Shown here one piece after another: positions 1 to 64,000 of a DNA stretch of 64,000 nucleotides; the first letter of the stretch is position 1; each line of letters starts with the position of its first letter. A program made the translations under genes and the position numbers. The DNA is from Brevibacillus massiliensis (GTDB taxonomy: Bacteria; Bacillota; Bacilli; Brevibacillales; Brevibacillaceae), in contig NZ_HE978535.1 of the NCBI RefSeq assembly GCF_000311785.1, positions 633,922 through 697,921 of the forward strand. Direction: 5' to 3'. Below the pieces are notes generated by a model. The model saw only the letters and a program-made list of their open reading frames with translations. It was not told where the DNA came from and did not search any database.

Positions 1-193
1 CCCATCGCTGAGTACCCGTCATTTCCGTATGTTCGCAAATCTGCGAAGTCTTGGAATTTCGGGTTTTTTTATCTGCATCAAGCGGCGAATGGCTCTGGCG
101 CATTCGGGATGTATGGTTGGGTTCGTCCGCAAGCGCTCAGCCACCTTCTCTGGTTGATCGCATCGAATACAAAAAATCATACACGGTTTTTCC
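1..193. other. Left edge, no gene recognised
   Basis: No reading frame here has a convincing ribosome binding site or a recognisable product. Short antisense frames run through the terminator of the neighbouring aspartokinase gene and look like chance frames. A small hairpin-forming sequence, TTCGCAAATCTGCGAA, lies near positions 33-48 and has no assigned role. Confidence 0.4.
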
Positions 194-230
194 AAAAAAT
201 ACAAAGATGCCCCTCCGGCAGAAGGGCATC
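194..230 (-). terminator. Rho-independent terminator of aspartokinase gene
   Basis: Read on the minus strand, a 10 bp stem built on GATGCCC/GGGCATC with a short loop is followed by TTTGTATTTTTT. It lies 20 bases past the stop codon of the aspartokinase gene. Confidence 0.8.
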
Positions 231-251
231 CGCTTGGCTGCGTCGTTTCGC

Positions 252-1631
252 TCAAATGGCCTGACGCGATTGTTGTTGATCGGCAAAAAACTCGTTGTAC
301 AAAGCGATGACGGCCCGGTCCGCATCTACCTCTTTCACCCCGAACATCATGCTGACTTCGGACGAGCCTTGATTGATCATTTCCAGGTTTACCTTTGCCT
401 TCGCCAGCGCAGCCGTCGCTTTGGCGGAAGTGCCGACCGAATGTCTCATTCCCTCGCCGACGATCATGACGAGAGCCAGGTCATCTTCAATAAAAACATC
501 ATCGACTTGCAATTCCCGGCGAATTCGTTCCACCACCCGGGACCGAATGGCTTCGGTGAAATCCTTTTTGCGCAGGATGACGGAAATATTGTCGATTCCC
601 GAAGGGGTGTGTTCGTAGGACAAACCCTCTTCTTCAAGAATTTGCAGCAGGCGCCGGCCAAACCCGATTTCCCGATGCAGCAGGTACTTGCTGACATAGA
701 TGCTGCAAAAACCTGTGTCGCTCGCGATGCCGGACACCCGATTTTCGCTGGCCTCTCTCTCCGATACGATCATCGTGCCGGGAGCGCTTGGGTTGTTCGT
801 GTTTTTTACGCACACTGGAATCCCCGCACGGTATGCCGGAAGCAGCGCTTCCTCGTGAAACACGGTAAAGCCCGCGTAAGAAAGCTCTCTCATCTCGCGG
901 TATGTGATTACGCGAATTTCTTTGGGATGCTTCACCAAATTCGGATTGACGGCATAAACGGAGTCGACGTCGGTGAAATTTTCGTACAAGTCCGCCTTGA
1001 CGGCTGCCGCCAGGATCGAGCCGGTGATGTCTGAGCCGCCCCGGGAAAATGTGACCAGGATTCCTTCTTTCGTATATCCAAAAAAACCGGGGAAAATCAC
1101 GATTCCTTTGCGGTCCCGCAAAGCGCGCAGCCGTTCGTATGATTCAGGCAGGACTTGAGCGTTTCCGGCTTCATCCGTGACGAACAGCCCTGCGTCGAGA
1201 GGATTTACATACTCGGCTTCTTCGCCCAGGCTCCTCAGATAATGAGCCACCAGCTTGGCGCAAGTGTCCTCACCTGCCGCTTTTACTGCATCGATAAACC
1301 GGGCAGCGTCCGCGGTGTTTTTTGCCGTCAGGATTTCCTGCAGGTCGGCCGTGAGCGTTTCCGTGACCTCCCGGGAAAGCTGAAGCTCCTCGGCAATTTC
1401 TGTATAACGTTGGAAAATCTTCTGTTTGATCTCTTCTGCCTGGCCATCGGCGAGGTATTTTTCCCCGTAGGCGATCAAGAGATCCGTCACTTTGATGTCT
1501 TCTTTGAATCGTTTTCCCGGTGCCGAAACCACGACCAAACGCCGCTCGGCATCCGCTCTGATGATGTCACACACTTTCCTGATCTGGGCTGCGCTCGCAA
1601 GTGAGGTTCCCCCGAATTTTGCTACTTTCAT
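252..1631 (-). CDS. Aspartokinase (YclM/ThrD-type monofunctional)
   Basis: Phosphorylates L-aspartate, the first committed step toward lysine, threonine, methionine and diaminopimelate. The 459-residue protein opens with the kinase motif KFGGTS, has a central SRGGSDITGS nucleotide/aspartate-binding segment, and ends in tandem ACT-type regulatory domains (from about residue 300). The length fits Bacillus YclM-type aspartokinase III. The ATG at 1631 is preferred over an in-frame GTG 15 bases upstream because GGAGGAG lies at proper spacing before it. No lysine riboswitch or T-box is visible in the short upstream region, so feedback through the ACT domains is the likely control. Monocistronic, with its own terminator. 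Confidence 0.92.
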   Translation of the reverse strand: MKVAKFGGTSLASAAQIRKVCDIIRADAERRLVVVSAPGKRFKEDIKVTDLLIAYGEKYLADGQAEEIKQKIFQRYTEIAEELQLSREVTETLTADLQEILTAKNTADAARFIDAVKAAGEDTCAKLVAHYLRSLGEEAEYVNPLDAGLFVTDEAGNAQVLPESYERLRALRDRKGIVIFPGFFGYTKEGILVTFSRGGSDITGSILAAAVKADLYENFTDVDSVYAVNPNLVKHPKEIRVITYREMRELSYAGFTVFHEEALLPAYRAGIPVCVKNTNNPSAPGTMIVSEREASENRVSGIASDTGFCSIYVSKYLLHREIGFGRRLLQILEEEGLSYEHTPSGIDNISVILRKKDFTEAIRSRVVERIRRELQVDDVFIEDDLALVMIVGEGMRHSVGTSAKATAALAKAKVNLEMINQGSSEVSMMFGVKEVDADRAVIALYNEFFADQQQSRQAI

Positions 1632-1709
1632 CTCCGTCTCCTCCACTATCTATCCAAGCTGTGAAAAGCTCTTTGTCGTCATTTGTATGCAATTGGCTAT
1701 CCATGCACA

Positions 1710-1760
1710 TGAGTCTAGGTTAAATGACTTTTTGCAAAAAGACAAGTGTTCTTTTGGGGT
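1710..1760 (-). promoter_or_regulatory. Putative aspartokinase promoter with palindrome
   Basis: On the minus strand TTGTCT and TAACCT lie 17 bases apart upstream of the aspartokinase gene. The spacer contains the perfect palindrome CTTTTTGCAAAAAG (1728-1741), a possible operator. Inferred from sequence only. Confidence 0.35.
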
Positions 1761-1773
1761 GGACACGAATCAT

Positions 1774-1983
1774 TTACGATTTCTCGATAATCGCCTGAAC
1801 CCTGCCGATTTGCCCGTCCTGGAGGCGAACCTTGATTCCCCGCGGGTGATGAGCTGAATTCGTGAGGATGTCTTTCACAATCCCGCGTGTTGTCTTCCCG
1901 GTTTTTTGATCTTTTTTCAAAATGATCTCTACCTCGCGACCTGGGTGGATGTCTTTGCGATGTTGTCCGTGTTTGTTCGTCAT
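1774..1983 (-). CDS. ywbE: YwbE family protein (DUF2196)
   Basis: A 69-residue protein of the conserved YwbE family, whose function is not established. The core reads KKDQKTGKTTRGIVKDILTN followed by HHPRGIKVRL and a Gly-Gln-Ile-Gly-Arg-Val segment, which is the family signature. The start at 1983 gives the usual family length. An in-frame ATG at 2007 is also possible because a GGAGGAGGG lies upstream of it. The gene is alone on the minus strand and divergent from the GIY-YIG fusion gene. Confidence 0.85.
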   Translation of the reverse strand: MTNKHGQHRKDIHPGREVEIILKKDQKTGKTTRGIVKDILTNSAHHPRGIKVRLQDGQIGRVQAIIEKS

Positions 1984-2182
1984 TTGGTCTGGAGTGCTCC
2001 TTTTCATGTCAAATGTCTGCCCTCCTCCCAGGTTAGCAATTATCGCGGCGAAGGAAAAGGGACGGGAATTTCGCAAACGCCCGGCCAACGACCGCGGCCA
2101 AAATCAGGGTTGCTTGACTTATCCTAGACTAAATAGTAAATTGTCTATTATGATACAAACGTTATAAGGGTGTGTTTGTTTT

Positions 2183-3322
2183 ATGAGTGTTTCCGAATCG
2201 TTTTGGAATGCTACCTTGGAAGAATTGAAACGCGGCTACATTCTGGAAGGCGATCATTATGTCTGCCTGCTCTGCGGCGAGCAGGTTGAGACAGGGATCG
2301 TCTACCCCGCTGACGGCGTTCTCTATGAAGCGGAAAGGTATATGCGGCGCCATATCGATGACGTTCATCATTCCGTCTTCGATTTCCTGACCCAGCTGGA
2401 TAGGAAATTGACGGGTTTAACTGAGCATCAGACTCTTCTGCTGCGGCTGTTTTACCAGGGAAAAAGCGATGCCGAAATCCAAAAAGAGCTGGGGATCGGA
2501 AGTGCTTCCACCATTCGCAATCACCGCTTCGTATTGAAGGAAAAAGAACGTCAATCCAGGGTGTTTTTGGCTGTGATGGAACTCTTAAAAGAGAGGGATA
2601 AACACGCCCCGGCTGCGCTCGGCTCGGCCAAAAAAGGCAGCAACGCGTCTGCTCCCTCCCCTGCTGCACAGGATGAAAGACAACAGATCTTGCGAAAATA
2701 CTTTCCGGAAGGGACGGACGGCCCCCTGTACAGCCTCCCCCGGAAGGAAAAACACAAGCTGGTTGTCCTGCAGGAGGTCGCCAAGCGCTTTGAAAGCGGA
2801 CGGACGTATGACGAAAAGGAAGTCAACCACATTTTGCAGGATGTGTATGATGACTACGTCTTGCTGAGAAGAATTTTAATCGATTACTCGTTCCTGGAAA
2901 GGGAACCGGATGGCAGCGAGTATTGGCTGAAGACAAATGAGACAGGGGAGGCGGGCGAGCAGATGGACAGAAAGAAAGAACTGAAGCTGCAGTACAAGGA
3001 AATGAAAACCGAGGCCGGCGTCTACCAGATCAAGAATACGAAAAATCAAAAGGTCCTGATCGACAGCACGATGAACCTGAAGACCATGAACGGAAAGAGG
3101 TTCCAGCTGCAAAACGGTTCGCACGTAAACAAAGCGCTGCAAAAGGAATGGAATGAATACGGCGAAGAAGCCTTCGTTTTCGAGGTGTTGGAGATCTTGA
3201 AGGTGAAAGAAGACGCCTTCTGGAACGCTGCGGACGAATTGGCAAAGCTGGAGGAAAAATGGCTGGAAAAGCTGAAGCCCTATGGCGACAGAGGCTACAA
3301 CTCCCAGCCCGCAAGAAGGTAA
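2183..3322 (+). CDS. Zinc finger / HTH / DUF2087 / GIY-YIG-like fusion protein
   Basis: A 379-residue multidomain protein. Residues 25-65 carry a C-X2-C (C28, C31) and H-X4-H (H57, H62) arrangement suggesting a zinc finger. Residues 78-120 look like a LuxR-type helix-turn-helix (LTEHQTLLLRLFYQGKSDAE). Residues about 165-250 match DUF2087, beginning YFPEGTDGPLYSLPRKEKHK. The C-terminus (about 283-365) has the GIY-YIG fold pattern, beginning AGVYQIKNTKNQKVLIDSTM and later FVFEVLEIL. In the last domain the Tyr-Ile-Gly strand is degenerate (VLI-Asp) and the catalytic Arg is not obvious, so nuclease activity is doubtful. Most likely a DNA-binding regulator; partner and target are unknown. It has its own terminator and no operon partner. 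Confidence 0.75.
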   Translation: MSVSESFWNATLEELKRGYILEGDHYVCLLCGEQVETGIVYPADGVLYEAERYMRRHIDDVHHSVFDFLTQLDRKLTGLTEHQTLLLRLFYQGKSDAEIQKELGIGSASTIRNHRFVLKEKERQSRVFLAVMELLKERDKHAPAALGSAKKGSNASAPSPAAQDERQQILRKYFPEGTDGPLYSLPRKEKHKLVVLQEVAKRFESGRTYDEKEVNHILQDVYDDYVLLRRILIDYSFLEREPDGSEYWLKTNETGEAGEQMDRKKELKLQYKEMKTEAGVYQIKNTKNQKVLIDSTMNLKTMNGKRFQLQNGSHVNKALQKEWNEYGEEAFVFEVLEILKVKEDAFWNAADELAKLEEKWLEKLKPYGDRGYNSQPARR

Positions 3323-3374
3323 TACACTTGGAATTGTTGCAGCGGCAGAGCTGCGAATGCCGTGCATCCAACGG

Positions 3375-3420
3375 ATGGCCGACCAAAACGTCATGTTTGT
3401 TTTGGGCGGCCATTTTGTTT
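3375..3420 (+). terminator. Terminator of DUF2087/GIY-YIG gene
   Basis: A long hairpin pairs ATGGCCGACCAAAAC with GTTTTGGGCGGCCAT (one internal mismatch, 9-base loop) and is followed by TTTGTTT. It lies about 50 bases past the stop codon. Confidence 0.85.
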
Positions 3421-3550
3421 CTCCTCGTACATCGTCACAGGCAGCAGCGATCCTGATTTTTAAGCCGGGTCGGCATCTGCTTGACAAGGTCGCCGGAGAA
3501 AAGCAGACTCTTTACAGGTTGCGGCCAGGAAAGAAGTTTCGGCCGCTGTG

Positions 3551-4048
3551 TTACTTCAGCGCTTCGACAAATGCTGTCTCGATCTGGTCAGCTTCCGGTG
3601 ATACGGCAAACAGAATGAAGTTCCCATTTGTTTTGACCACGTGATGTTCGATGAAAGCATATTCATCCGGAAGGTAGTCTTTAAACTTTTTCGCTTGTGC
3701 GTCTACCCGGTTCAATATGCTTTCGATTATCTCCTCCACCTGATTCGCGTCCTTTACTTTCACGACGAGCACTTCATCCGCTTTCACATTGGTGGGAGCG
3801 AGATAGAGAATAAAGTCCTCCACTTCATCTGCACTTATGTGATACAGCTTTTGCAGTTTGTCCCTGTCCCCTCGTTTCAGTTCATCCAGATGGACCGCTT
3901 GGCTGATCTTTTCGCCCACCTCTGTGACAGTGGCGTTCCCCGCCTCCTCTGCTTTGCCGGAACATCCCGCGACAGCTGCGGACATGAGGGCAAACGCGAT
4001 GAACGCCAACCATAATGTACGATGGATACCATGCCTGTTCTTCCACAT
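3551..4048 (-). CDS. DUF4358 lipoprotein of O-acetylation operon
   Basis: A 165-residue exported lipoprotein. An N-terminal hydrophobic stretch ends in the lipobox VAGC, so the mature protein starts at a lipidated Cys and sits on the outer face of the membrane. The rest resembles DUF4358 proteins, often the last gene of Firmicute MBOAT/DHHW operons. Its biochemical role is unknown; a helper role in extracellular polymer acylation is inferred from context. A good GGGGAG ribosome site precedes the ATG. It is the last gene of the four-gene operon, 29 bases after the DHHW gene. Confidence 0.8.
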   Translation of the reverse strand: MWKNRHGIHRTLWLAFIAFALMSAAVAGCSGKAEEAGNATVTEVGEKISQAVHLDELKRGDRDKLQKLYHISADEVEDFILYLAPTNVKADEVLVVKVKDANQVEEIIESILNRVDAQAKKFKDYLPDEYAFIEHHVVKTNGNFILFAVSPEADQIETAFVEALK

Positions 4049-4077
4049 TTGGTTCCACTCCCCGCATCGTATTCACC

Positions 4078-5217
4078 CTATTCAGACAGGCTTTGAATGG
4101 ACGGATCTGCAAAAAAAGTATTGGCGTTGTAGAGAATCAGCATCTCATCGATGTGGTTGGCTTTGACGAATGCGCCCAGATCGTCCTCGCAATATCTCAG
4201 GTCGACGACGTAGATTTCGCCAAAATGCGCTGTCAAAAAAGGGAGAAAGCAGTTGGCATACGAATCTTTTACCACCAACAGTTTTTTTCCTTCCGGATGA
4301 CGAGTGGCGATTTTGATCAAAGCGTGATTGACATTCAAGAAAACCGTATATTTATCTTTTTTCTTGAGATTCTCCCTTTCGTAAAGAGAGTCTGCGCTTT
4401 TCTGTTCATCAACGTACTCTACGTGACAAGCTTCGCCGTCCTTCGGTTCATATAGTGCAATGCTGTCCGGCTGCAGGTGCCGAAATCCGCTTCGGGAATA
4501 GAGCGAACCGTAAAATTCATCGGTCACCTGTTCGATACGATACTCCGCCTCCTCTTTCGGGGCAAACCCCATCTGCCCGGCCAGCACCCGGTAGGCGAGA
4601 TAAGCGCCTTTTGTCGTCCAATGGTGGTCTGTTTTATAGAAGATATTCGCCGACCTGTTTGCATACAGCGCCGGATATGTGTCCACATAGCGGATGTCCT
4701 GATTCAGCTTTTTCCGAACCATGTCCAGGTAATGAAGCTGCTCTTCACCCGAGACATCGTCAGGCAGTTTCTCCTCCAGAACGCTCACCGCTGTCGGCAC
4801 CAGCATCAAGTATTTCGGCAGATCTGGGTTAGCTCGATCAAAGAAATTGAGCGCATCTACCTTCTTTTCCACCTCTGCGTCTTCGGGACGAATCCATTTT
4901 TGAATGAGATAACCATCCTTCCCCAAATAGACATCGTGATTTTCCTTCTTTCCGATCGCCCGGTCGACATCCGATTTGAGACCGATCCAAAAGTCTCTGA
5001 ACGCAAACTGGTCAGACATGTACCTTTCAAATACGGAAGGAAATCTGCCGCGGAGCAACTTTTCCAGAGAGAAAGCCGGCAGCTGTTCCAACGTCCGATT
5101 CTCCGATTCGGAAAACGCCTTCGTTGGCGTGAGGATGCCAAGTGCGGACATCCCCCCGATAAACAGGCAGAGGGAGATTGCCATCACGTATTTATACCAT
5201 TTGTCATACCGATTCAG
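4078..5217 (-). CDS. DHHW family (AlgX/AlgJ-like) membrane-anchored protein
   Basis: An SGNH-like protein expected to work outside the membrane in transferring acyl groups to a polysaccharide, partner of the adjacent MBOAT. One N-terminal membrane anchor (about residues 9-28) is followed by the signature FYKTDHHWTTKG with DHHW at 197-200. A further hallmark is KDSYANCFLPFL near the end. Start choice is unusual. The upstream TTG at 5265 has no ribosome site, whereas AAGGAGG (5226-5232) is ideally placed 8 bases before a CTG codon at 5217. A GTG at 5226 overlaps that site. CTG initiation is therefore proposed, with moderate certainty. The gene lies directly after the MBOAT gene. Confidence 0.83.
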   Translation of the reverse strand: MNRYDKWYKYVMAISLCLFIGGMSALGILTPTKAFSESENRTLEQLPAFSLEKLLRGRFPSVFERYMSDQFAFRDFWIGLKSDVDRAIGKKENHDVYLGKDGYLIQKWIRPEDAEVEKKVDALNFFDRANPDLPKYLMLVPTAVSVLEEKLPDDVSGEEQLHYLDMVRKKLNQDIRYVDTYPALYANRSANIFYKTDHHWTTKGAYLAYRVLAGQMGFAPKEEAEYRIEQVTDEFYGSLYSRSGFRHLQPDSIALYEPKDGEACHVEYVDEQKSADSLYERENLKKKDKYTVFLNVNHALIKIATRHPEGKKLLVVKDSYANCFLPFLTAHFGEIYVVDLRYCEDDLGAFVKANHIDEMLILYNANTFFADPSIQSLSE

Positions 5218-5265
5218 GAAAACCACCTCCTTCAGGCGAATGAAGGCCCTGCCTGCCCCCCGCAA

Positions 5266-6672
5266 TTAGAATCTGAAGTATAAAAAAGGATTGTACGTAT
5301 CATTGACCAGATAAGCCGTGGAGAGCAGCACGAGACCGATATGGACCGCCGGAACCGCGAGGACACCTGCCAGTCTCAGCTTTTCTCTCAGGTATGACAA
5401 GGCTTTGGCAGGAATCGGGGTGGAGCATATGACGAGCACGATCAACAACAGGAGATTCGTTGACAGGTAATAGCGTGCCTGGCTGTCGACAAACTCGTGC
5501 GTCCCGAGGCCAAACATCGCTGTGATGAATCCCGTCGCCTGGGAGAGACTTTCGCATTCAAACCATACCCACCCTACGATCACGATAAAGAGCGTGTACG
5601 CATGTCCGATGATGGCAGCTCTCGCATGCAGCCATTTCAGCAGGAACAGCTTTTCGAGCGTGACAAAAAAGCCGAAATAGAGATCCCAGACGACGAAGTT
5701 CCAGCTTGCCCCGTGCCATAAACCGGTTAAAAACCATACCACGAGCAGATTTCGGAGCTGTAGTCCGAGGCCTCTGCGGTTGCCGCCAAGCGGAATATAG
5801 ATGTATTCGCGAAACCAGGAGCCGAGCGAGATGTGCCACCTGCGCCAAAACTCCGTAATGCTTTTGGATTGATAGGGATAATCGAAGTTTCTCATAAAAT
5901 CAAAGCCAAACATTTTCCCCAGTCCGCGGGCCATGTCCGAATACCCGCTGAAGTCAAAATAGATCTGGAAGGTAAACGCGATGATGCCCAGCCATGCCGA
6001 GAGCACAGTCAAGTCTGCCAGCGGCGTCGCCTTTACATTCGTCCACAAGAGACCGATTTGATTGGCGAGCAGCACTTTTTTCGCCAGTCCCCTGATGAAT
6101 AGTTCCGCTCCTTCGCCAAACCGGTCCAGCGTCACATTTCTTTGCGCCAATTGCCTCGCAATATCGCCGTATTTGACGATCGGTCCGGCGACAAGCTGCG
6201 GGAACATCGTGACATAGGCCCCAAACGAGATGATATTTTTTTGCACCGGCACCTTGTCCAGATACACATCCACGATATAAGACATCGTTTGAAACGTGTA
6301 AAAGGAGATCCCCACCGGAAGTGGAAGCTGCGGCGCCTGCATGTGCAGGTGAAACAGGCTGTTGAGATTCTCCACGACAAATCCGGCGTATTTGAAAAAG
6401 CCAAGGATCCCGATACTTACCGCAAGGGAGTTGATCAAGACGGCTCTGGCAACGGCCTTGCGTCTTCGATACTTCGCGATCAAGAGACCATTGGCATAGT
6501 CAAATACAGTGGAAAAGATCATGAGGAGAATGTACACGGGCTCTCCCCAGGCGTAAAACACCAGGCTTGCCAGCAGCAGGACAGCGTTTCGAAGGCCTTT
6601 CGGCGACAGATAGTATCCTGCAATCGTGAAGGGCAAAAACAAAAAGAGAAAGATGAGACTGCTGAAAACCAA
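5266..6672 (-). CDS. MBOAT family O-acyltransferase (AlgI/DltB-like)
   Basis: A 468-residue polytopic membrane O-acyltransferase that would pass acetyl groups from the cytoplasm to an acceptor outside. It shows the family N-terminus MVFSSLIFLFLFLPF, the segment PVGISFYTFQTMSYIVDVY, and the motifs WRRWHISLGSWFREYIYIPL (H280) and TGLWHGASWNF (H320). These carry the two conserved histidines. It is full length for the family. The start is TTG with GGGGAGGTGA upstream. It sits between the SGNH lipoprotein and the DHHW gene, the usual arrangement for alginate-type or secondary cell-wall polymer acetylation. The acceptor polymer cannot be told from the sequence. Confidence 0.93.
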   Translation of the reverse strand: MVFSSLIFLFLFLPFTIAGYYLSPKGLRNAVLLLASLVFYAWGEPVYILLMIFSTVFDYANGLLIAKYRRRKAVARAVLINSLAVSIGILGFFKYAGFVVENLNSLFHLHMQAPQLPLPVGISFYTFQTMSYIVDVYLDKVPVQKNIISFGAYVTMFPQLVAGPIVKYGDIARQLAQRNVTLDRFGEGAELFIRGLAKKVLLANQIGLLWTNVKATPLADLTVLSAWLGIIAFTFQIYFDFSGYSDMARGLGKMFGFDFMRNFDYPYQSKSITEFWRRWHISLGSWFREYIYIPLGGNRRGLGLQLRNLLVVWFLTGLWHGASWNFVVWDLYFGFFVTLEKLFLLKWLHARAAIIGHAYTLFIVIVGWVWFECESLSQATGFITAMFGLGTHEFVDSQARYYLSTNLLLLIVLVICSTPIPAKALSYLREKLRLAGVLAVPAVHIGLVLLSTAYLVNDTYNPFLYFRF

Positions 6673-6720
6673 CGTCAGGTCACCTCCCCAGGGCCAGTTT
6701 TGCCGGAGAAAAAGGAACCA

Positions 6721-7392
6721 TCATTTTTTCAGGTAATCTTTCAAATCGTCCAGCAAAAGCGGGTAAAATTCCGCCTTAAAGTGTACGCCATCCGTATCGA
6801 ACAGATCAGGATTGTTCGTAAAGATCGGAGTCAAATCGATAAATTCGACCTGTTCCTTTGCCGCCAGCTCCTTCAGCCCTGCGTTAAACTCGCCGATGTT
6901 TTGATAACGCGGTTCTTCCCGCTCGGCTTCTGCGGTCACCGGTGTCAGCGACAAAACGCGGATTTTCACATTCGGCAGCTTCCCCTTTATTTTGCCGATC
7001 AGCTTCGCATACTGGGTCAAAAAGTATTCTTTCGGATTGTCTACCGGCATGTACAGGTCGTTTCCACCCAACAGGATAAAGACGTGATCAGGGTGTCTGC
7101 TTGCCAGATTGTCCACTTCGTCTTGGGCAAATTCAGCCGTTGCCCCTGCATTCCCGATCACATTCGCTTCATCCAGTACATCGTGATAGGAAAGTCCTTC
7201 TATAAGCGAATCACCCAGAAAAACACTCTTTTGGAACAAAGATGCATAGGACACGTCCACTCGCTCTGTGGATGCAGATCCGCTTTCATTCGCCCCAGCG
7301 GCAGCTTCTTTCCCGCTCTCTGGCGCTCCGCAAGCTGCCAAGGCTAGTGCGATGATCCCTGTACACAGGATCGAAGACATTTTTTTTGGCAT
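6721..7392 (-). CDS. SGNH/GDSL hydrolase lipoprotein
   Basis: A 223-residue lipoprotein with signal peptide and lipobox LAAC (Cys21). It has the SGNH catalytic blocks: GDS at 60-62, GGND at 109-112 and D201/H204 in DTDGVH. Such proteins act as esterases or acetyl transferases on cell-surface glycans. It is the first gene of the operon with the MBOAT, DHHW and DUF4358 genes, pointing to a complete extracytoplasmic O-acetylation machine. The gene lies about 75 bases downstream of a promoter that matches the one of the nearby two-component system. Confidence 0.88.
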   Translation of the reverse strand: MPKKMSSILCTGIIALALAACGAPESGKEAAAGANESGSASTERVDVSYASLFQKSVFLGDSLIEGLSYHDVLDEANVIGNAGATAEFAQDEVDNLASRHPDHVFILLGGNDLYMPVDNPKEYFLTQYAKLIGKIKGKLPNVKIRVLSLTPVTAEAEREEPRYQNIGEFNAGLKELAAKEQVEFIDLTPIFTNNPDLFDTDGVHFKAEFYPLLLDDLKDYLKK

Positions 7393-7472
7393 GGTACTCT
7401 TCCTTTCTTTTGTGTGATCATGATGCTTGCTTACATTCCTCCTTTTTTCAGAACTTGTCTCTCACAGGAGAT

Positions 7473-7506
7473 AGTGTAAGGGGGGCAGATAAATATAAGA
7501 TGCAGA
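7473..7506 (-). promoter_or_regulatory. Promoter/operator of the O-acetylation operon (copy 1 of paired motif)
   Basis: On the minus strand TCTGCATCTTATATTTATCT, ending in G, is followed exactly 7 bases later by a TACACT -10 box. The same 21-base element, with one change and the same 7-base spacing to TACAAT, lies upstream of the response regulator gene at 10707-10740. The element covers the -35 position, as an activator site or an alternative-sigma -35 region would. Confidence 0.6.
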
Positions 7507-7606
7507 CCGGATTGAATTGAATTAAAGAAAACGATCTGCTTGTTCGTCTCGTCAAAACATCAGGATCGTAACACCATCAGTCGACTCTCAAAGGAGTGAA
7601 TGAACC

Positions 7607-8053
7607 ATGAAGCATCGCTTCCTTGGATTCTGTTTGGCCTTCCTGTCGCTTTGCTTCCTGCAAGCGTGCATGCCCGGCGGTGATGATTCCCAAAGCATCC
7701 GATACGAAAACACGAGCCATCACTTCACGCTGCAGCTTCCTGCAAGCTGGGAGGGAAAGTATGAAGTAGATGAAGCGGAAAGCGCGATTACCTTCTCCAG
7801 TACAGCAAATCAACCCGGGGGCGTGCTGTTTCAGATCAGAATGTGGACGAAGGAAAAATGGAGGGAGGATGGCGAAGAACTGTCAAAGATCATTCACATC
7901 GCCAAGATCGGAGAATCGGAAGACAAAATTTTTTCGTTCAGTACGCCGACAGATGTGCAGTACATTCCAGACGATGAGGCAAAGAAGCAGGAATATTTTA
8001 CTATGTTTGACGACATCGAAAACATCAAAGCCTCCTTCGAGATAAAAAAATAG
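7607..8053 (+). CDS. Small lipoprotein, function unknown
   Basis: A 148-residue secreted lipoprotein. The signal peptide ends in the lipobox LQAC (Cys21) and an AAAGGAG site precedes the ATG. The mature part starts with a short linker and then a segment reminiscent of PsbP-like beta folds, YENTSHHFTLQLPASWEGKY. The family was not recognised with certainty. It is divergent from the O-acetylation operon and convergent with the sensor kinase gene, so a role near envelope sensing is possible but only inferred. Confidence 0.75.
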   Translation: MKHRFLGFCLAFLSLCFLQACMPGGDDSQSIRYENTSHHFTLQLPASWEGKYEVDEAESAITFSSTANQPGGVLFQIRMWTKEKWREDGEELSKIIHIAKIGESEDKIFSFSTPTDVQYIPDDEAKKQEYFTMFDDIENIKASFEIKK

Positions 8054-8113
8054 CGGCGGCTTCGGGTCCAGCCTGTTTGATCAGGAAAATGAAAAAAGTG
8101 AAGAACCGCAGCT

Positions 8114-9938
8114 CTACACTTTTTTCGGCAAGGAGAAGAAGAACAAAACGCCCGCTTCCGTATTGGAGACGCCGTACGCTGCCTGGTGCAAATCCAGAAT
8201 CTTTTTGGCAATTGCCAAACCCAGTCCGGTGCCCCCTGTCGAACGCTTGCGGGAGGGTTCTCCGCGATAAAAAACGTTCCCAGATTTTTTCCAGATGTTC
8301 TGCTTGGATATGAACGCCGGTATTTTCCACGCACACCTTGACAGACTCTCCTTCATCGATCGTGGAAATGAAGATGGATTCCTTTTCCGGCGAGTAACGA
8401 ATCGCATTGGCAACAAAATTGGAGATGACCTGTTCAATCCGATGCTGATTGGCCGCTACTTCGACGGCGGCCAGCCGGGTATGCAGACGCAATTGCTTGT
8501 TCGCCATCTCCAAGGCCAGCTTTTCGCAGATTCTCTCAATGACCGTATCGATATAAAACGAATCCACCTTCAGCTTATAGGTGCCGGACTCGTATTTTGC
8601 CAGCTCAAGCATATCGACGATCAAGAGGTCCATCTGGTTCACTTCTTGTTCCATCGCGGCAAAATAATACTCTTTTTTATGGCCCGCGACCCCGTCTTTC
8701 AAGATCGAAATACAGCTTTTGATCACGCTGAGCGGCGTCTTCAACTCATGGGATACGCCGGCAATAAATTCTTTCCGCGTATTCTCCAGCTGCTTTTCCT
8801 TCTCGATGTCTCGCTCCAGCCTGGAGATATGGGAATGCAGCCGATCGGAAAGCTCGTTGATGTTGCGGGACAAGTCGCCGATCTCGTCTTTGGTCGTGAT
8901 CGGAATTTTTTCGGAAAAGTCCAAGCCGGCCATTTTTTGCGTCGTACGGTTGATGCGCAGCAGCGGCCGGGCAATCCGTCGGGAATAATAAAACGAGGCC
9001 AAGAGAACGAGCAGCAGTGTGGCGATGACGATGTACACATAGTAATCCTGCATCACTTCCGCAGCTTCATTCACCGGCTGCAGCGATGTCATCGCGAAGA
9101 TGTATGCGGGATTCCCGTTCGGCTCTTCGATGCGGTCCACGAATATTTTGTAGTTCACATGGTTTTCTTCAAAATCCAAGATCTGACTCGCATTCGCACT
9201 GCGATTGTAGTCCCCGTACAAAAGATCCGCTTGAAAGGCCTTGACCCGATCCAGAAATAGATGGTTCGTATAGCGTGCCACACCGGCGCCTTCCGGTGTC
9301 TGGACTTTCGTAATCGTTCCGGTGACAAGAACAGAGGGATACTTTTCATGATATTTTGCCGGATTCTCAAACCTGAGGACAACTTCATACTCTTTGTTCA
9401 CCATCTGACGATTTTCCAGATGGCCTTCCTCTCTCAGATTGGCTACGCTCCTTCCCATCCGCTGCGCAACCAGCTGATTCTGCATGAGTAAGCCTTCAAT
9501 CGCGATCCGCTCCCCCTCCTTTATCCAGGTCGTGAGGAACGGATTGTCTTGGCGAAAGTCCTCTACATTCATGACACTGTACAGCGGGATGGCAATCGTT
9601 TTGTTGGAGGGAGCCGGGGTGTTGTCAGAGCGGTCCAACTTGACCTCTATGTAAAAATCGGCGGTATCCTTCAAATTGCCCCTGGCGTCCAATTCCGTGA
9701 TCCAGGTGTTATGTTTTTGATAAAAATCCTGTTCGAGACTTGACACGGCCTGCACGTCGCCGGCATGTTTCAGGTAGTCCTGTTGATAGGATTGCAGGGC
9801 TGCCTCCACATCCCCCACCTTTTTATGCACATAAAATTGTTTGAAGAATACGGTTTGTCCAGTAAAAATAATCGCAAGAAGGAACATGCATAATGCGGTC
9901 GTGAAGAGAAACAGCTTGAATACGATGCGCGTTTTCAT
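8114..9938 (-). pseudogene. Sensor histidine kinase, frameshifted near C-terminus
   Basis: A membrane sensor kinase with TM1 at about residues 9-28, a large extracytoplasmic domain to 299, TM2 at 300-318, HAMP at 320-372, phosphoacceptor H397 (AGVSHELKTPLS) and an ATPase domain with N-box NFVANAIRYS. The frame breaks after IWERF: the expected YRGEPSRKRSTGGTGLGLAI G-box continues in another frame and ends at 8114. The shift lies in a run of six A on the plus strand (8269-8274); five would restore the frame. So either a sequencing error, a phase-variable tract, or a dead kinase. Its start overlaps the stop of the response regulator gene (ATGA), so the two form one operon. Confidence 0.85.
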
Positions 9939-10612
9939 AGCTGATCCTCAAATTTATAGCCTGAGCGAACAACGGTGACGATACGCGCTGATTTGTCCCC
10001 CAGCTTTTGGCGCAGGTTGCGAATGTGACTGTTTACCGTGCGGTCATCGCCCACGAAGTCATAGCCCCAGATTTTGGTGATCAATTGCTCTCTGGTGATG
10101 ATCATTCCTTTGTTTTTCATCAAATACGCCAAGATTTCAAATTCGGTATGCGTCAAATTGACCTGGTTACCATCAATCGTGACGGTCCGGGAAGGAATAT
10201 GCAGTACAATGCCGCCGCCGGATAACGTGTCATGTGCCGGCTCCCGGATATAACGGCTCTCCAGCAGCCGTTTCGCCCTTGCCAGCAAAATCGGCGGGCT
10301 GTACGGTTTGGTGATGTAGTCGTCGGCCCCCAGCTCAAAGCCGAGCAAGGTGTCGTCTTCATCCGACCGGGCCGTCAGTATGATGATCGGGACATTGGAG
10401 GTCTTGCGAATTCGCTGGCAAACCGACCAGCCGTCCAATTGCGGCAGCATGATATCAAGAATGATCAAATGCACTTCGTATTGATGAAAAAGCGACAAAG
10501 CTTCCTTCCCGTCGCTTGCTTCAAGCACCTCATATCCTTCGTTTAGGAGGTAATCTTTGATAATTTCGCGCAAAATGTCTTCATCTTCTACAATCAAGAT
10601 GGTTTTTTGCAT
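9935..10612 (-). CDS. OmpR-family response regulator
   Basis: A 225-residue response regulator: receiver domain with acidic pocket ED at 9-11, phosphoacceptor D53 (ILDIMLPQLDG) and the ITKPYSP lysine, then a winged-helix DNA-binding domain with LTHTEFEILAYLMKNKG and VRSGYKFE. The ATG at 10612 has AGGAGA upstream; a longer frame back to 10837 would run through the promoter and is rejected. It is translationally coupled to the sensor kinase. Autoregulation, and control of the O-acetylation operon, are inferred from the shared upstream motif. Confidence 0.92.
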   Translation of the reverse strand: MQKTILIVEDEDILREIIKDYLLNEGYEVLEASDGKEALSLFHQYEVHLIILDIMLPQLDGWSVCQRIRKTSNVPIIILTARSDEDDTLLGFELGADDYITKPYSPPILLARAKRLLESRYIREPAHDTLSGGGIVLHIPSRTVTIDGNQVNLTHTEFEILAYLMKNKGMIITREQLITKIWGYDFVGDDRTVNSHIRNLRQKLGDKSARIVTVVRSGYKFEDQL

Positions 10613-10706
10613 AGCTGATCTCCTATAGTCGTTTTTCATTATTTGCATCCTATCACGTGAACGAACAGCGTTCAAAGGGAAAGACAGGATACTGGGAGCC
10701 GTCTCC

Positions 10707-10740
10707 ATTGTACCAAGCCCAGATAAAGATAAGATGCAGA
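10707..10740 (-). promoter_or_regulatory. Promoter/operator of the two-component operon (copy 2 of paired motif)
   Basis: On the minus strand TCTGCATCTTATCTTTATCT, ending in G, lies 7 bases before a TACAAT -10 box and about 90 bases before the response regulator ATG. It is identical to the element upstream of the SGNH gene except for one base, with the same spacing to the -10 box. Confidence 0.6.
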
Positions 10741-10747
10741 TGAGATC

Positions 10748-10795
10748 AAAAAACCCGCTCTTCCTCTGCTTCGCATCGGAAAAAACGGGATGTAG
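10748..10795 (-). terminator. Probable terminator after M20 hydrolase remnant
   Basis: On the minus strand CCCGTTTTTTCC and GGAAGAGCGGG form an interrupted stem followed by TTTTTT. It lies just past the M20 stop and just before the paired-motif promoter of the response regulator gene. Confidence 0.45.
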
Positions 10796-10803
10796 ACATG
10801 CCT

Positions 10804-11915
10804 TTATAACTGTGACAATGTGTGAATCACATAACATGTACTCTTGATGCCCGTAAAAAAGTTCTCCAGCTTGATGTTTTCATTGGGGGAATGGTTCCCC
10901 TGATCAAAATTGGCATAGGGAGCGTTGATGGACGGCAATCCCAACAGCTTTGTCCAGATATAATCGGGTAAACTGCCCCCGAGACTCGGCTGAATGATCG
11001 GTTTTCTTCCGGTTGAAGCCGCTACCGCTTCTGCCACCACCCGCACACAATCCAGGTCGGACGCTGTTCGCGAAGGCGGCACGGCGTAAAGCGGTTTGCT
11101 CAGCACAATGTCGGGATCATGCTTTTTAACATGGCGGCTGATGCAGTCGTAAATGTCGTCGGGGTCCTGATCAGGCACCAGGCGAATATCGATTTTTACA
11201 GTAGCTGTAGAAGGAATAATGGTTTTTACACCTTCTCCCGTATACCCGCTGTAAATCCCGCTAATGTTGAACGTAGGCTCAAACATCAGTTTTCGCTGAT
11301 ACGTTTCACCGTCCATGTTTAAACCGGGATAGCCGATTTTTTCTCTTACTTCATGCAAGTCGAAGGGAATCTCTCTCATCAGCTTTCTGTCTCGTTCAGA
11401 GGGCTGCCGAATTCTGTCATGGAAGCCCTCTATTAAAATTTCTCCCTTTTCGTTTCGCATCGTGCCCAGCAGATCGATCAGCTTCCAGACAGGATTGGGG
11501 ACGATGTTGCCCTTATTCCCCGAATGATTGTCCCATTCGGCTTTTTTGGCGGTCATCTCCAGGTAAAGCAATCCTCTTACGCCAAGCAGCAGCGATTGTG
11601 CTCCGCTTTCATGGGAAGATCCATCTGCTGTATAAACGAGATCCGCTTTGAGCATATCCTTGTGCTCTTTCACAAAGGTCGGAAGGTTGAGGCTGCCTAT
11701 CTCTTCTTCTCCCTCAATGATAAATTTTACATTGATTGGCAGACTGCCATACACGTCCAAGTATGTCCGGATCGCCAAGAGGTGTGCCACAAACTGTCCC
11801 TTGTTATCCCCCGCCCCTCGACCATATATCCTGCCTTCACGGATCGTCGGCTCAAAGGGATCAGAAAGCCACTTTTCAAGCGGTTCCGGAGACTGTTCCT
11901 CCCCTACCCCCCTGG
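10804..11915 (-). pseudogene. M20 family metallopeptidase/deacylase, N-terminus deleted
   Basis: The C-terminal three quarters of an M20 di-zinc hydrolase (carnosine dipeptidase/ArgE-type). Homology is recognisable from SPEPLEKWLSDPFEPT onward, with the metal Asp in GRGAGDNKGQ, the EGEEEIGS acidic pair, the lid domain, and NHSPNENIKLENFFTGI at the end. The N-terminal 80-100 residues with the first metal-binding His-Tyr-Asp block are missing. In their place the frame runs into the tail of the broken regulator gene next door. This looks like a deletion that joined two genes. In a racemase/GNAT context an M20 enzyme would be the L-specific N-acyl hydrolase. Probably inactive as it stands. Confidence 0.8.
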
Positions 11916-11929
11916 CAAGCACCGGCCTT

Positions 11930-13092
11930 CGGATGATGGCTTTGTAAGGACAGAAGCCGAGTGAGGGTAACTGCACTCAGATTGGTTTGCTCAGATAGTT
12001 TCAGGAGAGCCGGGTGATCGGCACTGGTTGAAAACTTGAGCGGCATACGATCAGACTGAAGCAATGGCCCCAAAAGCTGACCATCCGTAAACATCACATA
12101 TGCACATGGATTGGCTTTCGCATCGGTAAACTGAATCGCCTGCTCAGCGTTGTATTCTGCCTTCAGCGTATCGATGCCGATGCCGATTCCTGCAAAGATC
12201 TTGTTGTGCGTCTGCTCCCAGAGGGATTGAATGAGAGAAAAAAACGGAAATTGTTGGTGATTTTTTTGACCACAGACATCGTTGTATAAATGACAGCCTG
12301 GTTGTCTGTTGAAAAGATAAGGGAAGCTTCCCATGACTCGCAGAAATCGATGATGCTCTCTTGCAGCTTTAGGTTCGCTCTGTAAGCGCTAAAGCGGTTT
12401 TTGGGACGCCTGTCAGGCAGCCGCCACTTAAGAAGAATGACCGCTATTTGAGATTGGCTTTGCAGCAAATTTTCAACTTTGGCATAGACGACCTGCAGTG
12501 CAGCCTGAATGGACGAGTATGTCGGAACCACTCTTTTAACCGGGACAGAGCGACGTGCCAGTTCATTGGCTACGCTTGTCAAACACGTAATGGCTTATTT
12601 GCTGTGACCCGCAAGAAAATGCTGTTCGTGGATATCGCTCCAATCATATGTGGAAGAGGACGTAATCTCATTGATGACGATCACTTTTTCGTCCTGCAGC
12701 TTTACCTCTCGCAGTGATTCGTCAATTTCATCCGGAGGCAATCGATCGATTGCAAAAGGGGTAAATCGAGAGGTATCTCCTCCGCTCTCCATCGCCAATT
12801 CATACAGGATTCGATAGAGTGCTGACCCGTCGTACCGAACGTAGACCGAAACTGGCGGCACTTCCAGGTTCAATTTCGCCTCTTCTGCCTTGTAGAGTTC
12901 ATAGGCGCCCGGTCCGGTAAAAAGCAAAATGTCGCAAGATTCGGCCAGTTCCTTTGCAATCTGTTTGATCTCTTCAAATAAATGGGTGTGAAAGGGTTTG
13001 ATTTCGATGAGGACCGGACTGGTAGACCGTACCTGCTCTTGAACTCGCTGTACCAGGTCTTCAGGGCCAACGATTCCTAAAGTGATTTTCAT
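11930..13092 (-). pseudogene. Decayed one-component regulator (sensor / GGDEF-like family)
   Basis: Three minus-strand frames form one degraded gene paralogous to the regulator at 33.9-35.2 kb. The N-terminal sensing part (start near 13092, MKITLGIVGPEDLVQRVQEQ) is intact to an in-frame TAA at 12595-12597. The same frame then continues (LTSVANELARRSVPVKRVVP) to a frameshift in a run of seven A (12238-12244). The third frame carries a GGDEF-like tail, AGIGIGIDTLKAEYNAEQAI. The C-terminal helix-turn-helix is cut off where the M20 remnant begins. One nonsense codon, one frameshift and one truncation make this a clear pseudogene. Confidence 0.7.
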
Positions 13093-13321
13093 CAAACAAC
13101 AAATTCCTTTCCCTGTTAAAGCTAGTATTCAAAATACTGATTCTACAGGGATTGTAACATACCGATCATCGTTTGTTCCACGTAAAGCGACGATCGGTTA
13201 TTGGTCCTTCCTGGCTATTCTCCCCCTGCTGGTTCTACACCCGACCGAAATCGATCTAGTGAACCGGCTATTTTGGCGATGCATTCTGCGGATCTCCTGA
13301 AGAACGCCTGATTGCAGCCGG

Positions 13322-13366
13322 CAAAAATGCGCTCCCGTACCCGGCCAAGGGGCACCCGGAGCGCAT
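13322..13366 (-). terminator. Terminator of the racemase operon
   Basis: On the minus strand AATGCGCTCC pairs with GGAGCGCATT around a GC-rich loop, followed by TTTTG. It lies 25 bases after the stop of the enolase-superfamily gene. Confidence 0.75.
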
Positions 13367-13391
13367 TCTGATCTAAACGGATGACTCGTGG

Positions 13392-14498
13392 TTATGCAAA
13401 TAATTTGCTGTACAAGGTCCTCTCTTCGATGCGTTCACGATTCGGTTCATATCCGATGCCGGGCCGCGTGGGAACTGTAATCACGCCGTTTTCGACCGTC
13501 ACCTCGGGATCGATGATGTCTTCCCGCCAGTACCGCGAAGAAGCGGCTGTATCGCCTGGCAGCAGGAAGCCCGGCAAGGTGGTGATGGCGATATTGTGGG
13601 CGCGGCCTACTCCCGCTTCCAGCATGCCGCCGCACCAGACGGGGATAGCGTGGGCCCGGCACAAATCATGAATCCGCCTTGCCTCCGACAACCCGCCGAC
13701 ACGCCCGATTTTTATGTTGATCACTCTGCAGCTCCCCAGCTGAATCGCTTTTCGCACGTCTTCCGCCGAGTGGATGCTCTCGTCCAGACAGATTGGCGTA
13801 GTCAATTTCTTCTGCAGCTCGGCATGGTCGATGATATCGTCATGGGAAAGCGGCTGCTCGATCATCATCAGGGAAAATTCGTCCAATTGAGCCAGCCGAT
13901 CGATATCCCTGAGGGTATAGGCACTGTTGGCATCGGCCATCAAGGGGATTGACGGGTAGTGCCTGCGAATTTCCCGAATGACCTCCACATCCCAGCCAGG
14001 CTGAATTTTCACCTTGATGCGCTTATATCCTTTGACAAGTGAATCTTCGATCAGATGGAGCAGATCCTTGACCGACTCCTGGATGCCCAGGCTGATGCCG
14101 ACATCGATCTTCTCCTTGGTGCCGCCCAGCACCTTGGCCAGGGAAATGCCTTGCTGCTTTGCGTACAGATCCCAGATCGCACCTTCCAATGCGGACTTCG
14201 CCATGTAATTTCCCCGGATATGACGGAAACGATCGTACACTTCGTCCGGGTGCTGGACAGGCTTTTGCAGCAGCAGCGGGATGAGAAAATCCTCCATGAT
14301 GTGCCAGTTGGTCTTCACCGTCTCCTCTTTGTAAAGCGGATCGATCGCCGCCACCGACTCGGCCCAACCGGAGATGCCCTCTTTCGACTTTACCTCCACG
14401 AGGATAAAGTCTTTATCGTATTCCGTCCCCAAGCTGGTCTTGAATGGCTGCAGCAGCTCCATCTTCATGTGGCGCAAAATGATGTGTTTGATTTCCAT
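13392..14498 (-). CDS. N-succinylamino acid racemase / o-succinylbenzoate synthase family enzyme
   Basis: A 368-residue enolase-superfamily enzyme. It has the KxK acid/base motif ([13 protein letters not shown]), metal ligands in [14 protein letters not shown] and CLDES, and the second catalytic Lys in [10 protein letters not shown], which together fit the NSAR/OSBS subgroup. Flanking genes point to amino-acid chemistry rather than menaquinone synthesis: a GNAT transferase upstream, an RpiR regulator heading the operon and an M20 hydrolase downstream match a GNAT-racemase-desuccinylase route described in Geobacillus for turning D- into L-amino acids. GGGGAG precedes the ATG. The sequence alone cannot separate racemase from synthase. 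Confidence 0.87.
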
Positions 14499-14510
14499 AC
14501 GAACTCTCCC

Positions 14511-15307
14511 CTACTCGCTTTTTTGGAGCAGATAATAATGGGCAGGCGCCGCTCCCTCGCTTTTGATAAATTGGCTGACCTGCCAGCCCTTTGTAAAATA
14601 GTGGGAAAACACTGCGCGCGTCTGCAGGCGCCAGCGCAGCGCCAATGCCATATCCGCCTCTTTCACGTTTTGAAAATCCGCCGGTACAGCCACGGCCAGT
14701 TTGCCGCTGGGCTGATCAAGGCTGAGATCGGTGTCCAGCGGAACGGCAAAGCCGCGCTCATCGACGGCCAGTTGAACCGCTTGCGGGATGGAGGCGATGT
14801 CTTCCTGCCAGTCTCGATCTCCCTGCAGCCTTTGCCGGACGTGCTCGCTCTGAATTCGCCACTCGACTTCGAACCGGTCGCCGTAGCAGTTCTCGACGTA
14901 CTTGGAGCAGACAGCGCCCAATTTTCTGATGTTTAGATTTCCGTTGACGGTTTCCAGCGGGTCATAGGTCCAAATGATCAGGTTGTAGCCTTTTCGCAGG
15001 GCTTCCTCCCGCTGCGCCCGTTTTAACCGCTCCCCGATTCCGCTTTTCCGGTAGTCTGGGTGAATCCCCAGCGCATGGGAACAGAGGTAGGTTTTTTTCC
15101 GTCGAAGCCGGCAAAGCTGTACTGAAATCCGATCAAGCGATCTCCCTCAAATGCCCCGAGCACCATGCCGCCGTGTTTGACGACGGTAATGGTTTGGTGG
15201 ACAGGCACCGGATCGTCCGACGCCCATACCAGACACTCCAGGTCTCTGACCATGCCGAGCTCTTCTGCCGTGTGTAAGGATCTGATCGTAAACGAGTGTT
15301 TCTCCAA
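14511..15307 (-). pseudogene. GNAT N-acyltransferase, frameshifted
   Basis: A GNAT-fold acyltransferase split over two frames. The first (TTG start at 15307, AAAGGGGGAG upstream) runs from MEKHSFTIRSLHTAEELGMV to FDGKK. The second resumes with the acyl-CoA loop segment, SHALGIHPDYRKSGIGERLK, and goes to 14511. The break sits in a run of seven T on the plus strand near 15092-15098; eight would restore the frame. The product would be the N-succinyl or N-acyl transferase of the racemase pathway. It lies between the RpiR gene and the racemase gene, 12 bases from the latter. Sequencing error or real inactivation cannot be told apart here. Confidence 0.8.
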
Positions 15308-15331
15308 CGTTCACTCCCCCTTTCTTGGTGC

Positions 15332-16177
15332 TTATTCGACGTATACTTCGTGCCTGGAGTACATCTGTTCCAAGCGCTGCTGGCGGGCACGGGTCCTGTC
15401 CTTGTACTTCAGATTGATTGCGCTGACAACCGCGTAAAGCAAGCTCATCACGGGCGCAAGGGAATTGGCGTCTTCGGTGGTCAGAATGTAATCGGATATC
15501 CGCCCGATCGGAGAGAGGATGCGGTCCGTAGCGGAAATTAACGTCACTCCTTGTTCTTTGGCTCCCTCGGCGACATGCAGGGTTTCCTTCGAGTAGCGCG
15601 GGAATGAAATAGCGAAGACGACCGATTTCTCCGTGAGGTCGCAGAGCTTTTCAAAGACATCGCCTGCAGGGGCGGTTACTTCTACATTTTCACGAAGTGT
15701 GCCAAGCGCGATGGAAAACCAGTAGGCCGCTGCGTAAGATGCCCGCGAACCGACAACCAGCACTCGATCGGCCTGCATGAACGCGTCCGCTATTTTCCCG
15801 ATTTCATGCATATCCAGCTGATGCAAGGTCTGGCGCATGATATTGATGTCATGTTCTACTGCCCTGGCGTATTCGCTTCTTTCTTCTTCGATATCGGCCA
15901 TGCTCTCTGGACTGCTTGGCGCGTGGGGATAGCTGTTGTTCTTGAGGAGTTGTTTTTGAATGTTCTCCTGCATTTCCGAGAAACCGCTGAAGCCGAGCGC
16001 ATACGACAGCCGGATCACCGTGGTTTCGCTGACATCGACTTTGCGGCCGATTTTGACGGCTGTGCTGAATGCCGCTTCCTCCAGCTGCGCAATCAAATAC
16101 TCCGCCACTTTTTTCTGTCCGGATGACAGACTGTCATACTTTTCTTTTACCAGATGCTCAAACGTTTTGTGGTCCAT
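15332..16177 (-). CDS. MurR/RpiR family transcriptional regulator
   Basis: A 281-residue regulator: an N-terminal RpiR helix-turn-helix (LSSGQKKVAEYLI, VDVSETTVIRLSYALGFSGF) and a C-terminal SIS phosphosugar-type binding domain (about 125-260, VLVVGSRASYAAAYWFS). The ATG at 16177 has GGAG 6 bases upstream; an ATG nine bases further upstream lies within that site. It is the first gene of the operon with the GNAT and racemase genes and probably controls it. The SIS domain suggests a phosphorylated or anionic ligand. Confidence 0.9.
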   Translation of the reverse strand: MDHKTFEHLVKEKYDSLSSGQKKVAEYLIAQLEEAAFSTAVKIGRKVDVSETTVIRLSYALGFSGFSEMQENIQKQLLKNNSYPHAPSSPESMADIEEERSEYARAVEHDINIMRQTLHQLDMHEIGKIADAFMQADRVLVVGSRASYAAAYWFSIALGTLRENVEVTAPAGDVFEKLCDLTEKSVVFAISFPRYSKETLHVAEGAKEQGVTLISATDRILSPIGRISDYILTTEDANSLAPVMSLLYAVVSAINLKYKDRTRARQQRLEQMYSRHEVYVE

Positions 16178-16264
16178 AACCATCTCCATAGCATGAAAGA
16201 AGAAGTTTATCCTTCATTTTTTAAAAATAATGCAGCAACACCTTTGATCCAGTAATATCATCAC

Positions 16265-16297
16265 TCTGGAAAAAAAACAATGAATTTTTTCCCCAGA
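16265..16297. promoter_or_regulatory. Imperfect inverted repeat, possible RpiR operator
   Basis: TCTGGAAAAAA and TTTTTTCCCCAGA form an imperfect inverted repeat about 90 bases upstream of the RpiR start, between the divergent genes. Operators of this kind (A-tract/T-tract dyads) are common for RpiR regulators. The assignment is inferred. Confidence 0.35.
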
Positions 16298-16334
16298 AAG
16301 TACCATTTTTGGACACGCTTGCAGCTGGGTATTT

Positions 16335-16363
16335 TTGCAAATAACTTCCTGCCTGTCTATATA
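16335..16363 (+). promoter_or_regulatory. Sigma-A-type promoter of truncated MBOAT gene
   Basis: TTGCAA, a 17-base spacer and TATATA lie about 45 bases before the GTG start of the truncated MBOAT gene. Confidence 0.55.
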
Positions 16364-16406
16364 TCCTATGTATCGCGTATAGTGGGTGGATGTGAGGTGG
16401 CCGGGA

Positions 16407-16760
16407 GTGGTTTTTTCGAGCTTTGTGTTTCTTTTCGGATTCCTTCCTCTGCTTTTGCTGATCTATTTGACGGTCCGGGGCAGAGCTAATTCCGTGCTGC
16501 TGGTCTTTTCGAGCCTGTTTTATGCGTGGGGCGAGCCTTTGTGGGTCCTGATCCTGCTCTTGAGTGTCTTGGTCGGGTGGATCGTCGGCAGGCGAATCGA
16601 ACAATACCGCGGCCGCCGGAGAGCCTCGGCCGTGATGGCGCTGTCTGTTGCCTTTCAAATCCTGCTGCTCTTTCACTTCAAGTATACGGGGTTTCTTCTG
16701 GAGACAGTGCGGTCCCTGACTTCGATCGACATCCCCTTTTGGGATCCGGGACTGCCGCTA
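16407..16760 (+). pseudogene. MBOAT O-acyltransferase, 3' part deleted
   Basis: The first ~117 residues of a second AlgI-like acyltransferase, starting VVFSSFVFLFGFLPLLLLIY, then VLLVFSSLFYAWGEPLWVLI, and similar to the complete MBOAT at 5.3-6.7 kb. The match ends at about the DPGLPL segment (MBOAT residue ~119). The frame then reads antisense into the end of the LLM oxidoreductase gene. Both catalytic histidines lie in the lost part, so the product cannot be active. The GTG start with GAGGTGG and an intact promoter remain, pointing to a recent 3' deletion. Confidence 0.8.
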
Positions 16761-16785
16761 GCAGACGGGATGAAATGTCTGGATG

Positions 16786-17730
16786 CTACGAGCGGACAGC
16801 CTGCGCCAGCAATTCGTAAGAGCGGATTCGCTTCTGATAGTCAGGAATGGTCGTGACGATGATAAATTCGTCTGTGCCGTATCGGGACTGCAAGTCGGAA
16901 AGCTGCTGTTTCACCAGCTCGGGGTTCCCGACGATGACCCTTCTGCTCTGGTTCGGCTTGTCTGCGGCACCGCCGCTGGACATCGGCGCAGGAGCCCAGC
17001 TCCGGGCGTCTTCGAGCAGGCGTTCTGCCTCCGCCGTTGTCTCGGCACAGATCACCCCGACCGCTGCGATTGCCTTTGGTTCCCGATTGAGAGCCGAGCT
17101 CTGAAATTGGCGCCGGTAGGCCGTTAACACCGCTAGTCCGTCCTGTTCGCTCATGAAGTGGCCAAACACATAGCCGGTTCCGTATTGGGCAGCGTACCCG
17201 GCGCTTTTCATGTTGGTGCCAAGCAGCCACAATTCGGGCTGAATCGGGGGAACCGGCCGTGCCGTCACAAGCTCTCCTTCCACCTGGAATTGTCCGGTCA
17301 ACAGCGCTGTCAGGTCTTTGAGGAGCGCGGGCATTTGCCGGACCTGTTCCAGATACCGTTCGCTCAAAGCGAGTGTCGCATGGGCCGAGCCGCCGGGAGC
17401 GCGGCCGATGCCCAAGTCGACGCGGCCCGGATACAACGTGGCCAACAGCGAGAAGGCTTCCGCCACCTTGTACGGCTTGTAGTACGGCAGCAGCACGGCC
17501 CCGGAACCGATTCTGATCTGCTTCGTCTGTGCGCCGATATGGGCGAGCAGCACTTCCGGACATGAAGAAGCTAACTGCGGCATATCGTGATGTTCCGCGA
17601 CCCAGTACCGGGTATACCCCAAGCTTTCTGCCGTTTGAGCCAGGATGACGGCTTGCTGAAGGGCCGTTTGCGCCGTAACGCTTTGAAAAATCGGGGTAAG
17701 ATCCAATACGCCCAGCTTGATTGATGTCAT
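16786..17730 (-). CDS. LLM-class flavin-dependent oxidoreductase (MsnO8-like)
   Basis: A 314-residue luciferase-like monooxygenase-family protein, probably using reduced FMN. Family blocks seen are GYTRYWVAEHHDMP, IRIGSGAVLLPYYKPYKVAE, GRVDLGIGRAPGGS and LWLLGTNMKSAGYAAQYG. The C-terminal IPDYQKRIRSYELLAQAV is the usual end of the family, so the gene is complete despite the deletion junction just beyond it. A GGATGAGG site precedes the ATG. The substrate is unknown. Confidence 0.88.
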   Translation of the reverse strand: MTSIKLGVLDLTPIFQSVTAQTALQQAVILAQTAESLGYTRYWVAEHHDMPQLASSCPEVLLAHIGAQTKQIRIGSGAVLLPYYKPYKVAEAFSLLATLYPGRVDLGIGRAPGGSAHATLALSERYLEQVRQMPALLKDLTALLTGQFQVEGELVTARPVPPIQPELWLLGTNMKSAGYAAQYGTGYVFGHFMSEQDGLAVLTAYRRQFQSSALNREPKAIAAVGVICAETTAEAERLLEDARSWAPAPMSSGGAADKPNQSRRVIVGNPELVKQQLSDLQSRYGTDEFIIVTTIPDYQKRIRSYELLAQAVRS

Positions 17731-17744
17731 TTATTCCTCATCCT

Positions 17745-18515
17745 TCAATTTTTCTCTAATGGTGCTACACCGGCCAGCCTTTCTCCGGCAAAACAGTAGC
17801 TGGCCTGCCGCAAAGTGGTGATGACGCCATCGAAGGGTGCCGTCACCGGAGCCTCTTCCAGGGTCCCCAAGATCTCCCCCTGCACGCAGCGGCTGCCGGG
17901 GGTCGCTCCGGGCAGGAACAAGCCTGGCCGCGGCGCGCATAGAGTGGCAATTTTCCCGTAAAAATGGACCGGCAGCCGGGACGCTGCCCCCTCCAGTACG
18001 CCGAGATGGATCAGATACCGGATCACAGCCTGGCGGCAGTCCTCGGCAGCCTGAAGATCAATCGTCCCCCCGGGTTGTCCGCCGGGCAGCTCGATGATCA
18101 AGGCGTCCTGACCTGTGCGGCATGATTCGACGAAAAGCTGCCCGGACGTGCCGCCGGACTGAATGACGACCGGAAGGCCTAAAGCCTCGGCGGCCGTTCG
18201 CAGGTGCGGGTATTCTTCGTAGAGCGCCAGCGTATAAGTGGAACCGCCAGCACCGCAGCAGTGAAGATCGATGATGTGCGCAGACCCGCGCGTTTGCTGC
18301 CACAGCGACTGGGCTAATTGCTCCGTCGGGCTGCCCTCGGCACAGCCCGGGAAAACGCGATTCAGATCCAATCCGTCAAAGGGGGACCAGCGTGTTTTGC
18401 TGCGAAAGACCGCGGGATTGCAAATCGGGATGATTTTAACGCGTCCTCCTTTTTGTACGCTGAACTTGCGGAAACAAGGTTCTGTCGTATATGAGCTCGT
18501 CACTTTCTCTTCCAA
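17745..18515 (-). pseudogene. Succinylglutamate desuccinylase/aspartoacylase-like (M14) protein, N-terminus lost
   Basis: A zinc carboxypeptidase-fold deacylase fragment of about 256 codons. It has VKIIPICNPAVFRSKTRWSP, DGLDLNRVFPG and the later zinc-ligand segment IIDLHCCG, plus a C-terminal beta domain typical of AstE/AspA-like proteins. The N-terminal His-Gly-Asp-Glu zinc block that should precede this is absent. The open frame begins with a TTG lacking a ribosome site, directly after the stop of the ABC permease gene. This is most simply a deletion joining the two. Inactive unless it has been rebuilt from another start. Confidence 0.68.
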
Positions 18516-18537
18516 TCCTTGGGCAGTGCCGGCAAGC

Positions 18538-19281
18538 TTACAATCTTAATTGCTTCTCCATAATCTTCGCTGACGCAGCCAGCATCAACCCCGCTGCCAC
18601 AAAACTGGCAACGATCCCCCACCAACTCCACGCCTGAGGGGCGAAGTGCAGCGGATCAGGCCCTTCTTTAAAAGCCTGCCACTTTGTCGTCAGCCAGATA
18701 AACCCGTTTCCCGACAGGCCAAAACCAATCCACATCAAGGGAAGCAGCGGTTTTAAGTACGACATGCCCACGAATGACGTCAGCATGCCGTACGCTGCCA
18801 TAAACGGGATAAAACAGAGAAGGTATCCGTACCAGAGAAACTCCGCTTTAAAAAACTGTTTGAGAAAATCTCCCCCGAACATGGGATTCAACAAGGAGGC
18901 GTATCCCGAGAGCAACGTTGTCAGGACAAAAGCGATCAGGACGCAAAAAATGCCGTATAGAACGGAGGCCGTATACTTGGCAGACACAAGCAAAAAGCGC
19001 GAATACGGAAGCGACAGCCACCATCCGAAGGTCCCATTCTGCCTCTCCCGATGGGTCCGCGCAAAGGCGATCATAAAGAAGCCGTACGGCAGGGCAACTG
19101 TCCAGTACAGCAAGTACTGCGGCTGAAACTCTCCGCTCGACACGTAAATCGTGAAATAGACAATCCCTACAAGAGCGACAAGCACCGGGTACGCCAGCCA
19201 CCAGCGACTGTATTCTTTCGATCTCGCCCGACGCCTGATCGCGTCGTGTTTGACGAGATGCATAAAAACATGTTGGGCCAT
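18538..19281 (-). CDS. ABC-2 type transporter permease
   Basis: A 247-residue integral membrane protein with about six hydrophobic segments. It follows the ATPase gene by 53 bases and forms a GntR-ATPase-permease operon like the ytr and related Bacillus systems. The substrate is unknown; such pairs often export or sense cell-envelope antibiotics. It ends ASAKIMEKQLRL, where it abuts the truncated M14 gene. Confidence 0.8.
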   Translation of the reverse strand: MAQHVFMHLVKHDAIRRRARSKEYSRWWLAYPVLVALVGIVYFTIYVSSGEFQPQYLLYWTVALPYGFFMIAFARTHRERQNGTFGWWLSLPYSRFLLVSAKYTASVLYGIFCVLIAFVLTTLLSGYASLLNPMFGGDFLKQFFKAEFLWYGYLLCFIPFMAAYGMLTSFVGMSYLKPLLPLMWIGFGLSGNGFIWLTTKWQAFKEGPDPLHFAPQAWSWWGIVASFVAAGLMLAASAKIMEKQLRL

Positions 19282-19334
19282 ATTGATTCCTCCCTATGGT
19301 ATTTCGTTTGCGATCAGCTGTGTCAATCGCCGAT

Positions 19335-20033
19335 TTAGCGGTACAACTTGCGGTACAGCGTTTCCATCGATCCATGCTCTGCCCGCAGCGTCTCGGCTTC
19401 TCCTGTCAGCCGCACCTGCCCGTTCTCCATAAATACCACATGGTCAAACAAGCTTTCCGCTTCGTCAATCTCGTGAGTGCTGAGCAAGATCGTCTGCTCT
19501 GTTTCGCTGATGTTGTCGATCAGCGTTCCGATGATGCGTTCCCGCGAAACGATGTCGATGCCGGAAAACGGTTCATCCAGCAGGATCATCGGCACGTCCC
19601 GGGCGATACAGATTAAAAGCATCAATCTCGCTTCCTGGCCAAGCGACATGCCGGCCACTTTCATCGACCGGTCCAAGTCCATAAAATCGGCCAGTTTCTC
19701 CGCCCGCTCCCGGTTGAATCCGGGCAAGAGATTTTCCGCCCACTGCATCGCCTTTTCGACGGTATGATCGGCATACCAGCGGGCGCGGTCCGGTAGGTAG
19801 GCAATATCCTTGTTTGTCTGCCAGCCCGGCCTGCTGCCGAGTACTTGCATGTGTCCCTGTTCGGGACGAACCAGTCCCATGACCATTCGGAAGAAAGTGG
19901 ATTTGCCCGCGCCATTCGGTCCGAGTATGCCGGTCACTTTCCCGGCCGGAATCGATACAGTGAAGTCGTTTAAGGCAAACTTGGAGCCGTATTTTTTTAC
20001 GATATGCTGACATTCGATCACCTGGTTGTTCAT
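19335..20033 (-). CDS. ABC transporter ATP-binding protein
   Basis: A 232-residue ATPase with Walker A (GPNGAGKST), a somewhat unusual signature (SLGQEARLML), Walker B (MILLDEPFSG) and the switch His (LLSTHEID). It overlaps the GntR gene by four bases, so the two are translationally coupled, and it pairs with the downstream permease. Confidence 0.92.
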   Translation of the reverse strand: MNNQVIECQHIVKKYGSKFALNDFTVSIPAGKVTGILGPNGAGKSTFFRMVMGLVRPEQGHMQVLGSRPGWQTNKDIAYLPDRARWYADHTVEKAMQWAENLLPGFNRERAEKLADFMDLDRSMKVAGMSLGQEARLMLLICIARDVPMILLDEPFSGIDIVSRERIIGTLIDNISETEQTILLSTHEIDEAESLFDHVVFMENGQVRLTGEAETLRAEHGSMETLYRKLYR

Positions 20034-20422
20034 CGCCGACTCCCTCCTTTTTCTTCGATCAGCGCCTGAATGTCAGGCAGGTGGTAACCAAGACTGTTCA
20101 TTTTGTTCAAAAATTCCTCGATGGCCTTTTCCGCCAGATTTTGCCGAATCGTCTGCACCTGTTCGGCCTTGGTGGTAATAAACGTTCCCTGCCCTCTTCT
20201 CGTCTCCGTCAGCCCGTCCCGCTCAAGCTCCTGGTACGCCCGCATAACGGTATTGGGATTTATTTTCAACGCTTGTGCAAGCTCCCTCACGGAAGGAATT
20301 TTCTCACCCAAGTCAATCTCTCCTTTGGCAATCGAACTGCGGATTTGATCCAGTACTTGCTCGTACAGCGGTTGGCTTAAATCGATCCGGAACCGCATTC
20401 TGCCCACTTGTGCCTCATTCAA
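20030..20422 (-). CDS. GntR-family regulator, YtrA subfamily
   Basis: A 130-residue short GntR repressor: winged helix with IPSVRELAQALKINPNTVMR and a short C-terminal dimer helix, as in YtrA. It heads the operon with the ABC ATPase and permease. The TTG start has GGAGGGAG upstream; a downstream ATG is an alternative. A matching inverted repeat covers its promoter, suggesting autoregulation with release by a cell-envelope drug, as known for YtrA-type systems. Confidence 0.9.
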   Translation of the reverse strand: MNEAQVGRMRFRIDLSQPLYEQVLDQIRSSIAKGEIDLGEKIPSVRELAQALKINPNTVMRAYQELERDGLTETRRGQGTFITTKAEQVQTIRQNLAEKAIEEFLNKMNSLGYHLPDIQALIEEKGGSRR

Positions 20423-20482
20423 ACGACTCCCTCCTTCCTGCGGACCCTTCAGCGAAACAATGTCGATGCTTTGTTTTCATAT

Positions 20483-20505
20483 GTGTATTATATCACTTAA
20501 TACAC
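20483..20505 (-). promoter_or_regulatory. GntR/ABC operon promoter with operator dyad
   Basis: GTGTATTA-N7-TAATACAC is a perfect dyad and overlaps a minus-strand TATAAT -10 box. Its position over the -10 suits repression by the YtrA-type regulator encoded directly downstream. Confidence 0.6.
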
Positions 20506-20518
20506 ACAATACAATAGG

Positions 20519-20566
20519 CAAAAAAAAGGACGGTTCTCCTGCGCCAAGGCAAGAGGAACCGCCTTT
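20519..20566 (-). terminator. Terminator of the ABC-F gene
   Basis: On the minus strand GGCGGTTCCTC and GAGAACCGTCC form a stem with one mismatch, followed by a run of eight T. It lies about 30 bases after the ABC-F stop. Confidence 0.8.
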
Positions 20567-20592
20567 TGTTCGTTTGGGATACGATTGCTCAC

Positions 20593-22167
20593 TTATCCAG
20601 ACGTGTTCAGTTTCCGTTTTTCTTGTAAAAGGAATTGAAACTCCCTTTCCAGCTCTTCACTTGGTTCGATACTTAATCGACTGAGAACTTCTGTTATTCT
20701 CGTTTCAAGTACGAGCCGTTTATCTTCTGCTGTATTTCGGTTTTTTTGATGTTCATCCTGTTTATATTGGGCATAGGTTCCTTCGAAAAGTTCCATCTCT
20801 CGATTGCGAATGGCCAAGATCCGTGTAGCGACGTTTTCGATGAGCCGGCGGTCATGGGAGACGAAGATCACGGTACCCTCATACTCTTTTAAAAGCGATT
20901 CCAAAGCGCTCGCCGCTTCTATGTCGAGAAAATTCGTCGGTTCATCTAAAATGAGCGTATTGCTGTCACTCAAAAAGATTTTCGCAAGCGCTACTTTTAC
21001 CCGCTCTCCCCCGCTTAAAACCCCTGCAGACTTATAGACATCATCTCGAAAGAAATGCAGTCTTGCCAGCACCGTTCGAATGGTTGTTTCATCCTGCTTT
21101 GAAGTGGAGCGGACATTTTCTAAAATCGACCTTTCAACATCCACAATATTTACGTTTTGGCTGAAGTAGCCTATTTTCACGGCCGGAGAGATCGCGATGC
21201 CTTCCTCTTGATGGATGATTTTTTTCAGAAGCGTGGTTTTTCCGCTGCCATTCGGGCCGATAATCGCCAGCTTATCGCCGCCGCGCACATGAAAACTTGT
21301 TTTGTTCCAAAGAACACGCTGGCCAATGGCACCCGCAACATCTTGCACGCGAAGAATGATTCGGTCTTGAAACGTGTCTTCATTAGCCAAATTCATTTTG
21401 ATCGCAGGGATTTCTTTCGGTTTTTCCACTTTTTCCAGCTTCTCTAATCTCGTTTCCATTGCCTTTGCCGTTTTTTGCAGCTTCTTTTGTTTTTTGGCAA
21501 AGTACGGTTTGGCACCCGTTATTTTTGATTCTGATTTGCTTACCTTTTTTGGCGCTTTTGTCGCTTTTTCAGCTTTTCTCTCCTTTAATTCCAATGCTTC
21601 TTCCAATTGTTTTTTCTTCATTTCATATTTTTCATACGCTAATACCCTTTGGCGATGCTCCCGCTCTTTTTGTGCCGCATAATCGCTGTAGCTGCCTTTA
21701 TACTCTTTGATCTGTCCTTCATTGACCTCCCATATCGTGGTGCAAAGGGCATCCAGAAAGGCTCGGTCATGAGATGCGATGACGAAAGCTCCTTTCCACT
21801 GAGTCAGTTTCTTTTCCAGCCATTCGATATGCTCCGTATCGAGATTGGTGGTCGGTTCGTCTGCCAATAAGATTTCTGGCGCCTTGACAATGGCCTCATT
21901 GATGTATGCCTGTGTCACTTCTCCGCCGCTTTTTGTCGTCTCTGTTCGTTTTAGCTGGGGCAAAAGTTCACATTGGGCATGGCGGATCACGGTTCCATTT
22001 TCTGGAGACAACGTTCCGGCCAATACGTTTAACAATGTCGTTTTTCCGCTGCCATTGCGGCCAACCAACCCGATCCGGTCATTTTGGTGAATGTGCAAGT
22101 GATCAACATCCAGCAATAAACGGTCTTTTACATAGTGCTTTATGTGAAAGGCTTCCAACAGCATCAT
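20593..22167 (-). CDS. ABC-F protein, likely antibiotic-resistance ribosomal protection factor
   Basis: A 524-residue soluble protein with two ABC ATPase domains and no membrane segments. Walker A motifs are [10 protein letters not shown] and [10 protein letters not shown]; signatures are KSGGEVTQ and [12 protein letters not shown]; Walker B segments are [12 protein letters not shown] and [12 protein letters not shown] long charged linker (about 190-260, lysine-rich) and a C-terminal coiled extension fit the Vga/Msr/VmlR-like group that displaces drugs from the ribosome. Composition is more AT-rich than the neighbours, hinting at acquisition. It has its own promoter, a ~270-base leader with an internal terminator and its own terminator. 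Which drug class it acts on is unknown. Confidence 0.85.
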
Positions 22168-22259
22168 ACCATCATCCCCTTTTCCGCTTTATCGGGGCAT
22201 AACAAAAAAGCCCCCGATCCGCATTCAGAATAGGAGGCACAGGTATAGGTGGACGCCAA
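22164..22259 (-). CDS. Candidate 31-codon leader peptide overlapping the attenuator
   Basis: In the ABC-F leader, AAAAGGAG (22270-22277) lies about 10 bases before a TTG that opens a 31-codon frame beginning [16 protein letters not shown]. The frame runs straight through the terminator hairpin, and its TGA overlaps the ABC-F ATG. Translation through the hairpin would block it, as in known leader-peptide attenuation of drug genes. The TTG start is the weak point. Confidence 0.35.
22203..22238 (-). terminator. Leader terminator (attenuator) upstream of ABC-F gene
   Basis: On the minus strand GCCTCC pairs with GGGGGC, followed by TTTTTT, 36 bases before the ABC-F start. An upstream AATAGG segment (near 22300) is complementary to CCTATT inside the hairpin and could form an antiterminator. 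Confidence 0.6.
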
Positions 22260-22443
22260 AAAGAGATGACTCCTTTTGGGTTCAACTATAGAAATCCAAT
22301 CCTATTCCGAAGCTCTGATGAAAGGCATCAAAAATAAAGCAGAACGTTCATCTGCCAAAAAATGCCTTCCACGAATGGCTTTCGTAAATAGGATTAGTAC
22401 TTCATCTAGTTGATTCACCCTTCCGTTCTTCTTGTTTACTGCA

Positions 22444-22472
22444 ACTGTAAACGATATGTGAAGAATTGTCAA
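22444..22472 (-). promoter_or_regulatory. Strong sigma-A promoter of the ABC-F gene
   Basis: TTGACA (22467-22472), a 17-base spacer and TACAGT (22444-22449) on the minus strand. The start site would be about 270 bases before the ABC-F ATG, leaving a long 5' leader. Confidence 0.75.
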
Positions 22473-22501
22473 ATCACTGCTTTGGGTGACTCGTAGCCCC
22501 C

Positions 22502-23350
22502 CTATGGTGCAAATCCCTTCCGGCTTACATAAATCCGATCCTCGGGAAACACTTGTTTCAGTCTTTCGTACACGATGCGATAAGCGGCAGGATCGTACCA
22601 TTCTTCCAAGCCCTGCGCTTCGTAGAGGGAGCGGATTCCTAATGCACGCGTGCGCTTGCCGCCGCTGCCGTCCCCCATAAAATAATCATCCACGCAGACA
22701 CGATCGACCAAAGGCCGCAGCTTGCCTGGAAAAGCTTCACTGCTCGGCAATACCGGAGCAATGGCAGCCTGCGTCGGGACGCCTGCATCAGCCAGCAGCT
22801 GAAGCGTCTGCAGCCTGGCCGCAATGGGCGGAGCATGCGGGGTAAAGCGCTTGCGGATCTCTTCCAGGTCCGTCTCTACGGTCATGCTGACCCGAACTTT
22901 ATCCCCCAGGAGCAGCAGCAGGTCAATATCTCTGCGGACAAGCGGGCTGCGGGTCTGGACCAACAGAAAGTCGGGCGGATCTTCCGCCATGACCTCGAGC
23001 AAGGACCGGGTCACCTTCTCCTTATGCTCGATCGGCTGATAAGGGTCTGTACTCGAGGACATAAAAATCGTTACCTTGCCTTTCGCCTTGGCCCTGCGAA
23101 GTTCTTTGCGCAACAGTTCGGCTGCGTCCTGCTTGATGTCGACCCACGTCCCCCATTCCCCCTGGCGAAAAGTGGATACCGGCATTTGCCGCACATAGCA
23201 GTACGAACAGCCGAAGGAACAGCCTGTGTAGGGATTGAGGGAATGGCTGTAATCGGAAAGGAATCCTGTCCCTTTATTCAGAAGCGTCTTGGGCTGCTTG
23301 TAAAAAAACTCGCTGTTCACGATGCTCCCTCGCTTTTGCCTGTCCGGCAT
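22502..23350 (-). CDS. SPL-like radical SAM protein
   Basis: A 282-residue radical S-adenosylmethionine protein with the 4Fe-4S motif CSFGCSYC (C-X3-C-X2-C) preceded by LNPYTGC. SSSTDPYQPIEHK and MTVETDLEEIRKRF fit the spore-photoproduct-lyase-like family of unknown substrate. The ATG at 23350 is set by GGAGG five bases upstream. The true photolyase is longer, so a DNA-repair role is not assumed. It follows the broken 2OG oxygenase gene in the same direction with about 30 bases between. Confidence 0.85.
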   Translation of the reverse strand: MPDRQKRGSIVNSEFFYKQPKTLLNKGTGFLSDYSHSLNPYTGCSFGCSYCYVRQMPVSTFRQGEWGTWVDIKQDAAELLRKELRRAKAKGKVTIFMSSSTDPYQPIEHKEKVTRSLLEVMAEDPPDFLLVQTRSPLVRRDIDLLLLLGDKVRVSMTVETDLEEIRKRFTPHAPPIAARLQTLQLLADAGVPTQAAIAPVLPSSEAFPGKLRPLVDRVCVDDYFMGDGSGGKRTRALGIRSLYEAQGLEEWYDPAAYRIVYERLKQVFPEDRIYVSRKGFAP

Positions 23351-23379
23351 GTGATCCTCCTGCCCATCCTCAAACGCAG

Positions 23380-24082
23380 TCACTTCGCGTCGTGGAATAT
23401 AATCCCGAGACTGTATCTCGTTCCCGATATAATCGTGCTGACGCCGTGACGCAGTGTGGTCTTGTAGTAACCGCGCGACCCCAGTACCGGACGGTGGTTG
23501 GTCGGAAAGATAAGGCCTGCGCCTTGTTCCAAGTTTAACACATGTCCTCTGCTCTGCGCCCTTGGCCGCTGTTCCACCAGCAGAAACTCTCCGCCTGTGT
23601 AATCCTCCTCACATCGATTCAAGGCGAATACGACCTGAAACGGAAAAAAGACGTCGCCGTACAAATCCTGATGCAGACAGTTGTACCCGCCTGCTTCGTA
23701 TTTCAAAATCAGCGGAGTTGGGCGCAATTGCCCCTGCTCGTGGCAGCGGTCCAGAAAGTCCGGCAGTCCAGCCGGATACACGGCATCTTGCCCAAGCCGC
23801 TCGCGCCAGCGATTTGCCGTTTTCGCCAGCTCGGGATAGAAGCCTTCGCGCAGCTGCTGGCAAGGGCGTTTTGTAGTACTTGTATTCTCCTGCACCGAAC
23901 CGGTACCTGGCCATATCGATGGTGCTCCGAAAAAGCGCTTCATCCTCGTACGTGCCGATGATTTCCCGGCATTGCCGACAGTCCAAAACAGCCGGGATGG
24001 CGGCATACCCCTGCTCGTCCAGCGCCTGCTGCAGCGAATGCCAGTCCAGGGCGGCAATGCGTTCAGACAGGCGGTCAGGCAT
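23380..24082 (-). pseudogene. 2OG-Fe(II) oxygenase, frameshifted
   Basis: A Fe(II)/2-oxoglutarate oxygenase of the COG3826 type in two frames. The first part starts at 24082 (AAAGGAG upstream, MPDRLSERIAALDW) and reads to EYKYYKTPLP. The second part resumes with LREGFYPELAKTANRWRERL and carries the iron ligands in NCLHQDLYGDVFFPF and the distal TLRHGVSTIISGTRYSLGI, including the 2OG-binding Arg. The frame changes around 23845-23860. If the shift is a sequencing error the enzyme is full length. The natural substrate of this family is not known. Confidence 0.75.
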
Positions 24083-24330
24083 ACATGTTGCTCCTTTCGC
24101 TCCATCTGCCAGTTTCCCGTCGTTGGCGTTTCTTTTTCATGCTCCGACACCTCCAGCGGTGATGATGGCTCTGGCATTGGCGAGCCACTCTTCATTCAGT
24201 ATATCCCTGGAAATGGCTCCTCTGCATTCGTTTGCGAATCGAACAGCAAGATATCGAAAACGGCTGGCGAACGATGGCCAATGTTAGGCACCTTAGCCTG
24301 CAGCATTCCAGCCGCAGGCCAAGGCGCCGT

Positions 24331-27300
24331 TTACTCGATCATCAAAATCTCCCGAACTTCCTGCTCCGTCAGTGCGGACAAAGCCTCGTGACCCGGCTGA
24401 ATCACTTCCTCGATCAGATTCCTCTTTCTTTGCTGAAGCTCGTACATCTTTTCTTCTACCGTGCCCTGGGCGACGAGGCGGATCACTTGCACGACGTTCT
24501 TCTGTCCGATGCGATGCGAGCGGTCCACCGCCTGATCCTCCACGGCGGGGTTCCACCAGAGATCGTAGAGGATGACCGTGTCCGCTCCCGTCAGGTTGAG
24601 TCCCGTGCCGCCGGCCTTCAAGGAAATCAGGAACAAGTCCCGTTCACCCTCGTTAAACCTGCTGCACATTTCCATCCGCTCAGGGCCCGGCGTGCTGCCG
24701 TCCAGATAGAAAAACGGCACCCCCCGATAACCCAGCTCCCGCTTGATCAGGCCCAGCATTTCGGTAAATTGCGAGAAGATCAGCGGCCGCTTCCCGGCAC
24801 TTCGGCAGTCCTCTACAATCTCCAGCAGCTGTTCAAACTTGGCCGAGCCGCCCGTATAGCCTTCGACAAACAAAGCAGGGTGGCAGCACAATTGTCGAAG
24901 CCGGGTCAGGCCAGCCAGTATTTTGATCCGGTTTTCCTGAAAGCTGTCTTCATTCAAGTGCTTGAGGGTTTCCTGCTGAAGCTTTGCCAGATAAGCCGCA
25001 TACAGTTTTTTCTGGTCGGGCAGCAGATCTGAGGCCTGCAAAGATTCGATTTTTTCCGGCAGCTCCCCTGCCACCTCGGTCTTCAAACGGCGCAAGAGAA
25101 ACGGACGGACGCGCCCCGCCACGGCCTCCCTGGGCAAGTTGTTGAATGCTTTTCTGCCCCCGAACAATTCGGGGAACACGGCGTCAAAGATGGACCAGAG
25201 TTCTTCCAGGCTGTTCTCTACCGGAGTTCCGGTGAGGGCAAAGCGGTTCTCGGCCTGCAGCATTTTCACCGCCTGCGCGGTCTGTGTGGCATGGTTCTTG
25301 AAGGCCTGGGCCTCATCCAGGATAAGTGTGTGAAACGATCGCTTGCTGTACAGGTGAATATCCCTGCGAAGCAGCGGATAGGAGGTGATGATCACATCCG
25401 CCTGGAAATCATCCTGCAAAGCATGAAGGCGCTCCGCTCTGCTGCCGTCGGCGATGACCGCCCGAATCTGCGGGGCGAATTTCTTCAGTTCATTGCGCCA
25501 GTTGTACGTGACGGAAGCGGGCGAGACGACCAGCACGGGCAGTTTCCGCTCTCTGATCTCAGTCAGTACGGAGGCGATAAAGGCAATGCTCTGCAGCGTC
25601 TTGCCAAGCCCCATATCGTCAGCCAGAATGCCGCCAAAACGGTAGCTAGCCAGCTTCTTCATCCACTGGAAGCCATACTTCTGGTAATCGCGAAGCACGG
25701 GAGCGAGCTGAGCGGGCAGGGCAAAATCCAGGTGATCCGGATTCCGCATATGTTCCAGCAGCCGGCGCAGCGCTTTGCCCAGCTCAACGCCGCCTCCCTG
25801 CCTTTTTGCATCGATGAAATGCAGCGCTCGCGCAGCCGGAAGGCGGATGTCCGTTCCCTTCACGTCCCCTGCCCGAATGCCGAGATCGCCCATAAAGCGG
25901 CTGATCTCCTGAAAAGGCTGACTCTCCAGGGGCAGCAGCGCTCCATTGGGCAGGCGGTAGTATCTGCGCTTCTCCTCGAGCGACTTCAGCAGGCTGCGAA
26001 TGTGCGACTCGGGAATCCCGTCCAGCTCGAACCGCAACTCCAGCCAGTTGGTCCGTTCATCTACGTCCGCCCTCACCTTGACAGGGGTATGCCCCTTGTG
26101 AAGTCTGGCTTTCACTGCTGAAGTGGCGTACACTTTCAACCATTTCTCCAACTGCGGGACGATATGATAGAGAAAATCGTACTCCGCTTCCTCATCATTC
26201 AGAAAGTACCCGCCCTCGGTCTTGGTAAAAGCGCTTTGCTCCATCAGCTCCAGGATTCTGCGCTCCTGATCCCCGTCACGCAGGAGTATCCGGTCTGTGC
26301 CCCGGTTCTGCCCGTTCCCCTCGAGCGGATTGATGACAATATCGCCGTATTGAAATTCCAGCCCGGCAAGCAGCCGGTCCTTCACCCGGTCCAAATACAG
26401 CCTGGCCTTCAGCGGTGTTTGCACGACGCGCTCAGAAACACTTTGCGCGATGCGGATACGGCCCAGCTTCATTAGCCCGGGAATGACGTTCACCATAAAA
26501 GGTTCCATTTGCTCCGGAGCAACCAAAACATGACGGGTGCGATACGCTTCCAGCATCCGCTTCAGCTCCGAGAGCCGCTTGCACTGATCGTCCGGCAGCT
26601 GCACCAGCTTCCCATCGAACAGCACCATACCGTATGACTCCATCACAGTAAGCTTCTCCAGGCCTTGTACGTCCAATCGATAGCCTGCCGCCTGGGCCTC
26701 GTCAAATTCAAAGTGGAGCGGAAGCGGTTCGTCGGATAGACGGATCCCTTCGAAGACACTCTCCCCCTGTACCAGCCGTACTGCCGGAGCCGCAGTGAGC
26801 AAGGGGAGAAGCTTTTCCCATGCAAAAGGGGGGATCGGGAGAATTCGTTCCTCGCCTCTATTTTTCGCCTGAACGGGATAGGTGTTTGAAGCTTCCATGT
26901 ACATCTTTTCGCAACGGCAGATTTGGATTAACTCTCGAATGACGGCATCATTTTCACTTTGAAAGCCATGTTGACCGGGATCGTAGGTAAAATGCCGGGA
27001 AAATGCGACGCACTCCCGCCGGTCGATCCGTTCGAGAAACTCCCTGATTTTCTTTACGATATACAAACGTTTGAGTCCGGTCTTTATTTCGATGCCAAAC
27101 ATATACTTTCCGTGGCCATAAGAAAAAGGGCTGAGCGTAAACTCAACGTCGAGCAGTGCCCTTGTATCGAAGCGCCCCCGTCTGCTGCCCGGGTGCTGCG
27201 GTTGTTCGCTGAACAGCCTAAGCACGTTGACGGTCAGCTGCCTGTCTCCTGCGGATGCATCATCGCCTACGCCAAGCTTGGGGGACACGGACCGTATCGG

Positions 27301-27609
27301 GAGCAGGCTGCCATTGTGCTGCCTGTCAAGAAGATCGTGCAGCACGGCAGCTATATGCTGGCAGTAATTGTCATAGGAATCAAGAGCAGGGCAGGTGCAC
27401 TCTGCCTCCACTTCCCCGCTGCGAAGGAATTCGATGCGAACCTCGTAGCTGACACTGGCGCCTTTGACCGTGGCTTCATAGACAGAAGTGTCGGGATGAA
27501 AGCGTGTGAAGGTTACCTTTCCGGCTCTGTAGTGGGTCTTGCCTCTTTGATAGGAAGTGTGGCCGCACAGCGATTTAATGATCCGATGGTTCAACTGAAC
27601 GCTCATCAT
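24331..27609 (-). CDS. SNF2-family DNA/RNA helicase with SWIM zinc finger
   Basis: A 1092-residue SWI2/SNF2 ATPase. The N-terminus has a SWIM zinc finger (CTCPALDSYDNYCQHIAAVL) and a long bacterial SNF2-specific region. The helicase core begins at about residue 630 with ILADDMGLGKTLQSIAFIAS, the DEAQAFKNH box and ALTGTPVENS. Domain 2 follows with FSQFTEMLGLI, LISLKAGGTGLNLTGADTVI and DRSHRIGQ. Likely a chromatin or DNA-translocating motor in repair or transcription recycling. The ATG at 27609 is chosen over an upstream-extended frame because AAAAGGAC precedes it and the SWIM domain starts there. Confidence 0.93.
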   Translation of the reverse strand: MMSVQLNHRIIKSLCGHTSYQRGKTHYRAGKVTFTRFHPDTSVYEATVKGASVSYEVRIEFLRSGEVEAECTCPALDSYDNYCQHIAAVLHDLLDRQHNGSLLPIRSVSPKLGVGDDASAGDRQLTVNVLRLFSEQPQHPGSRRGRFDTRALLDVEFTLSPFSYGHGKYMFGIEIKTGLKRLYIVKKIREFLERIDRRECVAFSRHFTYDPGQHGFQSENDAVIRELIQICRCEKMYMEASNTYPVQAKNRGEERILPIPPFAWEKLLPLLTAAPAVRLVQGESVFEGIRLSDEPLPLHFEFDEAQAAGYRLDVQGLEKLTVMESYGMVLFDGKLVQLPDDQCKRLSELKRMLEAYRTRHVLVAPEQMEPFMVNVIPGLMKLGRIRIAQSVSERVVQTPLKARLYLDRVKDRLLAGLEFQYGDIVINPLEGNGQNRGTDRILLRDGDQERRILELMEQSAFTKTEGGYFLNDEEAEYDFLYHIVPQLEKWLKVYATSAVKARLHKGHTPVKVRADVDERTNWLELRFELDGIPESHIRSLLKSLEEKRRYYRLPNGALLPLESQPFQEISRFMGDLGIRAGDVKGTDIRLPAARALHFIDAKRQGGGVELGKALRRLLEHMRNPDHLDFALPAQLAPVLRDYQKYGFQWMKKLASYRFGGILADDMGLGKTLQSIAFIASVLTEIRERKLPVLVVSPASVTYNWRNELKKFAPQIRAVIADGSRAERLHALQDDFQADVIITSYPLLRRDIHLYSKRSFHTLILDEAQAFKNHATQTAQAVKMLQAENRFALTGTPVENSLEELWSIFDAVFPELFGGRKAFNNLPREAVAGRVRPFLLRRLKTEVAGELPEKIESLQASDLLPDQKKLYAAYLAKLQQETLKHLNEDSFQENRIKILAGLTRLRQLCCHPALFVEGYTGGSAKFEQLLEIVEDCRSAGKRPLIFSQFTEMLGLIKRELGYRGVPFFYLDGSTPGPERMEMCSRFNEGERDLFLISLKAGGTGLNLTGADTVILYDLWWNPAVEDQAVDRSHRIGQKNVVQVIRLVAQGTVEEKMYELQQRKRNLIEEVIQPGHEALSALTEQEVREILMIE

Positions 27610-28035
27610 TTTTGTCCGTCCTTTTCTATCTAAGTGTGCTGCCGCAAATGGACCGCCTAATCTGACTACCTGAAAATGATAAAACAACCGTCGCAACAGA
27701 AGCAACCTTCTGGAGCAAACAGGAACGAAAGACAACTGCCGTTCATTTTTTGATACAGTCTTTGGAAACCTATTGCCCACTTCCTGCGTCATAATTGGCA
27801 GGGGGTTGTGTCGGACGTTCAGCACACGAAGAAAAACTTGAAATTTATTAGATCAAACATTAAAATGTCTATTGTGAATTAGACGAATCGAGGATGTGTT
27901 TGTTTTCAGATGTAAATCGTTTGACGAACTCCCCGTTTCAGCCGCTTGCGCTTCCCGTCTCTTTACGACATTGACCTGTAAAAAAAGGATTGTCTGCCTT
28001 ATAAAAGGTATTCGCTTGAAAAGGAGAAATGGAAT
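27610..28035. other. Divergent intergenic region between SNF2 and MATE genes
   Basis: No gene is seen. An AT-rich part holds a plus-strand promoter candidate, TTGAAA (27838) - 17 bases - TAAAAT (27861), about 165 bases before the MATE start. No terminator, riboswitch or repeat was recognised in the remainder. Confidence 0.4.
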
Positions 28036-29445
28036 TTGAAATCATCGATACAGACAAACAATGATAGAGTGAATTCGCAGAGCGAGCGATTGGGCAGCCG
28101 GCCCATGTGGCGTACCATGCTGCTGTTTCTGATCCCCTTGCTGCTCAGCAATGCCCTGCAATCGATCGGGCAATTGGTCGGGAGCATCTTTGTCGGCCGC
28201 GCGCTTGGCGTCGATGCCTTGGCGGCTATTTCTGCCTTCTTCCCGCTTTTCTTTCTGCTCGTATCCTTTGCGATCGGCATCGGCTCCGGCAGTTCGATCC
28301 TGATCGGTCAAGCTTATGGAGCGGGCAATGACGAACGATTGAAGGAGATAATCGGAACCACTCTTACGTTTACCTTTCTGATTGGACTCTTGCTGGCCGT
28401 AGTCGGCGGCATTTTTACCTGGGATGTACTGCGCCTGATCGGAACGCCCGATAACATCATTGGCGTCAGCGTCCACTATGCGCGCATCTTGTTCTGGTCC
28501 TTGCCGATCATGTTTTTGTATTTGGTCTACACCACATTTTTGCGCGGTACAGGCGACTCCAAGACGCCGTTTTACACGCTGGTTGTCAGCACTGTGCTCA
28601 ATATCGCGTTTTTGCCGCTGCTGATCTTTGGCTGGTTGGGTCTGCCGAAGCTGGGTGTCTACGGGGCGGCGTACGCATCCGTGTTTTCAACGGTAATCAC
28701 CTTCGTGCTGATGCTGGTCTACCTGCGAAAGACGAAACATACGCTGCAGTTCGATGCCTCTGTCTGGAGACACCTGAAAATGGATGGAGGATTGTTAAAA
28801 CTTCTGCTCCGCCTTGGCATCCCATCCAGCGTCAGCATGATCCTCGTATCCCTGTCGGAAATTGCCGTCATCTCCTTTGTCAACAGCTACGGCTCTGATG
28901 CGACAGCGGCATACGGGGCGGTAAACCAGGTGGCCAGTTACGTACAGATGCCGGCGATCAGCCTCAGTATCGCGGTTTCCGTCTTCGCTGCGCAATCAAT
29001 CGGGGCAGGCCAGCTTGACAGGCTCAAGCAAGTGATTCGTGCAGGGGTCGTGCTCAACTATATCATCGGCGGCCTTTTTATCCTGCTGGTCTACGTGTTC
29101 TCAAGGGGAATTTTATCCTTGTTCCTGACGAACGAGAATACGCTTGGCATCGCACATAGTCTGCTGATGATCACCTTGTGGAGTTACCTGATATTTGGCC
29201 ATGCCCAAATCATGGGTGCCACCATGCGGGCGAGCGGCACTGTACTATGGCCGATGGTGTTCGGGATTATTGCGATTTGGGGCGTGGAGGTGCCCGTGGC
29301 TTATCTCCTCTCCCATTACAGCAGCCTTGGCATCAAGGGAATCTGGATCGGGTATCCGGCTGCCTTCATCGTCAGCTTTGCCCTGCAGGTTTCTTACTAT
29401 CGCTTGTCGTGGAAGAAAAAGCAAATCGTCCGCCTCGTCAGCTAA
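28036..29445 (+). CDS. MATE-family multidrug/toxin efflux transporter
   Basis: A 469-residue protein with twelve predicted membrane helices and the MATE repeats (LLLSNALQSIGQLVGSIFVG and the corresponding second half PSSVSMILVSLSEIAVISFV). It would export cationic drugs or metabolites against Na+ or H+. The TTG start at 28036 is supported by AAAGGAG nine bases upstream. A strong hairpin terminator follows the stop, shared in convergent orientation with the CapA gene. Confidence 0.92.
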   Translation: MKSSIQTNNDRVNSQSERLGSRPMWRTMLLFLIPLLLSNALQSIGQLVGSIFVGRALGVDALAAISAFFPLFFLLVSFAIGIGSGSSILIGQAYGAGNDERLKEIIGTTLTFTFLIGLLLAVVGGIFTWDVLRLIGTPDNIIGVSVHYARILFWSLPIMFLYLVYTTFLRGTGDSKTPFYTLVVSTVLNIAFLPLLIFGWLGLPKLGVYGAAYASVFSTVITFVLMLVYLRKTKHTLQFDASVWRHLKMDGGLLKLLLRLGIPSSVSMILVSLSEIAVISFVNSYGSDATAAYGAVNQVASYVQMPAISLSIAVSVFAAQSIGAGQLDRLKQVIRAGVVLNYIIGGLFILLVYVFSRGILSLFLTNENTLGIAHSLLMITLWSYLIFGHAQIMGATMRASGTVLWPMVFGIIAIWGVEVPVAYLLSHYSSLGIKGIWIGYPAAFIVSFALQVSYYRLSWKKKQIVRLVS

Positions 29446-29459
29446 AACAAAACATGGGA

Positions 29460-29494
29460 AAGCCGGTATCAAAGCTCACGATACCGGCTTTTCT
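29460..29494 (+). terminator. Terminator between MATE and CapA genes
   Basis: A perfect 11 bp stem, AAGCCGGTATC / GATACCGGCTT, with a 9-base loop and a T-rich tail. The stem also serves the minus-strand CapA gene, though with a weaker T tract. Confidence 0.85.
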
Positions 29495-29500
29495 ATGTGT

Positions 29501-30838
29501 TTACATTTTTACCGTCCCCTCCTGGTCGATCTCGATGCCGTATACCAAGGAGAGTTCGCCGAATTTGCCGATAATTTCCTCTGCCTGAGTGCCGATAGCC
29601 GCGTAGGGTCTGCCCCGTTTAATGGGTGTATCTCCCTTCGTCAACGCTACCGGCACAATCTTGATTCCACGCAATTTCCCCGCTTGAAAGCGGCAGATCG
29701 GCATCACTGTCTGCCAGTAGAGCTTATCGCCGGGAAACCCCCTCTTCCCGTCCTGGCTGCGCAGCCGGAATACTTCACTTGGCGTCAGAGTTGGATCGAT
29801 GTTGAACCGCTTGTACGAATCGTTGGGAAGCTTGTAAACCAGCTCATTTTGGCCGATGAAATTACCCAGACTGTAGAAGATCGGTCTCCCGCTGTACATC
29901 TCCATGCCGCGCAGCAAGTGCGGACCGTGTCCGACGACGATGTCTGCCCCCTCATCGACGATGCGGTGAGCAAAGGCGCGAATAAACTCAGCCGGATGCT
30001 CCCTTGTCTTGCCCTGCTCGTGTGCGTGCAAACTGACGATCACGACGTCCGCTCTCGACTTCGCCTCCCTGACCCACTTGCAAATCTCTTCCATGTCCTG
30101 TTTGTTTGGCTCCGTTCGAATGGCGGGGGTGTCAGCGGCTCGGAAGTTGGCATTTAGGGTGCCCGCCACGCGCAGATTCGTATCTGACAGCGGCAGGATA
30201 GCAGGGTCCTGCGGATCAGCGGCGAATCCAAGCTTGACGAACTCCTGACGCTGATTCTCCAATCCCAGGTCCAGCGCAATCCTTTTCAAGACTTCCAATT
30301 GATCCGTTGTGACCTCATAAATGGTGTCGAAACGCAGCGGATTGATTCCCGGACGGCCTTGGACATCAGGTCTTTGCTCTCCTGCAGACTGTTCTTCAAA
30401 AAAGGTGGAAGCGCAGGAAAGCATGGCAATCGTACCCGCGTCGGTATCGTAGTAGACTGGCATTCGAGCTTCCGCAAGACTCCTCCCTACCCCCGCGTAC
30501 GCCAATTTTCTGCTCTCCAATTCGCTGATTGCCGTGAGCAAACCTTCCACGCCGTAATCCAGCGCGTGGTTATTGGCGCAGGAGTACAGCGTAAAGCCCA
30601 AGTCCATCAGTTCATCGTGCACCCAGGAGTGGGCCGCGAAGTGGGCGCCATCGCTGCGGGCAGCCGGATGGCCGGCAAAGTCATTTGGCAGAACTTCCAG
30701 ATTAGTAAACGCCACGTCTGATTCTTTGGTCATCCGGACCAGTTTTTTTGTCGGCTCGTCGTTGTAAACGGAGATACGGCGTGCAATAATACTGTCACCG
30801 GTAAGGGCGATGCTCAGGTCATCTGAGTGAATGGACAT
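29501..30838 (-). CDS. CapA-family protein (PGA_cap, metallophosphatase fold)
   Basis: A 445-residue protein of the CapA/PgsA family: LTGDSIIARRISVYNDEP, FTNLEVLPND, CANNHALDYGVEGL, VSLHAHEQ and the late motif VVGHGPHLLRGMEMY with SLGNFI. These are calcineurin-like metal-binding blocks. No signal peptide or membrane anchor is visible, unlike PgsA of poly-gamma-glutamate synthesis, and no pgsBC genes are near. A cytoplasmic enzyme of unknown substrate is therefore more likely than capsule synthesis. GAGGTGG precedes the ATG at 30838. Confidence 0.85.
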   Translation of the reverse strand: MSIHSDDLSIALTGDSIIARRISVYNDEPTKKLVRMTKESDVAFTNLEVLPNDFAGHPAARSDGAHFAAHSWVHDELMDLGFTLYSCANNHALDYGVEGLLTAISELESRKLAYAGVGRSLAEARMPVYYDTDAGTIAMLSCASTFFEEQSAGEQRPDVQGRPGINPLRFDTIYEVTTDQLEVLKRIALDLGLENQRQEFVKLGFAADPQDPAILPLSDTNLRVAGTLNANFRAADTPAIRTEPNKQDMEEICKWVREAKSRADVVIVSLHAHEQGKTREHPAEFIRAFAHRIVDEGADIVVGHGPHLLRGMEMYSGRPIFYSLGNFIGQNELVYKLPNDSYKRFNIDPTLTPSEVFRLRSQDGKRGFPGDKLYWQTVMPICRFQAGKLRGIKIVPVALTKGDTPIKRGRPYAAIGTQAEEIIGKFGELSLVYGIEIDQEGTVKM

Positions 30839-30907
30839 GTCTACCACCTCTTCTGCTCTAATTCTTGTTTTGGTTTGTATCTGATTTTCCTCGCGTGATT
30901 ACTGCAT

Positions 30908-31702
30908 TTACTGCGTACTGCCAAACAAGCGCCCTACTCCATGGATCTTCTCCAGAATGAGAATGATGATGACAGAGATAAAAATCACGACACTGGACAC
31001 GGAAGCCACGAGCGGATCATACGCGTCCTGCATGTGTGAGAAAAGCTCGATCGGCAAGGTGCGCATTCCCGTCGAGACCATAAACAGCGACACCGTCACA
31101 TTGTCAAACGAGGTCAAAAAGGAAAACAGCGCACCGGACAGGATTGCCGGTCGGATCAGCGGCATGGTGATCCGCCAAAATACTTGCAGCGGATTGGCGC
31201 CGAGAATCATGCCCGCTCTCTCCAGCGTGTAATCAAAACCGCTGAGTCCGGTCAGGACAAACCGCATGACATAAGGGACGCAAATCGTAACATGAGCGAT
31301 CAACAGGCCCGTAGACGTTCCGGCCAGCGCCACGGGTGTGAGGTAGATCAGCAGGGCTACCCCCAGTACGATTTGCGGAACCGTCAGCGGCGCGGTCAAA
31401 AATGATATCAAGTAAGACTTTCCGGGCAGCTCGTATTTGGCCAGCGCGATCGCAGCCAATGTCCCTAACACGACGGAAAAGAACGCCGTTAACAAGCCAA
31501 ATTTGACACTCGTCAGAAAAGCGCTGATAAATTCAGGCCGATCAAGCAGCTTTACATACCACTCCAGTGAAAACCCCTTGGGTGGAAAACTCGGATAACT
31601 CTCCTCGGTAAAAGAGGCCGGAATTGTGACGAGTATCGGGATCAGAATGTAGAGCAAGGACAGACTCGTTACGAATAATCTTAGTTTTCCCAGTACCCGC
31701 AT
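30908..31702 (-). CDS. ABC transporter permease, PotC-like
   Basis: A 264-residue binding-protein-dependent permease with six helices and the EAA-loop sequence ERAGMILGANPLQVFWRITM. It begins right at the stop of the PotB-like permease. The pair and the ATPase remnant form a polyamine- or opine-type importer. No binding-protein gene is found beside them, and the ATPase is truncated, so the system is probably non-functional unless served in trans. Confidence 0.88.
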   Translation of the reverse strand: MRVLGKLRLFVTSLSLLYILIPILVTIPASFTEESYPSFPPKGFSLEWYVKLLDRPEFISAFLTSVKFGLLTAFFSVVLGTLAAIALAKYELPGKSYLISFLTAPLTVPQIVLGVALLIYLTPVALAGTSTGLLIAHVTICVPYVMRFVLTGLSGFDYTLERAGMILGANPLQVFWRITMPLIRPAILSGALFSFLTSFDNVTVSLFMVSTGMRTLPIELFSHMQDAYDPLVASVSSVVIFISVIIILILEKIHGVGRLFGSTQ

Positions 31703-32656
31703 TTAACGGAACACCTCCTTGAAACGCCCGGTCTCAATCAAGCGCGTAAAAATCGTAACGCTGATCATCGTTACAGCGAGCAGGACGTACGAAATGGCCG
31801 AACCGTACGTCCACCGAAGCAGGTTGAGGATTTGATCATAGGCAACCACGGGCAGCATCGGCACATTTGCCCCGCCCATTAAGGCCGGCGTGACGTAAGC
31901 ACTCATGGACAGGCTGAATACCAGGACCGTTCCCGAGACAATCCCCGGCAGCGTAAGGGGAAATGTAATAGATAAAAACGAACGAATCGGTCCGGCGCCC
32001 AAGATCGCTCCGGCCTTTTCAAGCGACGGGTCGATATTGTACAAGCTTGTCGCGATCGACAGGATCATAAACGGTAAGTAAGCATTGGACAGCCCGATCA
32101 CTACCCCCATCTCCGAGAAGAGAAACTTGACCGGCGAACTGATCAGGTCAAGGGAGACGAGCAGCGTGTTGACGACTCCGTTTGGCAGCAGCAGCAGGAA
32201 CCATCCGAAATTTCGCACAATAATGCTGACCAGCAAGGGAGAAGCGACAACCAGCGCTATGTAACCCCGCACGCGAGGGGAACATTTGGCCATCGTCAAA
32301 GCGACAGGATAACCGAGCAACAAGCAGACGATCACCGTATACAGGCTGATTTTGATCGTCAGCCACAGCGAAGACAAGTAATAGCGATCGGTGAAAAACT
32401 GGATGTAGTTTTGCATGCTGTAATACGCTCCCGCTGTATCCAACCCGTCTGTGACGATAAAGCTTAAATACAAGATGTACAGCATCGGTACGACAAAGAA
32501 ACCGACAATAAACAGAAGCAATGGCGACAGCAGCAAAAGGGCCGGCAGGTGCTTAATCCACTTTTTCCGCGCCAGCGCTGACAACTCGTCCAGGCTGGAC
32601 GTCTGATGCACGACTGGCGTCACTTCTTGATCAACATCAGGTCTGACGGCTGCCAT
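31703..32656 (-). CDS. ABC transporter permease, PotB-like
   Basis: A 317-residue permease with an N-terminal cytoplasmic tail, six helices and the EAA-loop sequence [20 protein letters not shown]. The ATG at 32656 has AGGTG upstream and lies inside the 3' end of the ATPase gene, a translational overlap of about 37 bases. Confidence 0.88.
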
Positions 32657-33180
32657 CCTACATACACCTCGCTTCCAACCGACCACGCAGGATCAACCGT
32701 TGTGCATAATGACTGGATCGCCTCCCCTAATAAAGACACTTCGACTTCCCACGCAGAGCCCAAATAATTCATTTGCGTAATGATCCCCTTGTGATCGCTG
32801 TCAAAACAAGGTTGGTCTGCTGCCGGGTGCAGGCTGATTTTTTCGGGACGGATGTACAGTTTTACCTCATCCCCTGCCTTCAGGTGATGATCCTCCCCCA
32901 TGATGTTGTTCGGATCGACCGTAACCACCAAGGCCGATTGGATTTGAACATGGATTCGCTCGCGGTCGACGGACTTGATTACCCCATCCAACCGGGTTGA
33001 TTTCCCAATAAATTGGAAGACAAATTCTGTTTTCGGATGCTGGTAGATTTCGCCGGGAGTACCGATCTGCTCGATGTTTCCCTTGTTCATCACGACGATG
33101 CGATCTGACAGGGAGAGCGCTTCCTCCTGATCATGTGTGACAAAAATCGTGGTTACGCCCAGTTCTTTTTGCAGGCGTTT
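32620..33180 (-). pseudogene. PotA-like ABC ATPase, 5' two thirds deleted
   Basis: Only the C-terminal part of an importer ATPase remains: [20 protein letters not shown] (switch-His region), then the regulatory TOBE domain ending [13 protein letters not shown]. Walker A, the signature and Walker B are gone. The homology stops at about 33180, where AT-rich sequence of different origin begins. Confidence 0.85.
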
Positions 33181-33289
33181 ACATCTGCCAAGTATTGTTA
33201 TTCATACATGGCAATTGACCATAGGTGGATTGATTTTAATTCCAATAACTCGTGTTCATTATTTCAATTGGTACGATGTCGCTTTGGTT
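33181..33289 (+). pseudogene. Possible EamA/DMT transporter fragment
   Basis: About 110 bases of AT-rich DNA between two truncated genes. One plus-strand frame reads HTWQLTIGGLILIPI, which resembles the WQ...GGLLL segment of EamA-type drug/metabolite transporters. It has no start or stop of its own. The identification is tentative. Confidence 0.3.
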
Positions 33290-33922
33290 TTACCTGTTAA
33301 CACAAGATACGGTCCGCCCTGTCTGCCGGCTTTCATTTGCCGCTTCTATAAAGCGTATGATCGCCAATGTCTCCTCTCTGTCCACCGAAGATTGCCCGCT
33401 GCGGAAAAAGCGCATGGCATGCTCGATGAGACTGGCGTAGTACGGCTTTGCGTCGGCCTGCACGTCGATAAACGGCGCACTATCCCGACGGAGGGAGGAA
33501 CAGCTCATCAGCGGCACGCGATGCTGGCGCGCCAGCTCGAAGATCCGAAGCGCGTCGGTGAAACAGACTGCCAGCGGCTTATCGATAAACACCGGTTTTC
33601 CAAAAGGGGCGACTGCGGCAAACTGCTGCAGATGGATCCGGCCGTCGACGGATGTCAGCAGTATGGCGTCTGCTTGTTCCGCCACCTGTGCGATCGATGT
33701 TGCGATGCGAACTCCGAACCTCTCTTGCAGCGCATGTGTGATCGGGCCGACGCGTGCCGCGCTCAAGGGAAAATTAGGCGACCCCCCCGGATAGGCCACC
33801 GTTACTCTCCCACCTGGAACGTGATAGGGATGGCGGGGGTTCTGGATGATTTCCGTAAATGCCTCGCAATGTGACGTGTCCAGTCCAATCATCCTGATTG
33901 CAAGTTCAGGTTTCCTGTTCAC
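33290..33922 (-). pseudogene. Gfo/Idh/MocA-family oxidoreductase with internal deletion
   Basis: The Rossmann half of a Gfo/Idh/MocA dehydrogenase (MIGLDTSHCEAFTEIIQNPR, ATSIAQVAEQADAILLTS, GKPVFIDKPLA). It runs to LMSCSSLRRDSA, then jumps straight to a C-terminal segment (PFIDVQADAKPYYASLIEHA ... TLAIIRFIEAANESRQTGR). Members are usually about 330-380 residues; this frame has 210. Roughly 100-150 residues of the catalytic beta-sheet domain seem to be missing, in frame, near 33475. The GTG start at 33922 with GGAGG is good. It follows the regulator gene by about 10 bases. Confidence 0.72.
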
Positions 33923-33932
33923 ATGCTCCCTC

Positions 33933-35241
33933 CTATCTGATCTTTTCCAGTTCGTCGACAAAGCTGAGCCGATATACCTGTCGCGGCCAGCCTTTGGAAG
34001 AGATCTTCTCAACGCCGACGATCTCCACCAGTTCCGCGTCCAACCACTGAAGCAGAATCCGGTGGGAACTGCGAAGCGTCACCCCGAGGATCGAGGCCAG
34101 TTCCTGGGCGGTGTACTCCATTTTTCCCAAGCGTGAGACCTGGGCCATCAGCTTGCTCATGTAAGAAGCGGTCATCCCCGCTTTCTGCGCCCGCATGAGC
34201 AGCCCTTCGTCCGTCACCGACAGCTCGTACACCATCGGATGGGTCATTTCTACCGGTCCGATGACGCTGCGGTCCTCGCGCACGATAAAACAGATATCGC
34301 CGCCAAATTCTTTGGCTTGGCGCAAGGCCAATCTGGCATGTGTGCCCGCTTCGTTCGCGGTTTGGCCGAAGCCGATGCCGATGCTTAGCGAGACGCCGAG
34401 CGATCTCTTCGCGTCGGTCAGGATCGGGATGTATTGGTATCCCCTCGTCTCCCGTTCAAAAATCCCCCGCGTCGTCACAAACATGTACTCGTCGCCGCCG
34501 AGGCGGTCAGGTGGCCATCCAGACAGCCTGCGTAGTCCAAAAACAACCGATGAATCTCCAGCTTTAATTTCTGAACGTCATGTTCCGAATGGCTGCGCTC
34601 CACCAGTTGGCTGTAATCGTCAACCTGAATCAAACCAAAGACGATCTGCGACTCTTTGTTGCGCCGTTTCTCGGTCGAGAGCAAGGCTCGTTCCAACGAG
34701 ACGGAAATGTCCTGTGCCGTCGGGATTACCCACTCGTTGGGGACGTTCAGGCGGGCCAATTCATCCGCTACGGCTTTTATGCCGGTCAGCGCTCCGGCGC
34801 TTTTTCCTTGTTGGTACGCTTGCAGGTGTTCTGGATCATGTCTTCCAGGCGATAAGGAACACCGTCGTAGTAGTGCATGCCCGCGGCCGGTATATCCAGC
34901 TCCGCGAAAACCTTCTCCACCGCTTGATTGGCCAGCAGGTCGATGGACAATCCCCCGATCCTGCCAGACTGGTACATGCGGAACAAAGAGCGGTAGAGGC
35001 CGGTTCCGGTCAGCGGAATATAGTGTGCGGGGACGGTGAACGCCACCTGCTCCTTCGCAATTTTGTAAGGGTAATAGCCGGAAAACAGCAGGACTTCCAC
35101 CTGTTCCATGATTTCCGCGGCAAAGACGGGGGCATCCCCGATTCGATTGGATACCCGGATGATTGGGGTAAAGTTGGGAAACGAACTGAGTTCTACAATG
35201 GCTGGTAGGCCAATTACGCCAATCTTGATCGTATTATGCAT
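33933..35241 (-). pseudogene. Sensor / GGDEF-like / HTH one-component regulator, two frameshifts
   Basis: A regulator of about 435 residues split over three frames. The N-terminal sensing part (MHNTIKIGVIGLPAIVELSS, start with AGGGGG upstream) reads to near 34822, where restoring one C brings in QAYQQGKSAGALTGIKAVAD. The middle part (to near 34490) leads, after one more restored base, into LGGDEYMFVTTRGIFERETR and SIGIGFGQTANEAG, a GGDEF-like domain. The C-terminus is a helix-turn-helix (YTAQELASILGVTLRSSHRI). Both breaks are single missing bases in C-rich spots. It lies between the Nramp-like and Gfo/Idh genes and probably controls that cluster. A more decayed paralogue is at 11.9-13.1 kb. 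Confidence 0.7.
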
Positions 35242-35260
35242 CCGATCCGCCCCCTAGTTG

Positions 35261-36502
35261 TCAAAAGAACAGGTCCTTCACTGTTTTTCCGGCGAGGATC
35301 ACGAGAAAAATGAGCGCCAATCCGGTAATCACGTTTTTGAGCGGCGTGTTTTTCAGGTCGCCCATGAGTTGCTTGTCGTTGGCCAGGGCGAACAGGGCCA
35401 GTCCGATTAGCGGTACGACCACGATCGTGACCGGCTGCGTGACCAGGATCAGCTGCACCGGGACTTTTCCGAACACGAGCGCCACGATGCCCCCAAGCAC
35501 CATCACGGCCATGATAAAGCAGCGCACCGCCTTGCTGCTCAATTGGCTGCAAAAGCCGAGCGCGTCAGCCAGCATTGCCCCTCCGATCGTCGCGTTCCCG
35601 GTCAAGGACGAGAACGCCGCGCCCCACAGTCCGATCATGAATATGACTGTCGCTCCGCTGCCAAATAGCGGCTCCAGCGCCTTGCCCATGTCTGTCGCCG
35701 TATTTACCTCGATACCCTGCGGCTTCAGTACTGCAGCAGCGCTGATCATGATCAGCGCGGAGATCAGCCCGAGCAGGATGATTCCCGCGTAACTCTCACG
35801 CGAGCCTTCCTTCGCGTGGGCAGCAGTCCATCCCTTCTCCTGCACGAGGTACGATTGGTAGAGCGCTCCGACGACAGTGAAGGTGGTCGCAACCAGGCCG
35901 ATGATCAGCATGGCCGAACCGCTTGGCACTTGCGGGACAAGTCCGGAGACGATGCCGCCGAGGCTTGGCTTGACCAGAATGACGGTACATAAAAATGAGA
36001 ACAGCATGATTGCCACCAGGACCAGCATCAACTTTTCAAGAATTCTGTAAAAATGGCGGAAGAATAATAACGAGATTGCCAAGAGCGTAAAAATGACTCC
36101 CCATGCCTTTGTAGAAATGCCCGTCAAACTGGACAGGGCCACACCTGCTCCGATCACATTGGCTCCCTGAAAGGTGGACGTGACCAGAAAACAGCCCAAG
36201 CCCATGACAATTGCGGCCGCCTTCCCCCACTTTTGCCTGATCGTGGCCAGCAGGGATTGCCTTGTCGCCATGCCGATTCTGGCGCTCATTTCGGTAAAAG
36301 CCATCATGAACACGACGGAAATGACGACGACCCAGAGCAAATTGTAGCCGTACATGGCCCCCATCTTAGAGGTAAGTGTCACACTGCCGGGACCGATGAC
36401 CAGGGCGGCCGTGATGATGGCCGGCCCCAGCGAGGTGATCCATGATTTCGCAGATTTCTGCATTTGTACGGGTGAATTGGAATTCACTTGCGGCTGTTCC
36501 AT
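35261..36502 (-). CDS. Atypical Nramp-family transporter lacking the metal motifs
   Basis: A 413-residue membrane protein with about eleven helices and clear Nramp fold similarity (SLGPAIITAALVIGPGSVTL, YGYNLLWVVVISVVFMMAF, GFCSQLSSKAVRC). The helix-1 Asp-Pro-Gly-Asn motif is Gly-Pro-Gly-Ser. The helix-6 Met-Pro-His motif is absent from ATTFTVVGALYQSYLVQEKG. Canonical manganese/iron transport is therefore unlikely. The neighbours (DapA family, epimerase, Gfo/Idh) suggest an organic substrate or Mg2+. The ATG at 36502 is spaced better from GAGGGG than the one at 36511. Confidence 0.8.
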   Translation of the reverse strand: MEQPQVNSNSPVQMQKSAKSWITSLGPAIITAALVIGPGSVTLTSKMGAMYGYNLLWVVVISVVFMMAFTEMSARIGMATRQSLLATIRQKWGKAAAIVMGLGCFLVTSTFQGANVIGAGVALSSLTGISTKAWGVIFTLLAISLLFFRHFYRILEKLMLVLVAIMLFSFLCTVILVKPSLGGIVSGLVPQVPSGSAMLIIGLVATTFTVVGALYQSYLVQEKGWTAAHAKEGSRESYAGIILLGLISALIMISAAAVLKPQGIEVNTATDMGKALEPLFGSGATVIFMIGLWGAAFSSLTGNATIGGAMLADALGFCSQLSSKAVRCFIMAVMVLGGIVALVFGKVPVQLILVTQPVTIVVVPLIGLALFALANDKQLMGDLKNTPLKNVITGLALIFLVILAGKTVKDLFF

Positions 36503-36535
36503 GAGACGCATCCCCTCTCTTAAGTCGCTGGATGA

Positions 36536-37600
36536 TTAAACAGTAAGCCATTCCTCCAGGTGGCGTTGAACGAATTCATCGTCGCTTAGCTGCGGGTATT
36601 CGCGGTACACGCGGTCGATCTCCTCCATTTGGCCTGGCGAAAGATCTTCGTCAGGATTGAGACACCAGCGCCCCGCCAGCAGGCCCTGCCGTCTGAGCAC
36701 CTCGTGAATCCCGGCGATGCACCCGTGAAATTCATGCGCCGGATCGAAGAAAGCGGCATTGGCGTCTGTAACCATCACGCCCTCCTGTAGCAGGTCATGG
36801 ACTCCCGCACCGCTTTTTTTCGCGGCTTTGATTCGCTCAAGCAGCTCGACGGCCTTGCTCGTCCACACGGCCCAATGGCCGAGCAATCCGCCGACGATGC
36901 TCTTCTCCACCGGTTTTCCCTTTACCATAAACCGGAATGTGGTCAGCAGATCCGCCACGATGTTGTCATCATTGCCGGTGTACAGGGCGATCTGCTCCGA
37001 ACGGCTGGAATGGCAGACCGCTCTTGCCACATCGAGCGTCTGGTAGCGGTTAAACGGCGCCATCTTGATTGCCATGAAGCCGGGAATTTCGGCAAACTCC
37101 CGCCAAAACGAGTAGCTGAGCGGCCTCCCGCCTACGGAAGGCTGGAGGTAGAACCCGAAAACGGGAATGACCTTGGCGATTTCCTCCACACGGTGAAGCA
37201 GCTCAAACTCCGTCCAACCGTGCAGCCCGCCCATGCTGACAAGTCCCAAATCGTAACCCAGCTTCGCCGCCAGCTCCGCTTCCGCCAGCGCCTGATCCGT
37301 CGGCCCGCAGATCCCGGCCACCTTGATGAAGGAATCGTCTGCCTCGGCCCGTTCGACTTCTTCTGCCGCCATCCGCAGTACGGGTTCCAACAAGTTGATC
37401 TCCTTGTCCCTGATCTCAAATTGCGTCGTGTGGACGCCGACAGCGACGCCGCCAGCGCCGGACGCGAGGTAGTAGCGCGTCAATGCCCGCTGCCGGCGTT
37501 CGTCCAACCGGCGGGAAGCGTCGAGTGCCAGCGGGTGGGCCGGAATCGCCACCCCTTCATGCAGACGCTGAAAGACGGCAGGACGCAGTTCGCAGACCAT
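36536..37600 (-). CDS. DapA/NanA-family aldolase or dehydratase
   Basis: A 354-residue protein of the dihydrodipicolinate synthase superfamily (TIM-barrel, Schiff-base lysine). Visible blocks are GGVAVGVHTTQFEIRD, KVAGICGPTDQALAEAELAA, FGFYLQPSVGGRPLSY and the lysine segment FMAIKMAPFNRYQTLDV, which should hold the Schiff-base Lys. It is longer than DapA (about 290), with a C-terminal extension. The ATG at 37600 has AAGGGGG upstream and follows the epimerase stop by one base. A catabolic aldolase/dehydratase for a sugar acid is inferred from context. Confidence 0.82.
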   Translation of the reverse strand: MVCELRPAVFQRLHEGVAIPAHPLALDASRRLDERRQRALTRYYLASGAGGVAVGVHTTQFEIRDKEINLLEPVLRMAAEEVERAEADDSFIKVAGICGPTDQALAEAELAAKLGYDLGLVSMGGLHGWTEFELLHRVEEIAKVIPVFGFYLQPSVGGRPLSYSFWREFAEIPGFMAIKMAPFNRYQTLDVARAVCHSSRSEQIALYTGNDDNIVADLLTTFRFMVKGKPVEKSIVGGLLGHWAVWTSKAVELLERIKAAKKSGAGVHDLLQEGVMVTDANAAFFDPAHEFHGCIAGIHEVLRRQGLLAGRWCLNPDEDLSPGQMEEIDRVYREYPQLSDDEFVQRHLEEWLTV

Positions 37601-37601
37601 G

Positions 37602-38617
37602 TCAAAATTCCCCCTTCCGCTCCTGGAAGTGCGTCGGCTTGTCAATGGTTTTACCGCCTGCCGCCACCCATTCGGCCGTCCAGTCAATCATCTGTCCCAG
37701 CGAGACGCGCGGGTAACCGAGCAGCTGATGGGCCTTGGCTGCGTTGCTGAGCAGCGCCGTCTCCTGTTCCTGGTTGACGAACACGGGTTCAACCCCAAAC
37801 CTGGCGGCAAACTGTCCTGCCAGCCAGCGTACGGAAATCGTCTCGGGTCCCGTTACATTCAGTACCCGCGGCGGCGTGCTGCAAAGCGCCAGGCAGCGGA
37901 TCGCCATCTCGTTGGCGTCGCCCTGCCAAATGACGTTGACGTGACCCATGCCAAGATCAAGCGGGCGCTGTTCGAACACGGCTTTGGCAATTTCCAGCAA
38001 GACGCCGTAGCGCATGTCAATGGCGTAGTTCAGCCGGAAGTGAAGCATCGGAATGTTCAGTTTTTGTGAAAAATAGGTGAAGATCCGCTCCCGGCCCAGG
38101 CATGACTGGGCATACTCCCCGATCGGATCTGCCGGCACCTCCTCGGAAGGGCTGCCTTTTTGCAGGATGACAGCGGATACAGATTGCCTGTCGAAAACGA
38201 AACGATCCGCGATTCGCAAAACTTTTCCGCCACCCGGTCCGGCAGATACGTGTTCATGGCCCAGGTAAACGGCTCTTTGCCTGTCGTTCCAAACTTGTGG
38301 CCAGCCATAAATATGACATTCCTTACGGCTGGAAGCCGTTTGAGCTGTTCCTCGTCGAGCAGGTCGGCGGCAATCGTCTCAATGCCATTCGCTTCCAGCT
38401 CGGATTGCAGCGTTCCGTCCGAAAAGCGGGAAACACCGATCACACGCTTCTTCACCCCCGCCTGTTCGATGGCCCGTTTTGCCAGCTTGGCCAAACTGGG
38501 CCCCATTTTTCCCCCGACTCCAAGAATGACGAGATCACCGTCCAAGTGCGAGATCATGTCAATCAACTGTTCGGAAGGTTCTGTCATCTTCTGTTCGAGT
38601 TCCTCAATCGTCTTCAT
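37602..38617 (-). pseudogene. NAD-dependent epimerase/dehydratase family protein, frameshifted
   Basis: A short-chain epimerase with the nucleotide-binding N-terminus DLVILGVGGKMGPSLAKLAK, NVIFMAGHKFG and IVSFSTGNLYPL. The frame changes near 38170-38190 into GSPSEEVPADPIGEYAQSCL and LNVTGPETISVRWLAGQF, and ends at 37602. One base is missing. It is the first gene of the cluster with the DapA-family, Nramp-like, regulator and Gfo/Idh genes. GGGGGAG precedes the ATG at 38617. Confidence 0.8.
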
Positions 38618-38744
38618 CTCTGCTCCCCCAAACGCTTTTTTCAAAACAGTCCATCATCAATTGATGTAGGTCTATTTTATGGCGGTCAGCTTGGAGACAA
38701 GTCTATAAAGCGTCTAGAATTCAGCGGCGGTCCGCTTTTGAAAT

Positions 38745-38781
38745 AAAAAAGAAAAAGGCCCGATCGTCATGTGATCGAACC
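38745..38781 (-). terminator. Terminator of the 50-codon ORF
   Basis: On the minus strand GGTTCGATC pairs with GATCGGGCC (two G-U pairs) around a 7-base loop, followed by TTTTTCTTTTTT. It lies about 18 bases after the stop of the small ORF. Confidence 0.8.
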
Positions 38782-38798
38782 GATTGTCTTCTGGGACG

Positions 38799-38951
38799 CT
38801 ACCCAATCGCACCAAGCGGCGCTTCAGGCATCAGCAAGTCGGCGGAGTGTGCTGCGTTTTGCGGATTCTCGGTAAAGCCGCAGCCCTTCCGAATCCTCTC
38901 TCTCGCCTGTTGGAACAGTGTTTGCTTAATGGTCTGCAAGTCGATTGGCAT
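38799..38951 (-). CDS. Small 50-residue protein, unknown
   Basis: A 50-codon frame starting MPIDLQTIKQTLFQQARERI and ending PEAPLGAIG. GGGAGG lies 5 bases before the ATG and a strong terminator follows directly, so it has the layout of a real transcript. No family was recognised. It is soluble and amphipathic in the first 20 residues. It could also be the stub of a longer gene. Confidence 0.5.
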   Translation of the reverse strand: MPIDLQTIKQTLFQQARERIRKGCGFTENPQNAAHSADLLMPEAPLGAIG

Positions 38952-39022
38952 GACATCCTCCCGTTTTCTCTTTTTGTTGGCAGTTCATTTGGGGTCTGAT
39001 GCCTTCCCCGGGGGATGGCAGA

Positions 39023-39529
39023 CTACGAATTTCGCTCGTACAAGTAGAACACGTAGTCAGTCGGAACACCGGCGTACCCTAGCTGCCGCAGCATCGCAGT
39101 TATATTCCCGCGGTGATACGTTCCGTGATTGACCAAGTGCTGGATGATATCGGCATAGCTGGCCATCAGCGTTCCGAATTGAGGGTGCGGGTACGCTTTG
39201 GCAGCATCCAAATCCTTTTGAGCGAGGAACGATTGGTACCGATCGGCTATCTCGGCAAACAGCTGCTCGATTTCTTCCAAACTCTTGCTTTCAGTCTCTT
39301 CCGTGATGCGGTTGTTGACGTCGACGATCTCCTCGTAGCTGGCACTGGACATGCCCAGGAGCCAAACGTTTTCCACCCGGTAAATATGGACAAGCGCAGC
39401 GAACAGTGTGGGGAACACGCTCTGGATCTCTTTGTGAAGGATTTCTTGCGGCAATTCTTTTAGGTGCTGAAAAACTTTTTGGTTGGCCCAGAGGTGGTAA
39501 TCATACAGCTGCAGCGCGTTGTGCTTCAT
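39023..39529 (-). CDS. DinB-family protein
   Basis: A 168-residue four-helix-bundle protein of the DinB/YfiT-like metalloenzyme family. The putative metal histidines lie in DYHLWANQKVF, ALVHIYRVENVWLLG and VNHGTYHRGNITAMLRQLGY. Its biochemical role is uncertain; some relatives are thiol-dependent transferases. AAAGGGG precedes the ATG at 39529. It lies downstream of the WYL regulator in the same direction. Confidence 0.9.
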   Translation of the reverse strand: MKHNALQLYDYHLWANQKVFQHLKELPQEILHKEIQSVFPTLFAALVHIYRVENVWLLGMSSASYEEIVDVNNRITEETESKSLEEIEQLFAEIADRYQSFLAQKDLDAAKAYPHPQFGTLMASYADIIQHLVNHGTYHRGNITAMLRQLGYAGVPTDYVFYLYERNS

Positions 39530-39618
39530 CAAAATGTCCCCTTTCACTTAAACCTGTACTCGATCATCCTCACCCTCATCATAACCAGCCTTCCCTGACA
39601 GCTGCAGTCAGGGAAGAA

Positions 39619-40578
39619 TCAATTCTGATAGAATTGCAGCAAATCCGAAGTAATGGCCACCAGCCTTTCTTTCAGCAGCGGCGGCTCCAGCACTTGTATC
39701 GCCTTTCCATACGGAATCAGAAAGTAGGGAACAAAAGTGCGGATGGCCTGCTCCTCCAGGCGAAAGTGGGCGTGCTCCAAAGAGCGCTCCACCAGGGCAT
39801 GTCCGAGCAGCCAATGCTCGCATAGATCGTTTAAGGCCTGCTGCCTGCCTTGAATCCGAATCGAGATGAGCTGTTCCGGGTTGTCCGTATCCGGCAGCAG
39901 GTTTTTCAGGAAATCGCGCCGGGCCGAAAACTCCGCTGGACGCTGAAAGGCAGAGTCTGTCCGGGACAGCGCCTGAATATGGTCCACCCGAAAGCTGCGC
40001 ACTTCCCGGCGAAGGTGACAGTACGCCATCACATACCAGCGATTTTTCCAGTAAACCAGTCCGTACGGGTCAATCCGGCGTGTTTTGGCAGGTTCGCATC
40101 CACGCTGGTAAACCATTTCCAGAGCATATCCATTTGCTACAGACACTTCCAGTTCCTTAAGGGAGGCCTCCAGCGCAGCATTGACTGGAGGCTGGATGAC
40201 GTCAAACCCCATTGTGTGCCGGTTGATTTTGTTCAACTGTTCTTGATTGGTGTACATCTTCAGTTTCGTAACGGCACGAACCAGGGCATCGCTAAAGGGA
40301 TAGCCTGCCTCTTTTGCAAAGGTGGCGGCATGCATTATCGCTTTTTGTTCCTCCAGGTCAAAAAACAGCGGGGCTTCCGTAAAGAGAGGGAGCAAGCTGT
40401 ATCCGCCATTGTGGCCGGAATCGGAAATGATCGGCACGCCGCTGGCGCACAACGCGTCAATATAGCGGTAAACCGTGCGGACGTTTATCTCCAGCTCGTC
40501 GGCGATCTCACTGGCCGTCATTCGCTTTCTTTGTTTGAGCAACCATAAAATGGATAACATGTTACCAGCTTTAGACAT
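39619..40578 (-). CDS. YafY-type HTH/WYL-domain regulator
   Basis: A 319-residue regulator: N-terminal HTH_11 (MTASEIADELEINVRTVYRY), a middle WYL domain (RRIDPYGLVYWKNRWYVMAY, SFRVDHIQALSRT) and the WCX C-terminal region. WYL domains often sense nucleic acids or DNA damage. With the DinB gene 90 bases downstream, this is a common HTH-WYL/DinB pair. Confidence 0.9.
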   Translation of the reverse strand: MSKAGNMLSILWLLKQRKRMTASEIADELEINVRTVYRYIDALCASGVPIISDSGHNGGYSLLPLFTEAPLFFDLEEQKAIMHAATFAKEAGYPFSDALVRAVTKLKMYTNQEQLNKINRHTMGFDVIQPPVNAALEASLKELEVSVANGYALEMVYQRGCEPAKTRRIDPYGLVYWKNRWYVMAYCHLRREVRSFRVDHIQALSRTDSAFQRPAEFSARRDFLKNLLPDTDNPEQLISIRIQGRQQALNDLCEHWLLGHALVERSLEHAHFRLEEQAIRTFVPYFLIPYGKAIQVLEPPLLKERLVAITSDLLQFYQN

Positions 40579-40762
40579 TCGGCGAAATCCCTTCCCTCGG
40601 GCTGCATATTGCTGCTGCCCGCTTCCTCCTTAGGCAGTCTTATGTGATTCCTATTTTATTGGCAATGGTAAAAAGATTCAATCACTGCCTCACCTGCTCA
40701 TCTTCACCTGCCGAAGTTGTAAGACGATTTTGTGTAACCATTCCTAATTTACGCACTTTTTG

Positions 40763-40801
40763 TTTGATTTATCCGTCGGCGCTGTTATACTTGTATTACA
40801 A
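40763..40801 (+). promoter_or_regulatory. lhgO promoter with GntR-type operator
   Basis: TTTGAT (40763) and TATACT (40786) are 17 bases apart. The perfect 5-1-5 dyad TTGTATTACAA (40791-40801) begins at the end of the -10 box and covers the expected start site. FadR-type GntR repressors bind such dyads, and one is encoded by the second gene of this operon. Confidence 0.6.
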
Positions 40802-40829
40802 ATTTTGTTTTTGAAAAGGAGTGAAGAGG

Positions 40830-42056
40830 GTGACGATTCTATACGATTACCTCGTCATCGGCGGCGGAATCGTCGGACTTTCCACCGGTTACTCCCTGCT
40901 GCAAAAATACCCGTCGGCCAAAATTGCCATTCTTGAAAAAGAACCTGAACTCGCCTTCCACCAGACCGGACATAACAGCGGCGTGATTCACTCGGGGATT
41001 TATTACAAGCCGGGAAGTTTAAAAGCGCGCTTTTCCAGAGAGGGAGGAGAATTGCTCCGCTCCTTCTGTACTTCGCATGAAATCCCGTACGAGATGTGCG
41101 GCAAAGTCATCGTGGCGACCGAGCAAAACGAGCTGCCGCTTTTGCAAAACTTGTACAACCGCGGACGGGAGAACGGGATTTCCCTGTCGCTGATCAACCG
41201 GGAACAGCTCCAAGAAATCGAACCGCACGCCAGCGGATTGCAAGCCATTCATGTGAAGGATGCGGGCATCGTCAATTACAAGCAGGTCGCGCAAGCCCTG
41301 GCCAAGGTGATCAAAGCAAGCGGCGGCGATATCTTCCTGCAGGCAAAGGCGGAGAAAATCACCGAGGGAACGGAAGGAATCGAAGTGGAATGCAGCAGAC
41401 AGACCTATCGCACCCGTTACCTGATTAACTGCGCCGGACTGCACTGCGACCGAATCGCGGCCATCCAGGGCTTGCAGACGAAGATGAAAATCATCCCTTT
41501 CCGCGGCGAATACTACGAATTGAAGCCGGAGAAAAAGCACTTGGTCAAGCATTTGATCTATCCCGTCCCCAACCCCAGCTTTCCTTTTCTCGGCGTTCAC
41601 TTTACCCGGATGATCGACGGACACATCCACGCCGGACCGAACGCCGTGTTAAGTCTAAAGCGGGAAGGGTACCGTAAAACGGATTTTCTGTGGAAAGACT
41701 TTGCCGAAGTCATGACGTATCCCCCTTTCTGGAAAATCGCTCGGCAGCACTTCGGGGAGGGCTGGAAGGAAATGGTTCGTTCCTTTAGCAAAAGCGTCTT
41801 CGTCCACAGTCTGCAGCGGTTGATCCCGGAAGTTCAAGCTGCAGATCTGGTCCGTTCAGAAAACGGCGTCAGGGCCCAGGCGCTTACCCATGACGGCAAA
41901 TTGGTAGACGATTTTCTCATCGTCTCCAACCAGCGCTCCATCCATATCCTGAATGCCCCGTCTCCGGCAGCGACGGCCTCGCTTTCCATCGGACGCGAGA
42001 TCGCCGGGAAAATTCCGGAACCACATCGGGCGCCAATCATCCGGCTTGGCCGCTGA
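40830..42056 (+). CDS. lhgO: L-2-hydroxyglutarate oxidase
   Basis: A 408-residue FAD enzyme that oxidises L-2-hydroxyglutarate to 2-oxoglutarate. It has the dinucleotide motif VIGGGIVGLSTGYSLL, the family block AFHQTGHNSGVIHSGIYYKP, VNYKQVAQALA and FLGVHFTRMIDGHIHAGPNA. The length and order match LhgO (YgaF). The GTG at 40830 has AAAGGAG at proper spacing; a GTG nine bases earlier touches that site. It is co-transcribed with a FadR-type regulator 22 bases downstream. Confidence 0.93.
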   Translation: MTILYDYLVIGGGIVGLSTGYSLLQKYPSAKIAILEKEPELAFHQTGHNSGVIHSGIYYKPGSLKARFSREGGELLRSFCTSHEIPYEMCGKVIVATEQNELPLLQNLYNRGRENGISLSLINREQLQEIEPHASGLQAIHVKDAGIVNYKQVAQALAKVIKASGGDIFLQAKAEKITEGTEGIEVECSRQTYRTRYLINCAGLHCDRIAAIQGLQTKMKIIPFRGEYYELKPEKKHLVKHLIYPVPNPSFPFLGVHFTRMIDGHIHAGPNAVLSLKREGYRKTDFLWKDFAEVMTYPPFWKIARQHFGEGWKEMVRSFSKSVFVHSLQRLIPEVQAADLVRSENGVRAQALTHDGKLVDDFLIVSNQRSIHILNAPSPAATASLSIGREIAGKIPEPHRAPIIRLGR

Positions 42057-42078
42057 TCGGAATGAGGACAGGCAGATA

Positions 42079-42765
42079 ATGCAAAAGAAAGAGAAAATCT
42101 CACAAAAAATTACCCGCGAACTGCTGGCCATGATTGAGTCGAATCGATTCCCTCCTGGCTCCAAATTGCCTACAGAGCTTGAATTGGCCGGATTGTTCGG
42201 AGTCAGCCGCGTCCCGATCCGCGAAGCGTTAAGCGTGCTGCAGGCCTTGGGCGTGATTACCTCCAGGCAAGGGGGAGGCAGTTACGTCGAGGAGGTTCTC
42301 CCCTCCCCGCTCATCCAGCACTTCTCCCTGCAGCACGCCGACATGGAAATGATCCGGCATTTATTTGAAATGAGAAAAATCCTTGAGCCCCAAGCCGCCG
42401 CTTTGGCTGCCTTGAGGCGGACACCTGAGGAATTGGAACGCATGCGGGAAGTATTGGAGTGGTTGGCAAGCGATTTTACCAGCGCGGACCGGACAGGACA
42501 GGAGGCGGACTTCGAATTTCACCGTACATTGATTCTGGCGACCGGTAATCCGATCCTGACCGACACCTTTGAGAGCCTCTCCTCCCTGTACAAAAAAGCC
42601 CTGTCACTCACCTTGCAGCAGAACATCGGGCTCGTGCGCAAGCGGCATATCGTCTACAAGGAGCATGAGAGCATTTTTCTGGCGATTGAAGCGCAGGAGC
42701 CTGAACTGGCAAAGGTGCAGACGATCATTCACCTGAAAAACGTGGAAAAAAAATTGCTGTTCTAA
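42079..42765 (+). CDS. GntR/FadR-family regulator of lhgO
   Basis: A 228-residue regulator: GntR winged helix (KLPTELELAGLFGVSRVPIR, REALSVLQALGVITSRQGGG) and an FCD all-helical ligand domain (residues 95-215, FEFHRTLILATGNPILTDTF) with candidate metal/ligand histidines. It sits in operon with lhgO and likely represses it through the dyad at the lhgO promoter, with 2-hydroxyglutarate or a related acid as inducer (inferred). ATG at 42079; a longer frame would overlap lhgO. Confidence 0.9.
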   Translation: MQKKEKISQKITRELLAMIESNRFPPGSKLPTELELAGLFGVSRVPIREALSVLQALGVITSRQGGGSYVEEVLPSPLIQHFSLQHADMEMIRHLFEMRKILEPQAAALAALRRTPEELERMREVLEWLASDFTSADRTGQEADFEFHRTLILATGNPILTDTFESLSSLYKKALSLTLQQNIGLVRKRHIVYKEHESIFLAIEAQEPELAKVQTIIHLKNVEKKLLF

Positions 42766-42779
42766 GCAGCGTGCCGGCT

Positions 42780-44117
42780 TCAACTGGATGGGGATAGGGA
42801 ACACTCATGCTCGACGCGTGAAGGATTCTCTATCTCCCTTTTATACCTTCGCAGCAGTTCTTTGGTCGACATCGCGATCGTCTTGGGGATGAGCTGATGG
42901 GGATTGGTTTGCAGGCGTCGTTTTCCCGCTGGATGGAGCACAAGCAAGAGAATGCGCAGATATACACTGGTAAAAAAGGAAAGGACTCCCTTAGGCAAAT
43001 TCTCTAAGGTAAATCCGAATTGTTTTGCCCCGCGATGGATCAGGGAAACCCCGTATACACCTTTGATATCGGGGTAGCGTGGATGCTGAAGGATGTACCG
43101 CAGCATTTTCGGCATCAACTGCTCGGTTGCGCGAATCATCTTGATGGCGAGCTGTACCGACGAGCGGGAACCCGTTGCCATCGCGTACAACAAGCCATTG
43201 TCAAAATGAAGCTCCACGATCCGGTCTCCCCTGCGAATCTCCTCTCCATCCGACAATCGAATCGTCTCTCCCCGGTAGACGCGGACTCTGACGTGTAAAA
43301 AGCGGTTCTGTGCATCGATCGGCTTCACTCGGAATACCAGGTGAAAGGCTTTCTCCCACTTCATCCATACAAACAGCAGCAATCGCCTGCCCATGCGTAC
43401 CTGTGTCTCAGCCTCCTGTTCATGCAACCGCATCATCTCGTCTACTCGCACACATTGATAATCTTGCAGGGAAATCTCTTTGAAGACGTCCTCCAACGCT
43501 TCTATGGTATACCGCGGCGCATCGCGGTCCGCTCCCCATGTGGTGCCGCTGTCATGCAAAAGGATGACGGCTCCTCCTTTCAGCCTTTTCAACAATCTTT
43601 TTTTTACGGCAAGGCTCCCCTTGCTTTTCCAATCTCGCACCATCGTCGACCACAACACCATGCGAAACTGTCTTCGCAAGCGAAAGTCAAACAGCGTCAG
43701 CAGCCCCCATGGCGGACGGTAATAGATCGGTCTTTCGCCAGTGATCCGCTCCACAATGTCAACGGAGTGGTTGATTTGTCTGCGGACTTTCCAGGGAGCG
43801 ATCAGCCAATTCGCCTGGTGCACGTAGTTGTGAATTCCGATTAAATGCCCTTCCCGATGGATGCGGAGAATCAGATCCGCATGCTTTTCAGCTTTTGAGC
43901 CGAGCACGAAAAAAGTGGCTTTGATCTTGTATTTGCCGAGCAGGTCCAATAACCGCGGCGTATAGTCCGGGTCGGGGCCGTCATCAAACGTAAAAGCAAC
44001 TTCGCGGCGAGTACGAGCCTTGCGAAACACACCGAAACCGAAAACGAGCGACATGACTCCTGGAAGCAAGCAATACGCGCATAACAGGAACAAAGATATC
44101 CACAGCACTTTCTCCAT
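42780..44117 (-). CDS. Polysaccharide deacetylase (NodB) with YkoP-like domain
   Basis: A 445-residue protein: N-terminal membrane segment (about 4-26), a NodB deacetylase domain (residues 38-235) with the metal Asp in AFTFDDGPD, the His pair in IGIHNYVH, RPPWG and ILLHDSG, then a C-terminal YkoP-like domain of unknown function. It is likely a metal-dependent de-N-acetylase acting on peptidoglycan or a wall glycan outside the membrane. The same fusion exists in Bacillus. The gene stands alone and is convergent with the lhgO operon. Confidence 0.9.
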   Translation of the reverse strand: MEKVLWISLFLLCAYCLLPGVMSLVFGFGVFRKARTRREVAFTFDDGPDPDYTPRLLDLLGKYKIKATFFVLGSKAEKHADLILRIHREGHLIGIHNYVHQANWLIAPWKVRRQINHSVDIVERITGERPIYYRPPWGLLTLFDFRLRRQFRMVLWSTMVRDWKSKGSLAVKKRLLKRLKGGAVILLHDSGTTWGADRDAPRYTIEALEDVFKEISLQDYQCVRVDEMMRLHEQEAETQVRMGRRLLLFVWMKWEKAFHLVFRVKPIDAQNRFLHVRVRVYRGETIRLSDGEEIRRGDRIVELHFDNGLLYAMATGSRSSVQLAIKMIRATEQLMPKMLRYILQHPRYPDIKGVYGVSLIHRGAKQFGFTLENLPKGVLSFFTSVYLRILLLVLHPAGKRRLQTNPHQLIPKTIAMSTKELLRRYKREIENPSRVEHECSLSPSS

Positions 44118-44219
44118 GATACCCCATCCCCCTACGATGTTGTTTAGCTAACTCCTCTAACACCAAAGATATTTCTCGATTCGGGGTTTCATGAAAAAAA
44201 GACCGGGCCCGCACTTGCG

Positions 44220-45305
44220 TCACTTGCGAAATTTTGCGATCCCAAGCAGGAACAGCGGAAGAAACAACCCAACGGATAAAATATACGGTATCCAGGTTTT
44301 CGTATCCCAATTTTTTTCGTAGGCCACATTGGGGAATATCACCAGAGACAAGACGACCAGAATCATTCCCAAAGGAAGGACGAGGGGCCGGTAATGTTTC
44401 AGCTCAAAAATTTGCGCAGCAGCTAAAGCGATACCGTACAGGTAAATTGTCAAGCGGAAAAAGAACGTGATAAACCACATGATGGCCACAATCACTTCGA
44501 CTCGCTGCAGAAAATCCCCGATCTTGATTTTTTGGGCCAATGCATAGCTGGGAAACAGATGCGTTGTCGTACCTTCAGGACCGAGGACCAGCAGGCTTAA
44601 CGTCACAATAATCGTCAAGACGAGTCCGCCAATGAAATTGCCAAAGAGGAAAGCCTTGCGGGCGGCGCTATCTTGATGAACGTAAGGAAAGATCATGAGC
44701 AGGATGATATCGGGCAGAATTGCGAAGCTCAAATAGGAGATGACAGCCGTTGCGATCGGTTTCGCGCCTTTTTCCAATACGGGCTGCAGGTAATCCAAAT
44801 GGATTTGCGGAACGGTAGAAAAAAACATGACGCCGAATAATACGGCGAAGAAAGGAAACAGGATTTCGGCAGAACGAGCCAGGGTCTCAATTCCCAGGCG
44901 AGTTCCCATGACAATCACAGCGACAAACAGGATGTTCAGAGCGTGTACCGGCGTTTGCGGCATGACGTGTGTCGTGAGAAAAAAGCCTACATAATACAGA
45001 GCGGATGCGGCTCCGGCAAAAAACAGACTGAGGATGAGCAAAAAAGACACCGTTTTCCCCGCCCATTTTCCCAAAAGTTTTTCATTGATTTCGATCAGGC
45101 TCTTGCCCGGACTGATGTTCCCCACCGCACAGTACAGCCATACCAGGAGCAGACTTGTTCCCACCCCGATGAGCGCTGCAATCCAGGCATCTTGGTAGGC
45201 AAACGCCGACAAGCTGGCTGGCACAACGAGAATGGAACTGCCAATGGTAAACAGCGTGACGAGAACCGCAAATTGCCAAGCAGATATTCTGGCGTTCTCA
45301 AGCAT
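44220..45305 (-). CDS. Spore germination permease, GerAB/GerKB family
   Basis: A 361-residue, ten-helix APC-fold protein typical of the B subunit of germinant receptors (ISAWQFAVLVTLFTIGSSIL, FPFFAVLFGVMFFSTV, RVEVIVAIMWFITFFFRLTI). It would sit in the spore inner membrane and bind a germinant. The A and C receptor subunits are not next to it; only a small membrane protein gene lies upstream. Confidence 0.9.
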   Translation of the reverse strand: MLENARISAWQFAVLVTLFTIGSSILVVPASLSAFAYQDAWIAALIGVGTSLLLVWLYCAVGNISPGKSLIEINEKLLGKWAGKTVSFLLILSLFFAGAASALYYVGFFLTTHVMPQTPVHALNILFVAVIVMGTRLGIETLARSAEILFPFFAVLFGVMFFSTVPQIHLDYLQPVLEKGAKPIATAVISYLSFAILPDIILLMIFPYVHQDSAARKAFLFGNFIGGLVLTIIVTLSLLVLGPEGTTTHLFPSYALAQKIKIGDFLQRVEVIVAIMWFITFFFRLTIYLYGIALAAAQIFELKHYRPLVLPLGMILVVLSLVIFPNVAYEKNWDTKTWIPYILSVGLFLPLFLLGIAKFRK

Positions 45306-45324
45306 GGTTTTTCCCCCTCATTTC

Positions 45325-45558
45325 CTACTTCAAAATCCCGAAAAGGAAATCGCTGAACGGTTTGTATATGACAGCCATCCAATCAAGCGGGTTGGGAATG
45401 TGAATCTGCAACGTTTTGGCAATGCTCAGTACGGTTCCTGTAAGGAGCAGAAAGGAAAAAGCCCACAGCTCCCTTTTCTGCCCGTTTTTCCATAGAGAGG
45501 GGACTTCTATGAATCCAATTGCGATGGCTGCTGCCAGTATCCCGAAGATTGTCCACAT
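45325..45558 (-). CDS. Small two-helix membrane protein linked to ger gene
   Basis: A 77-residue protein with two hydrophobic helices (IFGILAAAIAIGFIEVPSLW and LWAFSFLLLTGTVLSIAKTL). Small proteins of this layout are found beside gerAB-type genes (fourth, D-type receptor components). It lies 19 bases before the germination permease gene, so they are probably co-transcribed. The role is inferred from position. Confidence 0.72.
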   Translation of the reverse strand: MWTIFGILAAAIAIGFIEVPSLWKNGQKRELWAFSFLLLTGTVLSIAKTLQIHIPNPLDWMAVIYKPFSDFLFGILK

Positions 45559-45782
45559 GCCACAAGATGCTCCCCAAAAGTTTCCGCGAGTTTTTCTTCA
45601 TGCTGTGTAGTATAACCCGGGAGATTGGCAGAAATCCGTTTCGTTTTTAGAACGACCCAACAGGGAACGATAACGGTCCCGATCACTGGGTAAGATGCAA
45701 AAGACCTCCGTCAAGTCGGGTGCCTTGACAAAGGTCTGATAAATCCTGGCAGGGCAACCGGCGGCCACCAGTCCCTGATCTT
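45559..45782. other. Intergenic stretch after potD
   Basis: A 62-codon minus-strand frame (45598-45786) starts by a TTG overlapping the potD stop. It has no family resemblance I recognise and no clear ribosome site, so it is not called. No terminator hairpin was found here. Confidence 0.35.
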
Positions 45783-46856
45783 TCAATTCTTGTACATTTT
45801 AAACTCCAAAAACAGCTCATTGTAATGAGCCAGCATCCGCTTGCCCAGGTTATCGTATACTTCCAGTTTGTCGGTTACGCTTGGATCGGGGTAAAACCGC
45901 TTGTCGCCAGCGATCTCTTCCGGCAGGTACTCCAGGGCCTTTTCGTTTGGCGTGGAATAGCCGACATACTCGGCATTTTGCGCCGCGTGCTCGGGGTCGA
46001 GCATAAAGTTGATGAATTCGTGCGCCCCTTCGATGTTTTTCGCCGTTTTGGGAATGACCATATTGTCAAACCACAGGTTGGACCCTTCTTCCGGGATGAC
46101 GTAATCCAGCTCGTCGTTTTCGCTCATGATCTCCGAAGCATCTCCGGACCAGACGACGCCGACGGCCGCCTCCTCGCCTGCGAGCAGCATCTTGATCTCG
46201 TCCCCGACGATCGCTTTGACATTTGGCGTGAGCGCATTCAGCTTGTTTTTTGCTTCCTGCAGGTGGGCTTCGTCCGTATCGTTTAGCGAGTAGTGCAGAC
46301 TGTTGAGGCCCATCCCGATCACTTCGCGGGCGCCGTCCACAAGTAAAATCTGATTGCGCAAATCCCCGTCCCAAAGGTCATTCCAGCTCGTAATCTCCTT
46401 GCCTCCCAGCAGCTTGGGGTTATAGACGATGCCCACTGTCCCCCAAAAGTACGGAACGGAGTACTGGTTCTCCTTGTCGAACGACAGGTTTAAAAAGCGC
46501 GGATTGATGTATTTCAGGTTTGAAAGCTTGGAATGGTCAATCGGCAGCAGCAGGTTCTCTTCCTTCATCTTGCTGATCGCATATTCGGAAGGCACGGCTA
46601 CGTCAAATGTGGTGCCCCCTTGCGCTATCTTGGTCATCATCGCTTCATTCGAATCGAAGGTTTGGTAGATGACCTTGATCCCGCTTTCCTGTTCAAACTG
46701 CTTGAGCAGGTCCGGATCGATGTAATCCCCCCAGTTGTAGATCGACAGCGTATTCCCGCTCGAATACCCCTCGGTCGAATTGAGCTGGAAGGTCACGTAT
46801 ATCAGGACGAATGCGACGAGAAAAACCGCTGTGAACATCCGAACGAGCTGCTTCAT
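45783..46856 (-). CDS. potD: Spermidine/putrescine ABC transporter substrate-binding protein
   Basis: A 357-residue exported periplasmic-type binding protein anchored by an uncleaved or weak N-terminal helix (about 8-25). Family blocks are LSIYNWGDYIDPDLLKQFEQ, KVIYQTFDSNEAMMTKI, GTTFDVAVPSEYAI and FWGTVGIVYNP, with acidic amine-contacting residues in SGDASEIM. No lipobox Cys is evident. It is the last gene of potABCD; its ATG overlaps the potC stop. Confidence 0.93.
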   Translation of the reverse strand: MKQLVRMFTAVFLVAFVLIYVTFQLNSTEGYSSGNTLSIYNWGDYIDPDLLKQFEQESGIKVIYQTFDSNEAMMTKIAQGGTTFDVAVPSEYAISKMKEENLLLPIDHSKLSNLKYINPRFLNLSFDKENQYSVPYFWGTVGIVYNPKLLGGKEITSWNDLWDGDLRNQILLVDGAREVIGMGLNSLHYSLNDTDEAHLQEAKNKLNALTPNVKAIVGDEIKMLLAGEEAAVGVVWSGDASEIMSENDELDYVIPEEGSNLWFDNMVIPKTAKNIEGAHEFINFMLDPEHAAQNAEYVGYSTPNEKALEYLPEEIAGDKRFYPDPSVTDKLEVYDNLGKRMLAHYNELFLEFKMYKN

Positions 46857-47656
46857 TTTCTGACCTCCATTCCCTTCGGCCGGCTGTTTCGCTGATTAAT
46901 AAAATAGTAGCCGATCACCAGTGCGATCGTGAACAAGAAGAGCAGCGAAGAGAGTGCATTGACGGACAGGGAAATCCCCTGCCGCGCCCGCGAATAGATT
47001 TCGACCGACAGCGTTGAGAATCCGTTTCCCGTGACGAAAAAGGTGACGGCAAAATCATCCAGAGAATACGTGAGCGCCATAAAAAATCCGGCAAAAATGC
47101 CTGGTGTGATGTATGGAAGTACTACCTTCGTCAATACTTCCCACCGGCTCGCTCCCAGGTCGCGGGCGGCGTCGATCAAGGTCGGGCTCATCTCCTGCAG
47201 CTTCGGCAGCACCATGAGAACGACGATCGGGACGCTGAACGCGATGTGGGACAACAGGACCGAGGCAAACCCCAGTTGAATCCCGATGATCGTAAACAAG
47301 ATCAGGAAAGAAGCGCCGATGATCACATCAGGGCTGACGATCAGCACATTGTTCAGCGTCAGGAGCGTCTGTTTTACCTGCCGCCGTTTGACATGGTTGA
47401 TCGCCAGCGCACCCATCACCCCTAAAATCGTGGAGATTGCCGCCGACAAGAGGGCGATGACAAACGTATTCAAGACGATGATCAACAGCCGGGTATCGGC
47501 AAAGACTTCCTGGTACCATTCCAGGGTAAATCCCTCAAAATCGTGCATGGCTCCGCCGCTGTTGAACGAGTAATACATCAAATAGAAAATCGGAGCATAT
47601 AAGATGATAAAGACGGCGACTAGATAAAGATTTGAAATTTTCCCTTTGATTCCCAC
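46853..47656 (-). CDS. potC: Spermidine/putrescine ABC transporter permease PotC
   Basis: A 267-residue permease with six helices and the EAA-loop sequence LIDAARDLGASRWEVLTKVV. The GTG at 47656 comes one base after the potB stop, with GGAGAGG upstream. Third gene of the pot operon. Confidence 0.92.
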   Translation of the reverse strand: MGIKGKISNLYLVAVFIILYAPIFYLMYYSFNSGGAMHDFEGFTLEWYQEVFADTRLLIIVLNTFVIALLSAAISTILGVMGALAINHVKRRQVKQTLLTLNNVLIVSPDVIIGASFLILFTIIGIQLGFASVLLSHIAFSVPIVVLMVLPKLQEMSPTLIDAARDLGASRWEVLTKVVLPYITPGIFAGFFMALTYSLDDFAVTFFVTGNGFSTLSVEIYSRARQGISLSVNALSSLLFLFTIALVIGYYFINQRNSRPKGMEVRK

Positions 47657-47657
47657 C

Positions 47658-48458
47658 TTATATTCCTCTCCTCCGATTTCCTGTTGCAATCATGAAGACC
47701 GCCATGGCAATGATCAAGAAGACGGCAATCGTCGAGCCCATCCCCCAATCCTGCGTCACGAGAAAGTGCTGTTCGATCGCTGTGCCAAGCGTTATCACGC
47801 GGTTACCGGCGATCAGCCGTGTGATCATGAACAGGGACAGAGCCGGGATAAAAACAGCCTGACAGCCCGCCTTTACCCCGTCCAGCGTCAACGGGAAGAT
47901 GACGCGGCGAAAGGTCGTCCAGCTTGATGCTCCCAGATCCCGGGACGCATCGACAAGCGACGGATTCAGCTTTTCGAGCGCGTTGTAGATGGGCAGAACC
48001 ATGAACGGTATGAAGATATAGACAGAGACAAATAAAAAGCTGAAGTCGGTAAACAGAATTTGTTTTGCCCCGATTCCGAGCACTTCCAACAGGGCATTCG
48101 CCGGTCCATACGTGCCGAAGATGCCGAGAAAAGCATACGCTTTCAGCAGCAAATTAATCCACGACGGCAAAATGATTAGCAGCAGCCAAAGCTGCTTGTG
48201 CTTCAATTTCGTCAAGAGATACGCCGTCGGATAAGCGATCAGCAGGGAAAAGGCCGTAATGAGAAAAGCGTACCAAAAGGAACTGAGCGTCATGGTCAAA
48301 TAGACCGGCGAGAAAAAATCGGTATAATTGCCCAGCGTAAATTGTCCTTCGATATCAAAAAAAGAATAGTAGAGAATCAGCAGAATCGGCGCGATCACGA
48401 AGAGTAGGATCCAGAAAACATACGGAATCAGATACAGGTTGCGCGTTTTATTTTGCAT
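47658..48458 (-). CDS. potB: Spermidine/putrescine ABC transporter permease PotB
   Basis: A 266-residue permease with six helices and the EAA-loop sequence [20 protein letters not shown]. The ATG at 48458 lies inside the end of potA (11-base overlap), so the two are translationally coupled. The longer upstream frame would lie in potA and is not used. Confidence 0.92.
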
Positions 48459-49554
48459 GACCGACCTCGTGATACGCTTCCAGGCGCTTGTCAAATTCTT
48501 CTTCCGTTTCACCAAATCGCATCACGTGGATGGCTTCCGGATCAAAGTGCAGGCCGATTTCATCTCCGACGGTGACTTTTTTGGTAGAGTGGACAAGCCA
48601 TTCGTTTCCGTCCTTATCGTAACAGCAAATCTCGTAATGAACGCCGCGGAAAAGCTGCGAGTCTACGCGCACTTGAAGCTTGCCCTGGTCGCGGGAGGTA
48701 ATCTCCAAATCCTCCGGACGGATGACAATTTCGACCGGCTCGCCCGGATGAAAGCCTTGGTCGACACATTCGAATTGTTTGCCGTTAAATTCAATCAGAA
48801 AATCTCTGATCATTTTACCCGGGATGATGTTGGACTCCCCGATAAAATCGGCGACGAAACGGTTGATCGGCTCGTCGTAGATATCCGTCGGGGTTCCGCT
48901 CTGCTGGATTTTCCCTTTGTGCAGGACAAATATTTCGTCTGACATGGCAAGCGCTTCTTCCTGGTCGTGCGTGACGAAAATAAAGGTGATGCCCAGGCGG
49001 CGCTGCAGTTCGCGCAGCTCATACTGCATTTCGGTACGAAGCTTCAAATCGAGCGCGGACAGCGGCTCATCGAGCAGAATCACTTCTGGCTCATTGACGA
49101 TCGCCCGGGCAATCGCTACCCGCTGTCGCTGTCCTCCAGACATTTCTGTAATTTCCCGGTTCTCGTAGCCATCCAGATTGACAAAGCGGAGTGCCTCCTT
49201 CACTTTGGCGCTGACTACGTCGTTTTTCAGCTTTTTTATTCGCAAGCCAAAGGCTACATTCTCAAACACATTTAAATGAGGAAACAAAGCGTAATCCTGA
49301 AACACCGTGTTCACCTGCCGCTGGTTGGCCGGGAGGTTGTTGATCAGCCTGCCGTTGAAATAGATATTCCCCTCAGTCGGTTCGGTGAATCCGGCAATCA
49401 AGCGGAGAATCGTCGTTTTGCCGCATCCGGAAGGTCCGAGCAGCGTGTAAAATTTTCCCCGCTCGATCTCGAAGCTCACGTCATCCAGGACAGCCGGATC
49501 GTTGTCATACCGCTTGGTCACGTGCTCAAAGCGAATAATGGAATGTTCTTTCAT
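48448..49554 (-). CDS. potA: Spermidine/putrescine ABC transporter ATPase PotA
   Basis: A 368-residue importer ATPase with Walker A (GPSGCGKTT), signature ([15 protein letters not shown]), Walker B ([12 protein letters not shown]), switch His ([14 protein letters not shown]) and a C-terminal TOBE domain. It is the complete counterpart of the truncated ATPase at 32.6 kb. AAGGAG precedes the ATG. First gene of potABCD. Confidence 0.94.
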
Positions 49555-49612
49555 CTAGCCCTGCTCCTTGTTGAATAATAAAGTGTCCTCATGAATGTAT
49601 GAAACCCTCATT

Positions 49613-49640
49613 ATTATAAATGATAACGGCAAAACTGCAA
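49613..49640 (-). promoter_or_regulatory. potABCD promoter
   Basis: On the minus strand TTGCAG (49635-49640), 16 bases, and a perfect TATAAT (49613-49618), about 60 bases before the potA ATG. Confidence 0.65.
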
Positions 49641-49725
49641 TCGCAAATTTTGAGGGAGATTTGTTGTTTGCTCGCTCACGTATTAAAATGAAAGGATATC
49701 CTGGAAGATTGGAGCAGTCAACCTT

Positions 49726-50988
49726 ATGAGAAAATGGCCATTTATCGTCGCCTTGACGATCCTCTTCATCACAGCTCTATTTGTTCCCGCACTCTCCGCT
49801 CCTTACGTCCAAGTGGCTGTGGACGGGCGCTATGTGTCATTTCCAGATGAACTGCCATATCTCGACGCCCATTCCAACCGAACGATGGTACCGGCCAGAT
49901 TCGTCGCGGAAAAGCTGGGTGCCCGTGTCCAATGGAGAGGAGAATTGAATCAAGTGATCTTTACATACAAAAACCAGACGATTATCCTGCCGATCGGCCA
50001 AAACCGCGCGCAAGTCAATGGAAAAGAGAAGGCCTTTGACGCTCCCGCGGTGCTCAAGAACGACCGAACGATGGTACCCCTGCGTTTTGTCAGTGAAGTC
50101 TTCGGGGCCAAGGTCCGGTGGATCGAGGAACGAAACCTGGCTGTCGTAACGACGGCGAGACATGCCGAGGTGGTTCCGCCCGCCCCTGAAAAAGGCACGT
50201 GGATCTGGAATACGAAAATCATTGAAACGGATCAGGACGGCATTTTGCGCTTTGCCCGCGATAATGCGATCACCGCGATCTACCTTCACGTCGACAAGGA
50301 TGTAAATCCAGAGGCGTATCAAAGCTTTATACGCAGCGCGCACGAGAAACAGATAAAGGTAGAAGCCCTTGTCGGCACCCCCCGGTGGGCATTTACCGGC
50401 AGCCAGGACCAAATAAAGGACTACATGGCCTGGGTGAAGCAGTATAATGCATCCGCAGGGGCGAACGAGAGATTTGTCGGGCTCCACTTCGATATTGAGC
50501 CCTATCTGCTGAAGGAATGGAAGAACAACCAGCGATTGGTGATCGAACATTGGATGGACAACATGCGCTTCATCGAGAGCGAAACCAAAGGGACCGGTCT
50601 GAAAATAACGCTGGATGTGCCCTTCTGGGTTCACAAGGTCAAAATTCCCGACTCCGACTACACGTTTAGCGCATGGCTGCTGGAGAAGTTTGACTGTCTG
50701 GTGCTCATGGATTACCGAAATTTCGCCTTGGGGAATGACGGGATTGTCGAAAATGCAAGCACGATCTTGAGGGAAGCTTCTACTTTGAAGAAGCAAGTAA
50801 TTGTCGCAGTAGATACCGCAAAAAGTACGGAAGGGGAACGGACCACGTTCTACTCCCTGAGTACGGATTCGCTGGAGCGGGAATTGCAAATCGCCAAAGA
50901 ACAGCTGTCGCGCTATGCAAGCTTTGCCGGGGTAGCAATCCATGACTACCAAAATTGGACAGCGCTGAATCTGCAGCCCCGGCCTTAG
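49726..50988 (+). CDS. Secreted protein: copper amine oxidase N-terminal repeat domain plus TIM-barrel-like domain
   Basis: A 420-residue exported protein. The signal peptide (about 1-25, cleavage near ALSAP) is followed by a copper-amine-oxidase N-terminal-like domain with the repeat NRTMVPARFVAEKLGARVQW and DRTMVPLRFVSEVFGAKVRW, which in Paenibacillaceae usually mediates surface association rather than oxidase activity. From about residue 160 comes a barrel-like domain with FVGLHFDIEPYLL, LKITLDVPFWV and VLMDYRNFA, reminiscent of glycoside hydrolase families. The substrate is unknown. Confidence 0.78.
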   Translation: MRKWPFIVALTILFITALFVPALSAPYVQVAVDGRYVSFPDELPYLDAHSNRTMVPARFVAEKLGARVQWRGELNQVIFTYKNQTIILPIGQNRAQVNGKEKAFDAPAVLKNDRTMVPLRFVSEVFGAKVRWIEERNLAVVTTARHAEVVPPAPEKGTWIWNTKIIETDQDGILRFARDNAITAIYLHVDKDVNPEAYQSFIRSAHEKQIKVEALVGTPRWAFTGSQDQIKDYMAWVKQYNASAGANERFVGLHFDIEPYLLKEWKNNQRLVIEHWMDNMRFIESETKGTGLKITLDVPFWVHKVKIPDSDYTFSAWLLEKFDCLVLMDYRNFALGNDGIVENASTILREASTLKKQVIVAVDTAKSTEGERTTFYSLSTDSLERELQIAKEQLSRYASFAGVAIHDYQNWTALNLQPRP

Positions 50989-51001
50989 GCCTGAGTGTTG
51001 A

Positions 51002-51985
51002 TCAATAATAGCTTCGCAGCAGATGAATGGAAGATTTCGCCGCAACCCGGTACGATGAGATGGTGCCAGGCAGCAGTACAGCGTCACCCGGAAGCAGCGG
51101 CAGGCCCTCCGGTTCGCCGTCCGCCCAAAGCAGCCCGCTTCCTTCGGCGACGATCAGGATCTCCGGATTGCCACCGGCGGACGGGAGGAAGCAGGAACTG
51201 CCGTTTGTCAGCAGAAGTCTTTCGACGGTAAAAAACGGACAGGCAAGCAGCTGCTCGTGGCACGCACAGTCTGTCCGGCGCAGCAGCTTCGGTGATACAG
51301 GATCGCCGGCCTGCTGCGCCTCCGCTCCGTACAACATCACCTCTGCTGCCTGATCGATATGCAGCTCCCGTCCCCTTCCCTCGCTGTCGACGCGGTCCCA
51401 GTCGTAGATGCGGTAGGTGACGTCGGAAGCCTGCTGGATTTCGATCACGACCGTGCCGGCCAAGAGCGCATGCAGCGTCCGGGCCGGGATGAAGAACATG
51501 TCTCCTTTGCGAACTTCCCTGAAAAGCAGGTACTCCCGGATGCGTTTTTCTCTCAATGCCCGCCTGTACTCATGCTCGCTAGACAGCGTGTGACCGCAGG
51601 TGATCCTGGCCCCGGGCTCATGATCGAGCACGTACCACGCCTCTGATTTGCCAAAATCCCCCTCCCTCTCCTGCGCGTACCGGTCGTCCGGATGAATCTG
51701 TACGGACAGATGTTCGGTTGCCTCCAAAAACTTGATCAGCAGCGGAAAGCGGCCTTGCGGGGAACGGCCCAGATACGCTCCCGGATACTCGCTGGTCAGG
51801 TCTGCAAGGCTTTTGCCGGCGAACGGTCCATTTTTTACCACAGATGTTCCATGCGGATGCCCGGACAACACCCAGTATTCGCCTATCGGCTGTTTTCCCT
51901 CCTGTCCAAACCTCGGCTTTAACCTGTGCCCGCCCCACACCCGCTCCTTTGCAATCGGGTGGAATTTCACCGGGTAAGGGTGCAT
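51002..51985 (-). CDS. manA: Mannose-6-phosphate isomerase, class I
   Basis: A 327-residue zinc enzyme interconverting mannose-6-phosphate and fructose-6-phosphate. Zinc-site blocks are LSVQIHPDDRYAQ, GKSEAWYVLD and FIPARTLHALL, with PQGRFPLLIKFLEA ahead. The length matches Bacillus ManA/Pmi. It is convergent with the secreted protein gene and divergent from the TrmB regulator, whose own operator lies between. Confidence 0.92.
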   Translation of the reverse strand: MHPYPVKFHPIAKERVWGGHRLKPRFGQEGKQPIGEYWVLSGHPHGTSVVKNGPFAGKSLADLTSEYPGAYLGRSPQGRFPLLIKFLEATEHLSVQIHPDDRYAQEREGDFGKSEAWYVLDHEPGARITCGHTLSSEHEYRRALREKRIREYLLFREVRKGDMFFIPARTLHALLAGTVVIEIQQASDVTYRIYDWDRVDSEGRGRELHIDQAAEVMLYGAEAQQAGDPVSPKLLRRTDCACHEQLLACPFFTVERLLLTNGSSCFLPSAGGNPEILIVAEGSGLLWADGEPEGLPLLPGDAVLLPGTISSYRVAAKSSIHLLRSYY

Positions 51986-52108
51986 GTGAACACTCCCCCT
52001 TTAAAGGAAATGGAGCGCTGCTCACCCGTCTAGGGAATAGGCAGCGCTGCTGTTCTGTATATGTATAAGGCAGCCGCGTCCGTTTGGTGAAGAAAGCTGT
52101 TTCCGGTG

Positions 52109-52156
52109 TTGACAAGGCATGACTTTATTAGTAGTATTCCTTTATACTACTAATAA
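52109..52156 (+). promoter_or_regulatory. trmB-like gene promoter and operator (copy 1)
   Basis: TTGACA (52109-52114), 17 bases, TAGTAT (52132-52137). A perfect 13-base dyad, TTATTAGTAGTAT / ATACTACTAATAA with a 6-base spacer (52125-52156), covers the -10 and start site. Its core GTAGTAT-N6-ATACTAC reappears, with one symmetric change, at 52982-53001. Confidence 0.72.
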
Positions 52157-52173
52157 AAAAGGAGGCTCGTCAT

Positions 52174-52953
52174 TTGATCGATGAACTTCGCAAAATTGGC
52201 TTGTCGGATTTGGAAGCGAGGTGTTACATGGCGCTTCATGAAGAACCCAACCTGTCCGGTTATGAGGTGGCGAAAAGAGTATCCGTGTCGCGAACCAATG
52301 TTTACGCGGTGCTGCGTTCCTTGACTGAGCAGGGAATTTGCCGGGCGATCGAGGGTGATCCCGTCCTGTATGATGCGGTGCCGATTGAACAATTGGTTCG
52401 AGCGCTGAAATCCGATTTTGAAAAGACAGCCCAAAAACTGCTGCAAGAGCTCAAAAGCCCGCCGCGGTCTTCCTCTTCTTTTTACACCTGGCAGGGGGAA
52501 GAACCGTTGAAAAAAACCATTCACCGGCTGATTGCCAATGCGGATCAGCACATCATCGCAGATTTCTGGTCGGAGGATGTACATTGGGTTGAACAACCAC
52601 TGCTCGAGGCCGAGCAGCGCGGGGTTGCCGTCACGATCATTACCATCGGTGACAGCCACACTCCCCTGCGAGATGTCGTGGTCCACCAACGCAGCGAAGA
52701 ATGGCAGCAGATGGCATCGCGAAAGTTTTCCCTTTTATGCGACGGCAAACATGCGCTGCTCGGCAGCTTTACAACCGGACTGAAGCTTTCTGCGCTGGAA
52801 ACGGATCATCCCGCGGTTATCGAACTATTGCAGAACGCATTTTACCACGACGTGGTCATGGAACAAGTCGAACGGGATTTCGGCGACGCCCTGGTCCGCA
52901 AGTATGGAATCGGTTATCACAAGATCATGGATACATACAGGGATAGGTTCTAG
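52174..52953 (+). CDS. TrmB-family sugar-type transcriptional regulator
   Basis: A 259-residue regulator: N-terminal TrmB winged helix (LRKIGLSDLEARCYMALHEE, VSVSRTNVYAVLRSLTEQG) and a C-terminal phospholipase-D-like ligand domain (from about 105). TrmB proteins sense sugars. A TTG start with AAAGGAGG is used. Dyads of one design lie at its own promoter and before the IMPase-like gene, so it likely controls both. The manA gene next door strengthens the link to sugar phosphates. Confidence 0.88.
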   Translation: MIDELRKIGLSDLEARCYMALHEEPNLSGYEVAKRVSVSRTNVYAVLRSLTEQGICRAIEGDPVLYDAVPIEQLVRALKSDFEKTAQKLLQELKSPPRSSSSFYTWQGEEPLKKTIHRLIANADQHIIADFWSEDVHWVEQPLLEAEQRGVAVTIITIGDSHTPLRDVVVHQRSEEWQQMASRKFSLLCDGKHALLGSFTTGLKLSALETDHPAVIELLQNAFYHDVVMEQVERDFGDALVRKYGIGYHKIMDTYRDRF

Positions 52954-52981
52954 CTTATCCCCCTGTTTCCGCCCTTTTATA

Positions 52982-53001
52982 GTGGTATTTATAAATACCA
53001 C
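52982..53001 (+). promoter_or_regulatory. Second TrmB-type operator before the IMPase-like gene
   Basis: A perfect 20-base palindrome with core GTGGTAT-N6-ATACCAC, about 75 bases before the IMPase-like ATG. It shares spacing and seven-base half-sites (one symmetric change) with the dyad at the trmB-like promoter. Confidence 0.65.
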
Positions 53002-53076
53002 CTAAAATGCATTGCTGTTCCCCTGTCGAACGGTCGCGGGGACAGACAACAACTTTATTGAAGGAGCTAGATCATA

Positions 53077-53870
53077 ATGGCACATTTCAACTTGAAAGTA
53101 TTCCAGGAGCTTTTTTCATATGTTGGCGACAGGCTGCTGCAGGATTACGGACATCGCGAGGCACCGCCTGACCGGCAAGAGATGTTTGCGCGATTTTTGG
53201 CGGCGAATGCCTGGGCCACCAATGAAGTAAAGGCAGTCCTGCAACGCGAATATCCTGACGTACAGCGCTTTTATTCAGACCTGGATGCGGATCGGAAAAA
53301 CCCGCAGCCCCTGGACACTTGCTGGGTCCTCGACCTGATCGACGGCGGATTTCATTTGCACCAGGGATTTGCTTTTTGGTCGATGTCCCTTTGCCTGGTC
53401 GAAGACGGGACGCCGGTCTTCTCTCTGGTGTACGATCCGAACCGCCGGGAGCTCTTTCATGCAATCCGGGGCAAGGCGCTTACCTGAACGGCAAGTCCAT
53501 CCGGGTCGCCGGAAAATCCGGCTTGCACAACGCCCTGTTAATGACGGCTCCGCCCAGTTTTGCAGATGAAGAGCCAGTGCTTGCCAAGTCTACCATTGAC
53601 GGAATAGGCAAGCTGCTTCCGAGGGTGTTCGGCATACGGATGCTGGGCTCTGTTGCCCTTCAGTTGGCCTACGTGGCCAGCGGCAGAATGGACGGGTATT
53701 GGGAATTTGGCGAGGATATCTACGATCGGCTGGCCGGAGCCTTGCTCATTTCGGAGGCGGGTGGCCGCGTAACAGATCTCTCAGGCCGGGAATTTGCTCT
53801 GGGGAGTTCAGGTATTATCGCAAGCAATGCCATGCTAAGCGGGCAAATCCGAGAGGTACTGCATAGCTGA
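53077..53870 (+). pseudogene. Inositol-monophosphatase-family protein, frameshifted, variant active site
   Basis: An IMPase/FBPase-superfamily protein over two frames. The first part ends ELFHAIRG...; the second resumes GAYLNGKSIRVAGKSG and runs to 53870. The break is in GGGG near 53467-53471; five G would restore the frame. The metal motif expected as Asp-Pro-Ile-Asp-Gly-Thr reads VLDLIDGGFHLHQG. The upstream Glu-Glu of the first metal site is replaced (YSDLDAD), so activity may be changed even if the frame is intact. The C-terminal Asp is kept (DIYDRLAGALLISEAGG). It lies behind a TrmB-type operator. Confidence 0.75.
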
Positions 53871-54010
53871 GCCGAGCCAAACGAGTAACAGCCGGTCCCA
53901 ATCGCACAGATTGGAACCGGCTTGATCTCACCGTTTACCGTCAGTTGACAGCCGAGCTCGATCTGTTCTGCATCGAGATCGGTGGTCGGCTCGTCGGCGA
54001 ACGGAAAAAG
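53871..54010 (-). pseudogene. Possible ABC-F gene remnant
   Basis: A minus-strand frame reads ADEPTTDLDAEQIEL, very close to the Walker B region of ABC-F proteins (the intact one at 20.6 kb has [15 protein letters not shown]). It then loses similarity. A hairpin GCCGGT..CCAATC / GATTGG..ACCGGC sits beside it. The stretch could be a deletion stub; chance similarity is not excluded. Confidence 0.3.
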
Positions 54011-54011
54011 C

Positions 54012-54045
54012 CTCCTTATCTTTTTTTGGACAGGAGGCAGAGGCA
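54012..54045 (-). terminator. Terminator after MFS gene
   Basis: On the minus strand GCCTCC and GGAGGC form a short stem with an A-rich loop, followed by TTTTT, just beyond the MFS stop. Confidence 0.5.
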
Positions 54046-54053
54046 AAACCACT

Positions 54054-55283
54054 TTATTCCCTTTGTGCCGCTGGAACCTTCAGCAAAGGCAGCATGATGA
54101 TGACGCCGACGATGAACAGCACCGTGGCGGTTTCAAACATCGCCATCAGCGAGAATACCGATTTCAACCAGCCTGAGACGCTCATCGTGAGGATCATGGT
54201 GCCCATGAAAACAGGGTTTAAAATGCCGTTGACCCGGCCGACGAAATCGGATTCCGTATTTTGCAGAATCATCGTGTTAATGCCGATCGAGATGCAAGGC
54301 ATGGCCAGTCCGCCGATGAATTGAGCCGTCAGCGTCAGCCACAATTGGCTCGACAAGCCCATCACCAGGAACCCGCAAGCACTCATCGTCATCCCGATCA
54401 AGAGCAGCTTTAGCGGCGCGATCTTTTTGGCCAAGCCCATCACCAGGATTCCTCCCAAGATCATCGCGATCCCATTCGCCGCCATGAGCCATTGAAGCTG
54501 TTCTTTTGGCAAGCCGAGCCGCTCGGTGATAATGAAGACGGACAGCGGTTGAATCAGGCCGATCGCTAGGCCAGCCGCCGCAAAACAGCCGCCAAGCAAG
54601 GTAAGCGTGCGATTTTGCAGCACGTAACGGAATCCGGCCTTCATTTCTTCCCAGATCGTCTTCTCTTTCCGCTTCTCTTCAATCCGGTCCGGAGGGAGCA
54701 AAAGCAGCACGGCAGCCGACAGCAAAAAGGCAATCCCCATGGCGCCAATCGCGATATCAATGCCGTAATGCTGGTAGACGAACGTACCGATGACCGGTCC
54801 GAGGATCATAAACAGCGCGAAAATCGTCTGGTACAAGGACATTCCCATCTGGATCAGTGCTTCCGGAACATGCAGCTTGAACAGCTTCATCCCCGACGGC
54901 TGGGAAAACTGCGACAGGATGGACGATACCAGCGTCGCAAAGAAAATCGCTTTCCAACTGCCGAATACGAGCGTCAACAACACGGCAAACACCGATGCAG
55001 AGCTGAGCAGATCACACCAGACCATGGTCCGCTTGGGCCGCCAGCGGTCGGCGAATGTGCCGCCAATAAACGAAAACAAGAAGATCGGCGCAAATTCAGC
55101 CACGTAAATGAGTGAAACAGCGACCGGGTCCCCGCTCGTCTTTTCCATGACAAATAGCAAAATAGAGTAATTGCGAACCCAGATGCCAATCTGCAGAAAA
55201 AAAACGGAAAGCAAGATGGTGCGGACGACTCGGTTGCGAAACAAGTCCCCCATTGAAGCTTTTGATTCTGTGTTTCCTGTCAT
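54054..55283 (-). CDS. MFS exporter
   Basis: A 409-residue, twelve-helix major facilitator of the MFS_3 (enterobactin exporter/macrolide efflux-like) type. It shows FSFIGGTFADRWRPKRTMVW as the loop 2-3 motif and SQFSQPSGMKLFKLHVPEAL typical of the group. It likely exports a drug or siderophore-like compound. A good AAGGAGAGGGG site precedes the ATG. The gene sits behind a ~430-base leader with three tandem terminators and an upstream small ORF, so its expression appears to be controlled by attenuation. Confidence 0.88.
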   Translation of the reverse strand: MTGNTESKASMGDLFRNRVVRTILLSVFFLQIGIWVRNYSILLFVMEKTSGDPVAVSLIYVAEFAPIFLFSFIGGTFADRWRPKRTMVWCDLLSSASVFAVLLTLVFGSWKAIFFATLVSSILSQFSQPSGMKLFKLHVPEALIQMGMSLYQTIFALFMILGPVIGTFVYQHYGIDIAIGAMGIAFLLSAAVLLLLPPDRIEEKRKEKTIWEEMKAGFRYVLQNRTLTLLGGCFAAAGLAIGLIQPLSVFIITERLGLPKEQLQWLMAANGIAMILGGILVMGLAKKIAPLKLLLIGMTMSACGFLVMGLSSQLWLTLTAQFIGGLAMPCISIGINTMILQNTESDFVGRVNGILNPVFMGTMILTMSVSGWLKSVFSLMAMFETATVLFIVGVIIMLPLLKVPAAQRE

Positions 55284-55396
55284 GTGATTCCCCTCTCCTT
55301 ATCATGCTGGACCGGAAGCTGTCGCCTCAATCCAGCCGGTAAAATTTGATGCGCCGTTTTATGGAAACATCGTCAACCCCTCCTTATCCCATGACA

Positions 55397-55420
55397 CAAA
55401 AAACGTCGGATGATCCGACG
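55397..55420 (-). terminator. Leader terminator 3 of MFS gene
   Basis: On the minus strand CGTCGGA TCA TCCGACG forms a 7 bp stem with 3-base loop, followed by a T tract. It is the nearest of three tandem hairpins to the MFS gene. Confidence 0.7.
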
Positions 55421-55432
55421 CCTGTTCCCGTG

Positions 55433-55462
55433 AAAAAGACGTCGGTATCTTTCCCGACGTCT
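55433..55462 (-). terminator. Leader terminator 2 of MFS gene
   Basis: On the minus strand AGACGTCGG and CCGACGTCT form a perfect 9 bp stem followed by TTTTT. Its stem sequence repeats that of the neighbouring hairpins. Confidence 0.75.
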
Positions 55463-55471
55463 CATCGCCAT

Positions 55472-55498
55472 AAAAAAGACGCCGGGTTCCCGACGTCT
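55472..55498 (-). terminator. Leader terminator 1 of MFS gene
   Basis: On the minus strand AGACGTCGGG and CCCGGCGTCT form a 10 bp stem with one mismatch, followed by TTTTTT. It begins about 15 bases after the end of an upstream 47-codon frame. Confidence 0.75.
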
Positions 55499-55546
55499 GT
55501 CTTTGTGGATTCTCATACTTGTTGGACTCGCAGCATCCGCAACTGA

Positions 55547-55669
55547 TCAGTCAAGTTGCGAACACGAAGCATACACCAAGGGCACAGAGTGATCGGGATG
55601 GTTTTTTTGTATTTGGTTGTTGGTAAAAGCTGCATCTGTAAAGTGAATGAAACCATTATCCCAAACCAT
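55547..55669 (-). CDS. Candidate leader peptide of MFS gene (40 codons)
   Basis: AAGGAGGTAA lies at normal spacing before this ATG, the best ribosome site in the leader. The frame starts MVWDNGFIHFTDAAFTNNQI and ends CSQLD. An overlapping frame (55513-55656, 47 codons, with CPWC and ending LRMLRVQQV) is an alternative with a weaker start. Neither resembles a known family. Translation of either would reach close to the first terminator hairpin. Confidence 0.45.
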   Translation of the reverse strand: MVWDNGFIHFTDAAFTNNQIQKNHPDHSVPLVYASCSQLD

Positions 55670-55700
55670 TGTCTGTTACCTCCTTCTTCTGGTATGAAAA

Positions 55701-55752
55701 AAGTAATTACTTGGTAATGCAAAGTATAGTATGACTTTTGATGTCGTGTCAA
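55701..55752 (-). promoter_or_regulatory. Strong promoter and palindromic operator of the MFS leader
   Basis: On the minus strand TTGACA (55747-55752), 18 bases, TATACT (55723-55728). The perfect palindrome AAGTAATTACTT (55701-55712) sits a few bases after the expected start site, as a repressor site would. No regulator gene for it was identified nearby. Confidence 0.7.
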
Positions 55753-55792
55753 CACATCGTTTTGTAAAAATGCACGATTTTTCACTACGCAC

Positions 55793-55990
55793 TTAAAGCG
55801 AGGCGAATTTCTCTCTTTGCTTCAACAGCTCTGCTTTTTTGGCGGGCCATTCTACACACCAGTCTGAACAGTACAGAACCGTTTTGCCGGAGTCGTCAAG
55901 CTTTTCAATGCGATCTGCGTAGACCAGCTTTCCACAAATGGAGCACTTTTCGTATTTTTCAACATAAAAGCCATTGCTGGAAAATTTCAT
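55793..55990 (-). CDS. Small zinc-ribbon protein
   Basis: A 65-residue protein with two Cys pairs (CSICG at 16-20 and CSDWC at 41-45) that would bind one zinc or a metal cluster. It lies 24 bases after the end of the truncated hydantoinase B gene in the same direction, so it is probably the last gene of that former hyuAB operon and may have served as an accessory subunit. Function unknown. Confidence 0.72.
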   Translation of the reverse strand: MKFSSNGFYVEKYEKCSICGKLVYADRIEKLDDSGKTVLYCSDWCVEWPAKKAELLKQREKFASL

Positions 55991-56014
55991 CGGTCGTTTC
56001 CCCCTCTTGGCGAT

Positions 56015-57000
56015 TTAGGAATGGTTCCAGCCGTATGCCTTGGCCGCTTCTGCGGAGATAAACCCATCCAGCAGGTCCTCCTCAAGTGCGAAGAGATCTC
56101 TTGTTTTCGGATCGCCATACCCGCCTCCGCCAGGGGTGACAAGCTTGACGCGGTCCCCTTTCCGAATTTCCACATTGGAATACTTGCTGGAAGAGATGCG
56201 TCCATATGCCTCACTGACTGTCTGCCACTTCGTCTCTCCGTTTTTCAAAATGAGAGTCGCGCCCAAGCCGCCTTCTTTGCCTCCGAACAACCCCCATGGT
56301 GCAATGCGGTGGCGGTCGGTCATTTGACTGACTGTGATCAATTCCGCCAGGCATCGCATCGTTTTTTCTGCGCCCAAACCGCCGCGGAAAGCCCCCGCCC
56401 CGCCGGAATCCTGCTTCAGGGCAAACGCTTCGATCAACCAGGGAAACCTCGTTTCGAACACTTCGACCGGTGTGGAGCGACAATTTCCGTTGATCGAATC
56501 GCACATGTTATTCCCGTCTGCATACGGGCGGGCTCCCCAGCCAACGGATTCCAGGTCATAGCAGGCAAAATACTCATCGTACTCTTCGTGATAGCCGCCA
56601 AATACAAAGTTGATATGCGTGCCGCCTTCACACGCCATCACCTTCTCCGGAATGGCTTGGGAAAAAGCCCCGATGACCGTCAGCGCGATACGCGGATGCG
56701 TCTCCGTATTGCCGCCCACTTCTGCACCCGGGTAATCCACGTTGACCACCGTTCCCCCTGGAGCAATCACCTTGATGGGCCGGAAACAACCGGAATTGCG
56801 CGGGATTTCCGGATCGGTTACGTGCAAAAGCGCATTGTATACAGCCGATACCGCTACCCCGTAGGTCGCATTGATCGGTCCTTTGGCCTGCGGCGAAGAA
56901 CCGTTAAAATCAACGACCACCTCATCATCTTCAACGAACACGGTGGCCTGAATGGCAAACACGTTCCTCCAACATCAATCCCGCAAACGTATTTGGCCAT
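56015..57000 (-). pseudogene. hyuA/hyuB deletion fusion remnant
   Basis: The C-terminal ~310 residues of hydantoinase/N-methylhydantoinase subunit B (ATVFVEDDEVVVDFNGSSPQ, GGNTETHPRI, GGLGAEKTMR, VKLVTPGGGGYGDP) are joined to the first dozen codons of a hydantoinase A gene, MAKYVCGIDVGGT, starting at 57000. Nearly all of hyuA and the first ~230 residues of hyuB are gone; the junction is near GGAACGTGTTTG. The fused frame is shifted, so no functional subunit remains. These enzymes open hydantoin or oxoproline rings using ATP. Confidence 0.85.
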
Positions 57001-57050
57001 ATGCCCCTCCTTTGCAATCGTGCCCATGTGACATGCAAAACCAAGCAAAT

Positions 57051-57752
57051 TCAGATCATTTTTTGCCCCCGTAAAAAATGGATCTCTTCCCTGAACAAGT
57101 TCATATGATCCCGGATAATCCTTACAGCCTTTGGTTCATCCTTGCTTTCGATCGCTTCAATGAGTTCCCAATGCTGCTTTTGGGCTTTTTGGATCACATC
57201 AATGTAGCCGCTGGTTAAATTCGTCAAGGTAAAAGGCGATTTCTCCGTCATGTCAAAGAATGAGCGAATCAGCACGGTGAATAGCGGATTTTGCGTTGAC
57301 GCAGCCAGAGCCACATGGAAGTTGAGGTCTTCCTCCAAATATTCGCTTGCCCGGCTTTGTTTCGTTTCCATCACCCCCCAGATAAGTTTTAATTTTTTGA
57401 CATCTCCCCCTGTAGCTTTTTGCACGGCTTTTTTGGTAATGGATATCTCCAGTTCCTCTCTCACTTCCAAAATATCTTCGATCGAGGATTCGTATTTTTG
57501 GGCAATCCTCTTTAGCGAGTCGCTTACAATATTGTCTTTCAGCCGTGTAACATAAGCTCCTTTCCCGGGCCTGATCATGATGATTCCTTTTTCGCGAAGA
57601 ATGGTTAAAGCTTGTCTGATGACATTTCGGCTTACCTGAAGATCATGGGTTAATTCTCTTTCGGAAGGCAGTTTTTCTCCTTCTTGATAAATGCCCTGGT
57701 TGATTTTCTTTTCGATTTCCGCCGAAATTTCGATGTACAATAGGTCCTCCAT
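57051..57752 (-). CDS. GntR/FadR-family regulator
   Basis: A 233-residue regulator: GntR helix-turn-helix (KLPSERELTHDLQVSRNVIR, RPGKGAYVTRL) and an FCD ligand domain (about 90-220, LNFHVALAASTQNPLFTVLI). It lies just upstream of, and in the same direction as, the hyuA/hyuB remnant and probably governed it. An inverted repeat, TGGTAC ... GTACCA, lies in the 60 bases before its start and is a candidate operator. Confidence 0.88.
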   Translation of the reverse strand: MEDLLYIEISAEIEKKINQGIYQEGEKLPSERELTHDLQVSRNVIRQALTILREKGIIMIRPGKGAYVTRLKDNIVSDSLKRIAQKYESSIEDILEVREELEISITKKAVQKATGGDVKKLKLIWGVMETKQSRASEYLEEDLNFHVALAASTQNPLFTVLIRSFFDMTEKSPFTLTNLTSGYIDVIQKAQKQHWELIEAIESKDEPKAVRIIRDHMNLFREEIHFLRGQKMI

Positions 57753-57764
57753 TCCCCAACACCA

Positions 57765-57812
57765 CCCCCTAGTGGTACAACTCGTATTACCGGTAGTACC
57801 AGCTAAAGGGTA
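57765..57812. promoter_or_regulatory. Inverted repeats upstream of GntR gene
   Basis: TAGTGGTAC and GTACCAGCTA form an imperfect inverted repeat, with a TACCGGTA core between them. The position just before the GntR start suits an autoregulatory operator; no promoter boxes are obvious. Confidence 0.35.
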
Positions 57813-57856
57813 TTACATTTTATATTTTCTGAAATTTCAATACTGTAATGCCAAGA

Positions 57857-58819
57857 CTAATAGGATGCTCGTTCGACATGGTCGGGCTGCGCCATATCCG
57901 CAATCGCGACAAAAATGTTCGGCGGGTATTCAGCGAGCCGATGGCAAAGATACAGGTACCACTCTGTTCCGTATATGACATACACCTTTGTCCGGCACCT
58001 TTTTTCCTTCAACTGCGAGAGTAATTCGGTACGGACGCCATACAGCATTTCAAATTCGACATGGGGCTGCTTGGCGTAATCTCTTTGCAGCACTTCCCGA
58101 ATGATGGATTCATCATGTGTCGCGATTGACACGGGATGGTTTGCTTCTGCCAATGTGTCAACCATCGACAGATAGCGTTCCGTCAGCTCCTGTGATCTCG
58201 GCAGCGCAGCCTCGCGAGGTTCTTGATAGGCGCCTTTTACGATTCGGATCCTTCCCGGATATTTACGCAGTTCCAGCAAATCGTCGGCAGAGCGATGCAG
58301 ATGAGCCTGGATCGTGATCCCGACATGCGGGTATTCATTCCCCAGTCGTTGGTACACCTCGATGATCTGGCTGGTCTTTTGTGACTCCTCCATGCTGATC
58401 ATGACGGAAAGACCGTTCTTTTTTGCCGCTTCCGCCAGCTCGCGCAAATGGGCGAGGGCAAGTTCCGGTTCGACAGCCAAACCGATGTGGGATAAATCCA
58501 GGGAGATGGTCGCCGGTATTGAGCGCCGACCCGCCTCTGTGATTAAGTCGCAAAATTCATTTTTCGCTTGGATGCACTCCTTTGCCGTTCGGGTATTTTC
58601 TCCGATGTATTCAAGCGAAATGGCATATCCTTTTTGATGCAGTTCCAGTCCGGCGCCAATTCCCTGTTCCCTGGTTTCACCTGCGACGAAGCGCTTGGCT
58701 GCGCGGCGCAGCAGCGGATACAGGTCCTTTGAGCGTTGGATGTACGATTTGATCCGCTCGTCTCTGGCGATCGATTTTAACGCTTGAACGGCTAAAGCCT
58801 GTTCTTCTGTGAACATCAT
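57857..58819 (-). CDS. Proline dehydrogenase
   Basis: A 320-residue monofunctional proline dehydrogenase (FAD TIM-barrel), oxidising proline to pyrroline-5-carboxylate. Blocks include GAGLELHQKGYAISLEYIGE, ATISLDLSHIGLAVEPELAL, GITIQAHLHRSADDL, RIVKGAYQEPREAA and the C-terminal FEMLYGVRTELL with YGTEWYLYLCHRLAEYP. Start at 58819 with AAAAGGAG. Divergent from the MocR-type gene, a frequent arrangement when the regulator controls the enzyme. No P5C dehydrogenase gene lies beside it. Confidence 0.9.
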   Translation of the reverse strand: MMFTEEQALAVQALKSIARDERIKSYIQRSKDLYPLLRRAAKRFVAGETREQGIGAGLELHQKGYAISLEYIGENTRTAKECIQAKNEFCDLITEAGRRSIPATISLDLSHIGLAVEPELALAHLRELAEAAKKNGLSVMISMEESQKTSQIIEVYQRLGNEYPHVGITIQAHLHRSADDLLELRKYPGRIRIVKGAYQEPREAALPRSQELTERYLSMVDTLAEANHPVSIATHDESIIREVLQRDYAKQPHVEFEMLYGVRTELLSQLKEKRCRTKVYVIYGTEWYLYLCHRLAEYPPNIFVAIADMAQPDHVERASY

Positions 58820-58931
58820 TCCACTCCTTTTTTGTGTGAACTTTCTCTCTTGACGATAGCATGGTAAACTGGTTTGCATGAGTGCCACTTTTCAAGAACT
58901 TTTACAGTACCACTTCTCAAGGAGGGATGAT

Positions 58932-60337
58932 GTGAGCATGTTCTGGATTCCGATCGATCGGTCACTCGAGCTTCCCCTGGCCAGACAGGTCTATGAACAT
59001 TTGCGCACGCGAATTCTGGCCGGAGAGCTACGGGCGCAAGAGCGCCTCCCGTCTACCCGTGAACTCGCTTCCAGCATTGGGGTTTCCCGCAATGTGATCA
59101 TTGAAGCCTATGAGCTGCTGTTAGCGGAAGGCTTTATTGTCGGACAGCAGGGATCGGGGACATATGTTGCCGAGGGAGCTTCGTTGGAGCGATTGCAGCA
59201 CGAGACTGACCTGCCCTTTTTTTCCGCAGCGGAAGTGCTGAAAGGGAAGAACGGGGATGTCATTGATTTTCGTTCCGGCTTTAGACATGTTTCCTCGACA
59301 CACCTGGGGACAGATCGCCAAACAAGTGGTTCTGGACAGCTCCCACACACGCTTTGGTTACGGTCATCCCGAAGGGTGTTACGAATTAAGGCATGTCCTG
59401 TCTGGATACTTGAAGCGGACGAGAGGGGTTCATTGCCATCCCGATCAGTTGGTGATCACATCCGGGGCAACCCAGGCACTTTACCTGATGGCCAACCTGC
59501 TTCTTTCACCAGGAAAAGAGGTGATCATCGAGGACCCGATCACCCGCGACATCCAGACGATCTTTTCCGCTCCGGGTTCTGCTCTGTGTCCAATCCCGGT
59601 CGATGAGTTTGGCATGAAAACGGACCTGCTGCCGTCGGGTAAAAAACCGGGGTTTATCTTCGTCACTCCCTCCCATCAGTTTCCGTTGGGGGGGAACGCT
59701 GCCCATCCAACGGCGGATCCAACTGATTCAGTTCGCCAGGAGAGCCGATTGTTATATCGTGGAAGACGACTACGACAGCGAATTTCGTTACCAAAGTGGG
59801 CTGATCAGCTCGCTCCAAGGCTTGGATCCGGATCGGGTCGTCTACATCGGAACGTTCAGCAAAATCCTCTCTCCCGCGCTTCGATTGGGCTATGTCATTC
59901 TTCCTCCCGCTCTGGTCGAACGATGCAAGAGTCTGAAGTGGTTTACCGACCTTCACACCCCGTCATTCGAACAGCTGACATTGGCCCGTTTTATCCATGA
60001 AAGGCATCTGGAACGGCATATCAAGAAGATGAGGAAGGTCTATCAGGCTCGCCGCGACGCGATGAAAGCCAGTTTCGCCAAAGAATTTGCGGGCAAGGCA
60101 AAGATTTCCGGCGATTCTACGGGTTTGCACCTGATCGCGGAATTCGCGAATACGGAATTTTCCGAGCAGAAAGCGGCAGAAATCACCCAGCACAAGGTGA
60201 AGGTCTACCCGGTAGAGCTTCACGCGATCGCAAAGGGAAAGCATAAAAACAAAATTATTTTAGGGTATGGAAACTCCACAATCGAGGAGATCGAAGAAGG
60301 GGTACGAAGGTTGCGGTGTGCGCTTGATCCGATCTAG
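58932..60337 (+). pseudogene. MocR/PdxR-type GntR-aminotransferase regulator, two frameshifts
   Basis: A GntR winged helix (LPSTRELASSIGVSRNVIIE) joined to a type I aminotransferase domain, about 465 codons in all over three frames. The first break is near 59277 (…DFRSG / ALDMFPRHTWGQIAKQ). The second is in a run of seven G near 59688-59694 (…SHQFPLG / GTLPIQRRIQLIQFA); six would restore the frame. PLP-site segments are kept: EDDYDSEFRYQSG and the Schiff-base segment GTFSKILSPALRLGY. The GTG at 58932 follows AAGGAGG. It probably regulates the divergent proline dehydrogenase gene. Confidence 0.8.
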
Positions 60338-60414
60338 CGTATAGCCGCGGGTTCGACTTCGCCCAACCCCTGGGCGAGCGGCAATGACGGCAATTCAAAG
60401 CGGACTTTCACACA

Positions 60415-60451
60415 CGAAAAACCGGCCCCTTCAGACATGCAGGGAGCCGGT
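60415..60451 (-). terminator. Terminator of DUF917/HyuA operon
   Basis: On the minus strand ACCGGCTCCCT and AGGGGCCGGT form a strong stem, followed by TTTTTCGTG. It lies about 30 bases after the HyuA stop and faces the MocR-type gene. Confidence 0.8.
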
Positions 60452-60478
60452 AATGGTTCATCCAATTGGTTATAGACC

Positions 60479-62059
60479 CTAGTTAGACAACGTTGGTTCA
60501 GTCTTGACCGACAGATTGCCGGCCGCTTTCACCCGGATTCTGGTCGCGTTGCCTGGAAGATACGCCAAAGGTACGTCCTCTATGTCGACAATCTCGATCG
60601 ACCCGGGTTCTGCCCCTGCCGCTATTGCTTCATCTACGGCAATTTGCTTGGCCAGTTCGAGCGTTTTTTCCCGCCCAAGTTCATCTAGAGAAAAGACCCG
60701 TTCTACCTGGCCGCTAATTTGAGAGATCGCCGCGCCAATCGCATTGGCCACCCCGAAGTGCTCTGGCCGGATCACCGAAGCAGCCCCTTTCATTTCATCG
60801 GGAAGCAATATGCTTCCGCCGCCGACGAGGATGACTGGAACCGGATCGGCGCTTGTTTTCATCCGATCTATCGCCTCTTCAACCATTTCAACGATCCTGT
60901 TGTACACCTTTTGCAGAACTCCTTTGTCCAGGTGTGCCACTTTTGCCGGATCACCCAATTGGGTTTTGCCTAGTGCGACAGCGACATCGGTAGCGGTCAG
61001 CGTATCCCCGCCGAAGACCAATCCCCTCCGAGTCAATTGATAGCCGACACTGTCAGGGCCCACCTTAAAGCTTCCGTCTTCCTCAATCCTGATGATTGTG
61101 CCGCCGCCCAAGCCGATCGAGATCAAGTCCGGCATGCGGAAATTGGTACGGGCTCCTCCGATCTCGACGGCCAGGGAAGATTCTCTCGGGAAAGAGTTGA
61201 CCAAAACGCCTATATCTGTGGTGGTGCCGCCAACATCGACGACTAGCGCGTCCCCCAATCCTGACAGATAGGAAGCCCCGCGAATGCTGTTGGTCGGGCC
61301 GCAGGCAATCGTCAAAATCGGGTATTTCATCGCGTATTCAACGCTCATCAAGGTGCCGTCATTTTGTCCAAGAAAGACTTTTGCCTCAATCCCTTCTTCC
61401 CGCAAAGCCTGCATAAAGCCCTGGGCCGTTGTTTTGGCGACATTCACGACGGCTGCGTTCAGAATCGTGGCATTTTCCCGCTCCAACAGACCAACGCTGC
61501 CGATCTCGTGGGACAAGGAGATGGATACCTGGTCTCCTAAAATTTCGTGCAGAATTTCTGCAGCGCGCAGCTCGTGATCCTTGGAAACGGGGGAAAAGAC
61601 AGAGGTTACAGCTACCGAATCCACTTTCCCTTTCAAGGTATCGGCGATCCGGGAAAGCTCTGCTTCATCCAAGTCGGCCATCTGTCTGCCGTCGAATTCG
61701 TGGCCGCCGCGAACGATGTAGACGTATTTGCCAAGCTTCTCCCGCAGGTCCTCGGGAACCCCGATCAGCGGTTTGACCGCCAGTGTGGCCGGCGCTCCGA
61801 TGCGAATCACGGCGACCGAATTCAGGCGCTTTCTTTCGACGATGGCGTTCGTGCAATGCGTAGTACCCAGCATCGCAAAGCCGATTCTGTCACGCTGAAC
61901 ATTCGCTTTTGCAATGACTTCGCGCATCGCTTGATAAATGCCGCTGCTGACATCCTCCGTCGTCGCGCACTTCGTCTCGGCAATCACTTGATATTTGGCG
62001 TCCAGCAGGATTCCGTCCGTGTGGGTACCGCCCACGTCAATTCCAATCCGGTAACTCAT
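60479..62059 (-). CDS. Hydantoinase/oxoprolinase subunit A-like protein (short form)
   Basis: A 526-residue ATPase of the HyuA family, shorter than classical HyuA (about 650-700) as usual for DUF917 partners. Actin-like ATP-site blocks are IGIDVGGTHTDGILLDAK, CGPTNSIRGA, VVDVGGTTTDIGVLVN and GLGGGTIIRI, with LGTTHCTNAIVERKRLNSV. It probably couples ATP use to opening of a hydantoin- or thiohydantoin-like ring. Its ATG overlaps the DUF917 stop by four bases. Intact, unlike the hyuA remnant at 57 kb. Confidence 0.9.
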   Translation of the reverse strand: MSYRIGIDVGGTHTDGILLDAKYQVIAETKCATTEDVSSGIYQAMREVIAKANVQRDRIGFAMLGTTHCTNAIVERKRLNSVAVIRIGAPATLAVKPLIGVPEDLREKLGKYVYIVRGGHEFDGRQMADLDEAELSRIADTLKGKVDSVAVTSVFSPVSKDHELRAAEILHEILGDQVSISLSHEIGSVGLLERENATILNAAVVNVAKTTAQGFMQALREEGIEAKVFLGQNDGTLMSVEYAMKYPILTIACGPTNSIRGASYLSGLGDALVVDVGGTTTDIGVLVNSFPRESSLAVEIGGARTNFRMPDLISIGLGGGTIIRIEEDGSFKVGPDSVGYQLTRRGLVFGGDTLTATDVAVALGKTQLGDPAKVAHLDKGVLQKVYNRIVEMVEEAIDRMKTSADPVPVILVGGGSILLPDEMKGAASVIRPEHFGVANAIGAAISQISGQVERVFSLDELGREKTLELAKQIAVDEAIAAGAEPGSIEIVDIEDVPLAYLPGNATRIRVKAAGNLSVKTEPTLSN

Positions 62060-63153
62060 CGCTCGGCCACTCCCTTCTTCGCAAGCTCTTCAACCGGCAG
62101 ATACTCTACGTCATAGCCAAAATACCCCGGCCCACAAGTTTCAATCCCCTTGGCTGTCCGCCATTTGGGATGACAGGGGATCCCGATGACGACCGCTCGC
62201 GCTCCGTAACGCAGTCCTTCTGTCGTGATCGGCACCCCTGTCTCTGCATCCAATACGGCGATCAGGTCAGGAGTGACACAGAGGAGCCGTTCTTCTGTCA
62301 TCGCGATCAGGTGCTCGTTTTGGAAACGGAGCTTGAGCGTCTCGCCTTTATACTCTTCCAAGCCTTCCATGCTGGCCGTCCCCCGGGCGAACCCCGTTTC
62401 CGTCTTTCGGTTGATATCGATGACTTTGCCGCGGAATAGTTCAAATCCGTTGGTGATGGCGAGAATTTCCCGGATCGGCTCCGTGTTTTGCTCCTTGGCA
62501 AGTCTGATCGTCCGGCCCAAGTCTTCTTCCAGTTTTAAGATATTGTGAATGCCGCTTTCTTTCAACTGCCGCCCCTTCATCGGGTAGATGGCGAACATGA
62601 CAGAACCGCCCATTTGGATCGTAGCGCTGCGCGCGATCCGTTCGGCCCAAAGACTGTCAATCGTATCGATGAGATTGACGTTTCCTTTTTCGTCAGCGAT
62701 GGCCATCGGAGTGGCAGCGATCCCGTCGAGGTAGAAAGTCGCCATCTGCAGTTCGGGGAAGGCGCGCCCCATCCCGTCCACATCCACAACCGGCAGACCC
62801 ATCTGGGCGGCAAGCGCCAATGGAAGCATGGAATTAAGCCCGCCGGCTTCTATCGGATACGTAGCGAATACCTTTTGGCCGAGAAAACCTTCCAACATCT
62901 GAAATGCCTTGCGGGCTTCGTGACCGCTCGGCGCCTTCTCGATCATGACCGTAGGAGCTCCCATCATCCCTGAGGAAACGACGAGGGCGTCTTGGGGCAC
63001 TTCGTCGACTGTCAGCAGTTGGATGGGACCGTATTCCTCGATTGCCTGGAGCGTCATCAGCTTTCCGATGTAAGGATCCCCGCCTCCGCCTGTCCCCAGC
63101 AAGGCTGCTCCTACGGCGATATCTTCGATTTCCTGTTTTCCTAAGTACCTCAT
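62056..63153 (-). CDS. DUF917 family (S-methyl thiohydantoin desulfurase-like) protein
   Basis: A 365-residue protein of DUF917. The glycine-rich start VGAALLGTGGGGDPYIGKLM and blocks VVSSGMMGAPTVMIEKAP, EAGGLNSMLPLALAAQMGLP, DVDGMGRAFPELQMATF are typical. The family works beside HyuA-type ATPases and NCS1 permeases in purine/hydantoin breakdown clusters; its reaction is poorly defined. ATG at 63153 with GGGAGG. Translationally coupled to hyuA. Confidence 0.9.
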   Translation of the reverse strand: MRYLGKQEIEDIAVGAALLGTGGGGDPYIGKLMTLQAIEEYGPIQLLTVDEVPQDALVVSSGMMGAPTVMIEKAPSGHEARKAFQMLEGFLGQKVFATYPIEAGGLNSMLPLALAAQMGLPVVDVDGMGRAFPELQMATFYLDGIAATPMAIADEKGNVNLIDTIDSLWAERIARSATIQMGGSVMFAIYPMKGRQLKESGIHNILKLEEDLGRTIRLAKEQNTEPIREILAITNGFELFRGKVIDINRKTETGFARGTASMEGLEEYKGETLKLRFQNEHLIAMTEERLLCVTPDLIAVLDAETGVPITTEGLRYGARAVVIGIPCHPKWRTAKGIETCGPGYFGYDVEYLPVEELAKKGVAER

Positions 63154-63187
63154 CGTGCTTCCTCCCGTTCGGTTGTGCGGTTCACAT

Positions 63188-64000
63188 TTATTTGATTTCT
63201 TCACTCACGTTGGCAGCCTTTTGCCCCTTCAACGACATGAACAGTTTCATCCCCAAGTAGTACGCCACTCCGCTCGTGAGCAATGAATTAAGCGACGGTA
63301 TGCCGGCTTCTATCAAATACCCCGCCAGGAATCCGAGAATCCAGGCGATGATCGTTACCGGATTTAGCGACTCTACATTGTCCGGCAGCCTCCCCGCTTC
63401 GCGGCTTTCGTCCAGCGCGCGTCTGCTACGCTTGAGGATGAAATAGTCGACGACCATGATCCCTCCGACAGGCGGAATCCAGATTCCCAAGAGGACCAGG
63501 AAGTCTACGAATTTATCCAGGATCCCCAAAACAGAGAGAATCGTTCCGACGACCCCGAGAATGAGCGTAATCATTCCCCTGTTGAGCTTGACGTGAAAAA
63601 TCGAATCGATCAGGTTGGTTATTCCCAGCGAAGAAGAATACAAATTGAGATCGTTGATCTTCACTGTGGCAAATACGACGATCGCCGCCCCCAGCCAACC
63701 GGCCGTCTGCAGGATGATTTCGACGACATCAGAGCTTCCGATGGCGTGCGCCATTAACACGGCAATCATGTTCACTCCCAGTTCACCCGCGATCGTGCTG
63801 ATCAGCGTCATCCACAGGACGTCCTTGCCATCGTGGCAAAAGCGGCTCATATCCGGGGTGATTACCGCACCGATCATGTACCCCCCTGCCACCATCGTCG
63901 CGGCCATACCGAGCGACAGCGCGGGACCGGGTGCTGGTGCTGCGATTAAATCACCTATTGAGTGATGGGATAAGACATCATAAATGCCATAAGCGACCAC
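63188..64000 (-). CDS. NCS1-family cytosine/purine/hydantoin permease (partial)
   Basis: The C-terminal 270 residues of an NCS1 (CodB-like) permease, cut by the window edge. Visible are MVAGGYMIGAVITPDMSRFC, WLGAAIVVFATVKINDLNLY, LLGIWIPPVGGIMVVDYFIL and a hydrophobic C-terminal half with helices 6-12. It is the first visible gene of the DUF917-HyuA operon, 35 bases upstream, and probably imports the substrate those proteins break down. Confidence 0.88.
   Translation of the reverse strand: MVAYGIYDVLSHHSIGDLIAAPAPGPALSLGMAATMVAGGYMIGAVITPDMSRFCHDGKDVLWMTLISTIAGELGVNMIAVLMAHAIGSSDVVEIILQTAGWLGAAIVVFATVKINDLNLYSSSLGITNLIDSIFHVKLNRGMITLILGVVGTILSVLGILDKFVDFLVLLGIWIPPVGGIMVVDYFILKRSRRALDESREAGRLPDNVESLNPVTIIAWILGFLAGYLIEAGIPSLNSLLTSGVAYYLGMKLFMSLKGQKAANVSEEIK

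Follow-up and report, generated by a model that had tools for sequence, protein, structure and literature searches.

In one leader of the 64-kb stretch of DNA analyzed here (the window), a dedicated promoter feeds into three terminators in a row ahead of an exporter gene. All parts of this leader lie on the minus strand, in the order promoter, leader ORF, three terminators, and MFS gene; each of them, including the related stems of the terminators, had been described in an earlier note on this DNA and is present in the sequence, and the span given there (55284-55752) is correct. The promoter, TTGACA-18-TATACT (55723..55752, with TTGACA at 55752-55747 and TATACT at 55728-55723), scores 11 out of 12 against the sigma-70 consensus. 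Behind it come a strong Shine-Dalgarno sequence, AAGGAGG (55679..55685), and a leader ORF of 40 codons, MVWDNGFIHFTDAAFTNNQIQKNHPDHSVPLVYASCSQLD (55547..55669, with the ATG at 55669 and the stop at 55547). The gene at the far end of the leader (54054..55283) codes for 409 amino acids with a match to the Pfam MFS_1 model; its best NCBIfam match, below the cut-off, is the H+ antiporter subfamily TIGR00900, a group which we take to include the Mef-like exporters. The product is predicted to be a drug-exporter-like MFS protein of the DHA3 type, and its orthologs occur across Bacillales.

The terminator array begins 48 nt past the end of the leader ORF (first terminator starting at 55498) and is made up of T1 (55477..55498, -14.2 kcal/mol, tail TTTTTTATG), T2 (55437..55462, -15.9 kcal/mol, tail TTTTTCAC), and T3 (55401..55423, -12.4 kcal/mol, tail TTTTGTG), whose 5' stems are near-identical (AGACGTCGG in both T1 and T2, AGGCGTCGGAT in T3). 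Under a strict definition of a terminator (at least 8 bp, at least 4 GC pairs, and a U-tract), both strands of the window together hold 11 hairpins, and the only triple within 200 nt is that of the exporter leader; a simpler scan recovered T1 and T3, with a count that was not above chance. The possibility that the array stem is a terminator dispersed throughout the genome was ruled out: its pattern is confined to this leader in the window's genome (G000), and in other genomes of the family it occurs outside the leader only as scattered single copies.

The same leader layout, here termed type B, is also found ahead of the ortholog in four other genomes: L002 (G027), L003 (G005; the same locus as L033, Brevibacillus sp. 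SYP-B805), L004 (G010), and L005 (G009; the same locus as L043, a Brevibacillus MAG). The layout is kept in five genomes from four genera of the family, each time before the same gene, these loci representing no more than about three independent lineages; in the gene tree they lie near one another, not clearly as one clade. The earlier note had proposed a search for the leader upstream of homologous MFS genes and would have counted a lack of conserved hairpins against itself, and both layout and hairpins are conserved in these four relatives. No further carriers of the array were found in 399 genomes of the class or among the best 80 of 162 GTDB relatives. Common to the type B loci are the promoter (TTGACA, a spacer of 17 to 18 nt, and TATA[CA]T in all five), the Shine-Dalgarno sequence, the codons for P-D-[HRC]-S, and the 5' arm of the first terminator, CGUCGGGAA. 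The leader ORF of the relatives varies from 21 to 41 codons, and the number of hairpin units ranges from two (L003, L005) and three (the window) to six (L002, L004), with gaps between units of 13 to 14 nt in four loci and of 60 nt in L005. Of the six units in L002 and in L004, three have a full U-tract and three are without it. One other locus, L036, has an upstream ORF with K-P-D-H-G and no clear array.

A 12-base palindrome, AAGTAATTACTT (55701..55712), does lie just past the promoter, where the earlier note saw a second control at the level of DNA. Perfect 12-mer palindromes number 17 in the window against 15.6 expected, and a comparison of the loci found no counterpart at that place in any of the four relatives; being at chance level and unconserved, the palindrome is ruled out as an operator and is probably no functional part of the leader. 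At the other end, between T3 and the exporter, sits a possible second mini-ORF, ATG TTT CCA TAA (MFP; 55359..55370), with a Shine-Dalgarno sequence AAGGAGGGG at 55385-55377. Three-codon ORFs, ATG GGC AAC/AGC TGA, occupy a comparable position in L002 and L004, and L003 is without a start codon there. Outside the leader, a 65-residue ORF (55793-55990, minus strand) gives weak matches, below cut-off, to TRASH/MYM zinc-finger models, and the ORF directly upstream of it is presumably hydantoinase-B-like.

The leader RNA folds 4.9 sd better than its shuffles, and three pairings link the leader ORF to the first terminator. The anti-antiterminator is formed by segment 1 (55650..55678), which lies around the start codon of the leader ORF, and segment 2 (55583..55604), the stretch of the x-P-D-x-S codons; segment 2, with its core UCCCGA at 55598-55593, is also the antiterminator strand, whose partner is segment 3, the 5' arm of T1 (AGACGUCGGGA, UCGGGAA, within 55477..55498); and segments 3 and 4 form T1 itself. 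Another hairpin, P1 (55527..55569), lies between segment 2 and T1 and overlaps the last part of the leader ORF; the relatives are predicted to have a hairpin of different sequence in a similar position.

When the whole leader is searched, the T1 5' arm finds its strongest partner in segment 2 in five of five loci (-12.4 to -18.3 kcal/mol), with 12 bp and -18.3 kcal/mol in L002, where the helix runs from the loop into the stem. Against local shuffles, the pairing of segment 2 with this arm gave p values of 0.0135, 0.0005, 0.002, 0.000, and 0.0165 in the five loci; with any partner allowed, these became 0.002 to 0.048 in L002 to L004 and were weak in the window (p 0.126) and in L005 (p 0.142). 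The 1:2 pairing is found at corresponding places in all five loci (shuffling test, p 0.023 in the window and 0.000, 0.038, 0.001, and 0.019 in the others), and its helix is built from different bases in the three lineages (ACAGA/UCUGU in the window, GAACGAUC/GAUCGUUC in L002, and AGAACA/UGUUCU in L005), a pattern expected of a conserved helix. The leader peptides share an MV start and P-D-[HRC]-S, the latter being the main stretch that all five have in common. All five loci use CCC as the proline codon within segment 2, even though this is a minor codon (21% of proline codons in seven window genes, and zero to one per MFS gene), an indication that the RNA is under selection. We take P-D-x-S to be kept mainly as RNA.

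One could read the array as nothing other than stacked terminators that insulate the exporter from transcription, with the leader ORF being incidental. The hairpins are indeed strong and mostly furnished with U-tracts, duplicated terminators are easily gained, and some of the units in L002 and L004 are without a U-tract. However, a dedicated, near-consensus promoter is conserved upstream of the array, which would be pointless if transcription were always terminated, and the leader ORF is conserved along with the 1:2 and 2:3 pairings. Plain insulation is therefore, in our estimate, very improbable.

From the sequence, all five genomes have the promoter, the leader ORF with its ribosome-binding site, and the intrinsic terminator of an attenuator, and the computed folds supply a mutually exclusive anti-antiterminator, antiterminator, and terminator that overlap the ORF, with the 2:3 pairing weak when the window is taken alone. 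Thus located and compared, these parts, their conservation, and the exclusivity of their pairings are results of computation; translation of the leader ORF and stalling of ribosomes upon it would then supply the control. We propose that the leader is a ribosome-controlled transcription attenuator placed before an efflux gene, with the logic of trp and vmlR and a multiplied terminator, and we consider this likely. When translation flows freely, the ribosome would pass over segment 2, T1 would form, and transcription would stop; when there is no translation, segment 1 would hold segment 2, and T1 would again form. Polymerases that leak through would then meet the second and third terminators. 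A translation inhibitor that halts the ribosome at the opening codons of the leader ORF would leave segment 1 covered and segment 2 free to seize the 5' arm of T1 as it emerges, so that T1 does not form and the exporter is transcribed. The inducer may be a drug acting on initiation or early elongation, by analogy with vmlR for example a lincosamide, a pleuromutilin, or a streptogramin A.

Folding of the nascent RNA is consistent with these steps. With the start region blocked over the length of a ribosome, the probability that segment 2 pairs with the T1 5' arm is 0.99 to 1.00 in five of five loci, a value that holds once this arm has emerged, and with segment 2 blocked instead it is 0. At equilibrium, covering segment 1 lowers T1 from 0.97 to 0.03 in L002 and from 0.96 to 0.35 in L004; in the window, L003, and L005, T1 outcompetes the 2:3 pairing, and a switch in these three would hence need to be kinetic. 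Free RNA prefers 2:3 over 1:2 in the window (0.99) and L003 (0.96), which implies that the untranslated RNA of these two is not shut off, unlike that of L002, L004, and L005.

A different role for the ribosome would be to sense the peptide, in which case the conserved P-D-x-S residues would cause drug-dependent arrest from within the exit tunnel and the halted ribosome would remodel the RNA downstream. P-D-[HRC]-S is, after all, the main stretch common to the leader peptides, the sites of macrolide arrest include XP and XPX (PMC13410324), and the orthologs L034 and L035 carry KRIR-type upstream ORFs that resemble macrolide arrest leaders. Yet a ribosome halted at P-D would mask segment 2, favoring the terminator (the case with a pairing probability of 0), the conservation reaches down to a minor synonymous codon, the same bases account for two pairings, and no R/K-X-R/K (+X+) macrolide-arrest motif is found in the leader peptide of the window. 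We regard peptide sensing as quite unlikely.

Several parallels to this attenuator are offered by known systems. In Bacillus subtilis vmlR, whose mechanism is experimentally supported, drugs that stall initiation hold the ribosome on the upstream ORF MIN, the anti-antiterminator is thereby prevented, and the antiterminator forms (PMC9226507). As in the type B leaders, the ORF start there lies inside the anti-antiterminator, and the antiterminator keeps an intrinsic terminator ahead of a resistance gene from forming (PMC9226507); the differences are the ORF length (21 to 41 codons against 3 in vmlR), the sequence, and the tandem array in place of one terminator. The window is also without the three-codon ORF inside SL-1 that marks vmlR and the Rfam family ncr1575, its leader ORF having 40 codons, and neither the window nor its genome has a covariance-model match to ncr1575 (RF02452). 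We identify ncr1575 with the vmlR leader ourselves, since the sequence of uORF(MIN), AUGAUUAACUAA, is part of its consensus and its only control match is B. subtilis. No known riboswitch or T-box was matched in the window at the Rfam gathering score; the weak matches, sroD and others, fall far below their gathering scores and were taken as chance.

The bmrB leader of the B. subtilis bmrCD genes, which likewise precedes a drug transporter, has a leader ORF for which a terminator, an antiterminator, and an anti-antiterminator have been predicted (PMC4191407), and the earlier note had invoked it for a translated leader that switches a terminator before the MFS gene. That notion is favored by the conserved layout and by the 1:2, 2:3, and 3:4 parts located by computation, but the analogy itself is imprecise: the single terminator of bmrB lies within the ORF (PMC4191407), whereas the three of the window lie beyond it, and bmrCD encodes an ABC transporter rather than an MFS protein. 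The logic of the window leader is closer to that of vmlR. The logic of alternating 1:2, 2:3, and 3:4 pairings is that of the trp attenuator, and in his several mutually exclusive consecutive pairings make up a chain of alternating hairpins. The window leader differs from both in having no run of regulatory codons, in a trigger that would be a drug, and in more than one terminator. More than one attenuation step within a single long leader is also known from Salmonella mgtCBR, where the steps belong to two different short ORFs, in contrast to the near-identical terminators repeated behind one ORF here (PMC3641672). With the terms used, a literature search found no tandem terminators associated with drug leaders.

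The earlier note proposed that three stacked copies would give very tight control of the off-state or a graded release. The variable number of terminators raises the further question of how one antiterminator can serve several of them, for the pairing of segment 2 with T1 on its own leaves T2 and T3 armed. One possibility is a shift of register, in which the repeats themselves matter and the choice made at T1 propagates through the array. Once segment 2 has captured the first 5' arm, the 3' arm left over from unit 1 would bind the 5' arm of unit 2, and the 3' arm released there would do likewise with unit 3, so that all three terminators are disarmed. In most steps, the cross hairpins are roughly equal to or stronger than the downstream unit's own (in the window, -18.9 against -15.9 and -16.3 against -12.4), although the two energies were computed with slightly different flanks that favor the former. 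Cross-pairing reaches probabilities of 0.78 to 1.00 at the stage when the preceding 5' arm is occupied and, of the next unit, the 5' arm has emerged but the 3' arm has not; the gaps of four loci are regular, at 13 to 14 nt; and the long spacer of L005 folds so as to join both arms (-33.3 against -22.8 in shuffles, p 0.004), the spacer tests being individually weak elsewhere. Against this, related arms cross-pair automatically by descent after duplication, the excess beyond descent is slight (p 0.07 to 0.18 per locus, in loci that are not all independent), and at equilibrium later units often keep their own hairpin once the first arm is taken (T3 of the window, 0.92; T2 of L003, 1.0). An excess of this size is too weak for the shift to be adopted, and we regard it as a tentative and rather unlikely extension of the attenuator, in which cross-pairing of neighboring units might pass one decision down the array. 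Alternatively, T2 and T3 may simply be leaky or serve as a backstop.

Separately, the units of L002 and L004 that are without a full U-tract (2, 4, and 5) are interspersed among the terminating units, and their tails (e.g., TTCGTGCGCAGCGTGAG) can instead extend pairing to the next unit. A more general form of the register idea, in which one upstream decision sets the register of a run of interchangeable hairpins, is doubtful in our judgment. If it is true, then all units with U-tracts would terminate in register, and none would when shifted by one arm; terminators could be gained or lost without rewiring of the sensor, and the off-state would be multiplied at no cost in inducibility.

Beyond the type B loci, leaders that fit a vmlR-type pattern (GGAAGGGTGAC...ATG NNN NNN TAA followed by a terminator-like hairpin adjoining the MFS start) precede the orthologous gene in 54 of 103 loci that have no array, with upstream ORFs that read MIY, MNN, MIC, MIF, MIN, and others. 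One of these, L040, gives a match to ncr1575 that falls short of the gathering score (45.2 bits, E 1.1e-5); the vmlR-type leaders tested being unmatched or below the cut-off of this model, the family looks wider than Rfam has it. Such leaders lie about 150 to 400 nt upstream of the MFS gene in L006, L008, L009, L037 to L039, L041, L142, L143, and others, and the 3' arm of their hairpin carries AGGAGG close to the MFS start. Other leaders are distinct again. L034 (= L141) has an upstream ORF, MSTAFKRIR, 280 nt from the MFS gene, and L035 has MAEKLSFNLVPGAQSRKRIRKCR... (...SRKRIRKCR...) at 136 nt, both resembling macrolide-arrest (R/K-X-R/K) leaders. A conserved ORF, MGTLFVF, stands behind AAAGGTGGTAT a few hundred nucleotides upstream of the gene in L102, L103, L148, L150, and L151 and is followed by a terminator-like hairpin (CCGTGGGTGCAGACTGCATTCACGG in L150 and L151) as a further leader type.

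By these sequence patterns, the exporter family repeatedly bears leaders of the translation-inhibitor type, with the type B clade having its own kind, and this recurrence supports a drug-responsive role for the leader in the window. We conclude that the latter is genuine and conserved, and that it is an attenuator, probably under ribosome control, whose terminator array varies in size. Absent from Rfam and from the papers searched, it would join the group of elements that link efflux genes to translation inhibitors. Across Bacillales, one orthologous exporter uses at least four unrelated leaders, so that the sensor has been exchanged while the idea of the wiring seems to stay.
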